Shown here: one piece after another, positions 1 through 57,228 of the stretch
How positions within the stretch are numbered: position 1 is the first letter of the stretch
How the letters are laid out: the number at the start of each line of letters is the position of its first letter
Source: a virus
Length of the DNA: 57,228 nucleotides
Virus record (IMG/VR): IMGVR_UViG_3300030117_002543
Coordinates: 1-57,228 of that record
Reading direction: 5' to 3' (one strand)
The notes under the pieces: model-generated
Database searches by the model: none
What the model saw: only the letters and a program-made list of their open reading frames with translations
Told to the model about the DNA's origin: nothing
Translations under genes and position numbers: made by a program

Positions 1-2031
1 ATTCTCATTGCTTCTCTGATAGAACACCCTCTCATCATCTTGGACTTTGAGGTACTTGTTGTCTCTATCACCATAGTCAATCTTGTTGTCATGTCCATTG
101 AACGAACCACTGACCAGTCTTGCATTGTACAACTTGGTATGCTCTTTGTCAACAGTGGAGCCTGATATCTTCAACCTACTTTGGGTGTAGTCATACTCTG
201 TATCTGGTTCCAATGTCGTATTGATTACACCTGTGTATGGTGTTAGGAACAATTTCTTCGCACTGAAATTCTCTGCTACTGCACTACCTGTCCATGTGTT
301 TGCAGTCTTGAGTTTCTTGTCCTTTATTGTAAATGACTGCGTACCACTGGATTGTGCGTTGACGGTATTGACGACATACTGATATCCATCAATCTCAACT
401 ATGTCATTCGTTGATAGTATCGCTCTGAGTTCTGTTTCCTTCTTGATATCACTCAGTACAATGAGGGAGGTGTTGGATGAGTCCCTTGCTACTGTTCCAT
501 GGAACTCAATCAGATTCAGATTGTCGTTGTGTATGTTTCTCTGAATTACGAAATCCGCTTCTTCTTTTATCTTCAAGTGCTGTAGTCCACTGTTGTCCAT
601 TACCTTGAACTTGGCTAATTGGCTCATCTTATTGCGAGGATTATTAACTAAAGCATCAATTATGAGAGGAATCTTATTGTTCTTAAAATTCGCTAATTCA
701 AAGGTAACATACTTTCCGGGGCCAGTGAGATTGCCATCTAATGTAGTAGCAGTCGTTGTATCTGAGTTTGCTGTATGTCGATGCATCTTCGGGAATGCAT
801 TTTGCCATCTGTAGAAATCGTTTGAGGTTGAGTCGTCACTAGTCAGGTTCGCATCAACGAGAACGGCATCCAATCTCTCTTTGCCTAGACTTGGTATCGT
901 GTTGTCGAACTTGCCCTCTGTCCTGAATATCACATTCTGTATCGTCTTGCCCACTTTCACGTTGAAGTCAGATGTGGTTGCACTGACTGCTATTCTTGCA
1001 AAGTCTAGAAGTACATCATTGCTTGATATGCTCTCTATGTTTCCTAGATATACATCACTGGCATTGAACAGGGACATACCTACAGAGAGTTTGTTGGTGT
1101 CACTGCTACCACTAGTGATGAACTTAACAGTGTTAGAACCAACTGCAAACTGTGCATGTTCCTTTACCTCGGTGATGGATATATTCGTTGAGTATCCCCA
1201 CCATCGTAGATGAGTAGCATTGTACTTGGTCATGTAATCCAACTGGTCTTTCTCATCCAGTCGCTCATCATAGAAGTACCAAGTTGGCCTACTGCATACA
1301 TTGACTCTATCGTGCTTTGGAGTTGATGAAGATGTGTCTCCTCTTAGACCATAACTGACTGCTACGATATCAGTAGCGGTTTTTGCTGGTCCCTTGTATA
1401 TCTCAAACTTGGTGTTGATTGGAATCTCTGTGGGATATGCTGGTTTGAACTCAAGCCCATCGCCCATCTCGTCAAAGGCAATTATCTTGGTAACTTTAGC
1501 GAAGTGTGGTCTCACTGCATCTGCACCCATTTGAACAGTATCAGGATTCAACAGTATGAAGTAATCATAGTTCTCTATGTCCAATCCTATCTCCTCTGTT
1601 GCTGGGTAGTTGGATGTGGAGTAGACGAACTTCCTATTTGTCTCAGAGTTAGCGACTTGTGAATCAAACACCTTCACCTTGAACGAGTGTGTCTCATCAC
1701 GATTTGTAGCGAACGAGGTTAGCGTTGTGTTGCCGGGATAGAGCCTGTTGCCTATCTTGTCTGCTAAATCATTGCTGATTGACCCACCATGAGAAGTCTT
1801 TCTTATTTCTATGAAGTTCGCTGAGTTGACTAGACTGCTTCCTGCAACTGAGTTCTCGTATTGTAGATTGTTCTGTACGAATAATGGATTTACAGATGTG
1901 GATAGATATGCTTCCGTGGTCTTGCTTGCGTGGTCACCATAGTCGAACGATGTACTATCATCCGTGATGTCTGACTCCGTTTTACCAGCGTTCATCACGA
2001 ATACTGCTTTGCCCTTGTCTGTCGTACCCAT
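1..2031 (-). CDS. Tail or baseplate structural protein, partial (C-terminal end beyond window)
   Basis: An open frame of 677 codons runs without a stop from ATG at 2031 to the window edge, so the gene is cut at its 3' end. The start is preceded by GGTGATTGA and directly follows the stop of the fibre gene (TGAATG). The product is rich in Ser, Thr, Asn and Asp, with short beta-strand-like segments, no predicted membrane segment and no catalytic motif I recognise. Position, as the last tail gene read after tape measure, distal tail and fibre, suggests a tail-tip, baseplate or second fibre protein. Function is inferred from position only. Confidence 0.7.
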   Translation of the reverse strand, partial: MGTTDKGKAVFVMNAGKTESDITDDSTSFDYGDHASKTTEAYLSTSVNPLFVQNNLQYENSVAGSSLVNSANFIEIRKTSHGGSISNDLADKIGNRLYPGNTTLTSFATNRDETHSFKVKVFDSQVANSETNRKFVYSTSNYPATEEIGLDIENYDYFILLNPDTVQMGADAVRPHFAKVTKIIAFDEMGDGLEFKPAYPTEIPINTKFEIYKGPAKTATDIVAVSYGLRGDTSSSTPKHDRVNVCSRPTWYFYDERLDEKDQLDYMTKYNATHLRWWGYSTNISITEVKEHAQFAVGSNTVKFITSGSSDTNKLSVGMSLFNASDVYLGNIESISSNDVLLDFARIAVSATTSDFNVKVGKTIQNVIFRTEGKFDNTIPSLGKERLDAVLVDANLTSDDSTSNDFYRWQNAFPKMHRHTANSDTTTATTLDGNLTGPGKYVTFELANFKNNKIPLIIDALVNNPRNKMSQLAKFKVMDNSGLQHLKIKEEADFVIQRNIHNDNLNLIEFHGTVARDSSNTSLIVLSDIKKETELRAILSTNDIVEIDGYQYVVNTVNAQSSGTQSFTIKDKKLKTANTWTGSAVAENFSAKKLFLTPYTGVINTTLEPDTEYDYTQSRLKISGSTVDKEHTKLYNARLVSGSFNGHDNKIDYGDRDNKYLKVQDDERVFYQRSNEN

Positions 2032-5000
2032 TCAATCACCAAACGTATAGTAAAACAAGATGTCCGAGAATCCCGGAGTGAGTGTCTTTTGTGTGGAAGA
2101 CGGTCTCTTCCCTTTGTGCATCGCTATCTCAAACAGTTCACCAAAGAACTGCTCTGCATTATTCGCTCCCCTTCCTATCTTGCAATCACTGTGATGCAGA
2201 TGGAAAGGAGTGAGAGTATGACTGTCCTTCTTCACTAATTCATCATTCAAGTAAAGTTCTAGAGTGCTTTTGCTGTAGACCAAGGAGACCTTGTATACCT
2301 GTTCAAGATACAGTGCTTCTTTCAATTGGTCAGTGTATACTGTGCTAGTAATAGCAGTAGCAGGTGTGGCATCGAGTGTAATTGTATCTCCTGATACGCT
2401 TTGCACTGTTCCTATGAGAGTGGTCGATGAATCGTATATCTTGTTACCTGCGCTGATTCCTTCTGCCTCACCGCTTCCTACTTCAACAGTGTTAGCAGTA
2501 GTAGTGGAGAAACTACTCGTTGGATTTGTTTCTAATCCAGATGCATTCTCAGTCACAGTTGCACTTCCTACTGAGGCTTGATTCAACTTCACTGTAACTG
2601 CATTGTTTGCTCTAGTTGTGATGAGCGTACCGTTGTGTCCATTTGCCCCATCTATAGCAGTCTCTAGATTCGCGGCAGTTGTGTCGTTATTGCTTTCTGC
2701 CTTGTAGAATACATATGTCCCATCTGTGGTTCCAGTGGTTTCATGCTGTGAAGCCTTGTACTTCTTCAACGTACCAGCGGCATCTGTCAGACCAAGGAAG
2801 TTATCTGGTGTTCCACCACCACTGAAATTAGTCCTGCTAATGTTTGAAGGTAGATTGGTGAGTGTTATCGCAGTGGAGTTAGCACCTATCTTGTTCTGAG
2901 TCAGGTTGATTGTAGCACTACCTGCTGAATCTGTCAGTATGGTTCCGTTATGTCCGTTGCTATGTGCTATTGCTAGTCTGAGATTATCAGCAGTGGCGGA
3001 AGCACTACCTCCCTCTTGGAATGCTATGCCACCACTGACATCCCCAATGCTTCCTCCACCATTGTTTCCATTGCCTAGTGCATCACCATTCTTTACTGGG
3101 ACATACTTCTTCGTCGTTGGACTGGATTCGTTGTCTATTAGTTGTATGAAGGGAGTGCTAGACGCATTTGCTTCATTGACCCCTCCTGTGAAGTTAGCAC
3201 CGGAGATGGTTGCTACGCTGTTAGCAATGTTTGCCTTTGCTAAAGTCGCACCGTTACCAGCAGTTCCAACTACGTCGTGAGACAAACCAACGTTCCCTCC
3301 ACTATTCTTTTGTGCTGTTATTGTGCTTGGATGTCCAGATGACCCATTGATTGCTGATACTAATGCAGTAGCCGCTGTAGCATTGTCTGCATTACTTGCG
3401 AAATAAAAATAGACAACTGATTTGGTACTGCTGTCATCGAATGTTCTAGTACCTGTAGTTCCAGTGTTCTGATTTGTTGCATCATGTGATGGAAAGTAGT
3501 TCTTTGTATTACCAGCACTATCTGTGATTGTGAAGTAATTGATTGTATTGTCATTGGAACCAGTTGTCTCACCTAGAATCAACTCATTGACTCCGGCACT
3601 AAGTCCAGCACCAACCGCTCCAACGCTACTGAAATCATTAACTTTCAATTGCCCACTAGAGACCTGTGCGCCTGTGGTCAATGCGGCACTAGTGATGCCT
3701 ACTCTGTTTGGAGCAGAACCAGTAAATGCGGCAGTTAGTGTAACGCTCCGTGTGGGAGTTCCTGCGGTAGGGTCAGTTGTGCTTCTAGGGTCACTAGCAT
3801 TACCAGCGAAACCAACGTCATAAGCATTTACAGCACTTGCAAAATTAGATGCTGTTGTTTGTAAATCACCTATCAAATACGCTCTAGAACCACTAGGATA
3901 TGTAAAAGCACCATTGTTACCAGACAACGCATCGCCGTTGCTTACACTTCCTCCGGATGCTATGGCATACCATTTGGTGGTTGTTCCTCCCGCCTCATCC
4001 ACTAGTTGAATGAAGTTATTGACATTCCCTGCGGATACTGCGTCTGTTGGAACTGTCGGACCAAAGATGACTTCTCCCTGTTCCTGTACTGGAAACACAT
4101 CGGTATTCAACCCGTTTCTATTTACTATCTCAAGACTAGCCGTAGCGTTAACTGGACTGACATAGTTGGCTATATCACCTGATACTACAATCTGACCAGT
4201 TGCCTTGGTGTTCTTCTCAAGGTTACTAAACGCGCTGATGGTAACGACATTGCTGGGATTACTACCACTAGCAGATGCCGATATCCTACGATGTTTAGTA
4301 GTCAACCCGTTGTAGTATCCAGTCGGGTCATAATATCCCTGTAGCGAACTCTCAGCAGTGATGACAGTACCACTCTCTATTGTCTTCGTAGTGCCAGCCG
4401 CATTGCTCAACTCTGCCTTTATCTTGTACTCAGCAGGTTGATTGTACGAACTGCTCGTTGTATTCTGCAAGTAGAACTTGAGATACTGGTTGTGAAACAG
4501 CATCATCTTCTGAGTCAGATAAGCAGATGCACCGAGGTAGTCTATGCTCTCGTACACGGTTCTATCGGTTATCGCATCTGTTGGATATGGAGGCGTTCTT
4601 TGGGAGTCCAGCACCCCATGCCTACCCGAAGCCCTAGAACCCGCTCCATTTACATCGTACGGGGTAATTATGGCCTCTAACACGAAGCCGTTTGCTATGC
4701 CTATGTCAGCATTGTCAGACCAGATGCTTCTGTCTCGTAATGATGATGTCGGTGTTACGTTTTTCTTGAGGTTCTCGTTGTTGTTCAATTGAACCAAGTT
4801 GTTTGCCACCAGTGTTATCTGTGTGGCTGTAACCGCACTTACGACTCCAACTAAAGCATTAGCGTCATCGAACACATTGTCCTCGACTGAGAACTTGGTC
4901 GTGGCATCAACGGTATCAACTGCTATCGTTGTGGTTGAATCAGCACTTATCCCACTGCCGTTGTTGACGAGAACACCACTTGATTCAACAGCACCAGCCG

Positions 5001-5097
5001 CATGATTCACAGCCTTGTCATAATCAAGGTTGAGGTATCCGTTGCACATCAATGGAAAGACAAGTTTGTACGAGTCTTCGATATACGCATTTACCAT
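2032..5097 (-). CDS. Tail fibre/adhesin with LamG-like ends and internal repeats
   Basis: About 1020 residues. The C-terminal ~90 residues read like a LamG/concanavalin fold (YSKSTLELYLND, then CKIGRG and GELFEIAMHKG). A segment near residues 135-165 (FVLEAIITPYDVNG) looks like the opening strands of the same fold. Between them lie at least four degenerate repeats of roughly 110 residues, each starting like FIQLxDxxGxxKxY and ending in an A-x-N-L/F-x-x-A-I/V helix followed by an HNGTI/L-type strand. I chose ATG at 5097; the GTG at 5103 lies inside the GGTGA ribosome-binding site. It probably binds the host surface. Repeats and LamG resemblance are seen in the translation; the role is inferred. 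Confidence 0.75.
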   Translation of the reverse strand: MVNAYIEDSYKLVFPLMCNGYLNLDYDKAVNHAAGAVESSGVLVNNGSGISADSTTTIAVDTVDATTKFSVEDNVFDDANALVGVVSAVTATQITLVANNLVQLNNNENLKKNVTPTSSLRDRSIWSDNADIGIANGFVLEAIITPYDVNGAGSRASGRHGVLDSQRTPPYPTDAITDRTVYESIDYLGASAYLTQKMMLFHNQYLKFYLQNTTSSSYNQPAEYKIKAELSNAAGTTKTIESGTVITAESSLQGYYDPTGYYNGLTTKHRRISASASGSNPSNVVTISAFSNLEKNTKATGQIVVSGDIANYVSPVNATASLEIVNRNGLNTDVFPVQEQGEVIFGPTVPTDAVSAGNVNNFIQLVDEAGGTTTKWYAIASGGSVSNGDALSGNNGAFTYPSGSRAYLIGDLQTTASNFASAVNAYDVGFAGNASDPRSTTDPTAGTPTRSVTLTAAFTGSAPNRVGITSAALTTGAQVSSGQLKVNDFSSVGAVGAGLSAGVNELILGETTGSNDNTINYFTITDSAGNTKNYFPSHDATNQNTGTTGTRTFDDSSTKSVVYFYFASNADNATAATALVSAINGSSGHPSTITAQKNSGGNVGLSHDVVGTAGNGATLAKANIANSVATISGANFTGGVNEANASSTPFIQLIDNESSPTTKKYVPVKNGDALGNGNNGGGSIGDVSGGIAFQEGGSASATADNLRLAIAHSNGHNGTILTDSAGSATINLTQNKIGANSTAITLTNLPSNISRTNFSGGGTPDNFLGLTDAAGTLKKYKASQHETTGTTDGTYVFYKAESNNDTTAANLETAIDGANGHNGTLITTRANNAVTVKLNQASVGSATVTENASGLETNPTSSFSTTTANTVEVGSGEAEGISAGNKIYDSSTTLIGTVQSVSGDTITLDATPATAITSTVYTDQLKEALYLEQVYKVSLVYSKSTLELYLNDELVKKDSHTLTPFHLHHSDCKIGRGANNAEQFFGELFEIAMHKGKRPSSTQKTLTPGFSDILFYYTFGD

Positions 5098-5099
5098 GT

Positions 5100-5795
5100 T
5101 CACCCATCCAAGAAGTTCTCAGCGAGAACGAACGCCTCCTCAAAGTCGAGAGTAAATTGAACTGCTGGAAACTCTGCCCCTGTTATCGTGGTGTTGAAGG
5201 AACGGATGAAACCCATGAGTCCGATGGAATCCTCTTGCTCAACGAATGGAGCGAAGAACTCACTGTTGGAATCTTGTGAAGTGAATACATTGTCATAGCC
5301 TCGATTCTTGAATGTGAATGGTATCTTAGGTAGGTCAAGCAAATCAGCAGTCTCATCACCAGCAGAGCGGTAGGAGAAACTGTGGTCTACTCTACTTGGA
5401 ATCAGTATGATGAGTTTGTTCAGGCTTTGGTCGTCTTGGAATGTGCTTGAGTCCACATACGAGTGAATCAGTTGAGCCAGTTCAAACGATGTCATCTTGA
5501 TGTCCTTCGCGGCTTCACCATCTCTCTTCTTGACTATTCTCTGTCCTAGAAGAGTACCGCTGATATTCACAGTCTTCTGTGCCATGCCAGTGTCAAAGGC
5601 TAGATTCAACGACTCACCTGTTACGGCTCCTGAGAAGGGAACACCCATGTTCATCACCGTCTTTGATGTGTTTATCGTAATCGAATCGACCATTAGCGGT
5701 ATCCGATTCGCATGACCCGCTTGGTTCAATCCCTCATCGTTTCTTCTCTGTAGTTCCAAGAACACTTGGAAGTTAGCAAAGTTCTCACCTGACAT
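5100..5795 (-). CDS. Distal-tail (Dit-like) or baseplate hub protein
   Basis: 231 residues, starting at ATG 5795, which overlaps the tape-measure stop (TGATG). It is a soluble mixed beta protein with no signal or membrane segment. Directly downstream of a tape measure gene, tailed viruses usually encode the distal tail protein that joins tube to tip. The N-terminal half has short strand pairs (SITINTSKTV, VNISGTLLGQ) and the C-terminal half ends with an FTLDFEEAF strand, compatible with that family. I see no signature residues, so the call rests mainly on gene order. Confidence 0.5.
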   Translation of the reverse strand: MSGENFANFQVFLELQRRNDEGLNQAGHANRIPLMVDSITINTSKTVMNMGVPFSGAVTGESLNLAFDTGMAQKTVNISGTLLGQRIVKKRDGEAAKDIKMTSFELAQLIHSYVDSSTFQDDQSLNKLIILIPSRVDHSFSYRSAGDETADLLDLPKIPFTFKNRGYDNVFTSQDSNSEFFAPFVEQEDSIGLMGFIRSFNTTITGAEFPAVQFTLDFEEAFVLAENFLDG

Positions 5796-7057
5796 CAGAA
5801 TCTACCTACCGCACTTGTCGTTCTGTTCATCTGTAGGTTGATTTCCCTTGCTACCTTCTGAGCGATATCTCGTATCTCTGCATCTGACGCACCAACCCTA
5901 CCATTTACATGAACGTTTATCGTGTTGCCCATACCTCTGCTTTGTGAGTTTGAGTGTACCGTTGCTCCACTTGGTAGGGAAACTAATTCTGGTCCGTTCT
6001 CACCGACGATAGCCATTCCGCCTCTGTTTATCGTACCGCCAGTAGACAAACCAAGGAACGACTTGACTCCTTTGACTGCACCTGTAACTCCCTTAACCAA
6101 AGGCGAGTTCATTAGCATATCTGCTAACATCAAAAATATTCGTACTGGGGCTGAATTCATAAAGGCTTTAGTTAACTGCTTCCATGTTTGTGTAGCGGCT
6201 TCTCTTATTATAGCAACCACATTTCCTATTTTTTCTCCTAACCATGAGATAAGCGGGCTGATTACCTTATCATAGACAAGTCCGAACAGTTCACCGTAGT
6301 TACCACTGAATGCGGCCTTTAGCACATCGAAGATGAACATGATAACCTTCTTCACGACACCTAGAACCTTCTTGATGTCCTCCATGGAAATGTGCTTGCT
6401 GATGAGTTTGAACACCTTAACTGCTAATGGAATAAGTAGAATGAAGCCTATCAACATCACAGATGCGCCAATTAAGAAACGTAGCATCATTTTGAAAACA
6501 TTCTTGATTAGTGAAGCAATCTTCAACATCTTCATTGCAAATTTTCCAACTGGACCCGCTTTGTCGTATCTTAGTTGCTCAACCATCTTCCCTTCTAATC
6601 CACCAATGAGTTCCCTGTTGGCATCCAATTGTTCTGTCAAAACACCAATTAATGCCTCATCTGCATCTTCACCGTATACCTTTTTATAAATTTCAATCTG
6701 GTCTTCGTACTCAGGCAATTTTCTCATCGCTTCTATATCGTATGTCTGACTCTCCTCGTCAAATTTAGGCAGGTTCTCTTGAGCCTCCTTAAGTTGCTTC
6801 ATTGTCTTAGCCGCTTTGCTTTGAGTCTCGATACTTTCCTTGATGTTCTTATTGTAGAGGGTGATTGACTCTGCTACTGCACGGAACTTGTTTTGTACCT
6901 TCCAGAAACCGCTACCGGATGTCATCCTACTGACGATGTTCCATGCCTTTGATTGCATGGCGGCTTCTGCTAACCCACCTGCTAGTTGGTCATAACTCTC
7001 GGTGAGTGCTTTGTTAGAGTCAGCCAACGAACGTATGACCTTCTCTTCTTCTGACAT
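5795..7057 (-). CDS. Tail tape measure protein
   Basis: 420 residues. The N-terminal part (about 1-160) is charged and helical, residues ~175-225 and ~240-270 are hydrophobic membrane-like helices, and the C-terminal part has the signature common in tape measures: GLSTGGTINRGG, then GENGPELVSLPSGATV and a last amphipathic helix. It follows the tail chaperone by four bases, with GAGGTGA before ATG at 7057. Tape measures set tail length and enter the host membrane during ejection. At the usual ~0.15 nm per residue this one would give a tail of about 60 nm, which is short (inference). Confidence 0.85.
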   Translation of the reverse strand: MSEEEKVIRSLADSNKALTESYDQLAGGLAEAAMQSKAWNIVSRMTSGSGFWKVQNKFRAVAESITLYNKNIKESIETQSKAAKTMKQLKEAQENLPKFDEESQTYDIEAMRKLPEYEDQIEIYKKVYGEDADEALIGVLTEQLDANRELIGGLEGKMVEQLRYDKAGPVGKFAMKMLKIASLIKNVFKMMLRFLIGASVMLIGFILLIPLAVKVFKLISKHISMEDIKKVLGVVKKVIMFIFDVLKAAFSGNYGELFGLVYDKVISPLISWLGEKIGNVVAIIREAATQTWKQLTKAFMNSAPVRIFLMLADMLMNSPLVKGVTGAVKGVKSFLGLSTGGTINRGGMAIVGENGPELVSLPSGATVHSNSQSRGMGNTINVHVNGRVGASDAEIRDIAQKVAREINLQMNRTTSAVGRF

Positions 7058-7061
7058 TTAA

Positions 7062-7273
7062 TCACCTCTTCTTTACTGCCTTCTCTATTTGCTCTGCCTT
7101 TAGACTCTCTATTTCCCCATGTATCTGTATCATTTCCGTCATTTGCTCTATCGGTGTGTGTTGTGCCTCCATTGGGTTTATCTTGAATATACTACAATAT
7201 GTGTAAAGCATCACCTTCATTGCTATGTCCGGTTCTACTTTTCCTCCTCTCAGTGCTTTCTTAATCAGTTTAC
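7062..7273 (-). CDS. T-domain of tail assembly chaperone, made by -1 frameshift
   Basis: Open frame in the -1 phase relative to the preceding chaperone ORF, about 70 residues (begins KSKLIKKALRGGKVEPD, ends EKAVKKR, stop 7062-7064). It has no good start of its own and continues exactly from the slippery site at 7274-7280, so it should be made as a G-T fusion spanning 7624 to 7062. It is helical and charged, as expected for the T part that binds the tape measure. The gene order tube, G, G-T, tape measure is the conserved order in long-tailed phages. Confidence 0.75.
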
Positions 7274-7624
7274 TTTTCCCATATCATCACCCACTTCTAG
7301 GAATGGGTTCGGGAGAACTTCCTTCAATTGTGCGCCGATATAGGGACTCAGCCTTAGCATGTCCAACGGCTCCAATGGAGGCTCTGTCTTCTCTACGAAC
7401 TCTGTAACCAGATACTTGTAGAGTTTGTTCATATCAATCTCCATCTCTTGGGTTCTGGAATTCAGGCTCATCAACTTGGACATCGCCTTCTCGACCTGAA
7501 GCCAAGTAGGTTCCTTCACCCACACTTTCATTATTTCATCTGAGTCAGGGCTGACCTTCAACTCATGGCATTCTGTTTCTGTTCTTGCGAACAGCATACT
7601 CTTATCATTTACTACATTTGTCAT
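7265..7624 (-). CDS. Tail assembly chaperone, G protein
   Basis: 119 residues, acidic and helical, located between tail tube and tape measure as for lambda gpG and its relatives. It begins at ATG 7624 after GGTGGAATAAAAAA. The reading frame ends at TGA 7265-7267, but three codons before that it crosses a classical -1 slippery heptamer that leads into the T frame. The short form and the G-T fusion together normally coat and recruit the tape measure before tube polymerisation. The function is known from the family; the assignment here rests on order, size and the frameshift. Confidence 0.8.
   Translation of the reverse strand: MTNVVNDKSMLFARTETECHELKVSPDSDEIMKVWVKEPTWLQVEKAMSKLMSLNSRTQEMEIDMNKLYKYLVTEFVEKTEPPLEPLDMLRLSPYIGAQLKEVLPNPFLEVGDDMGKVN
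7274..7280 (-). promoter_or_regulatory. Programmed -1 frameshift site G GGA AAA
   Basis: On the minus strand the codons ATG GGA AAA GTA AAC TGA contain the heptamer G GGA AAA in the phase required for tandem slippage. Lambda uses G GGA AAG at the same place in its gene G. Slippage joins the 119-residue ORF to the overlapping -1 frame. Confidence 0.8.
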
Positions 7625-7630
7625 TTTTTT

Positions 7631-7676
7631 ATTCCACCTATTTCACGAACCAACAAACAAACAGTGTTGGTGGAAT
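7631..7676 (-). promoter_or_regulatory. Hairpin covering the ribosome-binding site of the tail chaperone
   Basis: ATTCCACC (7631-7638 on the plus strand) is the exact inverse of GGTGGAAT (7669-7676). In the leftward transcript the 3' arm contains the AGGTGG ribosome-binding site that precedes ATG 7624, so folding would hide it. This may tune chaperone level against tail tube. Pairing is seen; function is inferred. Confidence 0.4.
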
Positions 7677-7711
7677 GTTTTTGAGAGATATCGTTACTCC
7701 TGATATCCCTC

Positions 7712-9325
7712 CTAATCGTTATTCTGTATTACCCACTTACCCTTGTAGAACGTACCAGCAGGAGTTGTACCTGCTGTTCCCTCAACGAGGCTCCTAGCGG
7801 ATACAGTCATTGCATACTCGATTGGTCCCTTGTCTTCGGGGAAAGGTACATCTAATGATTGTACGATGTAATTGTCTAGTTGTATTTGTATCATATCGTC
7901 AGCAGACTTTTGGAACTTTAGGGTGAGTGTCTCATCTGTACCAGTTGAGTTGTGTTCTCCTTGAACTCTTAGGTTATCCCAAATGTCCGTATCCGTGACT
8001 AAGAGGTTCAACGACACCTCATAGGTTCTCTGACCCGGTATATGTGAAGATGTCACTTGTCTGCTATAGTTGCCTATGAATCTCTGAGGAGCGATGTTGT
8101 TGTTTACGGTGAATGAACCGCTCTTTACCCTAGCAACGGTTTGACCAAATACTTCTATCGTTCCACCTGAGAAGAGATAGGGTTGATTATCTGTATCTGT
8201 AGCACTAAAATTGAATAAATTACTGGCGGTTCTCTCGTTTCTCTTTGGTACATATGTTTCTGGTGAGTCAAAGGCTCTTCTGGATACCAAGTCTAAATTA
8301 GTCTTGACCTCTTGTCCCTCTTCAAAGTTCATTGTAAGAGTATTTACTTGGCAACCCGTAAAGACTCTTGAGTAGATATCTTTGAATGGTCTAGCAGTGG
8401 CTTCGTTAGAATCTCCCTCTGAACCAACATAATAGTCATCAGTGGCAAGGCCATCTTTCTCATACGTCACTTCTAAAGCAAAAGATGGAAGTGCATCACC
8501 ATCAGACTCTCCAAATCCATAGACAATCGGCCCAGTGCCTATGTTCTCCCAAGAGGAACCTGTTAGTATTGCTCTGCCAGTATTATCAAGTGCCGAAGAG
8601 GTTCTTACAGGTGGTTGTGTTTGTCCACCTATTGCCCTCAAGAACTTCCTGTTTGTAGTGTCAGCAGATGCATCAGCAATATTAGTGACTACTTCACTAC
8701 TACCGCTTAAATCAGTGCCAAGATGGTCATGTCTAACACTGTTTATTTTTCCAAGAGCGTAATAGAACCACGACCCATTGCTCAAGGACAAATCCAGAGA
8801 GCCACCACTCACCGTTTCGTTCTTCTTAAACTGATAACCGTAATTCCTACCAGCCAACGCAAGAGAGAGTTGTCCTAGTTCGACATCCACGCTTGGGGGG
8901 CTGACAGTATTAACCAGTCCTAACCAATTGTCTGCTAGTAGTGCGGGCTTTGCTCCTGTATTACCAGAGGTATCCTGTCTCATGGTTATAGCGGGTGCTG
9001 GAACGGGTGCGCCAAATGCTAGAATAGTGGCATGAATAACATCATCTTCTGCATCTCCAACTGCTCTATCTACTGTGATTGTCGTACCAGTATTAGCGGT
9101 AATCATAGCAGTTCCATTAAAAGAAGCACTGGTTGCGTTTTCTATCTCAATTAAACATCCAACATACAGCCCCTCAACTAGAGTTAAATCAAAATTGTCT
9201 ATGACTGTAAATGGAGTAGCCTGACAAGTTGCATCGAACAGATAAATATCCATCTCAGGAATCATTGTTGCCGATGCTCCTGCACCGACCCATACTTGTT
9301 GATTGAGTGTTGTACTTGTAACCAT
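7712..9325 (-). CDS. Major tail tube protein
   Basis: 537 residues starting at ATG 9325 (GAGAGATAA upstream). The C-terminal ~180 residues have the tail-tube pattern: a strand with GGTIEVFGQTVARVKSGSFT, then NNNIAPQRFIGNYSRQVT, a GQRTYEVSLNLLVTD strand and a final domain with LKFQKSADDMIQIQL. The N-terminal ~200 residues add a decoration-like beta domain. It is followed by the chaperone genes and preceded by a tail-terminator candidate. It would stack into the hollow tube through which DNA passes. The length exceeds lambda-type tube proteins (~250 residues), suggesting extra surface domains. Confidence 0.8.
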   Translation of the reverse strand: MVTSTTLNQQVWVGAGASATMIPEMDIYLFDATCQATPFTVIDNFDLTLVEGLYVGCLIEIENATSASFNGTAMITANTGTTITVDRAVGDAEDDVIHATILAFGAPVPAPAITMRQDTSGNTGAKPALLADNWLGLVNTVSPPSVDVELGQLSLALAGRNYGYQFKKNETVSGGSLDLSLSNGSWFYYALGKINSVRHDHLGTDLSGSSEVVTNIADASADTTNRKFLRAIGGQTQPPVRTSSALDNTGRAILTGSSWENIGTGPIVYGFGESDGDALPSFALEVTYEKDGLATDDYYVGSEGDSNEATARPFKDIYSRVFTGCQVNTLTMNFEEGQEVKTNLDLVSRRAFDSPETYVPKRNERTASNLFNFSATDTDNQPYLFSGGTIEVFGQTVARVKSGSFTVNNNIAPQRFIGNYSRQVTSSHIPGQRTYEVSLNLLVTDTDIWDNLRVQGEHNSTGTDETLTLKFQKSADDMIQIQLDNYIVQSLDVPFPEDKGPIEYAMTVSARSLVEGTAGTTPAGTFYKGKWVIQNND

Positions 9326-9337
9326 TTATCTCTCTCC

Positions 9338-9865
9338 CTATACGCTGATAGCCATCCTCTTCATCTCAACCGTTAACTTGTAGCCCAATAACCTTTTGCC
9401 CCTATCATTGGCTTCGCTTCGACTCTGTAGTTTGATGAGTTGTGCGCTATCTTCGACTGAATTACTACTGTTACCACTGACATACACCTTGGGTTGAAGA
9501 CTATTGTTCTCAAAGATGTATCTCGTTATTCTGTAAAGTGCTTGTAGCCTATCCCTTGAGAAGGTCAACTCTGAGAAGTCTCTCCTGTGTAGTGTTCTTA
9601 TGTGAACAGTGAAGCCAAACACTTCGTTTCTCACTGCATAGTCAATCGTTGGATACTCAGTAGCACCACTGTCCTCGTACACTATTATTGCAGACTTTGA
9701 ATCCATGTCAACCCTTCTTCCTTCGTTGGGAGCGATGGAACGAACATCGATGAAGTTCGGAGTTTCATTGTGATTGGATGTGATATCTCCACTTGAAATT
9801 AAAGCAGATGCGGCGGCTGACCAATTGTCACTCAACAGTCGTATAATGAAAGTAACCTCATCCAC
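9338..9865 (-). CDS. Tail terminator / tail completion protein candidate
   Basis: 175 residues. The start is GTG 9865, with GGAGGT about eight bases upstream; it overlaps the previous gene. The fold pattern (helix, strand AIIVYEDSG, strand VFGFTVHIRTLH, helix LQALYRITRYIFEN, late strand GYKLTVEMKRMAI) fits the small alpha/beta tail terminators that cap the tube at the neck. Its place just before the tail tube supports this. No catalytic residues are expected. Assignment is by order and pattern. Confidence 0.55.
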   Translation of the reverse strand: MDEVTFIIRLLSDNWSAAASALISSGDITSNHNETPNFIDVRSIAPNEGRRVDMDSKSAIIVYEDSGATEYPTIDYAVRNEVFGFTVHIRTLHRRDFSELTFSRDRLQALYRITRYIFENNSLQPKVYVSGNSSNSVEDSAQLIKLQSRSEANDRGKRLLGYKLTVEMKRMAISV

Positions 9866-10058
9866 CCTTCAATACCTCCTTAGTCGCCTTCTGTATCTCT
9901 TTTAACATACGAGCGTGATATGCTTTCTGTGCCTCTTCAATCACTGACTCATCAGATAGGGCGAAAGCGGCATAGGCACTGTCTTTGAGCAATTCATTTC
10001 TTTGCTTTTCTCGGTCTAGTATCTCTTTTAGTATCCTAGTTGGGTTTCCCTCTAACAT
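9858..10058 (-). CDS. Small helical neck-region protein
   Basis: 66 residues from ATG 10058 (GGTGATATC upstream; the TTG at 10070 lies in the preceding gene). It is almost entirely helical and charged (ILKEILDREKQRNELL, then EEAQKAYHARMLKEIQKATKEV), so probably a coiled coil. It sits between the adaptor candidate and the tail terminator candidate. The role is unknown; a minor neck or assembly protein is likely by position. Confidence 0.65.
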   Translation of the reverse strand: MLEGNPTRILKEILDREKQRNELLKDSAYAAFALSDESVIEEAQKAYHARMLKEIQKATKEVLKGG

Positions 10059-10062
10059 GATA

Positions 10063-11160
10063 TCACCCAATGAAGTACACCATGTTCGACTTGCCCTCTA
10101 GGGTCTTGTTGGCCTCTTCTATCAGAATGTCATGCTTGGTCTTCAAGTCAATGTTAGAGTTAGTCTCTGCAATCAGAATGGAGTTGTCATCATGTCGTAT
10201 CACCTCTGCGGCTACTAACTTAGTAGCGGCATCGTGTATCGTAGCAGGTACTCTACCCTCTCCGGCGAGATAGGTCACACGTATGCCGTTGTTTTCTATG
10301 AACGGATATTCCGAATGGAAGAATATCTTTCCTTCGTCACCGATGCTCCAATAGTCGCCTAGTCTGCGCTGGTCTTGGTTGTCAGTGAAACCCGTCACTG
10401 TTCCATAGGTAGATGCTAGTGTGCAATTCGTTCCATCCTCTCCCATCAATAGTGAGGATATGATTACCTTTGAACTGTCTTCGCTATCTGTTGTAGCATA
10501 AAAGAAGTCAGAGATATTAACTGCATTAGTGGTGTCCTTCAATGTCTTCGCCGCTGTCTCACCAGTGAACTTAGCGGTCTTCATCGGGTATACCTCGTTG
10601 ATTACGTCTACTATCTGACTGGCTGTAGTCTTAGCACCAAAGTTGTCATAGAAGTCCCTGACTGAGTTGTTCGCTAAATTTCGTATTGTGAATGTGTATG
10701 TGGTTGGTATGCCAACAGTGAGCGTGATTGTCCAATCATTGGTCGTCGCTGATTCAGGAACGTCAAGGGATGCGGTTGCAGAGGCCAAGTCCTTGTAACT
10801 ATTACCTTGCCAAACTTCTAGCCTGACAATCTTCTGCACTTTTGGATATGACAATTGCACGAACCCAACGTAATCCCTGTAACTTCTTAGAGGATATGCG
10901 CTCTTCGTGAATCCCTCAAAGGAATGAAACTCATCCTTGTAGATGGTCGGCCTATAGGATGTCTTCGTCTTGTCATCCACCTTCTCCTCGACTCTCTTGA
11001 TTATCTTGCCTACCTCTGCTATGGTAGGTGTAGTAGATGATGTGAATGAGTTTATCTGCAACAAATTGGATACATCGGTGTGTGTCGTGTAGAACCCTCT
11101 ACCATTTGTATAGTCCGGGTTTATCGATGTGAAATCACTTGGGGAGGATACCTTGCCCAT
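10063..11160 (-). CDS. Head-tail adaptor (connector gp6-like C-terminal domain)
   Basis: 365 residues, starting at ATG 11160 in a TAATG overlap. The C-terminal ~90 residues (IRVTYLAGEGRVPATIHDAATKLVAAEVIRHDD and following helices) match the pattern of gp6/gp15-type head-tail adaptors: a strand with YxAG, a V-P-x-x-I turn, then helices. The middle (about 110-260) is a beta-rich domain not typical of the short adaptors and may be an insertion. It would form a ring beneath the portal. Similarity judged by eye. Confidence 0.6.
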   Translation of the reverse strand: MGKVSSPSDFTSINPDYTNGRGFYTTHTDVSNLLQINSFTSSTTPTIAEVGKIIKRVEEKVDDKTKTSYRPTIYKDEFHSFEGFTKSAYPLRSYRDYVGFVQLSYPKVQKIVRLEVWQGNSYKDLASATASLDVPESATTNDWTITLTVGIPTTYTFTIRNLANNSVRDFYDNFGAKTTASQIVDVINEVYPMKTAKFTGETAAKTLKDTTNAVNISDFFYATTDSEDSSKVIISSLLMGEDGTNCTLASTYGTVTGFTDNQDQRRLGDYWSIGDEGKIFFHSEYPFIENNGIRVTYLAGEGRVPATIHDAATKLVAAEVIRHDDNSILIAETNSNIDLKTKHDILIEEANKTLEGKSNMVYFIG

Positions 11161-12845
11161 TAGCCCACCAGTCCCTTCAATCTATTGTAGCCCAACTTCA
11201 ACTCCATTAGGCTTTTGAAATCCTTCTCGGTATCTTGCATCTTTTGCCTGTCTAATTCTACGGCGGTTCTTGGCCCCTCACCACCCAAGGGTCTTCTTCC
11301 GAGGTCTTTCATCGGCTTGCCCTTCTCGTCAACTCTTTTTTGATATATCTCATAGTCCCTAGCACTGACTAGTTTTGTTGGTCTGAAATTTACCCTTAGT
11401 CTAACCATGCCTTTTCTCTCCTTTCCTGATTCCATAACTGGTACTGGATTGCCGCCTTTGTCCTTTGTTTCCTCAATGACATCTTTACCCATGGCTTGAT
11501 TGTATAGGGCATTTGCCAAATCATCAATCTTCTCTACATCTACTATTGTAGGCTTGCCATTGTCCTCCCAAATATCATACAGTTGTTCAGAAGTTAAATC
11601 GTCTAGTATCTGATTCTTCTTGGAGTCTTTTAGTCCTCTTACCTTTTCCAATTGCGGAGAGTCATCCACTTCGCTGAATGGTTTGTCTTGTGTGAATTTG
11701 TTAAATGCATACTCCATCAGTTTTACAATTGGCTTAATCTTCGTACTTCCCTCTACAGCCTTGCCCTCTAGTTTTCTCACGTACTTCATCCAAGTCTCCT
11801 TAGTCAGTGGATTGTTCAGCCCGAAACCAACGTTCTTTAAATCACCAGCAGATAGGTTATCCACTAATATGTCCAGTTTACCCACGTTCAACATCCTATC
11901 CTCTGGTTCAACTAGAGACAATAGAACGCTCTTCAATGGTGATTGCTTCTGTGATAGAATTACTTTCTCGATGTATTTCTCTAAGTTTTTTAGTGAAAGT
12001 AGGTTTTGATAAACATCCCATGTTTCTTCTACGTCATCGATGAGTCTGGTCTTACCAAACCCTTCCATCCTGTATCTACCATCATTAGTCCTGTCTATGC
12101 TGAATATCTCAACAGTCTCGTCTACTTCACCACTCTTTGGACTGGCAATGGTCAGTTTGGAATCTTCCTTCTCTAACTTTCCATAGCCCTCTGCTACTGA
12201 TATCTGCTCAATGTACTTCTCAGTGTCGAATGTGATTTGGTTATCCTTTACCTCTATGTGGTCTTTTATCTCCTCATACAGTATCGGCCTAGAATCAAGG
12301 AAGGCTCCTATGAATCCACCTGTAGTGTCATCATCCATAGCACCAAATGGCAACCCTTCCTTGAATCCTTCTGCGGTCTTCTTCCCCTTCATCGTTCTTT
12401 GGAGTTTGTTGTTGTTGTCCAAATCAGAGAGGATGAAACCCATCTCCTTCATCTTTGCAAGTATCGAAGTGGATAGGATATCATCTGGAAGCAGGTTCTC
12501 ACGCTTCAAGTCCTTGACTATCTCATCAACCAATTGCTTCTCCATAGTGTCTAGGAACTTTCTCTGATAGTCCTTGAAGTCCTGCTCATCAAACTCATAT
12601 CCTTCGTTGTCTGGTTCTCTATCGAACTCCTCTTGGGTGTATGTCAGAAGCCCACCCATTCGACCTTGTATCATATCTAGTTTGGAGTTCGACTTCCTGT
12701 TGCTTATCCAAGAGAAGGGATATGCTAACATCTGTCGAAAGAACTTCTCTTCAATGAGAGTCTGGTAATCTGCGTTCTTGTTGGCATCTAGAATTAACGT
12801 CTGCCCATCTGCGCTTACGTCTTCATCCAGATAGATTCTGCCCAT
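11160..12845 (-). CDS. Large helical structural protein of the neck cluster, unknown
   Basis: 561 residues, very charged and predominantly helical, with no signal peptide, membrane span or recognised motif. It starts at ATG 12845 after AGGTGGGGTGA and is coupled to the adaptor candidate by TAATG. Residues about 510-545 are Arg/Gly-rich (DLGRRPLGGEGPRT). Location between head and tail genes suggests a virion or assembly protein. I do not recognise the family. Confidence 0.65.
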   Translation of the reverse strand: MGRIYLDEDVSADGQTLILDANKNADYQTLIEEKFFRQMLAYPFSWISNRKSNSKLDMIQGRMGGLLTYTQEEFDREPDNEGYEFDEQDFKDYQRKFLDTMEKQLVDEIVKDLKRENLLPDDILSTSILAKMKEMGFILSDLDNNNKLQRTMKGKKTAEGFKEGLPFGAMDDDTTGGFIGAFLDSRPILYEEIKDHIEVKDNQITFDTEKYIEQISVAEGYGKLEKEDSKLTIASPKSGEVDETVEIFSIDRTNDGRYRMEGFGKTRLIDDVEETWDVYQNLLSLKNLEKYIEKVILSQKQSPLKSVLLSLVEPEDRMLNVGKLDILVDNLSAGDLKNVGFGLNNPLTKETWMKYVRKLEGKAVEGSTKIKPIVKLMEYAFNKFTQDKPFSEVDDSPQLEKVRGLKDSKKNQILDDLTSEQLYDIWEDNGKPTIVDVEKIDDLANALYNQAMGKDVIEETKDKGGNPVPVMESGKERKGMVRLRVNFRPTKLVSARDYEIYQKRVDEKGKPMKDLGRRPLGGEGPRTAVELDRQKMQDTEKDFKSLMELKLGYNRLKGLVG

Positions 12846-12854
12846 TCACCCCAC

Positions 12855-13562
12855 CTATGCAAGCCACTTAGCCCATGCAATGCCCTTACTCATGGCATTA
12901 GCAAGACCAAGACCACTTGAAGGTGGTGTATAGGACATTTGACCCGAAACGGGGTCAATCCAGTATGGATTATTCATATTGTCATATCCAGCAGGTGGCA
13001 CTGGATAACCCGACTGGTTGTTGAATGCCATCTGCTGTTGCATCATTGCATTGTTCATTCCAACTGCGGCACTGTTACCCTGTATCATCGATGGGTCTAC
13101 TCCACCGGGATTGCTCATCCCCGCTCCTCCCATCGATAGTTGTTGTTGCTCCCCTGCTGGCGTAGCGAAACCTTGAGATTCCAAATACTGTGCTTTTGCC
13201 ATTCTCCTTTGCATTACTACTTCTGAGTTGATTGCAGAAGCAAGGAGTGTCTGTAGGTCTAGATTGATGTTAGCCTCTGTAATTGTGCCAAACGCGGAAG
13301 TGGCATCGGAGTGCATGTTCATTACACCAGCACTGTCAGTCGTGAACTTCAACTCAGGGAGCATCTGTCCCAACACCTTCTGTACAGTATCTTCAATGAG
13401 TTGAGCCAATGCCGCTAGGAATGCCTCTCCATGATACTGAAAGAAGTCCTCTACATGGTTCTCTTGTAGAGTCAACAGATTGTTCATTGTCTTGAACTGA
13501 GACTGTTGATTGTTCTGCATTGTGTTCATCAAAGTGCTATTGCTAGTACCGAATAATCCCAT
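12855..13562 (-). CDS. Gln/Met/Asn-rich unknown protein of the neck cluster
   Basis: 235 residues. ATG 13562 overlaps the previous stop (TGATG); the GTG at 13565 is in the ribosome-binding region. Residues ~1-110 are helical. Residues ~130-215 are low-complexity, rich in Gly, Met, Asn, Gln and Pro. The last ~20 residues form a hydrophobic helix with WAKW. The low-complexity tail resembles flexible virion linkers. Function unknown. Confidence 0.6.
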   Translation of the reverse strand: MGLFGTSNSTLMNTMQNNQQSQFKTMNNLLTLQENHVEDFFQYHGEAFLAALAQLIEDTVQKVLGQMLPELKFTTDSAGVMNMHSDATSAFGTITEANINLDLQTLLASAINSEVVMQRRMAKAQYLESQGFATPAGEQQQLSMGGAGMSNPGGVDPSMIQGNSAAVGMNNAMMQQQMAFNNQSGYPVPPAGYDNMNNPYWIDPVSGQMSYTPPSSGLGLANAMSKGIAWAKWLA

Positions 13563-14239
13563 CACTGCTCACTCTCCACTACAGGAACCTTAGTACCCTC
13601 AGTCAATAATGTTTTCACTCTTGAGTTAACTGCGTCTGATTCCACAGTCAGCCGAAACAGTTCTTCCTCTTTACTCTCTTCGTTAGACGCTGGTGGTTTG
13701 ATAGTCCATCCCAATGAACTCAAAGAAGCGATATCAGTTGCTTTCAAACTAGTCAACGGCCCACTCGCTAATGGATTCAGTGTTGTAGGCATCGAAGGAG
13801 CCTTTGGTATGTATGCGCTGAAAGAGAGACCGTGTTCCTCTGCTAGTATCTGTTGCTCTAGCATCTCATATTGCCTGTGTATGGCGGCGTGTTTCTCGCA
13901 ATAGGTTCCTCTCATCGGATATCCCTTGCGTACCTTGTGCAATGGCAGTGGTGGTCTCAGGTTGTCACCTGCTTCCCAAACCTTGTGGGTTCCACAAACA
14001 ACGCATCTGTCCTTTATGTTGTACTTGAACCTGTACGGCACTTTCAGGAAGGTTTTGGTTTCTGGTTTGAGGACTTTCATTATCTCCTTCAATTGTTTCT
14101 TTGGCTTGTGACTTTTGTACTCATATTGCATCACTGGCCCTGCCGCTCTTGCGGCATCTTCCTTGTCCATGAACGCTTTATTCGTTACATTCGTTGAGTT
14201 AGCCCCGATGAGGCTAGGTGGTGTAAACTGCATACTCAT
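13562..14239 (-). CDS. Zinc-finger protein of the neck cluster, unknown
   Basis: 225 residues from ATG 14239 after GAGGTGAAAGGGC. A treble-clef-like cluster, CVVCGTH at ~78-84 and YCEKHAAIHRQYE at ~113-125, should bind one zinc ion. A Pro/Ser-rich segment follows at ~145-190. It lies between the GTPase and the Gln/Met-rich gene. The cluster is seen directly; the role is unknown, possibly a small DNA- or protein-binding head-completion factor. Confidence 0.6.
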   Translation of the reverse strand: MSMQFTPPSLIGANSTNVTNKAFMDKEDAARAAGPVMQYEYKSHKPKKQLKEIMKVLKPETKTFLKVPYRFKYNIKDRCVVCGTHKVWEAGDNLRPPLPLHKVRKGYPMRGTYCEKHAAIHRQYEMLEQQILAEEHGLSFSAYIPKAPSMPTTLNPLASGPLTSLKATDIASLSSLGWTIKPPASNEESKEEELFRLTVESDAVNSRVKTLLTEGTKVPVVESEQ

Positions 14240-14251
14240 GCCCTTTCACCT

Positions 14252-14914
14252 CTAGTAGTCCTTTATCATTGTTAGGACACCCCTGTAGACCATCTCCGAG
14301 TCGGATTTAGCACTTACAATATACTTGTGACAGGGTATTCCCTTGTCGTTTAACTTTTGCATTCCCTCTCTGAATGCGGCGAATATGGGATGTCCCTCTA
14401 TCGGCCCATCGTAGTCATACCTGTCTTTCCATAGGTCGTATTTATTGGCCCATATGGATACTGCAATCGGATAGTCTGCCTCTCTTTTCTTTTTCTTTTT
14501 CCCATTGTAATGCCAGTATGGTTCGCATATCGTATCAACTAAGAATGTCCAACACAACTGCTGTTCGATGTCATAGTGCTTGTTCATGTGCCTATCATCA
14601 ATCATAAATATGACATACTTGACTCTTCTTTCTTTCATGTCCTTAATCCACTCTTGCCAGTAGACTGTCTGTCCTCCTAAGTCAGCGGTCTTTACTGTGT
14701 GTGCATCTCCGTCTAGTTTGACGTATTTTCTAGATGCACGTTGCAATCCCTCTGTCCTATGTCGAATATCAGGAACCTCACCTCTTGTTCTCAACTGGTG
14801 ATTCAACGTTGTCTTTCCTGCTTGGCTTGCTCCGTATATTCCGAAGTTGATTGCGTGTATTCTCTGGTATATCTTGTTAAGTCCCTCGACTATCAATATG
14901 GCAAATCCTGCCAT
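14252..14914 (-). CDS. Arf/Ras-like small GTPase
   Basis: 220 residues from ATG 14914 (a GGTGAT lies upstream; an in-frame ATG at 14962 would add 16 residues overlapping the previous gene). All key GTPase motifs are present: G1 GASQAGKT at 28-35, G3 DLGGQ at 78-82, G4 NKYD at 157-160 and G5 SAK at 201-203. DxGGQ, rather than DTAGQ, is the hallmark of Arf/Sar/G-alpha type switches. The first ~20 residues form an amphipathic or hydrophobic helix (MAGFAILIVEGLNKIY), as in Arf proteins that use it to touch membranes. A KKKKKRE patch lies near 139-145. It is flanked by two membrane proteins. A virus-encoded switch controlling assembly or membrane contact is inferred. Confidence 0.85.
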   Translation of the reverse strand: MAGFAILIVEGLNKIYQRIHAINFGIYGASQAGKTTLNHQLRTRGEVPDIRHRTEGLQRASRKYVKLDGDAHTVKTADLGGQTVYWQEWIKDMKERRVKYVIFMIDDRHMNKHYDIEQQLCWTFLVDTICEPYWHYNGKKKKKREADYPIAVSIWANKYDLWKDRYDYDGPIEGHPIFAAFREGMQKLNDKGIPCHKYIVSAKSDSEMVYRGVLTMIKDY

Positions 14915-14927
14915 CACTGACAAGGTA

Positions 14928-15152
14928 TCACCACAGGTGATTCCAGAAATCCATAAAGCCATTCCATGCGATGGATAGAGTGTTCACACCTGCTATGGCA
15001 AATGCCTGTCCTATGACGAAACTAGTGAGAGATGCCACTGCTCCCCAAAACCAAAACCTAGCCCGTAAGAACCAGATATCAGCAGAGTGCGCTCTTTGTA
15101 AGTCATATGCGAGAGTTGACTCATCCATTCCAAATAGGATTTCGCTGACCAC
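14928..15152 (-). CDS. Small membrane protein beside the GTPase
   Basis: 74 residues with a probable GTG start (15152). A hydrophobic stretch at ~27-55 (WFLRARFWFWGAVASLTSFV, then GQAFAIAGV) forms one long or two short membrane helices, and the last residues are aromatic (WNGFMDFWNHLW). It is followed at once by the Arf-like GTPase gene. It may anchor or recruit the GTPase at the membrane (inference). Confidence 0.6.
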   Translation of the reverse strand: MVSEILFGMDESTLAYDLQRAHSADIWFLRARFWFWGAVASLTSFVIGQAFAIAGVNTLSIAWNGFMDFWNHLW

Positions 15153-15165
15153 TCACATCACTCCC

Positions 15166-15588
15166 TCACTGTTCTGTTTCCAAGGTTAAGAATGAACCCG
15201 GTGTGTTTGGGTTCAGATTTGGAAGGTTGCTGTCACCGTAGACGTTTGGTGGTGAAACCACTGTCTGGTTCCAGTTCTGTTGGAACTGCCTGAAAGAGTC
15301 CCTGACTCTCTTTCTGTTCTCCTCTTCTCTAGCCTTCCTAGCCCAATAAGCATCTATTCTCCTCTGTAGCAAGAATTCCTCAATCCAATCATTGAGAATC
15401 ATATCGAATAGGGCTTTCAAAATCATAATCCCACCTATGGTGGATATCCCAAAGAGGACAGCATGTTCCTCTGCTCCGTATGGGAAACTCATTCCGTACT
15501 GGGAATAGAAATAGATGTTTATCCCGCTGACTGCTCCTACGAACAGTATTGTCATCACTAGTCTTGTGTCTGTATCTATACTTGGCAT
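15166..15588 (-). CDS. Membrane protein with two transmembrane helices
   Basis: 140 residues from ATG 15588; the GTG at 15597 is part of the ribosome-binding region and overlaps the previous stop. Hydrophobic helices lie at ~9-27 (LVMTILFVGAVSGINIYFY) and ~40-62 (AVLFGISTIGGIMILKALFDMIL). A charged, Arg/Glu-rich helix follows (~70-105), and then a Pro/Asn-rich tail. It sits in the middle of virion genes, so it may be a virion or ejection membrane component. Confidence 0.65.
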   Translation of the reverse strand: MPSIDTDTRLVMTILFVGAVSGINIYFYSQYGMSFPYGAEEHAVLFGISTIGGIMILKALFDMILNDWIEEFLLQRRIDAYWARKAREEENRKRVRDSFRQFQQNWNQTVVSPPNVYGDSNLPNLNPNTPGSFLTLETEQ

Positions 15589-15593
15589 ATTTA

Positions 15594-15908
15594 TCACGCA
15601 AATTCAATCGAGTAAGCACCAGTACCCGTTACGTCAACGTAAATACCGTTTTGGCATACTACCCCATGCATGTCATATTCCAGTGATTGCGCTCTAGTTG
15701 CTCCTGTAGAGTGTATTTGCAATCGTGCCACCTCTATTTCACCGCCACTACCTAGTCCTGTGCCATCGGCACTGTCGTAGACTTGTACGGTGAATGTCCC
15801 ATCTGCAACTGTAGATGCGTGTATGGAAATCAGTTTGCATCTACCTGTTCTTATGATAGCATCAGCAGTTCTTACGCCGCTGGTAAAACAAGTCCCACTG
15901 CTTGCCAT
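15594..15908 (-). CDS. Small beta-sandwich surface/decoration protein candidate
   Basis: 104 residues, coupled to the preceding gene (TAATG, with GAGGGAG upstream). Alternating hydrophobic strands and Gly/Thr/Asp turns (TFTVQVYDSADGTG, then IEVARLQIHSTG and GIYVDVTGTGAYSIEFA) suggest a single beta-sandwich domain. Such small proteins near the capsid gene often decorate capsids. No family recognised. Confidence 0.55.
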   Translation of the reverse strand: MASSGTCFTSGVRTADAIIRTGRCKLISIHASTVADGTFTVQVYDSADGTGLGSGGEIEVARLQIHSTGATRAQSLEYDMHGVVCQNGIYVDVTGTGAYSIEFA

Positions 15909-16387
15909 TATGCTCCCTCGGTTAGCGTCTTAATCAGGTCTGCTTTTCTACCTTCTGTAGAAAGTCCTCTTTCTTCCAAGAGTTCCTTTAGGACTTTCAC
16001 TGTGAGTTTGTTCAAGTCAGGAGGAAGTGGACTTCCCTCCTTCTTCTCTTCTTTTGGTTCTTCCTTTACCTCTGCTATCTCAGGCTCAGGAACTTTCTTT
16101 CTTCCCATTAGTTTCTCTGTTCTGGACTTTGGATATAGGTTATCCATCACACCCTTTCCATCTGGACCGCGAAGTTTCAGCATTTTGGATAGGTGCTTTA
16201 CCTTGTGAGGATTCCTCTCCATTAGTCTTTGAATCTCTCTCTTGTCGTCTGCTGTGAATTCGACATGTACGTTTCTATCACCATAAAGCACGATACCCTT
16301 TCGTGTAGGAACCCTTGTACCGTTCCTATCGAAGGTGTATCCCTGCCACTGTATTTTACTACCGTTTTTGCTTCTTACTACTGCCAT
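15908..16387 (-). CDS. SAP-domain protein in the capsid cluster
   Basis: 159 residues from ATG 16387. The C-terminal ~35 residues (LTVKVLKELLEERGLSTEGRKADLIKTL) are a typical SAP helix-turn-helix DNA-binding motif. The linker at ~105-125 is Lys/Glu/Pro-rich. The N-terminal ~70 residues contain short strands (KIQWQGYTFDRNGTRV, VHVEFTADD). SAP motifs bind AT-rich DNA; in a virion cluster this could tether DNA or act in head completion. The motif is seen; the role is inferred. Confidence 0.65.
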   Translation of the reverse strand: MAVVRSKNGSKIQWQGYTFDRNGTRVPTRKGIVLYGDRNVHVEFTADDKREIQRLMERNPHKVKHLSKMLKLRGPDGKGVMDNLYPKSRTEKLMGRKKVPEPEIAEVKEEPKEEKKEGSPLPPDLNKLTVKVLKELLEERGLSTEGRKADLIKTLTEGA

Positions 16388-16404
16388 ATTCACACCATAA
16401 ATTA

Positions 16405-16443
16405 GGGGGTAGCAACCCCCTTCCTGTTACTCTAGGAAGAGGG
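16405..16443 (-). terminator. Two mutually exclusive hairpins below the capsid genes
   Basis: In the leftward transcript, CCCTCTTCCT pairs with AGGAAGGGGG across a short loop, and the same G run can instead pair as GGGGGT-TGCT-ACCCCC, followed by TAATTTA. The shared G tract makes the structures alternative. This sits in the only sizeable gap near the capsid gene and could terminate or attenuate transcription, keeping capsid mRNA above the downstream genes. Confidence 0.45.
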
Positions 16444-16462
16444 CCGCTACTTTATGTTTTAC

Positions 16463-16825
16463 TCAAATTAGCCCGTAGACTCTAAGTCTAAACTGCATAC
16501 CACTGTGGGTATTACCATCAGTTTGTTCTGCTGGTGTGGCTTGTAGAGCGTCTACTATCAACATAGTAAACGAGTTGCCGGATGTGTATGCACCCGCTTC
16601 TGAGACTACGAAGGTCGGATAGAACTTCACATTCGCAGTTCCGGTCAGCGTCACTGCATTAACTGTCGATAGTCCGAAGTTAGATGCACTGAACACTACA
16701 CCAGATGCGTCATATGTTGAAACATCCACTACTGCATCCACGTAATACTCATCACCGTGTACGTGGGGAGCAGTGTGTCCCTTGTGGTCAGGTAGGATGG
16801 TTACCGTAAAAACTTCCTCAGTCAT
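16463..16825 (-). CDS. Capsid decoration/stabilisation protein candidate
   Basis: 120 residues from ATG 16825 (GGTGATTTCGT upstream), encoded immediately after the major capsid protein. It is a soluble beta-rich protein with alternating strands (VFTVTILPD, YYVDAVVDVSTY, VKFYPTFVVSE, MQFRLRVYGLI) and a His-rich turn at ~17-24 (HTAPHVHGDE). Size and position match head decoration proteins of other tailed viruses. No sequence family recognised. Confidence 0.55.
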   Translation of the reverse strand: MTEEVFTVTILPDHKGHTAPHVHGDEYYVDAVVDVSTYDASGVVFSASNFGLSTVNAVTLTGTANVKFYPTFVVSEAGAYTSGNSFTMLIVDALQATPAEQTDGNTHSGMQFRLRVYGLI

Positions 16826-16839
16826 ACGAAATCACCCGC

Positions 16840-18210
16840 CTACGCACTCGTTATGTTGGTAATCTTTCCTTGGCCCTTGAAGAAGGAGCAACCAGTCTCG
16901 CCCATGGTGCGGTACATTCCTTGGTTCCCAAGTTTTCCAACACCGAATGGGTCACCGTTAGTGATACCATTCTCAAAGTACTGAGTAGGCTTCATCACCG
17001 ATAGCCACAGATGGTCAGTGTCTAGGATGAGTATGTCACTCAACTTGTTCGCAGTCGCATTACCAGTCTGTGTCATGTCCTTGGCTGGAATGATTGGTAT
17101 GTCGTAGTATGTTGCAACTCTGAAACCAACCTCTGCACCCTTGACTCCACGAACTCCATTGTGGGTGGGTACGATTTCCTTCCTGTCCATGAACCTCTCT
17201 TGGCTCTGTAGTAGGTCAGATATGTGCTGGATAGTATCGTATCCAGTTAGCATGACCTTGGGGTTACCTCCGTTCTGCCTGATTCTCCTAATCATGTCGT
17301 TCAAGATAGTCAGTGTTAGAACCCTTGCGTTACCAGCGGCGTATCCTGCACCGAAGTCAACCTCTGCTGAGAGGAAGTCCTCAGTACCAGTGTAGTCACC
17401 ACTGCTGTTAGCGACAGTTCTGGTTGCACCAAAAATCTTGGTCTGTGTGACTGGCAGTGCGGCGGCATTGCCACTCTGCTCACCCATGTCTGCGTCACCC
17501 ATTGCGGCTAGTTCACCAGCAGACGAGACTATCTTCAATAGAGAAGTGTAGTTCTCCTCAATCTCGTCGTACTCTGCCTTGTCGTAGAACTCTAGTGGCA
17601 TCAGAAGCATCTTGTTCTGAACCTCTGCGTGGTGCTTACCCATGTCCTCTCTTACGATTGCTCGTATGTCACCAACACCGTCATCGATTGCGGCCAACTC
17701 CATTCCGAGTTCAGAGAACTCAAAGAGGTGTGCCACAGTCTTTGGACTGACGTAGAGTTTGGTGTACTCAGGAGACAATGCCCTGAATGAAGCATCTCCT
17801 CCAAGCACTGCGTTCTCTCCGACACCACCAATCTTGTCTGCGGATATTCCAGATAGGTCAGCCGTGCTTGCACCGGGGTCTTGTGTACCAACGGCGAATG
17901 CGTTTCCACTACCACCAGCAGGTCGGCTCTTGAGAACTCTCCAACCACTGGAAGTGTATGGCCTCTTGGAAATCATCGACAGTGCGTTGACTTCCTGATT
18001 TAGCATCGACCAGACTTTCTGTCCGTATAGCAAGTTGTATAGGTCACCAAGTCCACTTGCTCCGGAGAAGTTGTTTGCCGAATTGTCGTGCGGCGTTCCA
18101 AATCCTCCAACTACTCCACTGCTCTTTAGCAGGGCATTCCCTGTTCCTCCGACCATGCCATAGGTGCTGGCTTCTAGGTCTGCTATTGTTCTAATATGTC
18201 CATTACTCAT
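16840..18210 (-). CDS. Major capsid protein (HK97 fold)
   Basis: 456 residues from ATG 18210 (GAGGTGATGAAGT upstream). It follows the prohead protease gene and precedes the decoration candidate, the standard order. The N-terminal ~110 residues are Gly/Ser/Asn-rich and flexible and may be removed by the protease. The rest alternates helices and strands, with a spine-helix-like region (~250-340), a segment like the end of HK97 P-domains (PKVMLTGYDTIQHISDLLQ) and a late strand, IPIIPAKDMTQ. Assigned by order, size and fold-like pattern. Confidence 0.8.
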   Translation of the reverse strand: MSNGHIRTIADLEASTYGMVGGTGNALLKSSGVVGGFGTPHDNSANNFSGASGLGDLYNLLYGQKVWSMLNQEVNALSMISKRPYTSSGWRVLKSRPAGGSGNAFAVGTQDPGASTADLSGISADKIGGVGENAVLGGDASFRALSPEYTKLYVSPKTVAHLFEFSELGMELAAIDDGVGDIRAIVREDMGKHHAEVQNKMLLMPLEFYDKAEYDEIEENYTSLLKIVSSAGELAAMGDADMGEQSGNAAALPVTQTKIFGATRTVANSSGDYTGTEDFLSAEVDFGAGYAAGNARVLTLTILNDMIRRIRQNGGNPKVMLTGYDTIQHISDLLQSQERFMDRKEIVPTHNGVRGVKGAEVGFRVATYYDIPIIPAKDMTQTGNATANKLSDILILDTDHLWLSVMKPTQYFENGITNGDPFGVGKLGNQGMYRTMGETGCSFFKGQGKITNITSA

Positions 18211-18221
18211 ACTTCATCACC

Positions 18222-19442
18222 TCACTGATACCTCTCCACAATATTGTGAATGTCACTCCATGAAATCTCGGCGGCTTCCTGTAGGTTGGTTGGGATACCT
18301 TCTGGTAACTCAAACGCAACTTCCCTTGCCTTCCTTATCTCATCGCTTTCTGCCGAAAGAGACTTGCGTAGTTCAGCGAACTCTTCCTTAAGAGCGGCCA
18401 CATCGTTGCGAGCATCGTACTCTGCTCTCTCTGCGGCTGACTTCTTGACGGATAGTTCTGCCTCTAGACGGTCACTGAATTCCTTGTTGAGGGATTCGTA
18501 AGCCATTGCTTCCAGTCTCTCGGCCTTGAACGCTTCGTATGCCTTCTCGACATTCTCAACGCTTAGGTCAAGAGTGGAGAAATCGCTGTTCTCCAATCCC
18601 TTTGATACCTTTAGAGGTGCTGGGGTTGCGACGGGGTTCCCGCCACTGACGACTTCTTCTCCGGCCTCGTAGTCTCTTGTTGAATCCTCATCAAGAGCCT
18701 TCTCCTCCATATCGTCTTCTTCGTCGGCCATCTTCATCTCGCCGCCCATTTTCTCCTCTTCAGACATCATCTTCTCGTCTTCATCAGTGTCCATCATCTC
18801 TGACATGTCACCTTTCTCCATTTCTTCTTCTTCTTCCTTGCGGAGGGAATTGACTTGCTTCATCAAGTCATTTAACTCCTCAAGTGCTTTTTCCAGTTTT
18901 TCACTCATTTCTTTTTCCTCCATTTTTAAAATGTCGAATTTTGCTTCCGGGTTTATTCCTTTTTCACAGACAGTAACTTCATGCAACTCAAGTTTTTCTA
19001 TCTCGTTGTATTCCCCAAACTCCTCAGATTTTCTCTGTCTCTTTGATATCGCTTGTCCACCTATGCTGAAAGACCGTAATGTTCCTTTCCTAATACCTCT
19101 TGAGATTTCCTTAGCCTTCTCGATGTCATCGCGCATCTTGATTACTACATAGAATCCAACGTCATCTACACCAGTTTTGTGTAAGACACCGTTTGAATCT
19201 CGGTATTTTTCTACAACCTCCCCAACTTGAACATTTGAATGATTTGACATTACATTTCTGTATTTTTCTTCTTCCATGTATTTCTTGACTGCTTCTTCCA
19301 ACGCATCTAGTGTAATTAGGTCATTTTGCTTGTCTACAATTTCTATAGATGCATACCCTCCAATTACTAGATTATCTGACTTTAATATGTTAAATTCAGC
19401 ACTAGTTTCTGCCTTCAATAATACTCCTGTCTTTCCCGACAC
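18222..19442 (-). CDS. Prohead protease (S78-like) fused to scaffold, degenerate address motif at C terminus
   Basis: About 406 residues. I prefer GTG 19442, four bases after GGTGAT; a GTG at 19451 lies inside that site. Residues ~20-180 form an HK97-type serine protease: catalytic His in SNHSN (68), Ser in LRSFSIGG (126), then ELHEVTVCEKGINPEA. Residues ~185-400 are acidic coiled coil (DEDEKMMSEEEKMGG), as expected for a fused scaffold. The last residues, ISWSDIHNIVERYQ, contain a W-S-D-I motif like the tag found in many upstream proteins. In many viruses the scaffold C terminus contacts the capsid protein, which may hint at what the tag binds. Confidence 0.85.
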   Translation of the reverse strand: MSGKTGVLLKAETSAEFNILKSDNLVIGGYASIEIVDKQNDLITLDALEEAVKKYMEEEKYRNVMSNHSNVQVGEVVEKYRDSNGVLHKTGVDDVGFYVVIKMRDDIEKAKEISRGIRKGTLRSFSIGGQAISKRQRKSEEFGEYNEIEKLELHEVTVCEKGINPEAKFDILKMEEKEMSEKLEKALEELNDLMKQVNSLRKEEEEEMEKGDMSEMMDTDEDEKMMSEEEKMGGEMKMADEEDDMEEKALDEDSTRDYEAGEEVVSGGNPVATPAPLKVSKGLENSDFSTLDLSVENVEKAYEAFKAERLEAMAYESLNKEFSDRLEAELSVKKSAAERAEYDARNDVAALKEEFAELRKSLSAESDEIRKAREVAFELPEGIPTNLQEAAEISWSDIHNIVERYQ

Positions 19443-19472
19443 TCCAATCACCTGTTTCTTTTACTATTTAAC

Positions 19473-22064
19473 CTACTCGCTATTTTCTTCCGGAAATGGC
19501 AAATCAGCATACTTATCTTCTGATATTATCCATACTCCTTCGTCATCTGTTTTATCCAACATCTCCTGCTTCTTTCCAGTCCAAGCCAACCATGTCTTTT
19601 GCTCATCCAATGGAACAACTCTCACATGCATTCTAGTCTGGAACTTGTCACCATCTAATCTGTACTCATGGTATCCATCCTTCTGAACTCCTAGTTCCAA
19701 ATCACCTGCATCGAGAAGTTTCTCCTCGTTGACAGTAGTTGCTACAATTGCCGGAAACTTACCTGACTTTCCAAACAGATTGAATATGTCCTCTGTGTCT
19801 TCTATGTCTATTGTCCAAGCCATCTTCTCGCCACCTGCTCTGATTACGAAGTCTATATTCCCGTCTTCTCGTTGGAACAACTTGAATCTGCCTTTGTTAG
19901 GCGTATCCTTTTTTTTTAACTCCTCAACATCTTTCTCAAGAACGTCATCCCTCGCTTGGAACTTGTTGGGATGAACGTACTGTATGTCCTCCTGCTTCTT
20001 CATCCATGACATGAGTTTCTCAGGCTTCATCTCAAACAGTTCCTCATAGACTTCCTTGTAGTGTTCTTCCACGAACTCTAGTATCTTGTCGAATGGCTTT
20101 GGGTCATCACCGTGTTCAATGATGTCGTTCCTGATTCCAAGTCTCAGTTCGGACCTCTTCGTTTTGAGTATCTCTGTTACCTGTTCTTTCCAGATGTCGA
20201 TGTTGTACAGGGCATTCTTCTGCATCAGGTCATCACCACTGAAACCGTAGATAGTAAACCCATCTAGGTCAGACTTGAGAATTATCTCAGCAGTTCCATG
20301 TATGTCATCCGTTATGTAATAGCCTTTCTTGACCTTCTCATCAACCCCGCTCATTACCTTGAATCTATCACCTACCGCTTTACCAGCGATGTACTCTATA
20401 GCAGAATCAAGTGATTTCTTGGTCTTGGTTGAGAGTTGCTCTAGGGTATCCACCTTGTCAGATTCAGTTACCTCTGGTATCTCTATCACCTTGGCTGAGT
20501 AGAGACTAAAACCATCTTTGCCCTTCTTCACTTCATCCACCTTGACTCTGACTATATCACCGACATCAACCTTCTCCTTAGTGTTCAACGCCTTCCCAAC
20601 TGAAAGATATGCCTTATCTCCTAGTTCGGTGGTCTTGTAGGTTCTCGCTGTCTCGGCATTAACTGGCCCTATTCCCATAGTGTAAGAGTACAGGCCACTT
20701 GCGGTCTTCTTGGATTCTAATACCACGACATCCAAATCAACGAACTTCTTCCACTTTATCCACTTTGGATTCTTCTGCTTTCCAATGATGTATGTGGATT
20801 CTATGTCCTTGATTACAACTCCCTCTGATGATGGTAATTCCATTATCACCTTAGAGTAGTCCTCGACCTCCTTGATTGAATCTGCTATCCTAGTGTCCTT
20901 TTTGGATGGGAATGCTAGGTTCTCTGTTGAATGGGAACTGTACTGGTAGAAGAGAATGTTGACCCTCTCCCTTAATGGCTCATCTGCAATCATCTTTCCT
21001 TCGTGCTTCATAATGTCGAAAACGTGAGCAGATAGTCTTCCTTTGGTTTCCTTCTTGAACACATGCGCTACGGTGTCAGCACGATGCAATGGCTCGTCAT
21101 CTAGGAAGAGCGTGAGTTCAGCATCGAGTATGCAATCCCCGAAGTTCTTCTTTTCCATCTCCTTGACTTGCAATGGGCATTTGTCCGTGATGTCCTTCTT
21201 GTTGAATGAGTATATCTTGATGCTGTCCCCATCCTTGTGAATCTGTATTCGCATTCCATCGTACTTCTCTTGAACTAACCACTCACCACTAAACCCCTTG
21301 AGTTGCTTCAAGTCATCAGTCTCAAAGATTCGATACATCGGCTTGTTGGGTATGATGAAGTCAACTTCCTGCTTCTCCTCCTCGCTCTTCTCCGCCTTTA
21401 CCACATCCAAATCAACAAGAGCATCCCACTTGTCTTCCGGATAGGTCTCGTTGTACATCTCCTTCAATCTAGAGAATGCCGACTTGAACTTGCTCTTGAC
21501 CCTACGAGTGTCCTTCCCCTCTGCACCATAATGCTCTATGATGTAAAGCGGGATGTCCTCTACCTTCAAGTCGAGACCCATCGTTCCTTGTGTTATCTGG
21601 TCAGGCTTGAGTTTCTGTGACTCGTATATCTTGTCAGGCATCTTGTTAGGATGAGAGCGCATCGCATAGTGGATGAATGATATGAAGACATCTGGTTTCT
21701 CCATGAATGTGTCAATGACATCATCACCTAACAACTTGGAGAAGGGGTCGCTTATCTTCTCCGACTTGAATCTCATCTCCTTTATTTCCTTGAACAGACG
21801 CTCGGCTGTTCCGGACTTCGGGTCATAGACATCATCATCAAACAGAATCTTCTCTGTAACGTACTCTTTCAACTCCCTAGCGAAGTTGCTCATCTGGTCG
21901 AAGTCCTCACGAATCTTCTTGACGATGCTCTTCCACTTCTTCCCATACTCTGATGGGTCTTCCTTCGCTGATAGGTATGCGAATCTAGTACGCTCAAAAA
22001 AATCAAGGACTCTCTTCGTGAGTCCGTCTTCTTCCTTCTCAAATGCTAGACCAGAACGAGGCAT
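19473..22064 (-). CDS. ATP-dependent DNA ligase with extra N- and C-terminal domains
   Basis: 863 residues. Residues ~225-540 are an ATP-dependent ligase core: adenylated Lys in EKYDG (Lys267), motif III DAE (314-316), motif IV EGVVIKD (414-420), motif V WIKWKK (435-440), then an OB-like domain. The N-terminal ~220 residues are helical, and NKMPDKIYESQKL with the IIEHYGAEGKDT segment may be a DNA-binding region. The last ~170 residues (DFVIRAGGEKMAWTIDIED, HVRVVPLDEQKTWLAWTGK) loosely recall LigD-type phosphoesterase domains, but I cannot confirm this. It is embedded in the capsid operon, an unusual place for a ligase. It would seal DNA nicks, either in replication or after ejection if packaged. 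Confidence 0.85.
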   Translation of the reverse strand: MPRSGLAFEKEEDGLTKRVLDFFERTRFAYLSAKEDPSEYGKKWKSIVKKIREDFDQMSNFARELKEYVTEKILFDDDVYDPKSGTAERLFKEIKEMRFKSEKISDPFSKLLGDDVIDTFMEKPDVFISFIHYAMRSHPNKMPDKIYESQKLKPDQITQGTMGLDLKVEDIPLYIIEHYGAEGKDTRRVKSKFKSAFSRLKEMYNETYPEDKWDALVDLDVVKAEKSEEEKQEVDFIIPNKPMYRIFETDDLKQLKGFSGEWLVQEKYDGMRIQIHKDGDSIKIYSFNKKDITDKCPLQVKEMEKKNFGDCILDAELTLFLDDEPLHRADTVAHVFKKETKGRLSAHVFDIMKHEGKMIADEPLRERVNILFYQYSSHSTENLAFPSKKDTRIADSIKEVEDYSKVIMELPSSEGVVIKDIESTYIIGKQKNPKWIKWKKFVDLDVVVLESKKTASGLYSYTMGIGPVNAETARTYKTTELGDKAYLSVGKALNTKEKVDVGDIVRVKVDEVKKGKDGFSLYSAKVIEIPEVTESDKVDTLEQLSTKTKKSLDSAIEYIAGKAVGDRFKVMSGVDEKVKKGYYITDDIHGTAEIILKSDLDGFTIYGFSGDDLMQKNALYNIDIWKEQVTEILKTKRSELRLGIRNDIIEHGDDPKPFDKILEFVEEHYKEVYEELFEMKPEKLMSWMKKQEDIQYVHPNKFQARDDVLEKDVEELKKKDTPNKGRFKLFQREDGNIDFVIRAGGEKMAWTIDIEDTEDIFNLFGKSGKFPAIVATTVNEEKLLDAGDLELGVQKDGYHEYRLDGDKFQTRMHVRVVPLDEQKTWLAWTGKKQEMLDKTDDEGVWIISEDKYADLPFPEENSE

Positions 22065-22070
22065 TCATCC

Positions 22071-22325
22071 TCACACCTGTCTCGCTTCACCAGTGTTGAA
22101 CCAAGACGACTTTTTCATAGTGCCATCGTTTGTTTTGTTTTCCTTCCCTTCGATGTTGCTTGTCTTCGGGATTGGCTCTTCTGATGGATTCTTCTTTGGC
22201 TTCTTGACCTTGACTTCCTCTCCCATCAGGTCATCCTTGTTCTCAAGGATTCCTAGATGTCCTGCTTCCTGTATAATCTCTTTCGCCTTCGCAATGGCTT
22301 CCTGTATGATTTCCTCTTCTCCCAT
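22071..22325 (-). CDS. Small charged protein ending with an SSWFNTG tail
   Basis: 84 residues, acidic then Lys-rich, helical at the N terminus (EEEIIQEAIAKAKEIIQEAG) and disordered after ~35. The C terminus reads KKSSWFNTGEARQV, where S-W-F-N recalls the W-F-x-[VI] form of the repeated address motif. ATG 22325 follows GAGGGATAGA. It lies just upstream of the ligase gene. Function unknown. Confidence 0.6.
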   Translation of the reverse strand: MGEEEIIQEAIAKAKEIIQEAGHLGILENKDDLMGEEVKVKKPKKNPSEEPIPKTSNIEGKENKTNDGTMKKSSWFNTGEARQV

Positions 22326-22326
22326 T

Positions 22327-22560
22327 CTATCCCTCTATTGTCTCTATGATTTGGTTGATTTCTGACCAGTCCATCTTCGCTATTGTGTCTCCTGACATTC
22401 CTGATTGCTCGTTGTTCATCGATGGCCGTGGGCTATCGACTACCACAAGCCCGCTCTTCATCAGTAGATTATCTTTCTGATAAACGACCTCTTCCAAGGA
22501 TTTCACCTTGCCAACCAGTTCTTTCAGGAGCAGTAGCATCTCGTTCTTCTCATCACTCAT
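22327..22560 (-). CDS. Small helical protein ending with a degenerate W-motif
   Basis: 77 residues. Residues 1-30 form a leucine-rich helix (EMLLLLKELVGKVKSLEEVV), probably a coiled coil. The C terminus, MDWSEINQIIETIEG, closely parallels the C terminus of the protease/scaffold (SWSDIHNIVERYQ), suggesting the two proteins bind the same partner. ATG 22560 overlaps the stop of the preceding micro-ORF. Function unknown. Confidence 0.6.
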   Translation of the reverse strand: MSDEKNEMLLLLKELVGKVKSLEEVVYQKDNLLMKSGLVVVDSPRPSMNNEQSGMSGDTIAKMDWSEINQIIETIEG

Positions 22561-22631
22561 GCGTCTTCCTCCTTCCTGAACTCATTTAGTTTTTCCTTAA
22601 GATTTCTTTTTAGTATTCCTTTCATGTTCAT
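22557..22631 (-). CDS. 24-residue basic micro-protein
   Basis: A short ORF filling the only gap in this part of the operon: ATG 22631 directly after the previous TAA, stop overlapping the next ATG (ATGA), GGAGAG upstream. The product starts MNMKGILKRNLKEKL, which keeps the I-L-K of the repeated address motif but lacks the Trp. Support is spacing, coupling and that resemblance. Confidence 0.4.
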   Translation of the reverse strand: MNMKGILKRNLKEKLNEFRKEEDA

Positions 22632-22919
22632 TTACATCATCTCTCCGTATTCATTCATATCAAATTCTCTACCAAGACCGGGATTATACATTGTTGTTGG
22701 TCTTTCTTTAGGAGGTGGAGCATCTACTGCTTCTTTCATTTGTTTAACCGCGCTATCTAAACCATCAAATTCTACAAGATAACCTATTTCTTGAATCGGG
22801 TCAATACCGGGAAGTTTTTCTGCATATTTTTTTATCAAATTCTCTAAATCATATTTTTTCATTATTTGTTCTAGCAAATACTTCTTTGAGTCTGTTTTGA
22901 TTATATCTTGCCAACTCAT
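22632..22919 (-). CDS. Small protein with N-terminal MSWQDIIK motif
   Basis: 95 residues; the start chosen at ATG 22919 puts MSWQDIIKTD at the N terminus, as in its neighbours. A helical region follows (LLEQIMKKYDLENLIKKYAEKL), then a Pro-rich stretch (VDAPPPKERPTTMYNPG) that shares MYNPG/IYNPG wording with the portal N terminus. That shared phrase may be a second common interaction motif. Function unknown. Confidence 0.65.
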   Translation of the reverse strand: MSWQDIIKTDSKKYLLEQIMKKYDLENLIKKYAEKLPGIDPIQEIGYLVEFDGLDSAVKQMKEAVDAPPPKERPTTMYNPGLGREFDMNEYGEMM

Positions 22920-22924
22920 TTCAA

Positions 22925-23110
22925 TCAATCCATCGGAGGAATCCCTTGTTCCTCATCTTCCTTTCTTCTTTCTTCCATTTCCCTTTCTATGTCTTCGGGT
23001 GTGATTTTAGTTCCGTATCTGCCTTCGGCAGTAGCAGGTTCTTTTCCTCTGTAATCACCTTCAGTTTCTTTAGGAATTGGAATCTTCTTCAATATATCTT
23101 GCCAACTCAT
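22925..23110 (-). CDS. Small protein with N-terminal MSWQDILK motif
   Basis: 61 residues from ATG 23110, which overlaps the previous stop (AATGAG); an upstream start would add residues unlike the neighbours. After MSWQDILKK the chain is short, charged and probably disordered (EDIEREMEERRKEDEEQ). Almost nothing but the motif is structured, as if the motif were the point of the protein. Function unknown. Confidence 0.65.
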   Translation of the reverse strand: MSWQDILKKIPIPKETEGDYRGKEPATAEGRYGTKITPEDIEREMEERRKEDEEQGIPPMD

Positions 23111-23340
23111 TCTGATTCCTCTATTTCTGTACACTGGCGACATTGCATATCTTCTCTCTCTTTTTTAGTTCTCAATTCATTATCACATTTTTCATATCTT
23201 CCATTGCCAAGAGGAAACATAGTCTCGCAATATTTTACGAAATTGGGAACGGACTTTGCATCTTGCGGAGTGTGCGTTCCATACATGTCCATGTAGAAGT
23301 CTTGCTCTTCCCTTCCTTTCAGGATATCTTGCCAACTCAT
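23107..23340 (-). CDS. MSWQDILK-motif protein with zinc-binding cysteines
   Basis: 77 residues; ATG 23340 is coupled to the previous stop. It opens with MSWQDILKGRE. Later cysteines (KYCETMFPLG, KCDNE, CRQCTE at ~69-73) could bind a metal ion. It is flanked on both sides by genes with the same N-terminal motif. Function unknown. Confidence 0.65.
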   Translation of the reverse strand: MSWQDILKGREEQDFYMDMYGTHTPQDAKSVPNFVKYCETMFPLGNGRYEKCDNELRTKKEREDMQCRQCTEIEESE

Positions 23341-23663
23341 TCTAACTTCCCCTTCTTCTTTGGATAAATCTCTGCTCTCAACTGGTTGTAAAGTGTCTCG
23401 TAGTCCTTCCGTAACTCAGACGCAGTGGCAACTAGGTCTAAGTTGTTCTCATCGAACTTCTCAAACTTCTTCTGCATGTTCTTGTCGTTCTTCACCAAGT
23501 CAAGACCCTTCATCGCAGTCAACAAATCGGACAACTGTGTTATCTCCTGACCCATGAACTCAGACGGTTGAGCAGACTGTAGGAGTTTCTTTATCTTCTT
23601 CTTCTCCTTTGGGTCGAGTTTCTCCACTAGACCGTCTGCTTTCAGGATGGTTTGCCAACTCAC
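23337..23663 (-). CDS. MSWQTILK-motif helical protein
   Basis: 108 residues, probable GTG start at 23663 (GTGAGTTGG, overlapping the previous stop). The motif MSWQTILKADG is followed by helices (KKIKKLLQSAQ, ITQLSDLLTAMKGLDLV, SELRKDYETLYNQLRAEI) and a Lys-rich tail. It may form a small helical bundle. No family recognised. It is one of five consecutive genes carrying the motif. Confidence 0.65.
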   Translation of the reverse strand: MSWQTILKADGLVEKLDPKEKKKIKKLLQSAQPSEFMGQEITQLSDLLTAMKGLDLVKNDKNMQKKFEKFDENNLDLVATASELRKDYETLYNQLRAEIYPKKKGKLE

Positions 23664-24844
23664 TCGTCTTCCTCCTCTTCATCGTACAAATCATGGGCCT
23701 CTATTATGTTTCTGAATTCCCTGTTGAACTGAAATGGCCTTGGTTCCTCTATCTCCTTTAGTTCATTTACTATACCTTCATTGATGTACTCAATGGCTAA
23801 TGTTCCGTCTTCCCTTCTCGTTATCTCAAACACATGCATCAGGAACTCTATTGCTGTGAGGTACTTCTCGATGTTTTCTTCTGTGGCTTCATCTTCTTCT
23901 TCTGCATCCAAATAATCGTCATGCATTTCCATTACGTCTTCTATCAGTATGTAGAGTGCGCTCTCCAAGTCATCGAATGACGATTCTTCAAACAGAGCGG
24001 GGAATGCTTCCAGCAAGTTATCCTCTCTGATTAGATTGAATAGTTCGTCTAGGTTGTTCTCATCGAATCTGACGTATCTCTCTAGTCGGCTTCTTGATTC
24101 CCTCTTGTCGTAAGATGACATCTGTTCCATACCCAAGAAGTTAAGCAAGTCCTCCCACACTTCCTTGGATGTCTTGCCATTGTACATCTTGTATCCTAGT
24201 TCTTCTCCCTGCATCCATTCCTTTGTCTCTTCATCAAACCTAGCGAGATTGAGTGGCTTCTCTAGATAGACCTCACGAACAGCATTCGATATTCTTTCAC
24301 CTAGATACAGGAACTCGTTTATCTTGTCCTTGAACCTTGCAAATTGCGTAGACCATTCCTTTGTGAACTTCTTCTTGTTCGGGAACTTCTCTTCCATCTC
24401 TGCTGGGCTGTTGAACTTTGACACCATTCGTAGGATTTCCTCTAGACTGTCGGCATTCAATTCCCTACTAGCGAAGGACTGTCTTTGCTCTGTTCTCCTT
24501 TCCATCTCTTGGATATAGCCCTCTTGAAGACCCTTCAGTGTTTCTTCTAACAACGCTCTTACTTTTTCAAATTCCCAATCATCGGATAGAGGAGTTGCTT
24601 GAATCCTTTCTAGGGATTTCCTTGAGTCAACCATGAAACCCGGATTGTTTCTCAAGTCTCCTCCCTTTCTTGCTCTTCTGTCTTCTAGTGGAGCAGGTTG
24701 TGTTAGTAGGTTAGGGCCGAATTTTTCCTCATCCCATTCGCTAGATGCAGTCCTCAATTGCTTTGGGGTAAGATTCCCCTTGATGTCATAGATGTCAGAA
24801 TGGACTTCCTCACCCTGCTTTCTGAGGATATCCATGAATGACAT
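23660..24844 (-). CDS. Acidic helical protein with degenerate motif MSFMDILRK
   Basis: 394 residues from ATG 24844. The N terminus MSFMDILRKQG is the address motif with Phe in place of Trp. The rest is long acidic helix (DDYLDAEEEDEATEENIEKYL near 300, ending YDEEEEDE), with no catalytic motif. Strong acidity and helicity fit an internal head or scaffold-like protein. Function unknown. Confidence 0.65.
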   Translation of the reverse strand: MSFMDILRKQGEEVHSDIYDIKGNLTPKQLRTASSEWDEEKFGPNLLTQPAPLEDRRARKGGDLRNNPGFMVDSRKSLERIQATPLSDDWEFEKVRALLEETLKGLQEGYIQEMERRTEQRQSFASRELNADSLEEILRMVSKFNSPAEMEEKFPNKKKFTKEWSTQFARFKDKINEFLYLGERISNAVREVYLEKPLNLARFDEETKEWMQGEELGYKMYNGKTSKEVWEDLLNFLGMEQMSSYDKRESRSRLERYVRFDENNLDELFNLIREDNLLEAFPALFEESSFDDLESALYILIEDVMEMHDDYLDAEEEDEATEENIEKYLTAIEFLMHVFEITRREDGTLAIEYINEGIVNELKEIEEPRPFQFNREFRNIIEAHDLYDEEEEDE

Positions 24845-24848
24845 CCAA

Positions 24849-25073
24849 TCACCACGGAATGTTTTCTTTCTTCAACTTCTTCTTCTTAGGTAGGAGAATA
24901 GCATCAGGGATATCAGTGGAATTGGGTAGTGGCTTTGACTTAGTATTTGGGTCAATGCCTCCTAATGAGAAATCACGGTTCTTCGTGATTCTGTTCTCAT
25001 GCTCCCTTCTTTCCTCGTTCCTTGCCGCTTTCAGTTCTCTTTCCAATTGCCTTACGCCTTTCTTTTCACTCAT
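24849..25073 (-). CDS. Small basic protein, unknown
   Basis: 74 residues from ATG 25073 (GGTGACAAAG upstream). It has a charged helix at ~5-35 (VRQLERELKAARNEERREHENR), then a Pro/Lys-rich region ending PKKKKLKKENIPW. The net charge is strongly positive, so nucleic-acid or acidic-partner binding is possible. It overlaps the end of the previous small gene by eight bases. No address motif. Function unknown. Confidence 0.6.
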   Translation of the reverse strand: MSEKKGVRQLERELKAARNEERREHENRITKNRDFSLGGIDPNTKSKPLPNSTDIPDAILLPKKKKLKKENIPW

Positions 25074-25197
25074 CTTTGTCACCTTTCTTGTCTTTCACTG
25101 CATCCTTCATTGGCTCTTCCTTATCGCCATCTCCATCGATGTCAATAAAGTCGGGCTTCTCTTCCTTATCTTTTTTCAATATTTCTTGCCATTCCAT
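25066..25197 (-). CDS. 43-residue MEWQEILK-motif protein with EF-hand-like loop
   Basis: ATG 25197 opens MEWQEILKKDK, an exact relative of the address motif of its neighbours, followed by DFIDIDGDGDKEE, which has the Asp spacing of a calcium-binding EF-hand loop. The stop overlaps the next start. Size, motif and coupling make it a convincing gene despite its length. Function unknown; calcium binding is inferred from the loop alone. Confidence 0.65.
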   Translation of the reverse strand: MEWQEILKKDKEEKPDFIDIDGDGDKEEPMKDAVKDKKGDKDE

Positions 25198-25298
25198 ATT
25201 CCTTCCTCCACAAATAATCTAATTCTCTCATCTGTCTCCGCATTCAATTTGTCAATTTCTTCTTTCCATTTCCTTGCTATCTCAAGCAGTCTGCTCAA
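25176..25298 (-). CDS. Possible 40-residue coiled-coil protein with TTG start
   Basis: A TTG at 25298 overlaps the portal stop (TTGA), with AGGCGG just upstream. The product is a single charged helix (LLEIARKWKEEIDKLNAETD) and fills an otherwise empty gap. The rare start and lack of homology knowledge keep this tentative. Confidence 0.3.
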   Translation of the reverse strand: MSRLLEIARKWKEEIDKLNAETDERIRLFVEEGIWNGKKY

Positions 25299-26932
25299 CC
25301 AACCCGCCTCTCACTACGCCTATCGACATTTTCATTCCCTGCTTCTCTTGGCAAACCGCTGAATCTCTTATCGGGACCAACGCTCATGCTCGGTTTGTTT
25401 CTTCCTTTCACAGTAGCGGGTTGACCTGCTTCTTCGGCAGTTGGCCTAGTTCCGGCTTCCATCATCTGACCTAGTTGTGACTGGTCGATGTTGGTTCCAG
25501 CATACGGGTCTAATTCGATTTCATCGTCTTGCTGTTGGTCTTCTGGTTGTGGTGGCTTGACGTAAGTGAATCTTCCTTCGTCATCCATGTTGACTTCAAA
25601 TCCGAGGTTCTTGATAGCCGCCGCGACGTTGACCTCAATCTCCCTCTTCCTCAGTTTGGCAATCTCATCCTCCTCTTCTGATGGTGGCAGTTTCAACTCC
25701 CAATCGGTGATACCGAATTCTGCTGTCATAAACGGGAACACGTAATCATTCCAAATCGTCTGTGCCATCTCGACTGCTCTGTTGGTTACGAGTATTTGCA
25801 TACCCTCGTTATTCAATCCCCCACTAGCAGAATTGTCTGCCATGAATACCTTGCTGACTCCGTAGAATCCTGATATTCTATCCCTCAAGTCATCCTTGAC
25901 AGACATGTAATCCATCTCTTTCAGGCTATCCATGAACTTCACCCACTCGACGGAACCCTTGCCGCCTTCCGCTTCGATTCCCATTACAGGAATGAAGTGC
26001 GGGTCTTTCTCCATCTTCTCCTTGACGCTTCGCCAAAACGACCTCATCGAATCTATGTTTCTAGTCTGAACTGCTAGTAGACCCTTTGGCATTCTAGCCT
26101 TAGTGTATGATGAGTTGACGTAGTTCTCCATCGCTATCAGAGTCGTAACGTGATTCCATAGTGTTATGATTGGTGACAGTCCATACATCCTACCGGGTGA
26201 GTATTTGCTGAAATGCAAAACCTCTCCCTTTGTGAAATACTGCTCTTCTCCCTTCACTCTGTTTACATAGTGAACAGGGTGCAGTTCTGAGTTGCATTCC
26301 TCGCAAAGACCAGTTGGACTTGTCTCTATTCTGTCTCTATGCTTGACACAGATGTAGCCTCCCTTTCCTCTTTCACCCGTATCGTTAGAGTAGATGTGCA
26401 TCGTAACAGGGTCACCACGATAGACCTCCTTTATTCGATGCATACGAATCTCGTTATTGTTATCCATGAAGTACTCCTTCACTAGGACAAGATAGGCATC
26501 ATCCATGATATTCAGGTCATCCTCTAGTTCCTTCAATACGTCTATGAACATCTGCTCCGATTTGTTGACATAACCATCTAGGAATCTCTGAGCGTACTTC
26601 AACTGGTCAGGGTTCGGCTTCTCTAGGTTCATCGAGCCACACTCTGCACATTGTTCAACAGGCGACTGATGTTCCTTTCCACAATCAGTGCATTTCTTGA
26701 CGAACTTCTCCTCCCATAGGTATCCTCTTCTGAATATCTCCTGCTTTAGTTGGGTAGTACAAGTCCTGACTATTACCGATTGCTGTGCTATGTGGTATAT
26801 CACAGGAGATGTGAGTAAATACGATGTGTCCTTCTCCTGAATGCCCGGATTGTATATTGTCCTGTCTGCTGGTTTTGGAGTTGTCCTACGAAATAGGTTT
26901 CCTATTCTGAATCTTCTCTTTTCATCTGCCAT
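25295..26932 (-). CDS. Portal protein with zinc-ribbon insertions
   Basis: 545 residues. The core matches tailed-virus portals: GEVLHFSKYSPGRMYGLSPI, a following stretch of helix (LWNHVTTLIAMENYVNSS), then ISGFYGVSKVFMADNSASGG and a C-terminal helix. Two metal sites are inserted in the N-terminal half: CTDC/CAEC at 81-98, and a second pair ~190-210 (ICVKH, LCEECNSE). These are not typical of well-studied bacterial phage portals. The portal forms the dodecameric DNA channel and binds terminase. It lies two genes after the terminase. Confidence 0.9.
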   Translation of the reverse strand: MADEKRRFRIGNLFRRTTPKPADRTIYNPGIQEKDTSYLLTSPVIYHIAQQSVIVRTCTTQLKQEIFRRGYLWEEKFVKKCTDCGKEHQSPVEQCAECGSMNLEKPNPDQLKYAQRFLDGYVNKSEQMFIDVLKELEDDLNIMDDAYLVLVKEYFMDNNNEIRMHRIKEVYRGDPVTMHIYSNDTGERGKGGYICVKHRDRIETSPTGLCEECNSELHPVHYVNRVKGEEQYFTKGEVLHFSKYSPGRMYGLSPIITLWNHVTTLIAMENYVNSSYTKARMPKGLLAVQTRNIDSMRSFWRSVKEKMEKDPHFIPVMGIEAEGGKGSVEWVKFMDSLKEMDYMSVKDDLRDRISGFYGVSKVFMADNSASGGLNNEGMQILVTNRAVEMAQTIWNDYVFPFMTAEFGITDWELKLPPSEEEDEIAKLRKREIEVNVAAAIKNLGFEVNMDDEGRFTYVKPPQPEDQQQDDEIELDPYAGTNIDQSQLGQMMEAGTRPTAEEAGQPATVKGRNKPSMSVGPDKRFSGLPREAGNENVDRRSERRVG

Positions 26933-26933
26933 A

Positions 26934-28268
26934 CTATGCCTCCGTCTTTATGACTCCCTCGATGACATCCATCTCCGTCATCTTGGAGTTCTCATGGAAC
27001 TTGGATACTGTGTCTATGTCTATGCCGTATTTGATGAAGTCATAGTTGGCATTGTCCTTGTGGTTCTCGTATTTCATCAGTTGGAACAACTCCTGTCTTC
27101 GGGGTTTGTACCACTCGGCCTTCTTGTGAGACTTTTTCATTCTAAGCAATTCTAATAGTATGTCTGCGTTTGCTCCTTTCATTTTCAAGAAGGGTCTGCA
27201 TTTCGTAAGAATTTCATTTACATCTGCCGCAGAGTAAAAATTCAATCTATTGACAGGCTTGGTGTCTTGTGGTGATTTTTGGTCTAGATGCAATCTGCCA
27301 CACCCAAGGGACTTGTGCATCTCCATCATAAACGCCTTTCCCCTGTCTCCCGTTGCGACTAGGCCGACTCTTGGATTAAAGTTTTTATCCATTGTAATGT
27401 ATCCATCAGAGTCTATGAAAGCGGCAGTGTATGCGTAGATGTCCTTTTTTATGTCATCACTGAACTTGTAGAAAGCACCATCAACTGTGGTGATATTCTG
27501 AGTCCTAGCCATCTTTGAGATTATGCTGGGTGATGTTTTCTTGAACAGGTTCTTAGGAAGTCTCTCATGTATCTGCCTAGCCGAGATTCCGGGTTCCTCG
27601 CAAACAGCATGAAGTATCTCCTGTTTGATTACATCTTTCGGGCTGATGCTAGGCATGTGTTCCTTGATTATCTTCTTGAACTCCTTCTTGCTATTGGTCA
27701 TCTCCTTGGTCAAAGAGGAGTAGTCCGAGTTGTATGGTATCTCTGCTCTATCGAGTCTAGCCTCCCAATACTTGCAAAGGGAGTCAATGGCATCTCTCCT
27801 AGTGTTCTCGTCATGTATGTATGAGAGTTTGATTAGTTGCTCTTCGGAACAAACCATCTCCTTGACGACGGGCTTATACTTAGAAATCCAGTATATCCTG
27901 TCTATCGTGTTGTCCAAGTGTGATGCGTATCCCTTGATTAGATTGTCAATCGATTTCGTGATTGCTATTTTCTTCTCTCCTTTCAGGGTTCTTCGATAGT
28001 CCTTGAGTTCCTTGATGAGAGATGGAATGTCTTTACCCTCTACCTCGTACTTCTTGAAGTCGTCATTAAGTTGCTTCTTGGCATCGGATAGTGAGATATT
28101 GTGTTCCACTGCGAACTTCTTCTCAATATCGAAGTGGTTAGTGGTATTCTGCTCTGACAGCCAAGACCTCTTGAGTTCATCAGACAATCTCTTCTGCTCC
28201 TCAACTAGCGTTTCTTCCTCATCGGCAAGAGAAGCCATCTCCCTAAGTTTGTCTCCCTTCTCTCCCAT
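26934..28268 (-). CDS. LAGLIDADG-like protein with winged-helix segment
   Basis: 444 residues from ATG 28268 (GGTGAATACA upstream). The N-terminal ~220 residues are coiled-coil and helical. A winged-helix-like segment follows (EEPGISARQIHERLPKNLFKKT at ~225-245). Then comes a LAGLIDADG-type unit: AAFIDSDGYITMD at ~285-297, with the acidic pair D-S-D-G, and a conserved-looking INxx-like strand region. Only one copy of the motif is seen, so it would dimerise if it is a nuclease. It sits between terminase and portal as a free-standing gene, not as an intein or intron. It could be a homing enzyme or one recruited for genome processing. Confidence 0.75.
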   Translation of the reverse strand: MGEKGDKLREMASLADEEETLVEEQKRLSDELKRSWLSEQNTTNHFDIEKKFAVEHNISLSDAKKQLNDDFKKYEVEGKDIPSLIKELKDYRRTLKGEKKIAITKSIDNLIKGYASHLDNTIDRIYWISKYKPVVKEMVCSEEQLIKLSYIHDENTRRDAIDSLCKYWEARLDRAEIPYNSDYSSLTKEMTNSKKEFKKIIKEHMPSISPKDVIKQEILHAVCEEPGISARQIHERLPKNLFKKTSPSIISKMARTQNITTVDGAFYKFSDDIKKDIYAYTAAFIDSDGYITMDKNFNPRVGLVATGDRGKAFMMEMHKSLGCGRLHLDQKSPQDTKPVNRLNFYSAADVNEILTKCRPFLKMKGANADILLELLRMKKSHKKAEWYKPRRQELFQLMKYENHKDNANYDFIKYGIDIDTVSKFHENSKMTEMDVIEGVIKTEA

Positions 28269-28277
28269 TGTATTCAC

Positions 28278-29720
28278 CTACAGATTCAGTCCCAAAATAC
28301 CCGGTGGTATTGCACTACCAGCAGGTCTAGTTGGAGTTGTATCGAACAAGTCCATGTCGTCTAGTAGAATAAAGTTCTCCCCCGGAGATTGGGTGGCGGC
28401 ATTGGCTAGAGCGAGGCTCATAACCAAGTCGTCATGCGCACCAACTCCCTCAAACCTACCAGAGTCAGTGATGCTGAACATGGAAAGTTCCTCAATCAAG
28501 AGGTTAGTCAACCTTCTGCTGGAATTGTCGCCATAGGGAAAGTTGAATTTTCCATTCTCTATGTTCATTTGCAGGTTCAGAATTATCTCCTGCTTCTTCT
28601 TTCTCGTAGTGTCGAAATCCTTGATGTTCAAGTCGGAGATGCTTCTCAACTCCTGTGTGAATGCCTTAGCGAAGGTGTTGGTCTCATACAGCACCACCTC
28701 TGGTTGGAATATCTTTCCTATCAGTCTAATCTTCTCTATGTTCTCTCTGAACTCAACATTCTTGGCTCGGTCAACATGCACGATTGTCTTGTTTGCTTCA
28801 TCATCAACCTCAAGCACTGTGATTACATTGTAGTCACCGTCAGTCGAAATAGCAGGGTCAACACCGACGTAATACTTGAATCCCTTATCTTTCCTATTTC
28901 CTAGTTTCAAGACATACTCTTTGTTCTTGCAGTTCTCGATGAACTCTGGATTGAATAACGAAGTGCCTGTTGATATCGGTACGCACAAGTATTCTCTTGT
29001 GAACTTTAGAGAACCTATCTCAGCCTTCCTCTGCAACAGTGCATCATGGTCCCAACGCTCAGGCCAAAGAGGTTCGTTCAATGAATTGAAACATGGATAC
29101 TTGGTGACTGTGTATGCTTGGTTATCCTCCAATTGTGCAAAGATATCAGTGTATGTGAATGGCGTACCAATCATACGAAGATTCGATGTATGGTGAAGCG
29201 TCGGTATCATGTCACCGAAGAACCAGTCTGTGACTCTCTGTATTGCTGATAGGCTGAACTCTTTCAACGGGTCGTCGATGATAATCTCCTGTGGGTGAAG
29301 TCCACGAATCTGAGAGCCAACTGACCTCTCAAGTATCGCATTGCCATTCGTGAGTTGTATGTTGCCGATGGCCCAGTTGCGTGAGGGCCGGAACTTCTTG
29401 AGTGCTGGGTGATTGAAGTATCTGTCAATCTCCCTCATGTGAACTAGAGTCTGCTTTTGGTTCGATGAGATGTATAGCATCTGATATGGTGGCTCTTGGA
29501 AGACTAGATTCCATACCACCCAACAATGCATGAAAACAGACTTGCCGTGGTCACGACTACAGATGATGACAGTCCTATCCGTGTTCTGCATGGACTCCAA
29601 CCACTCTTCCATGTACGGTGGAAACATCATGCCGAGTACGTTCTGGAAGAAGTAAGGGAAGGATGTCTTCGACAACTCCATGTCCATAGCGGATACGAAG
29701 TCCATGTCGTCTAGTTCCAC
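28278..29720 (-). CDS. terL: Terminase large subunit
   Basis: 480 residues; probable GTG start at 29720, overlapping the previous stop (TAGTG), with GGGGGAGA upstream. The ATPase domain has a Walker A-like CSRDHGKS at ~54-61 and a Walker B EIIIDDP at ~150. The RNase H-like nuclease has YYVGVDPAISTDGD at ~285 and HDDLVMSLALA at ~445. It pumps and cuts viral DNA during packaging through the portal, encoded two genes on. Length is typical. Confidence 0.93.
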   Translation of the reverse strand: MELDDMDFVSAMDMELSKTSFPYFFQNVLGMMFPPYMEEWLESMQNTDRTVIICSRDHGKSVFMHCWVVWNLVFQEPPYQMLYISSNQKQTLVHMREIDRYFNHPALKKFRPSRNWAIGNIQLTNGNAILERSVGSQIRGLHPQEIIIDDPLKEFSLSAIQRVTDWFFGDMIPTLHHTSNLRMIGTPFTYTDIFAQLEDNQAYTVTKYPCFNSLNEPLWPERWDHDALLQRKAEIGSLKFTREYLCVPISTGTSLFNPEFIENCKNKEYVLKLGNRKDKGFKYYVGVDPAISTDGDYNVITVLEVDDEANKTIVHVDRAKNVEFRENIEKIRLIGKIFQPEVVLYETNTFAKAFTQELRSISDLNIKDFDTTRKKKQEIILNLQMNIENGKFNFPYGDNSSRRLTNLLIEELSMFSITDSGRFEGVGAHDDLVMSLALANAATQSPGENFILLDDMDLFDTTPTRPAGSAIPPGILGLNL

Positions 29721-30772
29721 TATATTCTCCCCCTACCACGACCTAATAACGATTTTATGTGTTTTATTCTATTTTCCCTTATCGTTATTTTTTTGTCTAG
29801 TTTTCGGATAGCCATTGATATTCTATTCATATCCTTTTTCCTTTTCACTTTCCTACGACCACGAAATTGTTTGTCTCTTTGCTCTACGAGTTTCTGTATC
29901 TCTTTTCCTAATTCCATCTGTTCCTGTATGAGTTCTTGTCTCCTCTCTGGTGTCATACGGAATGCCTGTATCCTCTTCTTATCATTATCCCAAAGTGGTT
30001 TGAATGTTGGATTCATCGGATGTTCGACTATATTGCTAGTGGGATAGACGCTATCGAAGGCAATGACACTAGATTCGTTATCAAGTCTCTCTGGTGTCAA
30101 TCCCGTTTTAGTCTTCTCATATGTGTCTTTTATTTTCTTCTTTCTATATGTTACACAATAGGTATCATCGTCGGCATCTGCGAATGAGTAGTAAACTCCA
30201 CTACCCAACGCTCCTATTTTATCCACTATCTCTGCTAGGTTTCCATTTACTTTCATGCCAGCCAACTTGGGATTTTTCGCTTGGTACTCAAAATGCGGCC
30301 TAGTTGTAGCGGTGTTCTTTAGATTGTAAAAATAGTCTGTTATTCTACCTGATGGTTCACTATCATCATAGTCATAGAGTCTATTTTCGTTCCCGACGTT
30401 TTGATACTTATCTCCGCCTAAGTCTTCTCCACCTAGTTTTAGAACATTGAACCAACTCATAGATTTCTTGTATCCAGATGCGTAAGCGGCGGCGGCTTGT
30501 CTCTCAGCATCCTTGCGATTTCTGTAGACCTTTCCTTTGCTACCCCACTTGTAGCCACCCTTGACTCTACGGATTGGTATTCTAACCCCTCCTCTTGAAC
30601 CAACCGTGAAGTCCCTCGTCTTTCTCTCTGCTGAATGTACCAGCCTTCCTCTTCTTCGGCTTTCCACCTCTTCTCTTGTAGTCCCTGCAAGCAGAGCAAG
30701 TCGGTCTGCATCTTCTCTTCTGTCCCTTGGATGCATCTTTCCTACCACAAGGCTCTGTTCCGGGCTTGTCAT
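29720..30772 (-). CDS. Basic protein with internal SWFNVLK motif
   Basis: About 350 residues. The start is uncertain: ATG 30772 or 30721 would overlap the preceding gene by well over 100 bases, yet the segment encoded before the previous stop (GYKWGSKGKVYRNRKDAERQ, AAAAYASG) looks like a genuine conserved viral domain. Address motif SMSWFNVLKLGG follows it at about residue 104. The middle has a strand-rich domain, and the C terminus is very basic (RKVKRKKDMNRIS). It is translated just before terminase. Possibly a DNA-binding internal protein. Confidence 0.6.
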   Translation of the reverse strand: MTSPEQSLVVGKMHPRDRREDADRLALLAGTTREEVESRRRGRLVHSAERKTRDFTVGSRGGVRIPIRRVKGGYKWGSKGKVYRNRKDAERQAAAAYASGYKKSMSWFNVLKLGGEDLGGDKYQNVGNENRLYDYDDSEPSGRITDYFYNLKNTATTRPHFEYQAKNPKLAGMKVNGNLAEIVDKIGALGSGVYYSFADADDDTYCVTYRKKKIKDTYEKTKTGLTPERLDNESSVIAFDSVYPTSNIVEHPMNPTFKPLWDNDKKRIQAFRMTPERRQELIQEQMELGKEIQKLVEQRDKQFRGRRKVKRKKDMNRISMAIRKLDKKITIRENRIKHIKSLLGRGRGRI

Positions 30773-31562
30773 CTGTGCAAGAAGCACAACTGACCCAATC
30801 CTTGGATATTATTTCCTGCCAACTCTTACTGACCTTATCCGAATCAAGATACGCATCAGCAATCAACGCACCGACTTTCTTTCCAGTCTCGACATCGCTT
30901 GGGAAGTGATTGCCCATCTGTATCCTTGACATGGATATCTTCTCTGCCATATCATTGAGTTCCTCCTGCTTGTCAGGATACTCCTTCCCTAGTATCTTGG
31001 CAAGGGCATATGACTCCGTTGCATGTCCACTTGGGAATGATGGAGTGTCATCTGTGCTAGTGACGGATTCTATCTCATCTGATATCTCATATGGTCTAGG
31101 TCTTCCGTACTTCATCTTGAGTTTGATTATGTGAATGTCGATGTCTTCGATTAGTTTCTCCCTGTCTTTCATCTTCTCCCCAACTATCTTCAACATCATC
31201 TCATGGTTGTTCATGTCTAGGTCTTCTATTTCACTCTCATCGATTTTCTTACCCTTTATCATCTCGATGACTTTGGGTAGTTCTTCCTCGTTGGATGGAT
31301 GCGAATACTCAGGGAATGTAACATCGAAACTCGGAGTCTTTTCCAGAAGTTTCTGCTTGTCATCAGGTAGCCTATCGACCCATTTTGACTCTGCTTTGGT
31401 CAATGCTTTTTTTTTTGAGTTGCCCCAATTAGCCGCACCTACTTTACGGCACTGCACCAAAGCACCTGACGCATATGCAGAAGGCCATTTGGTGTATCGG
31501 CTTCTGACCTTGCGATAGCAAGCGTCTTTCTTCTTCTTCAAGTCTTCAAACCAGAGTTCCAT
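30582..31562 (-). CDS. PAP2-family phosphatase with address motifs
   Basis: 326 residues. All three PAP2 signatures are present: K-x6-RP (Lys149 to RP156-157), PSGH (177-180) and SR-x5-H-x3-D (212-223), so a histidine-phosphatase acting on a phosphorylated lipid or small molecule is expected. The N terminus, MELWFEDLKKKK, is a variant address motif, followed by KWPSAYASGALVQCRKVG, a phrase seen in other marine viral proteins. A second motif, KSWQEIISKDW, begins the C-terminal Cys-rich basic tail (CASC, CSAC). No membrane helices are seen, unlike most PAP2 lipid phosphatases. Packaging into the virion is inferred. Confidence 0.8.
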   Translation of the reverse strand: MELWFEDLKKKKDACYRKVRSRYTKWPSAYASGALVQCRKVGAANWGNSKKKALTKAESKWVDRLPDDKQKLLEKTPSFDVTFPEYSHPSNEEELPKVIEMIKGKKIDESEIEDLDMNNHEMMLKIVGEKMKDREKLIEDIDIHIIKLKMKYGRPRPYEISDEIESVTSTDDTPSFPSGHATESYALAKILGKEYPDKQEELNDMAEKISMSRIQMGNHFPSDVETGKKVGALIADAYLDSDKVSKSWQEIISKDWVSCASCTDDKPGTEPCGRKDASKGQKRRCRPTCSACRDYKRRGGKPKKRKAGTFSREKDEGLHGWFKRRG

Positions 31563-31571
31563 ATTATTACC

Positions 31572-31784
31572 TCATGCACCTGCCGCCGCATAGAATCTCT
31601 TTTTGCAAAGAGCGCAAATTTCTTTTCCTTCGGGGTCTAAGTCTCCTCTCATAAAATTAGTAGAGCCACATCTAGCACAAACCTTCTGCGCTTCAGGACT
31701 TTGAGGCATCACTGTACCTAATCTCTGTCGCATTCTCAATTGCTGTTCCAAGGGATTTATCTTTACAATATCAAACCAAGACAT
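31572..31784 (-). CDS. MSWFDIVK-motif zinc-ribbon protein
   Basis: 70 residues from ATG 31784 (GGTGATAAT upstream; longer starts overlap the previous gene). MSWFDIVKINP is followed by a helix and one zinc ribbon, CARC at ~35-38 and CALC at ~58-61. Overall it is an address tag plus a metal-binding module. Function unknown. Confidence 0.7.
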   Translation of the reverse strand: MSWFDIVKINPLEQQLRMRQRLGTVMPQSPEAQKVCARCGSTNFMRGDLDPEGKEICALCKKRFYAAAGA

Positions 31785-31788
31785 ATTA

Positions 31789-32577
31789 TCACCAATCCCT
31801 GCAAGCCATGCATCTAGGGGAGTTGTCACCACCCTTGCAAGTGGAACACTTGTGTCTAGCCCTAAATGATTTTCTCCTCTTGCCTGACCTCTTGCCTGAT
31901 ACGGTTACTCCCTTCTGTCCCCAATGAACTCGCTTGTATCCTCCACCGGGTTTGCTGACGCACTTCATCCACTTCTTACCCTTGGCAGTTGAACTGGTCT
32001 TCTTCGTTGGTCCCTTGCACTGTGCCTTGACTAGGGCGAACCACTGTACGCTAGGTTTGTAGAATAGTTTCCTGATTGCGGTTGTCGAACTTCCTTCATT
32101 CTCCAACATCGTGAAGACCTCCCTTATATCGTCGGGGATGTCATCTTGGTCAATGACTTTGTTGTTTGAGTCAAATTGTATGGGGTTGAATCCCTGTCTC
32201 TCAAACACAGGAACACCTGCTGGCTTTGCCGCTCCAACTATTGGTCTGTTGCTGTGCATGTCAATGACTTTGTTAGATATCCAACTACCAGCACCCCTTG
32301 TCTCTTCCTTGCTGAGACCAGATTCTTTCGCATGGCTTTTCAAGCCAGTCAAGAGATAGATGTTCTTGTACGGTGCGATTCCTTGAACTGCAATTGGCTT
32401 GCCATCTTCCACTGTTGGATAGTATGCGATGTAATACTTGGGGTCTACTTTACCAAATGGAGTATTAGTAAGCATCTGGTATCTCTCTGCTCTTGTTTGA
32501 TAATCTATGCCATGCTCTGCAAAACGCGCTTTGACCTCATCTTCCGACAATGGAGGTGAAATCTGAAACTCTGCCAT
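31789..32577 (-). CDS. GNAT-like acyltransferase with basic Cys-rich tail
   Basis: 262 residues. Residues ~1-140 have a GNAT-like plan: strand with IAVQGIAPYKNIYLLTGLKS, an ETRGAGSWISNKVIDM segment at the acetyl-CoA loop position, then RPIVGAAKPAGVPVFERQGF, typical of the GNAT C-terminal strands. At ~176 comes an internal address motif (SVQWFALVKAQCKG). The tail is basic (KRSGKRRKSFRARHK) with CSTC and CMAC pairs, much like the tail of the PAP2 gene next door. Substrate unknown. Confidence 0.6.
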   Translation of the reverse strand: MAEFQISPPLSEDEVKARFAEHGIDYQTRAERYQMLTNTPFGKVDPKYYIAYYPTVEDGKPIAVQGIAPYKNIYLLTGLKSHAKESGLSKEETRGAGSWISNKVIDMHSNRPIVGAAKPAGVPVFERQGFNPIQFDSNNKVIDQDDIPDDIREVFTMLENEGSSTTAIRKLFYKPSVQWFALVKAQCKGPTKKTSSTAKGKKWMKCVSKPGGGYKRVHWGQKGVTVSGKRSGKRRKSFRARHKCSTCKGGDNSPRCMACRDW

Positions 32578-32581
32578 CTAA

Positions 32582-35212
32582 TCACCTGAATGTCGCCTTG
32601 AGGAAGTAGACGCTCTCCTTGGGAACACCGTATCTTTTGCTTAGGTTCTCCATCGAGTCCATGTCCGTCACTATGTTCTCAATCTCACCAGCGGATACCT
32701 CTACGTTATACTCCTTCTCCATGATGTCCATCGCTGTTGAGATATGATTGAAGTTATCGAGTTTGGATGTGTTGTAGTAGATGGGCTTGTCCATCATCTT
32801 CCTGATTGTGTCATGTACCTCTAGGACTGGTATCTCATCGGACTTGACGATGTTCATGTCATCCAATGCAGAGCGGAACTCTGCCACTTCCTTCTCCATT
32901 CCTGCCTTCTCGTAGACAGAACCACTTCTCTCCAAGTAGGACTCTATTGCTTCGATTGGATATATCTCCTCCTTGCTCCAATCCTCTGCCAGTTCTGCTA
33001 CTGACTTACCACCGAATGTCCTGTCTGACTTGTTGTTCCTCTGTAGGAAATTGTGATACCAGTACCCAATCTCTACGTCAATCGCATCCTTGAATGACTT
33101 GCCTCCAACAGCCATTATCTCCATTGCCGCCTTCTTCAAATCAACAAGAGCGTTGTCCAACTTGTTCATGTCTTTGAACTTGGATGGGTTGCTGAGTTCC
33201 TTCAATGCCCTGCTCATCTTGTCTAGTTGTGATGGTATAATCAATCCACCTTGTCCTATGCTTTCAGCCCATAGTAGCATGAAGAACGCATTTGCTCCTT
33301 TGTTGTCTTGAGTGAGGGTTTTGAACAAGTCAATCGTTGAACCTAACTCGCCACTATCACCGAATGCTATGGCATCATCGAATGGCTTGTACCTGCTGTT
33401 GATTGGCTTGACGTAATACTCAAAGATTGCATCTAGCATCTTGTCGAAGTCATCCTTTAAGTCTCCCAACTCGGATGTGAATGTTTTCTTTCGACTTGTT
33501 CCGAAACCAGTCGCACCAAATGGATTCTGATTGTCAGGCATTGAAGCATCCATACTCCTCTCCTGTACCGTGAATGGGCTTGATAGTCTCTCCATCTCAT
33601 TCTCGCTACTATCTATTATCTCACCAACTGCCTTAAGGAAGCCAGTGATGTTCTCCATGGTGCTATTGTAATCCTGTAGTAGTTTACGAGCATCATCATC
33701 CAACTCCGAGTATAGTTCCCTATCATCAATCATTGCGATTAACTTGGGAGACACTGGCAGATGGTACTCGGAACGAGTTGATGATGCCTGTTGCATGAGT
33801 TTGTCTATGTATGATGACAATTCGGAACTGATGTCTGTTGTGTACTTGGCTCCTGCTATGGCAAAGTTACGACTGAGTTTTCTCAATTCCTTCAAGAACA
33901 AGGGGCCATCTAGCCAAGCACTGTACTTGTTCTCCTTCTGCTGTTGAGGTGCGTAGACGTAGTAGAATAATGGGTCAACATCCACATCTTGCATTATTCT
34001 CCTGAGTTTCCTACCAAGCAATGTTCTCTCCTGTGCAGATTCCCTAGCCTCATCGGTTGGTCTGGTGTCAGTTGCAGATGACTCGTATGGATTGGCATCA
34101 TCCAAGTCCTCTACTACTTCCTCGATGCCATAATCATCATCATCTGATGGAACGACCCTGCCTTCCTCACCTACTATGGCGGGGCCAAGTTCTCCCAATT
34201 CCTCTCTCAGTTCATCACGAATCTTCCTATCAGTGTACTGTCCACTACCAAGACCCTGAGTCAAGGACATGAATCTCTCAAAGAAGATAAGGTACTTGTC
34301 CCTCTTGTCCATGTGGTCTTGCATCTTGAGTGGCTTCATTACGAAGGTGTATTGCATACTGTGAGGATACTGCTTGAACTCATCAGCGTACTCACCAACC
34401 TTAGCAACTATTCCCTTGAGTCTGTCATCTTCCGTATCGAAATCCTCCAAGCCATCAGAGAAGTCACCCACTGCTTTGACTAGTTCATCGAATCTCTTCT
34501 CATGTATTCCCTGCCAGTAGTCGTAGATTCCTTCTCTCCTAGTCAAGAACTTTAGGTCTAGTTTACCAATCAGCATATCAGCATCCAACTTGTCTGCTTC
34601 ATAGAAAGGCATGTCCCTTTGAATGAGTCCGGTGAGATAGTTGATTATTGGCTTGACTCTGTTCCTGAGTTTACTGTTTCTCTCGGTTTCCAATGCTCTC
34701 TTGTACGTCTTGAGTTTGGCTTGACTCGCATCCCCTACAACTTGTAGGTTGATGAGAGATGGAACTTCGCCTGTAAGGAACATCTTGGAATTCAGTCTTT
34801 GTCCCTCTGCGGTGAAGTTCCTGAGAACCTCATCTAGTTCTGTTGTCAGTTCAGGTATCTCCTCGATTACGTCATCGCTGAGACTCGTCAGGATGAATGT
34901 GATGTATGACTTGAGGTTCCTCAATCTGCCAATATTAGGATATCTCTCCTTGAGTTTCTGTGTGGCCTCCTCTGCCGACATATCCAACTTGGCTGGAAAA
35001 ACACCGTCTTCCTTCACTACTTGCATCACTTCTTCATTGGTGATGCTTGCTCTGAATGGCCTCACTAAGTCCTCTGCTTCCTGTAGGGAAAACGATTCCT
35101 TTTGTTTGTCATCCACATGATTCTGAATGCTGATTGGAAACTGTCCCTTGTCCTCTGTGATGAACTTGCGAACAAATTCAATCCGATTATCGGCAAGCAT
35201 CTCCAATGTCAT
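32582..35212 (-). CDS. Large helical unknown protein (internal virion candidate)
   Basis: About 876 residues from ATG 35212, coupled to the previous stop (ATGA); the upstream TTG start is less likely. It is predominantly helical and acidic, with no membrane helices and no recognised catalytic motif. A disordered acidic segment lies at ~360-395 (DDDDYGIEEVVEDLDD). Size and setting resemble internal or ejected head proteins, but it lacks a clear address motif. Function unknown. Confidence 0.65.
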   Translation of the reverse strand: MTLEMLADNRIEFVRKFITEDKGQFPISIQNHVDDKQKESFSLQEAEDLVRPFRASITNEEVMQVVKEDGVFPAKLDMSAEEATQKLKERYPNIGRLRNLKSYITFILTSLSDDVIEEIPELTTELDEVLRNFTAEGQRLNSKMFLTGEVPSLINLQVVGDASQAKLKTYKRALETERNSKLRNRVKPIINYLTGLIQRDMPFYEADKLDADMLIGKLDLKFLTRREGIYDYWQGIHEKRFDELVKAVGDFSDGLEDFDTEDDRLKGIVAKVGEYADEFKQYPHSMQYTFVMKPLKMQDHMDKRDKYLIFFERFMSLTQGLGSGQYTDRKIRDELREELGELGPAIVGEEGRVVPSDDDDYGIEEVVEDLDDANPYESSATDTRPTDEARESAQERTLLGRKLRRIMQDVDVDPLFYYVYAPQQQKENKYSAWLDGPLFLKELRKLSRNFAIAGAKYTTDISSELSSYIDKLMQQASSTRSEYHLPVSPKLIAMIDDRELYSELDDDARKLLQDYNSTMENITGFLKAVGEIIDSSENEMERLSSPFTVQERSMDASMPDNQNPFGATGFGTSRKKTFTSELGDLKDDFDKMLDAIFEYYVKPINSRYKPFDDAIAFGDSGELGSTIDLFKTLTQDNKGANAFFMLLWAESIGQGGLIIPSQLDKMSRALKELSNPSKFKDMNKLDNALVDLKKAAMEIMAVGGKSFKDAIDVEIGYWYHNFLQRNNKSDRTFGGKSVAELAEDWSKEEIYPIEAIESYLERSGSVYEKAGMEKEVAEFRSALDDMNIVKSDEIPVLEVHDTIRKMMDKPIYYNTSKLDNFNHISTAMDIMEKEYNVEVSAGEIENIVTDMDSMENLSKRYGVPKESVYFLKATFR

Positions 35213-36855
35213 ATGTTCTCCCTCAGCCAATCCAACGGTTCTATAGTCTTTCTTTCATGCAACATGTTAGTGTTGTACTCACTAAGCAGTGTTGCCATCT
35301 TCTCCTTTATCGCTAGTAGCATGTCGTTTCTAATCTCTTTGTACTTAGAAGTGGAGAGTTCGTCATCTAGTTTCTTCTTGTTCTCGTCACTCTGTTCTTT
35401 AGCGTAGGCTTTCACTGCGGCCTTTACATCGCTTGCTCCTTGATAGGCGCGTTCTGCTATTGCGATATATCGAATTAAGTCTCCAATCATCACTTGATTC
35501 TTATTTCCTTCTGCCGCAAAAGAAACCGCCATATTTGGGTTGTCTGCTTGAGCGATGGTTTGCAAGTATTGTGGGAAAGCCCTCTCACTTGTCTCCTCAG
35601 ATGTTATCTGCTTCAATGAGCCATCATTGTTCCACAGTTCTATTCCCTCGTCTTGTAGAAGTTCGGACTCCTCCAACCTCTTCTTTGTCTCCATATCAAC
35701 TGGCCTCACGAAACCGTTGACCTTCTCCTGTAGTTTCCTCAAGTCCTCCTCATGCTCATCCAACATGTCCTCCAATGCATCATCAGAGTTTATGCCATAC
35801 ACCTCCAAAGACTCATCCCATTCTCCACTCATCATCTTGTCATAGGCATCTTTAGGAATGGAGAACTTCACATCTACGCTTTCCACTTTCATCTCCTCTC
35901 CCAAGTTAGCCAACATAGATTTGAACTCCTTGCTCATCTCCCTGTCTGCGGCTACTGAATTCTCAAACGAAACAACGCTCTCGCTCCTATCCCATTCCTC
36001 TTGTACTGCATTGTCAAACTCGCTTCTCCTGAGTTTGTTGTATAGAATCTCCTTGACTGTGCTAGATTTGGTATCGGCAACTACCATGAACTCTTCAAAA
36101 TTGATAGAATCATTCTCCAAGATGTATGATGTTGCAGGTGGAACGTTACCTCCTTGGGTCATGTCTAGCCCAAACAACCTACGTGCGGCGACAGATTTCA
36201 GTCCTTCCCTTATCGGCAAGTAGGATTCCTTTCCTAGTCTCATCTCATTTGCCGTAGGTGGTAGTGTCAACTCGTTACTTATCATCTTGACATATTCCAA
36301 CACCGTGTCATCCCCGATTGAGGAGGGGGATACCTGCCTCCTCATCTCCTCGGATGAGTCCAGTTGCCTGAACACCTTCCTCATCTTCTCAGCGAGTTCG
36401 GGCTTGTCCTTGACATAATCTTTCAACTCATCATTGTTGGCTTTATTCCAATTTTGAATGGCAGAAAACAATCCCTTCATTTTGCTTCTCTGTACCAACT
36501 CCAAAAGACCATCGTGGTTTCCCTCAAGAAAATCCTCAATCTTGTCTCTCAAGTAAGGCTTATCCATTTGTTTAGGAGTAGGTTGCTTTTGCCTGTATTC
36601 TTTGAGCATTCTCAGATAATCTTCCTTGTCTTCCAATTTCCAATTGACTTGCTTGAACCTCTCTTCAAACTCCTCATCTTCAACTCGCTCTATTTTCTGA
36701 GTCAACTTACTAATACTTATTTTTCCGGTTCTCGTATCATACTCTGACAGGTCTACTGGTTCGTTTGTAGCCCCTGCTATGGTCAACGCGTTTGCAATCT
36801 TAACTTGCTCATCAGATAAGAATGGCCTGACTTTCAGCAGAGACTCCCATGCCAT
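35209..36855 (-). CDS. Large helical protein with N-terminal MAWESLLK motif
   Basis: 548 residues from ATG 36855 (GTAGGTGTTACA upstream). It begins MAWESLLKVRPF, a variant of the address motif. The rest is charged and helical with coiled-coil segments (DALEDMLDEHEEDLRKLQEK near 355). No enzyme motif is seen. With the next gene it forms the largest pair of the block, possibly ejection or core proteins. Confidence 0.65.
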   Translation of the reverse strand: MAWESLLKVRPFLSDEQVKIANALTIAGATNEPVDLSEYDTRTGKISISKLTQKIERVEDEEFEERFKQVNWKLEDKEDYLRMLKEYRQKQPTPKQMDKPYLRDKIEDFLEGNHDGLLELVQRSKMKGLFSAIQNWNKANNDELKDYVKDKPELAEKMRKVFRQLDSSEEMRRQVSPSSIGDDTVLEYVKMISNELTLPPTANEMRLGKESYLPIREGLKSVAARRLFGLDMTQGGNVPPATSYILENDSINFEEFMVVADTKSSTVKEILYNKLRRSEFDNAVQEEWDRSESVVSFENSVAADREMSKEFKSMLANLGEEMKVESVDVKFSIPKDAYDKMMSGEWDESLEVYGINSDDALEDMLDEHEEDLRKLQEKVNGFVRPVDMETKKRLEESELLQDEGIELWNNDGSLKQITSEETSERAFPQYLQTIAQADNPNMAVSFAAEGNKNQVMIGDLIRYIAIAERAYQGASDVKAAVKAYAKEQSDENKKKLDDELSTSKYKEIRNDMLLAIKEKMATLLSEYNTNMLHERKTIEPLDWLRENI

Positions 36856-36863
36856 TGTAACAC

Positions 36864-37382
36864 CTACTTGAACTCAAACAATCCCGTTTGTTTCTTCTTG
36901 TCCATCTCGGCCTTTCTTCTTGCCTTCTCTTGCCTTCTTTTATGGAACTTCTTTCTCTCTTCATTATAGCCCATCGTGCCTTTGATAGGTTTTTTCTCAT
37001 CTTTGTTTTTGATTAAATTAAACCAATTTCTTTCTTCTTTATTTTCGCTTGCCAATTTATATCCTCCTTGATTTCTGAATCGACCTCTCATTTGTCCATC
37101 AACACCAACGGTCTTTGCGTGTTTCTCCATCTCACGCTCTAGTTGCTGTCTCATCCAAGCCTTCCATTTGACTCTAGGACTATTTGGAAGACTAATCTGA
37201 TGCGGTTCATTTGAAGGGTCATGTTGTTCGGATGGATTCGCTTCGGTATATCTGATTATACCCCCATGCGCTCTATCGGGTATTGACTCGACAACCTTGA
37301 ACTTAGGGATGTTTCTTTTGATGAACGCAACTGCTTGAGCGAGTTTGCCTTGCTTCTTTTGCAGTCTATCTTCCCAAGTCAT
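36864..37382 (-). CDS. Basic protein with two motif copies (MTWEDRLQK and NWFNLIK)
   Basis: 172 residues from ATG 37382 (GTGATAAA upstream). The N terminus, MTWEDRLQKKQ, and an internal RNWFNLIKNKD at ~118-128 both fit the address motif. The C-terminal ~45 residues are strongly basic (ERKKFHKRRQEKARRKAEMD). That composition suits binding to DNA inside the head. Function unknown. Confidence 0.65.
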   Translation of the reverse strand: MTWEDRLQKKQGKLAQAVAFIKRNIPKFKVVESIPDRAHGGIIRYTEANPSEQHDPSNEPHQISLPNSPRVKWKAWMRQQLEREMEKHAKTVGVDGQMRGRFRNQGGYKLASENKEERNWFNLIKNKDEKKPIKGTMGYNEERKKFHKRRQEKARRKAEMDKKKQTGLFEFK

Positions 37383-37389
37383 TTTATCA

Positions 37390-37860
37390 CTATCTTTGAT
37401 AACCTACTATATCTGAGGTTAGATACCAGAACATGTCATCCGCATCAAGTCCCAAGTAGTTGTTAAAGAAATAATCATATTCTTCATCAGTTGGTGGCCC
37501 GTCATATAAATCCTTATTTTGTGACTTAATAAAATCGGGTAATGTTCTTTTTAGCAAATCGTTTATCTGCTTTTGAAGAGGCTTCATTTTTTCAGTGTTT
37601 ACATCTTCTTTCTCCTCGTTAGTCTCAAGGTCAACCCAAATGCCAACATATTCCTTAGCCAATTCTTCTAACTGTGCATTCTCCATTTTAAGAACTTGCG
37701 AATATATCCAATCGGCAGTCCCATGCAGAGATTCCCAGTCTGGTTCTTCTCTATCCAAGTTTTCGTCTGCAAACATATCTACAATGTCAGCACTACTCAT
37801 ACCATACGTTTGTTCCATTTCCCAAGCATCTCCTTTTCTTAGTATATCTTTCCAAGTCAT
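37390..37860 (-). CDS. Acidic protein with N-terminal MTWKDILRK motif
   Basis: 156 residues from ATG 37860 (CAGGTGATACG upstream); earlier in-frame starts lie inside the preceding gene. MTWKDILRKGD is followed by an acidic helical protein with many aromatic residues (YDYFFNNYLG, DDMFWYLTSDIVGY). No family recognised. Confidence 0.65.
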   Translation of the reverse strand: MTWKDILRKGDAWEMEQTYGMSSADIVDMFADENLDREEPDWESLHGTADWIYSQVLKMENAQLEELAKEYVGIWVDLETNEEKEDVNTEKMKPLQKQINDLLKRTLPDFIKSQNKDLYDGPPTDEEYDYFFNNYLGLDADDMFWYLTSDIVGYQR

Positions 37861-37864
37861 CGTA

Positions 37865-38173
37865 TCACCTGTAGGAATAATTGTCCTTCGCTTCCTGACG
37901 TTGCTCTTCGCTAATCCAAGGTTCCTTGAAAGACAGCCTTGGTGCTTCCTTTCCACCATCCTTCGGTGGCATGTCATCGAACTTGAAGCCCCTTGGCGGT
38001 GGGATGCGATAATCAAAATCGTCACCGCAATACGCACACAATTCTTGTCCCTTCTCAACTGCTCTTATGCAGTTGTTAGCACAGAGAAGGTAACCCATCT
38101 TGTATCTATTAGGTGTGCTTTCTCTGACCTCCTTGCATATTTTATCTGCTTTCATTATATCTTTCCAATTCAT
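37865..38173 (-). CDS. MNWKDIMK-motif protein with zinc ribbon
   Basis: 102 residues; ATG 38173 overlaps the previous stop (ATGA). After MNWKDIMKADK comes a zinc ribbon, built from LLCANNCIRA (~28-37) and LCAYCGDDF (~46-54), then a disordered Pro/Lys-rich tail. It matches the tag-plus-zinc-ribbon plan of two other genes in this block. Function unknown. Confidence 0.7.
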   Translation of the reverse strand: MNWKDIMKADKICKEVRESTPNRYKMGYLLCANNCIRAVEKGQELCAYCGDDFDYRIPPPRGFKFDDMPPKDGGKEAPRLSFKEPWISEEQRQEAKDNYSYR

Positions 38174-38829
38174 TGCATCTTCTCCTCCATCTGCTTTCTC
38201 ACATCCAACCACACTTCGGGATGGTTCTGCGCGAGAACCTCCTTGATGACTTGCATCTGATGAACTATTATCGTGTCTTGCCTCTTGTGAACCAACTTGC
38301 CCTTGAACTCCATGAGGTACTTGAGGCTCTCACGAATCTCCTTAGCCAACTTGGTCAGCGAGTCGATGTACTTGGGGTCGAGGCCATCCTCTGCGAACAA
38401 CTCGTCAACCTTCGACTCAAGCCTAGTGATGTTGCTACTGAGAACCCCAATCTCATCGACATCCTTCTGTGCGATTAATTGTGCCGCTGACTGTTGGACT
38501 AGTGGCTGTAGGTGATGCTTCATGTGTCGCATGATTTGGTCTTCTGAGCAACCGACTACCTCTGCCGCTGTTGTTGGTGTCATTATCCCATCATGCACCT
38601 GCTTCTCTATCTCGATACGAATCGGATGTGTGCATACCTTGCACCTTGGGTTGGATGTGTTTGTGTAGCCAGCCATGTGATTCCTCTGATGTCGTGATGA
38701 TGTGCCACTGGGCCAGTTCATCCTATTGTCCAACTCATCGGCAGTGATAGCCATGGACTCCAAGTCATGCTCTAGTTGCTCACGGTCCTCATGGTTGCAA
38801 AGTGCGCATCTCTTTCTCGTAATCATCAT
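38170..38829 (-). CDS. Zinc-finger/helical DNA-binding protein, small-terminase candidate
   Basis: 219 residues from ATG 38829 (TAATG overlap). Two Cys/His clusters, CALCNHEDRE with SSRHQRNH at ~8-50, and CKVCTHPIR with RHMKHH at ~63-106, flank a helix-turn-helix-like segment (TAAEVVGCSEDQIMRH). A coiled coil follows (~120-180). The C terminus, VWLDVRKQM, loosely recalls the address motif. DNA binding plus coiled coil is what a terminase small subunit has, but the gene is nine kilobases from the large subunit. Uncertain. Confidence 0.55.
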   Translation of the reverse strand: MMITRKRCALCNHEDREQLEHDLESMAITADELDNRMNWPSGTSSRHQRNHMAGYTNTSNPRCKVCTHPIRIEIEKQVHDGIMTPTTAAEVVGCSEDQIMRHMKHHLQPLVQQSAAQLIAQKDVDEIGVLSSNITRLESKVDELFAEDGLDPKYIDSLTKLAKEIRESLKYLMEFKGKLVHKRQDTIIVHQMQVIKEVLAQNHPEVWLDVRKQMEEKMQ

Positions 38830-39917
38830 TACACATCCAATGTTCCTTGTTCACCAGACACAAATTCTTGCTCTCTCTTTCTTTTATCAGCAAGGTCTTG
38901 TCTGACGTTCTTTGTTCTCTCTAAATTAGTAACTGCGGCTACATTCTTCCTACCGCCATAACCCGGCAAAAACTTTCCTTTTACATCCCTACCTAGTTTA
39001 GTTTGCTTGGTTTTCGGTCTCTTTGCTTTTTTCTCTTCGCTCTTTTGCTTGGCTTCTCTTGCCGCTCTAGCCGCCGGAGATTCTTCTGAACCCTCAGTGA
39101 ATGTCATACCGAAATCGCTTAACGTGCCAGTTGGTTTTCTCAAGACATCCCTTGAAGCCTGTGGTAGTTGTTCTTCTTGAGAAGGAGAGTCATCTAGAGC
39201 AGTTTGCTCCTGCACCTCTTGAGACAATTCTTGATTCTCATCCCTCAACTCTTGGTTTCTCTGTCGTGCTGTATCAAACTCAGCGTCAAAAGACCCATCA
39301 TCAGATTGTCCGAATAAGTCTACAAATGAGGAATCTTGTGGGGGTGTTTGCTGTTCAGGAGTTTCTGGTTTTCCAGCAGGAGCAAATTTGTCAGACTCCG
39401 CTTGCATTTGTTGTTGGTACAGTTTGTAGTTCGCATCCCTTGCTAGTGCCTCTCTTCCTCTCCTTACTTTGCTATCAGCGGTAAACGGAATTCTAGGTCT
39501 CTGCAACCCAGTCCAATCACTAACGAATCCACCAACCTTCCCAAGTCCTCGTCTGACTCTACCTCTGGAAGTAGGGTCACGATAGTTCAGCATTCTCTGG
39601 TCTTTTGGTTTTTCTTTGTCTGCCGCCATCGTTTCCTTGAACCAGTCTTCGTATGCCTGTCTTCCCTCCTGTTCCTGTTGAGTAGGTTGAAGCATACTAC
39701 TAGCGGTTATAGGAGCAAGTCTTGCCTGTGCGGTTCTCTCTCTTTGATATGCTCCTTTACCTGCACCATACACTTGTCCCGCAACTTGACCAGCGGTACT
39801 CAAAGCCCGACCTGCTCTTGCTGGCAGTTGACTCTGAACTGTTGGTGTCTGTGTCTGTGTTGGTCTATTCAAGTCAGTCTCAGGGTCTTGTTGCTTGAGA
39901 ACGACAAACCAACTCAT
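38829..39917 (-). CDS. Disordered basic protein with N-terminal MSWFVVLK motif
   Basis: 362 residues from ATG 39917; the track of residues upstream of it lies in the previous gene. MSWFVVLKQQD is followed by low-complexity Gln/Thr/Ala/Arg-rich sequence with little predicted structure, and ends Lys/Arg-rich (KRPKTKQTKLGRDVKGK). Such tails commonly bind DNA or capsid interior. Function unknown. Confidence 0.6.
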   Translation of the reverse strand: MSWFVVLKQQDPETDLNRPTQTQTPTVQSQLPARAGRALSTAGQVAGQVYGAGKGAYQRERTAQARLAPITASSMLQPTQQEQEGRQAYEDWFKETMAADKEKPKDQRMLNYRDPTSRGRVRRGLGKVGGFVSDWTGLQRPRIPFTADSKVRRGREALARDANYKLYQQQMQAESDKFAPAGKPETPEQQTPPQDSSFVDLFGQSDDGSFDAEFDTARQRNQELRDENQELSQEVQEQTALDDSPSQEEQLPQASRDVLRKPTGTLSDFGMTFTEGSEESPAARAAREAKQKSEEKKAKRPKTKQTKLGRDVKGKFLPGYGGRKNVAAVTNLERTKNVRQDLADKRKREQEFVSGEQGTLDV

Positions 39918-39921
39918 ACTA

Positions 39922-40758
39922 TCACGCACTTCTTCTTGGTTCTGGAAACTTAGACTCTAATTCTCTGCTTACCTGTGCATCGCCGCCTTGCATTTGCCAA
40001 CCTGCCATGTGCATCTGACTTTGAGCAAGAGGGATTGGACCCTGAAATTGGAATGCTGTACCGTCTGGATAGGAATCAGGATTGCTATTGGCCCATTCTT
40101 GGTATCGCTGTTGTAGTAACGGTCCTCTTGCGGCCTCTCTTTTCTTATCCATGTCTAAGACGGACTGAGTAAATGCCTGTTGCTCCCTGTTCGCCACTCT
40201 GGATGGCATCATCCTATCTGCGAAGTTCGACAAGACGTTCTTCTCCACATGACTGAACCAATCCTCCTTCTTCACTCTGATACCAGTCTTGTCTGCCATG
40301 TCGTCATCCTGCTCAGGGTCAACCGGAAACTCCGATGCGTTCTCTGGATTTACCACAGGCTTCTCCGGTTGCTCTGGTGGCATTCCCATTGGTGGTGGTG
40401 GCATCATTCCCATACCATCCATAGGTGGGGGTGGGGGCATAGGGCCACCAGTAGGCGGTGGTGGAGGAGGCATCTCTTCCATCATCATCGGGTCTTGTTT
40501 GCCTATTTCCTCTCTGCTCTTCTGGTTTCGTGCCTTCAAGCGAGCGAGAAGTTCTGCTTCGTTCTTCTCCGTTCTCCTCTTGGCATCTTCGTCTTGTGTT
40601 GTAGAATCTTTAGTTCTCATCTTCGGAAACTCAGGCATGTTCGCAAACGGACCAGTCTTGCTGTAGTCTGGTCTATCCATGTCTTCATCAGTAGCGAACT
40701 CCTCTGCTACTGCTCTCTCATAATCCGATAGTTCCTTCAATATGTCTTTCCAACTCAT
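39922..40758 (-). CDS. Proline/methionine-rich protein with two address motifs
   Basis: 278 residues; ATG 40758 directly follows the previous TAA. MSWKDILKELS starts the chain. Residues ~92-130 are a Pro/Met/Gly-rich spacer (runs of five to six prolines). A second motif, KEDWFSHVEKNV, lies at ~166-177. So two copies flank a flexible linker. No enzyme motif is seen. It would suit an adaptor that bridges two binding sites (inference). Confidence 0.65.
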   Translation of the reverse strand: MSWKDILKELSDYERAVAEEFATDEDMDRPDYSKTGPFANMPEFPKMRTKDSTTQDEDAKRRTEKNEAELLARLKARNQKSREEIGKQDPMMMEEMPPPPPPTGGPMPPPPPMDGMGMMPPPPMGMPPEQPEKPVVNPENASEFPVDPEQDDDMADKTGIRVKKEDWFSHVEKNVLSNFADRMMPSRVANREQQAFTQSVLDMDKKREAARGPLLQQRYQEWANSNPDSYPDGTAFQFQGPIPLAQSQMHMAGWQMQGGDAQVSRELESKFPEPRRSA

Positions 40759-40986
40759 TTAATCCATCTCCTCCTCATCTTCCTCTTCGTCAATCTTATG
40801 AGTTCCGCAATCTCCCTTGATGGTTTCAAACCAGTCTGCTTTCTCCATTGTGTTCTCATGCTCCATCGCTATACCCACTCGCAATGCCGCTACAAGGAAA
40901 TCCAAGGCTCTAGCAACCTTGCTCTCTGCTACCATATCTGAATCTAGAATCTCTATGGCCTTCTCTACATTACTCTGCCAATTCAT
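40759..40986 (-). CDS. Small protein with two motifs (MNWQSNVEK and DWFETIK)
   Basis: 75 residues from ATG 40986, which overlaps the stop of the micro-gene before it. Residues ~8-40 form an amphipathic helix. The second motif, KADWFETIKGD, lies at ~50-60, and the chain ends in an acidic run. The first motif is degenerate. Function unknown. Confidence 0.65.
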   Translation of the reverse strand: MNWQSNVEKAIEILDSDMVAESKVARALDFLVAALRVGIAMEHENTMEKADWFETIKGDCGTHKIDEEEDEEEMD

Positions 40987-41072
40987 TTCTTTCCTCTCCC
41001 AAAGCAATACACGCAAATCGCAATTGCATAGTTATCATTTGAAACGTTCACTCCACAGCATGGCAACTTCAT
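40983..41072 (-). CDS. 29-residue cysteine-rich micro-protein
   Basis: It is coupled at both ends: ATG 41072 overlaps the previous stop and its own stop overlaps the next ATG (ATGA each time), with GGTGAATGC as ribosome-binding site. The product has CC at 5-6 and C-x-x-C at 20-23, spaced for one zinc ion. Perfect filling of an otherwise unexplained gap makes this a likely gene. Confidence 0.6.
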   Translation of the reverse strand: MKLPCCGVNVSNDNYAIAICVYCFGRGKK

Positions 41073-42247
41073 GCATTCACCTTCATTATGGTTCTCCAAT
41101 CGGTCTTCTCGACATCGGCACTTGTCTTCACCTCATCACTCTCCTTGGCTTCCTCGGCCTCCTTTTTCTTCCTCTTCATGTAGGCCGAATCAGGATGTGG
41201 CTTCCACCCAGCGAGTTTCGCCATGTTAGCCATCTGCCTCCTTGACATTGTGATGAATATCTTTTCTATGTCGTTGGGTATACCGCCCATCTCTTGTGCT
41301 ATCCTCTTGACGATATTGACCTCCCTGTTCGTCTTGAGCATAATTGGAACGTTCTTGATTTGAGTTGCCGCTCTTGTCGTTGCGAAGTTACCACTGGCAG
41401 TGGTGTAGTCCTCATGGTCAACCATCATCTTGAACATCTTGGCAATCTCAGGAATCTCCAAGGCTAGTTTCGCACTGCCTTGTCCTTCGATTGGAATTGG
41501 TGTGGCTGGGTCCAACTCAAAGTCCAACTCCTGTAGGTCTTTTATTGCATCCTTGATTATCCTATGAAGACTCATCGAGTTCTTACCGAGGAAGTTACCC
41601 TCTGCATACATCGCTTGCCACATCGGAGGTCTTGCATTTCCGGGTTCACTGGAATACCACTCGGAGGGAACAGCAGTTAGATTGTCATTCTTGAAGTCAT
41701 TTCTATACTCAACATACTTTTCTGTTAGATAGTGACCATATACAGTCTCATACTCAAAAATCGCTCCATCTTCGTCATCCCAATCAGCAGGTTGTGTGAA
41801 CTTGATGTTAGCCGCATTACCACCACCAACCTCACTACTGTCCTTCCACTCATCCATCTGCTTGTCTAGTGCCATGAGTTTGTTCAGATGCTCCTCGCTG
41901 TAGTTCTGAGTTCGGAAGAACTTCTCGATGTCTCTCATGTCTGCTATTGCATCCCTTGACCAAGGCTCGCCATCAGGACCGCTGTTACCAGCCTGACGAC
42001 CTGAGATTCCCTGACCCTCGACCATATCGAATAGTGACTCACTGAGTTTGGCGTTCCCAATCGCATCTCCACTGAGTCCCTTCGTGGTTCGCAACCAATT
42101 AGACCAGTCTTGAGTAAATGCCTTGTAGTTCCTACGGGAATTTAACTTATACTTACCAAGATTAAGGGAAACTCTGTCCTTCTTCAATTTCTTAGCAACC
42201 ACAACCACATCCTCCCTTTTGTCCCTCATCTTTTTCCAAATCTTCAA
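41069..42247 (-). CDS. Unknown protein with C-terminal DWRTIMK motif
   Basis: Up to 392 residues. The start is uncertain: ATG 42247 and ATG 42229 overlap the previous gene, and a GTG near 42208 sits after GGGAGG. The body is mixed alpha/beta with no recognised motif. The last eleven residues, EKTDWRTIMKVNA, are the address motif placed at the C terminus instead of the N terminus. Function unknown. Confidence 0.65.
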   Translation of the reverse strand: MKIWKKMRDKREDVVVVAKKLKKDRVSLNLGKYKLNSRRNYKAFTQDWSNWLRTTKGLSGDAIGNAKLSESLFDMVEGQGISGRQAGNSGPDGEPWSRDAIADMRDIEKFFRTQNYSEEHLNKLMALDKQMDEWKDSSEVGGGNAANIKFTQPADWDDEDGAIFEYETVYGHYLTEKYVEYRNDFKNDNLTAVPSEWYSSEPGNARPPMWQAMYAEGNFLGKNSMSLHRIIKDAIKDLQELDFELDPATPIPIEGQGSAKLALEIPEIAKMFKMMVDHEDYTTASGNFATTRAATQIKNVPIMLKTNREVNIVKRIAQEMGGIPNDIEKIFITMSRRQMANMAKLAGWKPHPDSAYMKRKKKEAEEAKESDEVKTSADVEKTDWRTIMKVNA

Positions 42248-42455
42248 AGATGGTTCCCTCTAGTTTCTTCTTTTTCTTCGGCTTTATCTTGAGATACTTG
42301 CCATACGTGATATTGAACAGTGGAGCCGTTCCTGCTGATGTGCTAGTTACCGCTCCTGCCCCTCTAAGCACGGTAAACCAGTCATTTTCATCTCTTGACA
42401 ACGCAATCATATCAGAAGGGTCATTTCCCAACTTATTTTGAGAATCCTCTACCAT
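42192..42455 (-). CDS. Small protein with internal DWFTVLR motif and CGCGC tail
   Basis: 87 residues. The motif ENDWFTVLRGAG is at ~23-34, followed by a Ser/Thr/Gly linker and a Lys-rich patch (KIKPKKKKKLEG). The C terminus is GGCGCGC: three cysteines alternating with glycine, possibly metal-binding or disulfide-forming. ATG 42455 is the probable start, although a later in-frame ATG exists. Function unknown. Confidence 0.6.
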   Translation of the reverse strand: MVEDSQNKLGNDPSDMIALSRDENDWFTVLRGAGAVTSTSAGTAPLFNITYGKYLKIKPKKKKKLEGTIFEDLEKDEGQKGGCGCGC

Positions 42456-42508
42456 CTAACCAAGTTCCACTGGAAGGTAACACTTTATTGTTCTGAATTA
42501 TCGAGATT

Positions 42509-42787
42509 TTACTCTTCAATGACTTGACTAGAAATAAATCGCTCTAGATTCTTCTTATTTTCGTTAATTCCATCTAAAATTACCTTTCTAGTCTCCTCAC
42601 TCATGTCAGCAACGAGTTTTTTCGCATTTTCCTCGGAAATACCCATAGAAACCAGCCTTTTGACCTCTGATTCGACAAATTCGTAGTGTTCATCCAACAT
42701 TTCGTCTAATTTTGCCTTGTTTCTCATCGCAATCTCATACAATCGCTCGTTCAACGCATTTTTTCGCACACTATCGAACCATTCCAT
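42509..42787 (-). CDS. First gene of the leftward block, MEWFDSVRK-motif protein
   Basis: 92 residues from ATG 42787 (CGGTGAACGAC upstream), the first gene after the AT-rich control region. MEWFDSVRKNA is followed by a helical coiled-coil protein (EFVESEVKRLVSMGISEENA and beyond). It would be made first if the whole block is read from one promoter at about 42.9 kb. Function unknown. Confidence 0.65.
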   Translation of the reverse strand: MEWFDSVRKNALNERLYEIAMRNKAKLDEMLDEHYEFVESEVKRLVSMGISEENAKKLVADMSEETRKVILDGINENKKNLERFISSQVIEE

Positions 42788-42796
42788 GTCGTTCAC

Positions 42797-43142
42797 CGTT
42801 CGGACTACGATGACACCTATTAATCGAACGAACTTCTACCTTTTGCATACTGGATAAAATCATTATACCATTGTTTTTCAGAAATTGTCACGGAATTTTT
42901 TTAGCACTTGCGCGATTTTATTTTTTTTGTTTATTCTATTTCCAGAATAAGCATTGTGTTGTTTTTAATTTCTTCTTGTTTAACTGCTTGATTCTTTTTC
43001 TCTGTAGTTTTTTACTTGTAAGTAAAAATTTGTATGTTTCTATTTGTATCAAAGGCTTTTTTTCAAGGATTTTATTCATTCTTGATTAAATTCACCATTC
43101 AAAATGCATAACAGAAAACAAATAGAAAAAAAAATTTGAAAA
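42797..43142. promoter_or_regulatory. AT-rich gap, probable promoter region of the 42-kb leftward block
   Basis: About 345 bases without a convincing ORF on either strand, rich in T runs on the plus strand (hence A runs in the leftward RNA). It directly precedes the first gene of the long leftward block and follows palindromic copy 1. A main promoter, or an origin, is expected here. I could not place a TATA element with confidence. Confidence 0.45.
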
Positions 43143-43168
43143 GCAAAGCCATATGGTTGTGAACTTTG
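43143..43168. repeat. Palindromic element, copy 1 (degenerate)
   Basis: Core CCATATGG at 43149-43156 with CAAAG at its left and CTTTG at its right; the outer arms are missing and the left spacer is shortened. Same elements as copies 2-6. Confidence 0.6.
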
Positions 43169-43189
43169 TTTCAACCCTGTTGAATCGGG

Positions 43190-43270
43190 CTAATAAGCCG
43201 TCATCGTCATCATTGCAATCATATGAACAGCGAAGCATATCACAATTACATTCAATACATCTTTATTCAT
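43190..43270 (-). CDS. Possible 26-residue membrane peptide
   Basis: ATG 43270 follows the previous stop by one base, with GAGGG upstream. The product is one hydrophobic helix (VLNVIVICFAVHMIAMMTM). It is very short and only weakly supported by coupling and hydrophobicity. Confidence 0.3.
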   Translation of the reverse strand: MNKDVLNVIVICFAVHMIAMMTMTAY

Positions 43271-43271
43271 T

Positions 43272-43445
43272 TTACATGCCCTCGTATCTGTCCTTTTCTG
43301 CTTGCAATGCTGATTTGAACCTGTCACGCTTGAAGTTCGCGTTTGTCTCTGATAATCTGACTATCATCCACTCTTCTTGAACCTCATCGAGGTTGAGTTC
43401 TGCCATCAGGCTAACCAACCAGTTGAAATGTCTCCTCTGAAACAT
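43272..43445 (-). CDS. 57-residue helical protein, unknown
   Basis: ATG 43445 overlaps the preceding stop (TAATG), so it is probably translated by coupling. It is a charged two-helix protein (WLVSLMAELNLDEVQEEW, then FKRDRFKSALQAEKDRYEG). It belongs to the short leftward unit that starts below palindromic copy 2. Function unknown. Confidence 0.6.
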   Translation of the reverse strand: MFQRRHFNWLVSLMAELNLDEVQEEWMIVRLSETNANFKRDRFKSALQAEKDRYEGM

Positions 43446-43627
43446 TAGTTCCCCTCCTTCTCATACTGCTTCTCATAACTCTCAACGTCTTCACAAGTAC
43501 AGTCAAGACCGCAGTTCTCACCCTCAAAACCACACTCCTCACAGTAGGCATCCTGAATTAGGCCAAGGTAAGCCCCGGTTATCTCCAAGGACTCGCCACA
43601 ACACTCACACTCCATATCGTAATACAT
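43445..43627 (-). CDS. Small zinc-ribbon protein in the control region
   Basis: 60 residues from ATG 43627 (the TTG before it is weaker). Eight cysteines: CECCGE at ~6-11, YCEECGF at ~28-34, then CGLDCTC. It could bind two metal ions. It is the first gene after palindromic copy 2, about 20 bases from its edge, so that element probably controls it. It might be an early regulator (inference). Confidence 0.65.
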   Translation of the reverse strand: MYYDMECECCGESLEITGAYLGLIQDAYCEECGFEGENCGLDCTCEDVESYEKQYEKEGN

Positions 43628-43649
43628 CAACTAGGGGTATTCTCAACAT

Positions 43650-43710
43650 CTTATAGGGTGCGTTTACAAAGTTTACTTACCATATGGTAGTAGGACTTTG
43701 GCTAACTACC
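43650..43710. repeat. Palindromic element, copy 2
   Basis: CTTATAGGG (43650-43658), ACAAAGT, core TACCATATGGTA at 43678-43689, ACTTTG and CTACC. It stands just upstream of the leftward zinc-ribbon gene and at the far end of the putative large RNA. Confidence 0.75.
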
Positions 43711-44503
43711 TTGTATTTTTTAGGAACGTCTGGAAACAGTGGAAGCAATTTCATGTTTCGACGTTGGAGGGACTAGCATTACGGCGTGGAGTGTTCAACT
43801 AGTATTCTCCGCGTCTTACACCTAGTTATCGCATTGCGAGTAAGCAATCTTGTCGGGCCTTACCCCGGCTGGCTTCTTGTTTCCTTCAGTTCCTATAGGA
43901 ATCTGTCTGGTGTCTTGATAAGGGGTCTTCTCATGGTTCGTTACGGGGATTGCCGCCCCCTGAATGAGTTCGCGCTATCCCGGAGGACTCTCAAACTACT
44001 AATGCATGTACATCGACTTACCTTATCTAATGCCTAAGCGAAAGGACACCTCTCTCGCGTCTTTGTCTCTAACCCTCTCCCATGGGTATCAACAGCCAAC
44101 CTCTCTCTGTCGAGATTCAGAAGGCCGACATTCGGAATTAAAGGAGTGTGAAGGGAACGTCAGGAGTAGAGGACATCATCTCGGAGGTGTTGGGAAGGGA
44201 GTTCACTCAAGACCTCAACCTTCGACCAAGCGCACCTCTAGTGTCTTAGCATCCATCAGTTCCGTGTGGAATGTGATTGGTGGTAGCCGGGACTTATGTG
44301 TACCCGGAAGTTTCCTGTCCTCCTACATAATTGCAGAATTACCGAAACCGCCAATATTAGACTCGTTAGTGTCCTTTACAACGACTCCTATCTCTAGGTG
44401 TGATTGCCCCACGACAGGGAATATTGCACGTTACCCCGGAGGAGGGGTATTCCGTCACTACCGTACTAGTCCGTCAACTAGCAATAAGGGCATGTATAAT
44501 TGT
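43711..44503 (-). ncRNA. Candidate large structured non-coding RNA (~790 nt)
   Basis: Almost 800 bases flanked by palindromic copies 2 and 3 and without a minus-strand ORF of any size. They are less AT-rich than the flanks and full of short stable inverted repeats: ATTGC/GCAAT (43833-43848), GGGG/CCCC (43945-43960), CCGGG/CCCGG (44287-44307), CCCC/GGGG (44434-44447). If copy 3 works as a promoter like copies 2, 4 and 5, transcription runs leftward through it. A plus-strand frame of 199 codons exists but crosses copy 3 and does not look like a protein. Strand and function are inferred. Confidence 0.4.
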
Positions 44504-44563
44504 CTTATGAGGTGCGCATACAAAGTTTGCTTACCATATGGTTGTGCTTTGCAGAACCCCTAT
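44504..44563. repeat. Palindromic element, copy 3
   Basis: CTTATGAGG (44504-44512), ACAAAGT, core TACCATATGGT (44532-44542), CTTTG (44547-44551) and ACCCCTA. No protein gene follows in the leftward direction for ~870 bases, only the structured stretch. Confidence 0.75.
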
Positions 44564-44570
44564 TGGAACC

Positions 44571-44655
44571 AAGCCCCGAATGATATTCAGTGCGCCCCTC
44601 CTTGAATCCCATTGTTACAGGATGGGGGGCGGCGAATCACCTATCACCGGGGCTT
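44571..44655 (-). terminator. Nested long hairpin after the 57-residue gene
   Basis: AAGCCCCG (44571-44578) pairs with CGGGGCTT (44648-44655). Inside, GCGCCCC pairs with GGGGGCG and ATCC with GGAT. It follows the stop of the gene at 44660 by four bases in the leftward direction. It may be a terminator, an mRNA end protector or a separate small RNA. Confidence 0.45.
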
Positions 44656-44659
44656 GAGT

Positions 44660-44833
44660 TCACTCTTCCGCGTAGCCGTCAAACCATTGACCACGTTTCT
44701 TCAAGTCTGAGCAAGTGCTACCGGATGTTTCCGGGTCTGAGCAATGCTCCCTAGCCTCTTCAAGAGTAAGTCCTCTCTTGATAACTCTGTCATTTCCTTC
44801 AAACCTGAATCGTATTATCTTGTATGTCGTCAT
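44660..44833 (-). CDS. 57-residue phage-type protein ending in GxWFDGY
   Basis: ATG 44833 directly follows the previous stop (TAAATG). The sequence plan (TTYKIIRFRFEG, then RGLTLEEAREHCSDPETS and a W-F-D-G-Y end) is one I recognise from many small uncharacterised phage proteins, notably of actinobacteriophages, which start Y-K-I-I-R-F and keep LTLEEAxxHCxDPETSS. The function of that family is not known to me. It is the last gene of the unit below copy 4. Confidence 0.75.
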   Translation of the reverse strand: MTTYKIIRFRFEGNDRVIKRGLTLEEAREHCSDPETSGSTCSDLKKRGQWFDGYAEE

Positions 44834-45100
44834 TTATTCTTCCTCCGTTTCTATTGCCACATTGTATAGTGGACCGGGACTTCTTCCCTGCGTACCGGGT
44901 TGGTATATGCCAACATCCATCAACCAGAAGACATATTCTATCCCGGTTTTTATCCCGTAGGCATCTTCTAGTTCCTCGTCGTTGGGGTCATCCCTTGCGA
45001 TTATCCCCTCGTTGACGGTTATGCACCTTCTCATCTCGGTCCTAAGCCACTCGTACTCTTTCTCGTTCAATGTATTCATGCTAGGGTCTTGAATCACCAT
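44834..45100 (-). CDS. Small acidic protein below palindromic copy 4
   Basis: 88 residues if ATG 45100 is used, which abuts the palindromic element and would be nearly leaderless; ATG 45079, after a GGTGAT, is an alternative. It has a helix at ~10-35 (EYEWLRTEMRRCITVNEG), an acidic turn and an aromatic strand (IEYVFWLMDVGIYQ). Function unknown, probably early or regulatory by position. Confidence 0.6.
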   Translation of the reverse strand: MVIQDPSMNTLNEKEYEWLRTEMRRCITVNEGIIARDDPNDEELEDAYGIKTGIEYVFWLMDVGIYQPGTQGRSPGPLYNVAIETEEE

Positions 45101-45170
45101 CTCTTAAGGTAGCGTCTACAAAGTTGCACTACCATATGGTGGGAACGCTTTGGGGGACCACCTTGAGAAG
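45101..45170. repeat. Palindromic element, copy 4
   Basis: CTTAAGGT (45103-45110), CAAAG, core ACCATATGGT (45131-45140), CTTTG and ACCTTGAG. It lies between the end of the gene at 45181 and the start of the leftward gene at 45100. Confidence 0.75.
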
Positions 45171-45180
45171 TGGAAGGATT

Positions 45181-45576
45181 TTACTCCTCCTCACGACTCT
45201 TTGCGTGTTTCCTCTCAAAATCTCTCATCTTTGTTTCCTCCAATCGAACCAACCAGTTCTTGAACTCGCTGTTAAACTTCCTCTTGTCCCAAGTAGGGAC
45301 ATTGCAAGACCAATCGGCCTCAGCCAATCTCTCACAGAACTCAAGAGTCATAACGTCATAGAAATCTCCCATGTCGTATATCTCATTGGCTAGGTTGACC
45401 ATGAGCATTCTTCGCCTGAACTCAGCGGGAGTCATTTTTACTCCGTATCTATCACCAATGTGACCAACACCCGCTTGACTTGCCAGTATGCCAAAGCCGA
45501 AGCCGTTGACTAGTGAAATCTCTGTACTAGTGAAGCCCTTGTCAGGGCCGTTCTCGATTCCAACTATCAGAGGCAT
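45181..45576 (-). CDS. Unknown 131-residue protein
   Basis: ATG 45576 overlaps the preceding stop (TAATG). The N-terminal ~50 residues are Gly-rich (VNGFGFGILASQAGVGHIG); the rest is helical and charged, with a W at ~88 and ~95 and an Arg/Lys/Glu-rich tail. No motif or family recognised. It is the third gene of the leftward unit that starts at palindromic copy 5. Confidence 0.6.
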   Translation of the reverse strand: MPLIVGIENGPDKGFTSTEISLVNGFGFGILASQAGVGHIGDRYGVKMTPAEFRRRMLMVNLANEIYDMGDFYDVMTLEFCERLAEADWSCNVPTWDKRKFNSEFKNWLVRLEETKMRDFERKHAKSREEE

Positions 45577-45758
45577 TAAAGGTTCATCTCCCTGAATGCG
45601 ACTAGAGCGGCTTTCAACTCTGCGAGTGATTCCGCTAGGTCATCACCACGAACTCTTAGGCTCTTGATGATAATCACGTGGTCTGAACCAGACTTGGAAT
45701 GTCCAACTTCCAGTTCGTACTTGTATGGCTTTATCATTTCTTTTGCTTCTGTTATCAT
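45576..45758 (-). CDS. Small alpha/beta protein, unknown
   Basis: 60 residues from ATG 45758, overlapping the previous stop by four bases. Predicted plan: strand YKYELEVGHSK, strand HVIIIKSLRVRG, helix DLAESLAELKAALVAF. Part of the three-gene leftward unit below copy 5. Function unknown. Confidence 0.6.
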   Translation of the reverse strand: MITEAKEMIKPYKYELEVGHSKSGSDHVIIIKSLRVRGDDLAESLAELKAALVAFREMNL

Positions 45759-45991
45759 TCTTCTTCATCTCCTGTTAATATCATATCTTTCTTGTATTCG
45801 GCTAGAGTGACCCACTCGGTCTTAACGGTCAAGGACAATCGAATCATGCTTCCATAGACCTTTTCGGCAAATTCACCGAGGCTTTCCCAGTATTCAATCA
45901 GTTCTTCTTTGCTGTCGAAGTAGACAACGGTTCTCTTCTCTATTTCTCCACCTGCTCTGATGTAGGTGTCGTATTCAATCTCTGTTCTCAT
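45755..45991 (-). CDS. First gene leftward from the divergent promoter, unknown
   Basis: 78 residues from ATG 45991; a TTG two codons earlier is weaker. Plan: strand IEYDTYIRAGG, strand RTVVYFDSKEELIEYW, then MIRLSLTVKTEWVTLAEY. It starts about 20 bases from palindromic copy 5 with no strong ribosome-binding site. Function unknown, probably early. Confidence 0.6.
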   Translation of the reverse strand: MRTEIEYDTYIRAGGEIEKRTVVYFDSKEELIEYWESLGEFAEKVYGSMIRLSLTVKTEWVTLAEYKKDMILTGDEEE

Positions 45992-46011
45992 GTCCAACAG
46001 ATTTTTTCAGC

Positions 46012-46080
46012 CTTATGAGGGTACGCCGACAAAGTGTCTTACCATATGGTAGTACAACTTTGTAAGTGCTACCTCATAAG
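46012..46080. repeat. Palindromic element, copy 5 (most complete), in the divergent promoter
   Basis: Three nested inverted pairs share one centre at 46045/46046: CTTATGAGG (46012-46020) with CCTCATAAG (46072-46080), ACAAAGT (46029-46035) with ACTTTGT (46057-46063), and TACCATATGGTA (46040-46051). It lies between the divergent genes at 45991 (leftward) and 46141 (rightward), so it is well placed to control both. Confidence 0.85.
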
Positions 46081-46140
46081 ACTTAGTTCAGGCTCTTGGA
46101 TGTCGGGAAAGACACAAACTAACTAAGGAGAGAAAGAAAT

Positions 46141-46602
46141 ATGGCACAAATGGAAAATTGGAATGAATTTAAGGACACCGTGAACAGTTTCCTAAAGGGT
46201 GGTTCAGTCGATGAGATGACTGCTTCCACCGTTGGGGTACTCATCGGTAAAGGAGACAACAACATAACGACACAGACGAAGGTGACCTCGGCAATCAAGA
46301 CCATGCTAGAGGACTTCGATGGCGCACCAGTGGGCAGGGTATCCGCTCTAAACGGTGAGGCATTGACTACCTTCACTCAGGCAAGCGAGGCAATCAGGGC
46401 GGTTTCAACCGTCTTCGATTCTCACCCTGCACTAAAGGGACTCGTTCTTCCAAACGGGAGGAGCAAGATATCGCACTTCCCCGATGGTGATGCATGGGCA
46501 GACTTCTTGATTGGAGTCATGCGCAGACACGCAATCTCAGCAAGCAAGGCTGGCTGGGATGGCTCTGCCGACAGCCTAGTGGCTTTTCAGGAGGCTAACT
46601 AA
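46141..46602 (+). CDS. First rightward gene; possible paralogue of the gene at 49244
   Basis: 153 residues from ATG 46141 (AAGGAGAGAAAGAA upstream). Its layout matches the gene at 49244: a GDN turn, a helix with SAIKTMLEDF, then DSHPALKGLVLPNGRSK and a long helix. The other protein has GDN, SAIRTCFSDI and NSPQMQQLLVRNKRS at the same places. Strongly placed next to the best palindrome, so likely early. Function unknown. Confidence 0.65.
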   Translation: MAQMENWNEFKDTVNSFLKGGSVDEMTASTVGVLIGKGDNNITTQTKVTSAIKTMLEDFDGAPVGRVSALNGEALTTFTQASEAIRAVSTVFDSHPALKGLVLPNGRSKISHFPDGDAWADFLIGVMRRHAISASKAGWDGSADSLVAFQEAN

Positions 46603-46642
46603 GTCGGTGATGTTGTCTTCCCGGCACACATCAGGGTGAATG

Positions 46643-46674
46643 CCAAAGTCTCCCACCATATGGTAGCAACTTTT
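46643..46674. repeat. Palindromic element, copy 6 (core and inner arms)
   Basis: CAAAGT (46644-46649), core ACCATATGGTA (46655-46665) and ACTTT (46669-46673); no outer arms. It stands in the gap after the first rightward gene. A half-like sequence, GGGCGCGTTTAAAAG, follows at about 46717. Confidence 0.65.
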
Positions 46675-46761
46675 AATCTCGGAAATAAACTTGGAAAAAG
46701 GTACATTCATGCGTAGGGCGCGTTTAAAAGGGTTTTAGCCAAACCCCTATTGAGAATCCTG

Positions 46762-46781
46762 ACTCGCTTCTTTCTGCGAGT
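46762..46781 (+). terminator. Small hairpin downstream of copy 6
   Basis: ACTCGC pairs with GCGAGT around a T-rich loop, followed by TTATTCC. A weak terminator candidate for the first rightward gene. Confidence 0.3.
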
Positions 46782-46832
46782 TATTCCAAATGTATACTTA
46801 ACCCACTCTACTCTTTAGTTAAAAAATATCGC

Positions 46833-46874
46833 TACCAGTATAGGGAGACTTTTCTCTCCCTCTCTATGCTGGTA
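46833..46874. other. Strong hairpin next to AT-rich DNA
   Basis: TACCAG with CTGGTA outside and GGGAGA with TCTCCC inside form a ~42-base cruciform-capable structure directly before an AT-rich stretch. It may belong to an origin or to the leader of the next gene. Confidence 0.45.
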
Positions 46875-46875
46875 T

Positions 46876-47094
<219 letters not shown>

Positions 47095-47206
47095 GAGGGG
47101 GCATGATAAACGTGAGAAATGAGAAACGTTGGTTGAGAATCGAGAGACTAAGAGGCAAAAAGCGATAGAATAATATTTATCATTTGATGAGAAAGGTGTG
47201 AGAAAC

Positions 47207-47662
47207 ATGGCATGGAAGAAGAAAACTGAAAGTGAAAGTGAAAATGAAATAGAAGAGATGGTTGAAAATTTCAAAGAGGAGTATAAGCCAACTCTAGGAC
47301 CGAAGGCAGAGGTGACAACCCAGCCCTTCAATGGTATGCAACACATGCAACCAGCACCGAAGGATATGAAATGGAAGGAAGTGAAAGCACACATGGCAGG
47401 AACAAGTCAGACAAGAATAGAAGAAGTAATGGAAGAAATAAGAGTGATGCTCTTGGCAAAGAACGAGCAGTATGGAGATTCGGCATTGAGTCCGAACCGC
47501 ATATTCTCCAAGGCATCTACGGATGAACAAATCAAGGTCAGAATTGACGACAAGTTGAATCGCCTAATGCTAGGCAATGATTCAATGGAAAGCGATGAGG
47601 ATGTTATCAAGGATTTGATAGGATATCTCATATTACTCCTAGTGTCCCAAAAGGATGCTTGA
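47207..47662 (+). CDS. DUF1599-type (nucleotide-modification-associated) protein
   Basis: 151 residues from ATG 47207 (AAAGGTGTGAGAAAC upstream; the GTG at 47198 is in the ribosome-binding site). The C-terminal ~85 residues follow the DUF1599 plan: LLAKNEQYGDSALSPNRIFS, then EQIKVRIDDKLNRL and EDVIKDLIGYLILLL. That family is found in many phages and has been linked by gene context to modified DNA bases. The N-terminal ~60 residues are a charged linker. It is preceded by the (CT)15 tract. Confidence 0.75.
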   Translation: MAWKKKTESESENEIEEMVENFKEEYKPTLGPKAEVTTQPFNGMQHMQPAPKDMKWKEVKAHMAGTSQTRIEEVMEEIRVMLLAKNEQYGDSALSPNRIFSKASTDEQIKVRIDDKLNRLMLGNDSMESDEDVIKDLIGYLILLLVSQKDA

Positions 47663-47750
47663 AGTGAACCCAAGGGGACTGGTAATCTCCTTGGAATAAA
47701 ACAGAGTTTGCAAAGTAAAAAGTAGAAAGAGACAGGGTTTGCTAATTAGA

Positions 47751-48000
47751 GGTTGATTTCCCACGTATAAGGGAAACATTACAACGGGATGCTTCGACTT
47801 GATATCATCGAGTAAGTCGTAAAGAATCAACCATCACATGTTGGTATGTTATAGCAGTAATACGTGTAGGCAAGTAAATCACGTTTGGATAATGAGATGT
47901 GGAACCAGTTTTCTAAGACTGCTTCTGAATTGAAGTGAAACTGCCGAAAAAGCAGGTCAGTCGAGTAAGTCGATACTACGGTATCGCAGGAAAAACCACT
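47751..48000 (+). ncRNA. Candidate structured RNA between the DUF1599 and glycosylase-like genes
   Basis: No ORF occupies 47663-48236. GGTTGATT (47751-47758) pairs with AATCAACC (47825-47832) and encloses two hairpins, TCCC/GGGA (47759-47774) and CGACTT/AAGTCG (47795-47819). Further hairpins follow: CTTC/GAAG, CTGC/GCAG near 47942-47956 and CGATAC/GGTATCG near 47976-47991. TCGAGTAAGTCG occurs twice. The closed multi-hairpin domain looks like a folded RNA. Not a tRNA: no anticodon or T-arm layout. Confidence 0.45.
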
Positions 48001-48106
48001 ATTTCCCCCTCCCGAATGACATCGGCATAGAACGAATACTTCTCTGTAACAATTAGACTCCAACTGTCAGAGCGGAATGTTTACATTTCACATCTGATGG
48101 TAGAGA

Positions 48107-48236
48107 AACGGGGTTTGTTGCGAATAAAAAGGACAGTTTTCTGTTTGACGTATCTTTGGTTTTAGCCATCAGTTCCGTAGTAACAAGGGGGTGGTTCCCC
48201 TGTCCTTCCCCACAACAAAACAATAGGTGAATGAAA
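48107..48236 (+). promoter_or_regulatory. Structured leader of the glycosylase-like gene
   Basis: It begins with a GGGTTTGTTGCGAATAAAAA block similar to ones at 47704 and 48749. GGACAG then pairs with CTGTCC ~75 bases on, enclosing GGGG/CCCC, and the ribosome-binding site AGGTGA follows. A leader with regulatory folding, or a processing site, is inferred. Confidence 0.35.
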
Positions 48237-48734
48237 ATGAATATATTTGTATTAAGCGAATGCCCAACAGAGAGTGCAGAGATGATGGTGGATAAACACG
48301 TAGTCAAGATGCCGACAGAGAGTATGCAGATGATGTGTACCATAGCGAATCTACATGACTACCAGACTCCATTTGCTCCGGTGATGTTGAATCACCCTTG
48401 CACTATTTGGGCGAGACAATCAAGACAGAACTTCAATTGGTTGCGAGAGCATACCCTTGCCCTTTGCAAGGAGTACACTCGCAGGTATGGTAAGCGACAC
48501 AAGGTAGAGTGGTGTCTCAAAGAGTATGATGCCACATGGATTACCTTGGAGTCCGAACTACCAGACATCGGATTGACACCCTTCGCGGTTGCGATATCCG
48601 ACCACATGAACTGTAGGCAACTAGACGGCTTTGACGATATGTCAGTTGTCGATAAGTATCGTGCGTACTACATGCACGACAAGAATCACTTCGCATCTTG
48701 GAAGACCAAGAAGCCAAGTTGGTTCACAGCGTAA
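48237..48734 (+). CDS. Pyrimidine-dimer glycosylase-like phage protein
   Basis: 165 residues; ATG 48237 is best placed for the AGGTGA site (ATG 48231 touches it). It follows a plan common in phage proteins annotated as pyrimidine dimer DNA glycosylase: NIFVLS, then MMVDKHVVKMPTESMQMMC, HPCTIWARQSRQNFNWL, CKEYTRRYGKRHK and YRAYYMHDKNHFASWK. I recognise the pattern, but activity of this family is mostly by annotation. If true, it would excise UV-damaged pyrimidines. Confidence 0.65.
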   Translation: MNIFVLSECPTESAEMMVDKHVVKMPTESMQMMCTIANLHDYQTPFAPVMLNHPCTIWARQSRQNFNWLREHTLALCKEYTRRYGKRHKVEWCLKEYDATWITLESELPDIGLTPFAVAISDHMNCRQLDGFDDMSVVDKYRAYYMHDKNHFASWKTKKPSWFTA

Positions 48735-48941
48735 GACTCGCAAGAGCAGGGTTTGCCAAGTAAAAACGGGAAAGGTTTCTAATCATTGGAATAGTGTTCA
48801 ATTTTCTTTCTCTCTTCTGTAGCACGAACCCGTTCCCCCTGCTCCATGGGGTCACCAGTGACCTCACCTATGTTTCCAAGAACTACCCGTTACACTGGAA
48901 AATAGAACAAATGAAATCTAGAGAGATAAAAGGTGAATAAA
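48735..48941 (+). other. Non-coding gap with a repeated GGGTTTGCCAAGTAAAAA block
   Basis: About 200 bases without an ORF. At 48749 it contains a close copy of the block at 47704 (GAGTTTGCAAAGTAAAAA). A pyrimidine-rich stretch and GGTCACCAGTGACC-like dyad (48850-48863) follow. Probably promoter or terminator DNA for the next gene. Confidence 0.4.
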
Positions 48942-49241
48942 ATGAATGGAATGATAGTTAAAACAATAGCAAGTGGAATAACATCCACATTACTGACATC
49001 AATGGTTGCAACGTGGTATCTCATCCAAGAGTTCCTTGGTGAGAGCATGGCAATGCAATTGATGATACCAGCATATGCATGGTCGTTGCTCACATTATGG
49101 GGTGACGAGATAAAGGATGTAATGAGAGGTAACAAGACAGTCGAGGAAGTTGTAGAAGAAGTCGTGGAGGACAACGTAGAGTTGGAACACTCTTGGGACT
49201 TCATCTCAAGACAACTACCAAGATATAACAAGGAGGAATAA
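48942..49241 (+). CDS. Small membrane protein
   Basis: 99 residues from ATG 48942 (AAGGTGAATAAA upstream). A hydrophobic N-terminal half (MIVKTIASGITSTLLTSMVA and a second stretch, MQLMIPAYAWSLLTLWG) suggests one or two membrane helices. The C-terminal half is acidic and helical (VEEVVEEVVEDNVELE). Function unknown. Confidence 0.6.
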   Translation: MNGMIVKTIASGITSTLLTSMVATWYLIQEFLGESMAMQLMIPAYAWSLLTLWGDEIKDVMRGNKTVEEVVEEVVEDNVELEHSWDFISRQLPRYNKEE

Positions 49242-49243
49242 GA

Positions 49244-49756
49244 ATGGCAGAAATGACAGATGAAAGATGGAATGCAATAAAAACGAAAATAGAACTGTGG
49301 TTCAACAACCATCAGGATTGGGAGTCAGAGCATATCGAACTGATATCGGTTCCCAACCTAGTCTCAGCAGGTGACAACAAGCCCGCGAAGAGAGTCGCAC
49401 TTTACAGTGCAATCAGGACTTGCTTCTCGGATATCGCTGACAAGCCCTTTACGACAGGGAAGAAGAGTGCGATGCCCGATGAGATTCAATCGTTCAGAGA
49501 TGGACAGTTGGAGTTGTTGAAGAAGGCACTGATGGAAGCGTGGGACAACTCCCCGCAGATGCAACAGTTGCTTGTCAGGAACAAGAGAAGCGGTGGTGGG
49601 TTCTTCACTTCCGCAGAGGACTACGCTCAGTCAGTAGTGGACTCAACGAGACTACGAATGAACACAGCGTACAATGCGTACTTGAGAAGTGACGATAAGG
49701 CCGATTATGTATGGAACGGCAAGGACAACATGGATTGTCAAATAAACAAGGAATGA
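49244..49756 (+). CDS. Unknown protein, possible paralogue of the gene at 46141
   Basis: 170 residues from ATG 49244, two bases after the previous stop (AAGGAGGAATAAG). Helical, with the GDN turn, SAIRTCFSDI helix and RNKRSGGGFF region that line up with the gene at 46141. No catalytic motif recognised. The next gene follows within five bases. Function unknown. Confidence 0.65.
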   Translation: MAEMTDERWNAIKTKIELWFNNHQDWESEHIELISVPNLVSAGDNKPAKRVALYSAIRTCFSDIADKPFTTGKKSAMPDEIQSFRDGQLELLKKALMEAWDNSPQMQQLLVRNKRSGGGFFTSAEDYAQSVVDSTRLRMNTAYNAYLRSDDKADYVWNGKDNMDCQINKE

Positions 49757-49760
49757 GAAT

Positions 49761-49967
49761 ATGAATGAAGAAGAGAAACTATGGAAAGAAGAGGGAATAG
49801 TGTTGGTAGGAAGCACGATGCGTAACGCACCTGTGTTCCTCAACAAGAAGCAGTTGAACAAATTCAGTCGTGAGGACTTGAAGAGGTATCTTCTGGATGC
49901 GCTAGATGAACTGGTCGTTCTCCGTTACAGGAGAGGATTCAGTTGGTTGGATGAGGTGGTTGAATGA
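49761..49967 (+). CDS. 68-residue helical protein, unknown
   Basis: From ATG 49761 (AAGGAATGAGAAT upstream) to a stop overlapping the next start (ATGA). Plan: strand GIVLVGSTM, then two helices (KKQLNKFSREDLKRYLLDAL). Translational coupling suggests that it is made with the next protein. Function unknown. Confidence 0.6.
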   Translation: MNEEEKLWKEEGIVLVGSTMRNAPVFLNKKQLNKFSREDLKRYLLDALDELVVLRYRRGFSWLDEVVE

Positions 49968-51823
49968 CTGATTGGAAGGAAGAAGTAGAAAATCAAGTCA
50001 AATACTGCCGTTATTGCCATGAACCTATTTTGCTTGTAGATTGGTTGAAGATACCAAGAAGTAAATCAACATGGTATAATTGGAAAACCTATGCTAAAGT
50101 ATGTATAGATGAGAAGCATGTTGAATGTGCTTCTAAATACAATGCAATGAAAAACAAGGCCAAAAAACCATTCTTTGACCGAGCGACAGCAGTTGCTAAG
50201 TTCCGTGCATTAAGAGAGGCACTAGGATTTGAGGAAGCAGACAGTGAGTCTACCTTTTCCCCATGGGACTTGGTTGAAGTCTCCATGATTAAAAACTTGG
50301 CAGGAGTTAACAGGGTAGTCCAAACACCAGAGCAACAGGTGTACAAAGACGCGATGTTGTATTTTTGGTCGGTTCAAGAGGACTACTTCAAGTATGAAAA
50401 CCGTGAGAAAACCAAGAAGGTATCTAGAGTCACAAAGAACTACGGTGAAGTGTTCCATGTTGATAATAAAATGCAGAATTTTAGTTCGACAAATCTTTGG
50501 TATTTGTATGCTGTTTTCAAGACGATGTTTCCCAATGAGTGGAAAGACGTACCTGTTTGGGCAATAAGTGGTAAGACTAGGGCATCTCTGTATCAATGGC
50601 AGATTATCGATGAATATCTTTGGAAGCGCGATGGTAAGTTGAATCATACCTTCCTCGCTGGTCTTTTCGATAAGATGATTGCAGAGTGGTATCCTGACGG
50701 TATCACATATCAGGATTATATTTCTCTCTCGGAACTCAATACCTACCAAACTAGGAAGCAGACGGATTCACCTTGGTTTCCAGCAAACGACTTGTTTAAC
50801 TACAAGCGTGGGCAAATGGCAGAGGAACCTGTCTTTATCAAAAGCGTGTGGACTTTTGTTTCCATGTTTCAAAGGCACTACAGTAGAAAGGAGAATGGAA
50901 CTTTCGATAAATTCATGTTCAATAAGATGGATTTCAAGGTTCATTCCAATGTATCAGGAAGACAGGGATATGATGCTGATGAGATAACAAAGGCAGATTG
51001 CTACAATTGGTTCTGGAACTATTTCGTGCCTTACTTCGGTATAGAGATAGAGGACAAGGAGAACTTCCCATATAACACACCAGTCAATGAATTGTTACAA
51101 TTCGTTAACATCCCGGTTCGTGATATGGGTCAAGTAGTTGGACTTTACAAGTTCATGGGAAAATTAGGTCAACCTAGAGGGGTTACTCCATCACCGGAGA
51201 AAGTGATTAGATTGCTATATCCGGACTATAAGTTCGACATGGTGCTATGGACAACAGAGGCTACAAAGGCTGAGAAGAAGATGAATCAGATTCTTCTGAA
51301 AGTAATGACACGTGCTGGCTTCGATTGGTATTTTAGTAATGCTGAGTACATACCAACAGAGGATGGGGACATCGCAAAATATTGGGATACTCAGGCTCCA
51401 ATGAAGATAGACGGCATAAGCCTACTACTCAAATTGATTGTGGAGGCCCAAGGCGCGTACCACTATCTCTTCGATGAGGAGGTAGTCTTTCTGAATGATG
51501 GTATTAACTACAGTAGGAAGGTTCCAGAGAGTTATCGAGGTAAGGATAGAACGGTACTTGGTTACAGACAGAACAGAGATAGACTTTGTAGGAAGGCCAT
51601 TGTTCGCAATGGATTTACTCCTGTGTATGTTATTCTCTATGAAGGAGCATATCCTGTAGAGGGAGTTCACGGTGACATACCACAATGGAACGGAACATAC
51701 GTTACATCAGATAGAAGCCGTGGTAGAATAGGACTTGCAGAGACATTCGACTTGCAAGGAAGGGAAGACATTGGTGATATGATTAGAGAGTATTACCGCA
51801 ACGTAATAGAAGAGGAGGAATGA
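49964..51823 (+). CDS. Large protein with C-terminal nuclease-like domain
   Basis: 619 residues from ATG 49964 (GAGGTGG upstream). N-terminal Cys/His cluster: YCRYCHEPI at ~14-22 and VCIDEKHVEC at ~46-55. The C-terminal ~150 residues hold MKIDGISLLLKLIVEAQGAYHY, then NRDRLCRKAIVRNGFTPVYV: an acidic residue, an E-x-Q-G-x-H-Y strand and a downstream R-D/K helix, as in Vsr or EDxHD-type endonucleases. The DNA looks more A/T-rich than its neighbours, suggesting separate acquisition. A homing or repair nuclease is inferred. Confidence 0.6.
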   Translation: MTDWKEEVENQVKYCRYCHEPILLVDWLKIPRSKSTWYNWKTYAKVCIDEKHVECASKYNAMKNKAKKPFFDRATAVAKFRALREALGFEEADSESTFSPWDLVEVSMIKNLAGVNRVVQTPEQQVYKDAMLYFWSVQEDYFKYENREKTKKVSRVTKNYGEVFHVDNKMQNFSSTNLWYLYAVFKTMFPNEWKDVPVWAISGKTRASLYQWQIIDEYLWKRDGKLNHTFLAGLFDKMIAEWYPDGITYQDYISLSELNTYQTRKQTDSPWFPANDLFNYKRGQMAEEPVFIKSVWTFVSMFQRHYSRKENGTFDKFMFNKMDFKVHSNVSGRQGYDADEITKADCYNWFWNYFVPYFGIEIEDKENFPYNTPVNELLQFVNIPVRDMGQVVGLYKFMGKLGQPRGVTPSPEKVIRLLYPDYKFDMVLWTTEATKAEKKMNQILLKVMTRAGFDWYFSNAEYIPTEDGDIAKYWDTQAPMKIDGISLLLKLIVEAQGAYHYLFDEEVVFLNDGINYSRKVPESYRGKDRTVLGYRQNRDRLCRKAIVRNGFTPVYVILYEGAYPVEGVHGDIPQWNGTYVTSDRSRGRIGLAETFDLQGREDIGDMIREYYRNVIEEEE

Positions 51824-51825
51824 AA

Positions 51826-52062
51826 ATGAGAAATGAAACAAATGTAGAATTTAGGTTGGTGAATGATGAGGAGATGCCACCTATCGTGATAACGATGAAT
51901 GACAACGACAGCCCGAAGGTTGTGTTGAATGCCGACCACAAGATATGGCTTGCGTTACATCGCAAGACCATAGGTGGTTGTGCAGAGGCTCTGTATGAGA
52001 AGATAGACGAGTTGCTCACAGCACATCTACAGGAGCAACGCGCATACGAGAGGATGGACTGA
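51826..52062 (+). CDS. Small acidic protein, unknown
   Basis: 78 residues from ATG 51826, seven bases after GAGGAGG (ATG 51820 also possible). Plan: strand VEFRLVNDEEMPPIVITMND, then SPKVVLNADHKIWLALHRK and a C-terminal helix. It lies between the nuclease-like gene and the gene at 52063. Function unknown. Confidence 0.6.
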   Translation: MRNETNVEFRLVNDEEMPPIVITMNDNDSPKVVLNADHKIWLALHRKTIGGCAEALYEKIDELLTAHLQEQRAYERMD

Positions 52063-53208
52063 ATGCAGGATGTGAAGTACAAGAGAGAACTAGGTGAAGG
52101 TCGCTGGGACAGGAAACTGAAGGAGAACATGGTTACACTGTCGAAGGCAGACAACTACGATGAAGCCAAGCATGAGTGGATTGCCACTGGTGAAGTATGG
52201 TGGAGAGGTCTCAGAGTACCACAGCCTAGTTGGGTCAGTAACGAAGGCTATTGCTTGTGTGGTCACCATATCGTGTATCACTATGAGATACACAACACGG
52301 AGACAAACACAAGGATGGCTGTTGGTTCTGACCACATCAACTCGTATCTAATCATGCGAGCAATCCGTGAGGAGACTGGTCTGAAAGATGGTGAGATTAC
52401 TGACTCCATGATTGATGAGTGGGTGACAGTGAGAGTCGATGCTCTCATCAAGACTGCTTGGTGGAATACTCATGGTGATGACTTCACTGAGATGTTCGAT
52501 GACATCAAGGAACTCGACTTGAGGTTGAATGTCAGGCAGACTGGCAAGAGAATCTACAACCATGAGTTACAGTACTACGAGGACATCACTGCCATTCGCA
52601 AGGTATCGAGTGGTAAGTTCGGTGACCCCGACTACGAGATGTCATCCATTGTATGGAGATGGAATCATCCTGACAATCCAAAGGCACAGATAAACACAAG
52701 GGGATATCCCAATGACAAACTGTGGAAGGACTTGACCATGTTTTGGGCCTTCATCGAGCAACACAAGGAGAAGGTATCTCAGTTGGATGAGAAGGTCGCA
52801 CTGAGGATTGAGGAGTTGAAGAACCACAAGGAGGAAGTTCTCGCACGTAGGGAGAGGAGACTTGAGCAACTTGCCATTGCTGAATCCGCAAGGAAGCAGA
52901 AGGAGCAAGAGAGGTTTGAGTTATCCTGTGATTACTACGGTTGGAGAACATTCGATAGGACTGATGGAATCAACGCTTGGGAAAGGGGATTCCTGACTGA
53001 CATGCGAAATAGAATCCTACAAAACTATGAGCCTACTGAAAGACAGGCTGAAGAATTAAATAGAATAATAAATCGCAACGATAAGCCAGCGAGTGATAAA
53101 CAACTGGCGTATGTTGTAGCGTTAGGGTACAGAGAAGACACATCAGAGATGACGAGTAGGCAAGTATCCATAATAATAGACAAACTGAAAGGTGAACAAA
53201 ATGAGTGA
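52063..53208 (+). CDS. Phage protein with CxCGH treble-clef-like start and coiled coil
   Basis: 381 residues from ATG 52063, directly after the previous stop. Residues ~60-95 (CLCGHHIVYHYEIHNTETNT, VGSDHINSY) follow a metal-binding CxCGH pattern that I know from phage proteins of unknown role. A coiled coil spans ~235-290. The last ~45 residues (ASDKQLAYVVALGY, MTSRQVSIIIDKL) resemble a small helical domain found at the ends of many phage and bacterial DNA-associated proteins. Function unknown. Confidence 0.65.
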   Translation: MQDVKYKRELGEGRWDRKLKENMVTLSKADNYDEAKHEWIATGEVWWRGLRVPQPSWVSNEGYCLCGHHIVYHYEIHNTETNTRMAVGSDHINSYLIMRAIREETGLKDGEITDSMIDEWVTVRVDALIKTAWWNTHGDDFTEMFDDIKELDLRLNVRQTGKRIYNHELQYYEDITAIRKVSSGKFGDPDYEMSSIVWRWNHPDNPKAQINTRGYPNDKLWKDLTMFWAFIEQHKEKVSQLDEKVALRIEELKNHKEEVLARRERRLEQLAIAESARKQKEQERFELSCDYYGWRTFDRTDGINAWERGFLTDMRNRILQNYEPTERQAEELNRIINRNDKPASDKQLAYVVALGYREDTSEMTSRQVSIIIDKLKGEQNE

Positions 53209-53458
53209 TAAGAAAACAACGAAGAAAGCAACAACGAAGAAAGATGAGGAGGAGGCGCAGGAAGCCTTGGCTCAATTGCAACAGAACGCAATGAACCTAC
53301 AGGGGACTGCACAGAACCTCGCTAATCAACTGTCTCAGTACATGCAACTATGCAAGCACTACGAGCAGACGATTAACATCCTCACAGGTAGGCTCCAAGA
53401 ACAGCAGAGGTTGGTGGAGCAACTACAGCAACAGCAGAACGCACCGGAGTCTTCATAG
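53201..53458 (+). CDS. Gln-rich coiled-coil protein
   Basis: 85 residues from ATG 53201, overlapping the previous stop (AATGAGTGA). A Lys/Thr-rich N terminus is followed by a continuous Gln/Leu coiled coil (ALAQLQQNAMNLQGTAQNLA and further heptads) to the end. Probably an oligomeric scaffold or partner. Function unknown. Confidence 0.6.
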   Translation: MSDKKTTKKATTKKDEEEAQEALAQLQQNAMNLQGTAQNLANQLSQYMQLCKHYEQTINILTGRLQEQQRLVEQLQQQQNAPESS

Positions 53459-53493
53459 ACTCTGACTTAGTGGAACGAATAGGAGATAATAAT

Positions 53494-53700
53494 ATGAAAT
53501 TGAGAATAATGAATGACACAGGACACACTGTACTAGACGACGTAACTGTTTCAGATGTAATCGACCAAATCAACGACCATCCCACACATTGGGTTTTCGT
53601 TGAGGGTGAGATGGTATCGAGACAGGAAATCCCGAACATCAGTTGGGATGAGGTTGATACTGTCAACCTAATTCCGGCCATGGTCGGAGGCTCGCTCTGA
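53494..53700 (+). CDS. ThiS/MoaD/ubiquitin-like beta-grasp protein
   Basis: 68 residues from ATG 53494 (AGGAGATAATA upstream; the ATG at 53470 has no good site). The plan is that of ThiS and MoaD: an N-terminal hairpin (MKLRIMNDTGHTVLD), a helix (VSDVIDQIN), strand HWVFVEGEMVSRQE, then VDTVNLIPAMVGGSL. The D-x-V-x-L-I-P-x-x-x-GG ending is typical, but two residues follow the diglycine, so trimming would be needed for adenylation. It might donate sulfur or tag proteins; no E1-like partner is seen here. It lies just before the reductase. Confidence 0.6.
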   Translation: MKLRIMNDTGHTVLDDVTVSDVIDQINDHPTHWVFVEGEMVSRQEIPNISWDEVDTVNLIPAMVGGSL

Positions 53701-53726
53701 GCCTAACTCGTTCTTAACTGAGCAAT

Positions 53727-53846
53727 GCTTAAGTGCAACTCTGCATAATTTGCCTAAGCATTATAGGTCTGCTGAATAACGCAAAAAACCCCAGCAACGG
53801 GTAGGATTGTTGCCAATCGGGTGAGAAGCCCGACAACCAAATTTTC
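53727..53846 (+). promoter_or_regulatory. Structured leader of the reductase gene, possible cobalamin-sensing RNA
   Basis: TGCTTA pairs with TAAGCA (53727-53761), then GCAAC with GTTGC (53794-53813), and CGGG-TGAGAAG-CCCG (53818-53832). AAnCGGGTGAGAAGCCCG resembles the P5 stem and T-loop of AdoCbl riboswitches, and GTTG/CAAC encloses it as P4 would. The usual GGGAA and GCCACUG boxes are not seen. Location before a B12-dependent enzyme makes the idea attractive, but it is not proven. Confidence 0.3.
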
Positions 53847-53858
53847 GGAGAGAGAAGA

Positions 53859-55727
53859 ATGGAATTACAACAAGAAATATTGTCAGAAATAACAACGAAC
53901 ATGAAGTATGCAAAGTACTTGCCTCTTGAATTCAGGAGGGAATCTTGGAAAGAGATTGTAGAGAGGAACAAGGAAATGCACAAGAAGAAATTCACACACA
54001 TTCAAGGGTTTGACGAGAAGATAGATTATGTCTATGACAACTTCGTTCTAACCAAGAAAGTGCTACCATCCATGCGCTCCATGCAATTTGCAGGGAAGCC
54101 GATTGACTTGTCTCCGAACAGAATATACAACTGTGCGTACATGGCTATCGATTCTACGATAGCATTCTCGGAAGCCATGTTCCTGTTGCTGGGCGGCACA
54201 GGAGTTGGATACTCTGTTCAGAGACACCACGTATCAAAATTGGATGCAATACAGAAGCCTAATCCTGAGAGGACATACAGGCATCTAGTTGCGGATTCGA
54301 TAGAAGGATGGGCTGATGCAGTCAAGGTACTATTTGACGCATACACAGGAGACAGGAGAACAACGCCAAGGTTCGACTACTCCGACGTAAGACCGAAGGG
54401 CAGTCAATTGAAGACTAGTGGTGGTAAAGCACCCGGCCCTGCTCCATTGAAGAAGTGCATAGTTACCATAGAGAACATGCTACTGAACATGGAAGACGGT
54501 CATCACATTACACCAATCGAAGCACATGACATGATGTGCCACATCGCAGATGCAGTTCTCGCTGGTGGTATCAGAAGAGCCGCAATGATTAGTCTGTTCA
54601 ATGCAGATGATAACGAGATGATTAACTCAAAGAACGGTCACTATTGGGAGACCAATCCACAGAGAGCAAGAGCGAACAACTCAGCAGTTCTCATCAGAGA
54701 GAAGTGCGAGAAGGAGTTCTTCGATGACCTGTGGAATAGAACCAGAGCCAACAAGACTGGCGAGCCGGGTATATTCTTCTCCAATGACAAGGATTGGGGA
54801 ACGAACCCCTGTGCAGAGATTTCATTGAAGAACCATCAATTCTGTAATCTCTGCGAAATCAACGTATCCACTGTTGCTAGTCAGAAGGACTTGGAAGAGA
54901 GGGTGGAAGCCGCGACTATCATCGGAACGATGCAAGCGTGTTACACTGACTTCCATTATCTACGACAGTCTTGGAAGACCACAACAGAGAAGGAAGCACT
55001 TGTCGGTATCTCGATGACTGGCATCGCAAGCAATGCCCTCAAGGACTTGAATCTTGAGAGAGCATCAGATTGCGCAGTCATCGTCAACAAGACATATGCC
55101 GACATGTTCGGAATCAACTCAGCCGCAAGAGTTACTTGTGTGAAACCTGCTGGTACTACCAGTCTGGTGCTAGGCACTTCCTCCGGAATACATGCTTGGT
55201 ACTCCGAGTATTACATACGAAGAATCAGAGTGATGAAGAACGAGGCAATGTATCTGTATCTCAATGAGATGCTACCTGAGTTGGTGGAGGATGATGAGTG
55301 GGATGACAACCAAGCAATACTTGCTATCCCACAGAAAGCCCCGAAGGGTGACATCATCACAAGAGAGGAGTCTGCTCTATCCATGTTGGAGAGATTGAAG
55401 AAGTATTCAATCGAGTGGGTGAGAAGGGGACATATGAGTGGGGTCAACTCACACAATGTCTCTGCCACTGTCAACGTCAGAGATGACGAGTGGGAGACAG
55501 TGAAGGAATGGATGTGGGATAACAGAGAACACTACAACGGTATCTCTGTCCTGCCATTCGACAACGGTGTGTATACACAAGCACCGTTTGAGGCTATTGA
55601 GAAAGAACAATACGAGGATATGTTCGCCAAATTACAATCAATTGACCTAACACAGGTCAAGGAATACAATGATAATACCAATCTGCAAGGCGAAGTTGCT
55701 TGTGCAGGTGGTGCGTGTGAAATATAA
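53859..55727 (+). CDS. nrdJ: Adenosylcobalamin-dependent (class II) ribonucleotide reductase
   Basis: 622 residues from ATG 53859 (CGGAGAGAGAAGA upstream). It fits the monomeric class II triphosphate reductase: redox Cys92 (IYNCAYM), radical Cys318 in NPCAEI, redox Cys329 exactly eleven residues on, GTTSLVLGTSSGIHAWYS, and a C-terminal shuttle pair, Cys615 and Cys620 (CAGGACEI). The spacing equals that of the Lactobacillus enzyme, but the chain is about 115 residues shorter. It makes deoxynucleotides for viral replication, using host AdoCbl and without oxygen. Confidence 0.93.
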   Translation: MELQQEILSEITTNMKYAKYLPLEFRRESWKEIVERNKEMHKKKFTHIQGFDEKIDYVYDNFVLTKKVLPSMRSMQFAGKPIDLSPNRIYNCAYMAIDSTIAFSEAMFLLLGGTGVGYSVQRHHVSKLDAIQKPNPERTYRHLVADSIEGWADAVKVLFDAYTGDRRTTPRFDYSDVRPKGSQLKTSGGKAPGPAPLKKCIVTIENMLLNMEDGHHITPIEAHDMMCHIADAVLAGGIRRAAMISLFNADDNEMINSKNGHYWETNPQRARANNSAVLIREKCEKEFFDDLWNRTRANKTGEPGIFFSNDKDWGTNPCAEISLKNHQFCNLCEINVSTVASQKDLEERVEAATIIGTMQACYTDFHYLRQSWKTTTEKEALVGISMTGIASNALKDLNLERASDCAVIVNKTYADMFGINSAARVTCVKPAGTTSLVLGTSSGIHAWYSEYYIRRIRVMKNEAMYLYLNEMLPELVEDDEWDDNQAILAIPQKAPKGDIITREESALSMLERLKKYSIEWVRRGHMSGVNSHNVSATVNVRDDEWETVKEWMWDNREHYNGISVLPFDNGVYTQAPFEAIEKEQYEDMFAKLQSIDLTQVKEYNDNTNLQGEVACAGGACEI

Positions 55728-56010
55728 TGAAAAGGCATGGTTATCAATAGAAAACGAAATCGTAGATTCAATGACAAATGCGGGTGCGAAAGACAGCATC
55801 CGTACTTGGTATTGGAGATACAGGAAAGAACACATTCAACTCGCTGAGTTGAGACATGGGATATTGAGGCTGATAAAGCAAGGCTATTCAGTTTTGAATG
55901 ACATGGATGACATACAGAACTTGTATGACAGAAAAGAATATTACAGAATAAATAAACAAGAATATGGTGATTATTATGAAAATGAAATTTACAATACCAA
56001 GAACAGGTGA
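55717..56010 (+). CDS. Small charged/aromatic helical protein, unknown
   Basis: About 97 residues; a GTG at 55717, after AGGTGGTG, overlaps the end of the reductase gene. Longer starts lie wholly inside the reductase. Helical, rich in Arg, Tyr and Trp (SIRTWYWRYRKEHIQLAELR), with an acidic tyrosine-rich tail. Overlap with the next gene suggests co-translation. Function unknown. Confidence 0.55.
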   Translation: MKYNEKAWLSIENEIVDSMTNAGAKDSIRTWYWRYRKEHIQLAELRHGILRLIKQGYSVLNDMDDIQNLYDRKEYYRINKQEYGDYYENEIYNTKNR

Positions 56011-57223
56011 TGGTGGACAGGAAGATACGACATCCTTCCTGATGCGTGTCAATGGTGTTAGATGGAAACCCGGCATGAGACCAAACCGCTTTGGTGAGAG
56101 AACTCTAAGAGTTCCTCAATTGGACATAAGAAGTAGGTTCTCCAAGACACTAGACCCTATGACGGAGAACATCGCTTACACAATCAGGCAAGTTTTGATT
56201 CCAAACACACACGGAAGGAGAAGCAGGTACTATAGTTACGATAACAGTGACTATGAGAAGTGGACTACTATTATCACCTTCAAGAGAGATGATGGGGATG
56301 CTATGATATGGATACAGAAAAACAAGACGGTGTATACCATGAACAGTCAGAGGATGTCATTGAACGACATATCACTGGCCTTGGCTAAGATAATCTTCAG
56401 GAGCGTGGTAGATAGAAGTGCAGTCAGTCTTGAAGAGTACATAGACAGAGTGATTGAGACTCCACCACATGTGATGTATGCTCTAGAGAACAGAACGCCA
56501 TACGTGTTTTGGGATGGTGGCACAAGATGTGAAGTCAGAATCAACACGAAGTTGGTAGGCAAGAAGGATGTCGCACTTGAGATATCCGAAGGAGTATGGG
56601 GTTCAATGTCCGTATCAGACCTGAACACGTTCGTGAACACGTTCGGATTGAACTCAAGCCGCTCCAAGAAGTGGTATCGAATATCTCCTTCAAGACTGTG
56701 GACAGCACTCATGGGTGAGGAGCCATCCGAGAGTCAGAAGAAACTGATGATTGCGTGGTTGCTACAGAACCGGACTCAGAAGATGGTCGAGGAGAGAGCA
56801 TACGAGTTGGTCTACGAACTGGCTGATGAGTTTGAGAACATCCAAGTGGTGATACATGAGGGATACATGGCTCTGTTCGTCAGGGGTATCCATGCTGATT
56901 GGATGATTGCTGATGCCAACAAGGGTTGGAAGCAAGGACATCAGAATGTCAACACCTACTATTGGGATGGTAGAAAGTGGACAGGACCGATTTGCATCGA
57001 CAACCTACATCACAACTCTAGCATTGGTGACCAACTGTCATCAAGAGCAATGATGTTGATGAATGACAAGGGTGCTGGTGAGATGATATACACACTCAGG
57101 GGACTACAACCAATGGAGCAAGAGTGGTACGGCAAGCATCGCTACGACAGAGTGCTGATTCCTTATGACAAGAGAAAGGATAGGAAACTCAAGACAATCG
57201 ATTACGGAGCGTTGAACAAATGA
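55976..57223 (+). CDS. Unknown 416-residue protein
   Basis: From ATG 55976 (ATGGTGATTATT upstream; ATG 55982 is also possible), overlapping the previous gene by ~35 bases, to a stop just before the window end. Mixed alpha/beta with many aromatic residues; repeated strand-turn segments in the middle (IITFKRDDGDAMIWIQKN) and a basic C terminus. No motif or family recognised. It closes the rightward operon in this window. Confidence 0.65.
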   Translation: MKMKFTIPRTGDGGQEDTTSFLMRVNGVRWKPGMRPNRFGERTLRVPQLDIRSRFSKTLDPMTENIAYTIRQVLIPNTHGRRSRYYSYDNSDYEKWTTIITFKRDDGDAMIWIQKNKTVYTMNSQRMSLNDISLALAKIIFRSVVDRSAVSLEEYIDRVIETPPHVMYALENRTPYVFWDGGTRCEVRINTKLVGKKDVALEISEGVWGSMSVSDLNTFVNTFGLNSSRSKKWYRISPSRLWTALMGEEPSESQKKLMIAWLLQNRTQKMVEERAYELVYELADEFENIQVVIHEGYMALFVRGIHADWMIADANKGWKQGHQNVNTYYWDGRKWTGPICIDNLHHNSSIGDQLSSRAMMLMNDKGAGEMIYTLRGLQPMEQEWYGKHRYDRVLIPYDKRKDRKLKTIDYGALNK

Positions 57224-57228
57224 ATCCT

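Follow-up and report, generated by a model that had tools for sequence, protein, structure and literature searches.

Six copies of one intergenic element punctuate the control region of the viral record IMGVR_UViG_3300030117_002543, which was analysed at its full length of 57,228 nt (the window). We consider it probable, at roughly 0.7, that these copies are outward-facing promoters with a DNA hairpin as upstream element, and that they double as the joints of a gene-cassette array. Promoter activity is deduced from the sequence, from which the predicted starts were also placed. In related viruses the element is a rearrangement joint for small genes. The virus itself is probably a magrovirus, i.e., a tailed virus of marine archaea.

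All six copies reported in the first-pass annotation were confirmed in the window, although the positions given there mark outer or inner arms and not the cores. The core is a perfect 10-bp palindrome and reads ACCATATGGT in copies 2–6 and GCCATATGGT in copy 1. With one mismatch at most, the window contains 8 core matches, compared to 1.67 ± 1.22 in shuffled sequences (0 of 100 shuffles reached 8), and six of the eight fall inside 3.5 kb. Copy 5 carries the arms ACAAAGT/ACTTTGT and the outer arms CTTATGAGG/CCTCATAAG, just as described earlier. The arms are altered or absent in the other copies, with no proper arm on the left of copy 1 or on the right of copy 6, and arm spacing differs by several nt among copies. 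Copies 2, 4, and 5 had been placed upstream of small leftward genes, and the predicted ATGs of these genes are indeed found 56.5, 56.5, and 54.5 nt from the respective centres, while copies 1 and 6 have no obvious target gene. Random occurrence inside coding regions had been named beforehand as an argument against a regulatory element; only 31 of 529 cores lie in predicted genes, compared to 87.5% of random positions. The parts of the locus are listed below.

43148–43176, plus strand: copy 1, core GCCATATGGT (43148–43157) with right hairpin GGTTGTGAACTTTGTTTCAACC (43155–43176; DNA fold −2.6 kcal/mol); the left half is degenerate and forms no triloop hairpin, and no start codon is found at 50–60 nt from this copy
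43445–43627, minus strand: small zinc-ribbon-like ORF of 60 aa (gene model, family 18), predicted to be driven by copy 2
43650–43710, minus strand: copy 2, core 43679–43688, leftward half with TATA-like box CTATAAG (43656–43650); predicted leaderless start at ATG 43627, 56.5 nt from the centre
44277–44483, minus strand: manA RNA (RF01745), whose 5' end and the copy 3 centre are 54.5 nt apart
44504–44558, minus strand: copy 3, core 44533–44542, leftward half with TCATAAG (44510–44504); right hairpin 44540–44558 (−4.2 kcal/mol)
44834–45079, minus strand: unit gene under copy 4, missing from the close relative L121
45101–45162, minus strand: copy 4, core 45131–45140, leftward hairpin 45133–45108 (GGTAGTG...CGCTACC) followed by TTAAGAG; predicted start at ATG 45079, 56.5 nt from the centre
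45181–45758, minus strand: a further pair of small genes, of 131 aa (family 9) and 60 aa (family 1), both pointing leftward and located downstream of the putative leftward promoter of copy 5
45755–45991, minus strand: gene next to copy 5 on its leftward side, with ATG 45991 as predicted leaderless start (54.5 nt to the centre)
46012–46080, no strand assigned: copy 5, core 46041–46050, both halves complete, leftward CTCATAAG (46019–46012) and rightward TCATAAG (46074–46080); predicted divergent promoter
46141–46602, plus strand: hallmark gene of the array, flanked by copies 5 and 6; it belongs to family 0, encodes an all-helical protein of 153 aa, and is without a known relative
46635–46664, no strand assigned: copy 6, core 46655–46664 with left hairpin GGTGGGAGACTTTGGCATTCACC (46657–46635); the right half is degenerate

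Pfam, PHROGs, and PDB sequence and fold searches gave no match pointing to a function of family 0; one viral match, which carries no name, was returned by a fold search. The control region had no match in a search against phage DNA.

The copies had been interpreted as a tripartite palindrome. The term fits copy 5 well enough, yet it does not describe what is conserved across relatives, where symmetry of left against right beyond the core was no greater than in shuffles and the halves are internally self-complementary. Each half makes a hairpin of its own, GGT-x-RC(TTT)GY-y-ACC, and two such hairpins are joined back to back via ATAT. Stem bases covary within halves, even inside single genomes, and not between halves. 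The first pair of x and y is complementary in 70% of cases compared to 32% after shuffling, x and y co-vary in length (rho 0.61), and the covariation score is 0.306, as against 0.110 ± 0.021 in shuffles (0 of 500 as high) and at most 0.138 in slid controls. At least two pair types occur at the first position in 48 of 55 genomes. When shuffling was confined to the inside of genomes, the z values were 15.3, 11.1, 6.2, 3.0, and 11.1, and drifting specificity of a transcription factor was rejected on this ground as the cause of covariation. Divergent sites, whose hairpins are part of neither of the two transcripts, showed the same covariation. On the outward strand, G-A (.90) and G-T (.72) mismatches are tolerated better than C-T (.46) and A-C (.43), and this pattern points to a hairpin on the outward, TTT-loop strand. 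We infer from the sequence patterns that the hairpin acts as DNA and not as RNA. By DNA parameters the hairpins are short and weak, with a median of −1.65 kcal/mol and 24% at or below −3, and some halves in the window, the left of copy 2 and the right of copy 6, have none.

Start codons peak about 50–59 nt from the centre, with 123 found and approximately 17 expected by control. Around 135 starts there is a CC and then, at −30 to −22, a box rich in A and T, with a pyrimidine at −1 (91%) and A at +1, whereas 342 gene starts outside the arrays, taken as control, have a Shine-Dalgarno signature and no box. A box about 25 nt upstream, pyrimidine-purine at −1/+1, and no Shine-Dalgarno are the sequence traits of archaeal leaderless TATA promoters. 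The TATA-like box is present in 60% of gene-facing halves but drops to 12% where the half looks onto the end of a gene; 71% of the latter halves retain CTTTG. The 5' end of manA provides an independent marker of transcription start, and it lies 54.5 nt from the centre in three viruses, the window, L089, and L121. It is not a general array feature: a scan of 29 further loci showed manA only in the window and in these two viruses, its closest relatives. About 40 sites are located between convergent genes, and many sites have no gene start at 50–75 nt; some of the sites without a gene start may serve unannotated RNAs. Read from the centre outwards, a promoter would comprise half of the ACC-ATAT-GGT core, the hairpin GGT-x-RC-TTT-GY-y-ACC, and, on the gene-starting side, the TATA-like box. 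The box would stand about 25 nt before the start, and transcription would begin at a distance of about 54 nt from the centre, in many cases right at the ATG. The hairpin on the outward strand, its stem complementarity being maintained, may be extruded or captured by protein and recognised by a factor that brings in the RNA polymerase of the host; the virus-encoded TFB is a candidate for this factor. Such promoters would presumably be early ones.

An operator/promoter was among the functions first proposed for the element, and the promoter part of that proposal agrees with the intergenic placement, the TATA-like box, and the fixed distance to ATGs and to the manA 5' end. The plain operator, on which a dimeric virus transcription factor would bind the duplex core and arms while the hairpin never forms, did not hold up and is decidedly unlikely. 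It would account for the perfect 10-bp core, the two-fold arms, and the intergenic placement, but arm spacing varies by several nt to many bases, the x and y lengths are coupled, the halves vary independently and are not symmetric beyond the arms, and covariation is seen within halves in single genomes, most of which (48/55) contain several pair types, unexpected for a dimer of fixed specificity. Hairpins formed in read-through transcripts, acting as terminator, processing signal, or 3'-end stabiliser in the manner of the T4 PeSL stem-loop, would suit the many units arranged in tandem and the elements that often lie 30–70 nt past a stop codon. This RNA-level role is nevertheless quite improbable, being disfavoured both by the divergent sites, in which hairpins and covariation are kept, and by the strand pattern, since mismatch tolerance tracks the outward strand whatever the direction of transcription and G-T lacks the preference expected of G-U in RNA.

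Related magrovirus-like viruses have 3–13 copies each. In almost every case their genome, of about 95 kb, holds them in one cluster that spans about 7 kb at most, and this single cluster sits near the switch between two gene blocks. Family B polymerase was found in 24 of 24 relatives, mostly in two pieces. A split family B polymerase, a genome of approximately 90–100 kb, and two divergent gene blocks are the traits of Magrovirus (order Magrovirales), as judged on the relatives, the window being a 57 kb fragment. The element is virus-specific. Among 84,980 cellular genomes the pattern gave only 43 isolated matches, in unrelated taxa and none in Poseidoniales, which is no more than chance, and a host origin was rejected. 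Magroviruses, which infect uncultured archaea of the surface ocean, are widespread, and the literature we examined contains nothing on how their genes are expressed or diversified. The element offers a genome-wide rule for finding probable magrovirus start sites and candidate host-takeover genes, a case of base-pair covariation in promoter DNA pointing to the hairpin as the signal, and a coupling of gene expression and gene shuffling in one symmetric joint.

The closest concepts are the T4 PeSLs, the intergenic-repeat promoters of haloviruses, and the hairpin promoters of N4; the combination is new. As cited in PMC3950731 and PMC4503421, these promoter-early stem-loops of T4-type phages are regulatory cassettes of promoter plus stem-loop that separate small early genes and allow modular shuffling; the title of Comeau (2014) describes them as promoter-terminator motifs, and they belong to bacterial phages. 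Like them, the present element combines an intergenic promoter and a stem-loop in a variable region, with gene shuffling whose breakpoints fall at the cores. Unlike them, it has two back-to-back hairpins that face both ways upstream of archaeal TATA boxes, instead of a bacterial sigma70 promoter; its base pairing covaries; exchange at a symmetric 10-bp core permits inversion; and a terminator role finds no support, the hairpin being kept in divergent sites. Intergenic repeats are also known from the archaeal tailed viruses HF1 and HF2, with promoter activity proven for HF2 (PMC8707807), but the HF2 repeats occupy the same places, in the same orientation, in relatives, and no description presents them as paired hairpins. 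HGTV-1 has an intergenic motif that comprises a TATA box and an inverted repeat and has been compared to PeSLs; it is not the same element, as its inverted repeat (CTCCTCGTG...CACGAGGAG) is a single one and the 84 kb examined contain no ACCATATGGT core. The early promoters used by the N4 virion RNA polymerase contain short DNA hairpins with a triloop, whose variable stem bases count only by pairing and whose extrusion is driven by supercoiling (PMC4496689). The stem bases of our element are likewise free if paired, and its triloop is closed by C-G, but N4 has one hairpin at −11 for a single-subunit phage RNAP, whereas ours occupy approximately −30 to −52 and precede the TATA-like box. The single-subunit RNAP profile PF00940 matched 0 of 23 genomes, its positive control being likewise blank.

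Units in the relatives have been exchanged, inverted, and permuted with core precision. Out of 230 alignment breaks, 40 are no more than 8 nt away from a core in each of the two sequences (0 under the null), and L020 and L061 swap halves exactly at the core. The core doubles as exchange point because it is symmetric and the sole sequence common to all copies. On this reading, small genes are gained, lost, moved, and inverted singly or a few at a time as units, through breakpoints in the core, each unit retaining its own half-promoter, and the route of exchange may be homologous or site-specific. Hairpin-forming sites that delimit shuffling units of small genes are familiar from integrons, as attC. 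That the element is primarily a site-specific recombination system, an integron-like cassette joint with promoters as cassette passengers, is unlikely, even though core-precise exchange, inversion, permutation, and attC-like hairpins speak for it. Here every unit has a promoter of its own and inverts freely, the TATA box and the start spacing are conserved, and homologous exchange between elements that share only the core would break there as well. Neither an IntI-type tyrosine recombinase (PF00589; search control 14/14 found) nor members of the serine recombinase and Y1 transposase families (PF00239, PF01797) were found in the 24 genomes. Replication-origin or partition repeats, in the form of an iteron-like cluster, would match the one cluster per genome near the switch of two gene blocks, but 3–13 copies without fixed spacing, interspersed with genes and shuffled, argue otherwise, and TATA boxes, one promoter per unit, and a fixed ATG distance would be left unexplained; this is very improbable. 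Beyond the promoter-and-joint reading that we prefer, one may tentatively propose that supercoil-extruded hairpins are the early-promoter signal of magroviruses, read by a viral factor such as a divergent viral TFB, that the core is the dedicated recombination site of a further enzyme, and that the locus is a self-shuffling array of promoter-carrying cassettes, an archaeal viral counterpart of the integron with N4-like promoters; this extension is possible but doubtful. The segment 46040–46665 of the window, with the family 0 gene, is inverted in L031 and L044, and in L121 the unit gene of copy 4 is replaced by the next gene with the promoter-to-ATG spacing unchanged.

The six copies of a symmetric element claimed by the first-pass annotation were all found where it had placed them, at window positions 43143-46674, between the leftward genes, with head, tail and packaging functions among them, and the rightward genes, which include ribonucleotide reductase. 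The core was an exact ACCATATGGT in five copies and GCCATATGGT in copy 1. Core matches with at most one mismatch numbered eight in the window against 1.67 expected, and none of the shuffles reached eight. The arms described in that annotation were real in copy 5, and partial in the other copies. Past copy 6, ahead of the first rightward gene, a TC-repeat run occupies 47060-47092. The window, a virus record of 57 kb, encodes a major head protein similar to those of haloarchaeal tailed viruses. In IMG/VR its terminase led to 80 or more close relatives, many in the 90-100 kb range, and a family B polymerase was present in 24 of 24 genomes tested, mostly in two pieces, as in magroviruses; no description of the element was found in the magrovirus literature searched. 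On the rightward side, relatives carry a TFB-like gene with a zinc ribbon, plus a cyclin repeat in one case, both near the Pfam cut-offs. The protein that the window encodes at 56273-57106 is homologous, at 41% identity, to the one beside the viral TFB-like gene in the related locus L205; the window stops short of the TFB gene itself. Two related contigs contain tRNA genes (L107, 7089-7172, and L069, 1956-2039, both on the minus strand).

The motif scan over relatives proposed earlier showed that at least 119 viral contig stretches have the pattern ACAAAGT-N4-7-ACCATATGGT; counts from this site set are lower bounds, skewed toward the strict pattern. Among the places listed, each near-complete genome searched had its 3-13 exact cores clustered at one place, spanning no more than about 7 kb; the exceptions, among later-added relatives, were one without a core and one with a single copy at the contig end. 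Cellular genomes gave just 43 scattered single matches, none of them in Poseidoniales. A core accompanied 200 of 204 half-elements and lay near two of the other four. Cores mostly keep out of coding regions, contrary to the refuting condition named at first: by our own, heuristic gene caller, 31 of 529 listed non-redundant cores lay in predicted genes, against 87.5% of random positions. In the related loci L020, L061, L098 and L011, some halves have a CACTAAGCGTG-type inverted repeat where the CTTTG hairpin would otherwise stand; here, too, gene-free intervals of only 100-150 nt separate several cores.

Two features between the cores are referred to below.
44277-44483, minus strand: manA RNA (RF01745), an Rfam match, in an archaeal virus.
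46141-46602, plus strand: gene for an all-helical protein, founding member of an unnamed family (family 0).

At the listed sites, start codons of outward genes clustered 51-59 nt from the core centre. Alignment of 135 such starts on ATG brought out CC (-30 to -28), followed by an A/T box (-27 to -22), then a pyrimidine at position -1 and A at +1, an arrangement resembling that of leaderless archaeal promoters. Other starts form a second group about 62-66 nt from the core centre, which often has GGTGA before ATG and looks leadered. The 342 gene starts away from cores showed a Shine-Dalgarno profile, and the box was absent. The box followed 60% of halves facing a gene but 12% of halves facing a gene end, and CTTTG was kept in 71% of the latter. 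In the window, predicted gene starts at 43627, 45079 and 45991 lie 56.5, 56.5 and 54.5 nt from the core centre. The fourth start is that of the manA RNA, not of a gene, with its Rfam 5' end 54.5 nt from copy 3, the same distance as in the related loci L089 and L121. L121 lacks the gene that the window has under copy 4, and its next gene is shifted to an equal distance from the core (56.5 nt by coordinates).

Outwards from the core, each half reads GGT-x-nCTTTGn-y-ACC. Complementarity of x and y, scored on 450 listed sites less than 80% identical to one another, far exceeded that of shuffles: the first pair was complementary in 70% (shuffled 32%), the second in 52% (shuffled 25%) and the third in 46% (shuffled 31%). 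The lengths of x and y were correlated (rho 0.61). The first pair was enriched in all four Watson-Crick combinations, and CTTTG was mostly flanked by A..T or G..C. Counted independently on 31 halves of equal length, the covariation score was 0.306, compared with 0.110 +/- 0.021; slid controls stayed at or below 0.138. Such covariation could have come from drift of factor specificity between viruses; this was ruled out, since the signal survives a shuffling of letters confined to single genomes (z 15.3, 11.1, 6.2, 3.0, 11.1). Because each half is self-complementary, and left and right halves are no more alike than shuffled ones, the conserved structure is, as read from these alignments, two predicted hairpins side by side, and not the single nested palindrome first described. 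Covariation was unchanged in divergent sites, whose outgoing transcripts do not include the element. G-A and G-T mismatches were tolerated on the outward TTT-loop strand, whereas A-C, C-T and C-C were avoided, and this pattern went with the outward strand whatever the gene context; the stability order of mismatches in DNA is similar. The divergent sites and the strand-bound, DNA-like tolerance together favour a hairpin of DNA on the outward strand. Since predicted hairpin energies are low (median -1.65 kcal/mol), its formation would need a capturing protein or supercoiling.

Relatives differ by insertion, loss, permutation and inversion of the gene units that cores delimit; the window unit 46040-46665, for instance, is inverted in L031 and L044. 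Neighbouring families within a unit kept adjacency in 49% and relative orientation in 85% of comparisons, against 29% and 59% across an element, a contrast that shrinks to 50/91% versus 35/81% when averaged over family pairs. Of 230 ends of nucleotide alignments, 40 had a core no more than 8 nt away in each of the two sequences; the random control had none. Between L020 and L061, whose pieces are 83-96% identical, halves have recombined exactly at the core, inverted and relocated units included. Homologous exchange, annealing and a site-specific enzyme would fit these breakpoints equally well, because the core is the sole sequence common to all copies; three recombinase/transposase families searched in 24 genomes were not found.

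The element has a trait in common with each of the known systems compared and answers to the full definition of none. T4 PeSLs unite a promoter with a stem-loop and bring about shuffling (PMC3950731, PMC4503421), and the units here also shuffle among relatives; an HGTV-1 motif has been likened to T4 PeSLs. The intergenic repeats of HF2 have proven promoter activity and keep their places (PMC8707807), whereas the present units are permuted and inverted. N4 promoters are supercoil-extruded hairpins whose stem bases are free provided they are paired (PMC4496689), and stem-base pairing covaries here too.

The manA RNA was earlier described from marine metagenomes, gamma-proteobacteria and cyanophages (PMC2864571). 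No ORF follows it within its unit in the window, and a doubtful one of 35 aa does in L089. The roughly 560 bases behind it (43711-44276) are without a predicted gene and could be a long non-coding transcript; positions 43906-44140 are absent from L089. The family of 46141-46602 is represented in almost every array: at least 96 of the examined loci have it, each with 1-3 paralogues. No recognisable relatives appeared in Pfam, PHROGs or PDB. The model of its protein is confidently all-helical (pLDDT 89), and the family could supply the regulator or an early effector.
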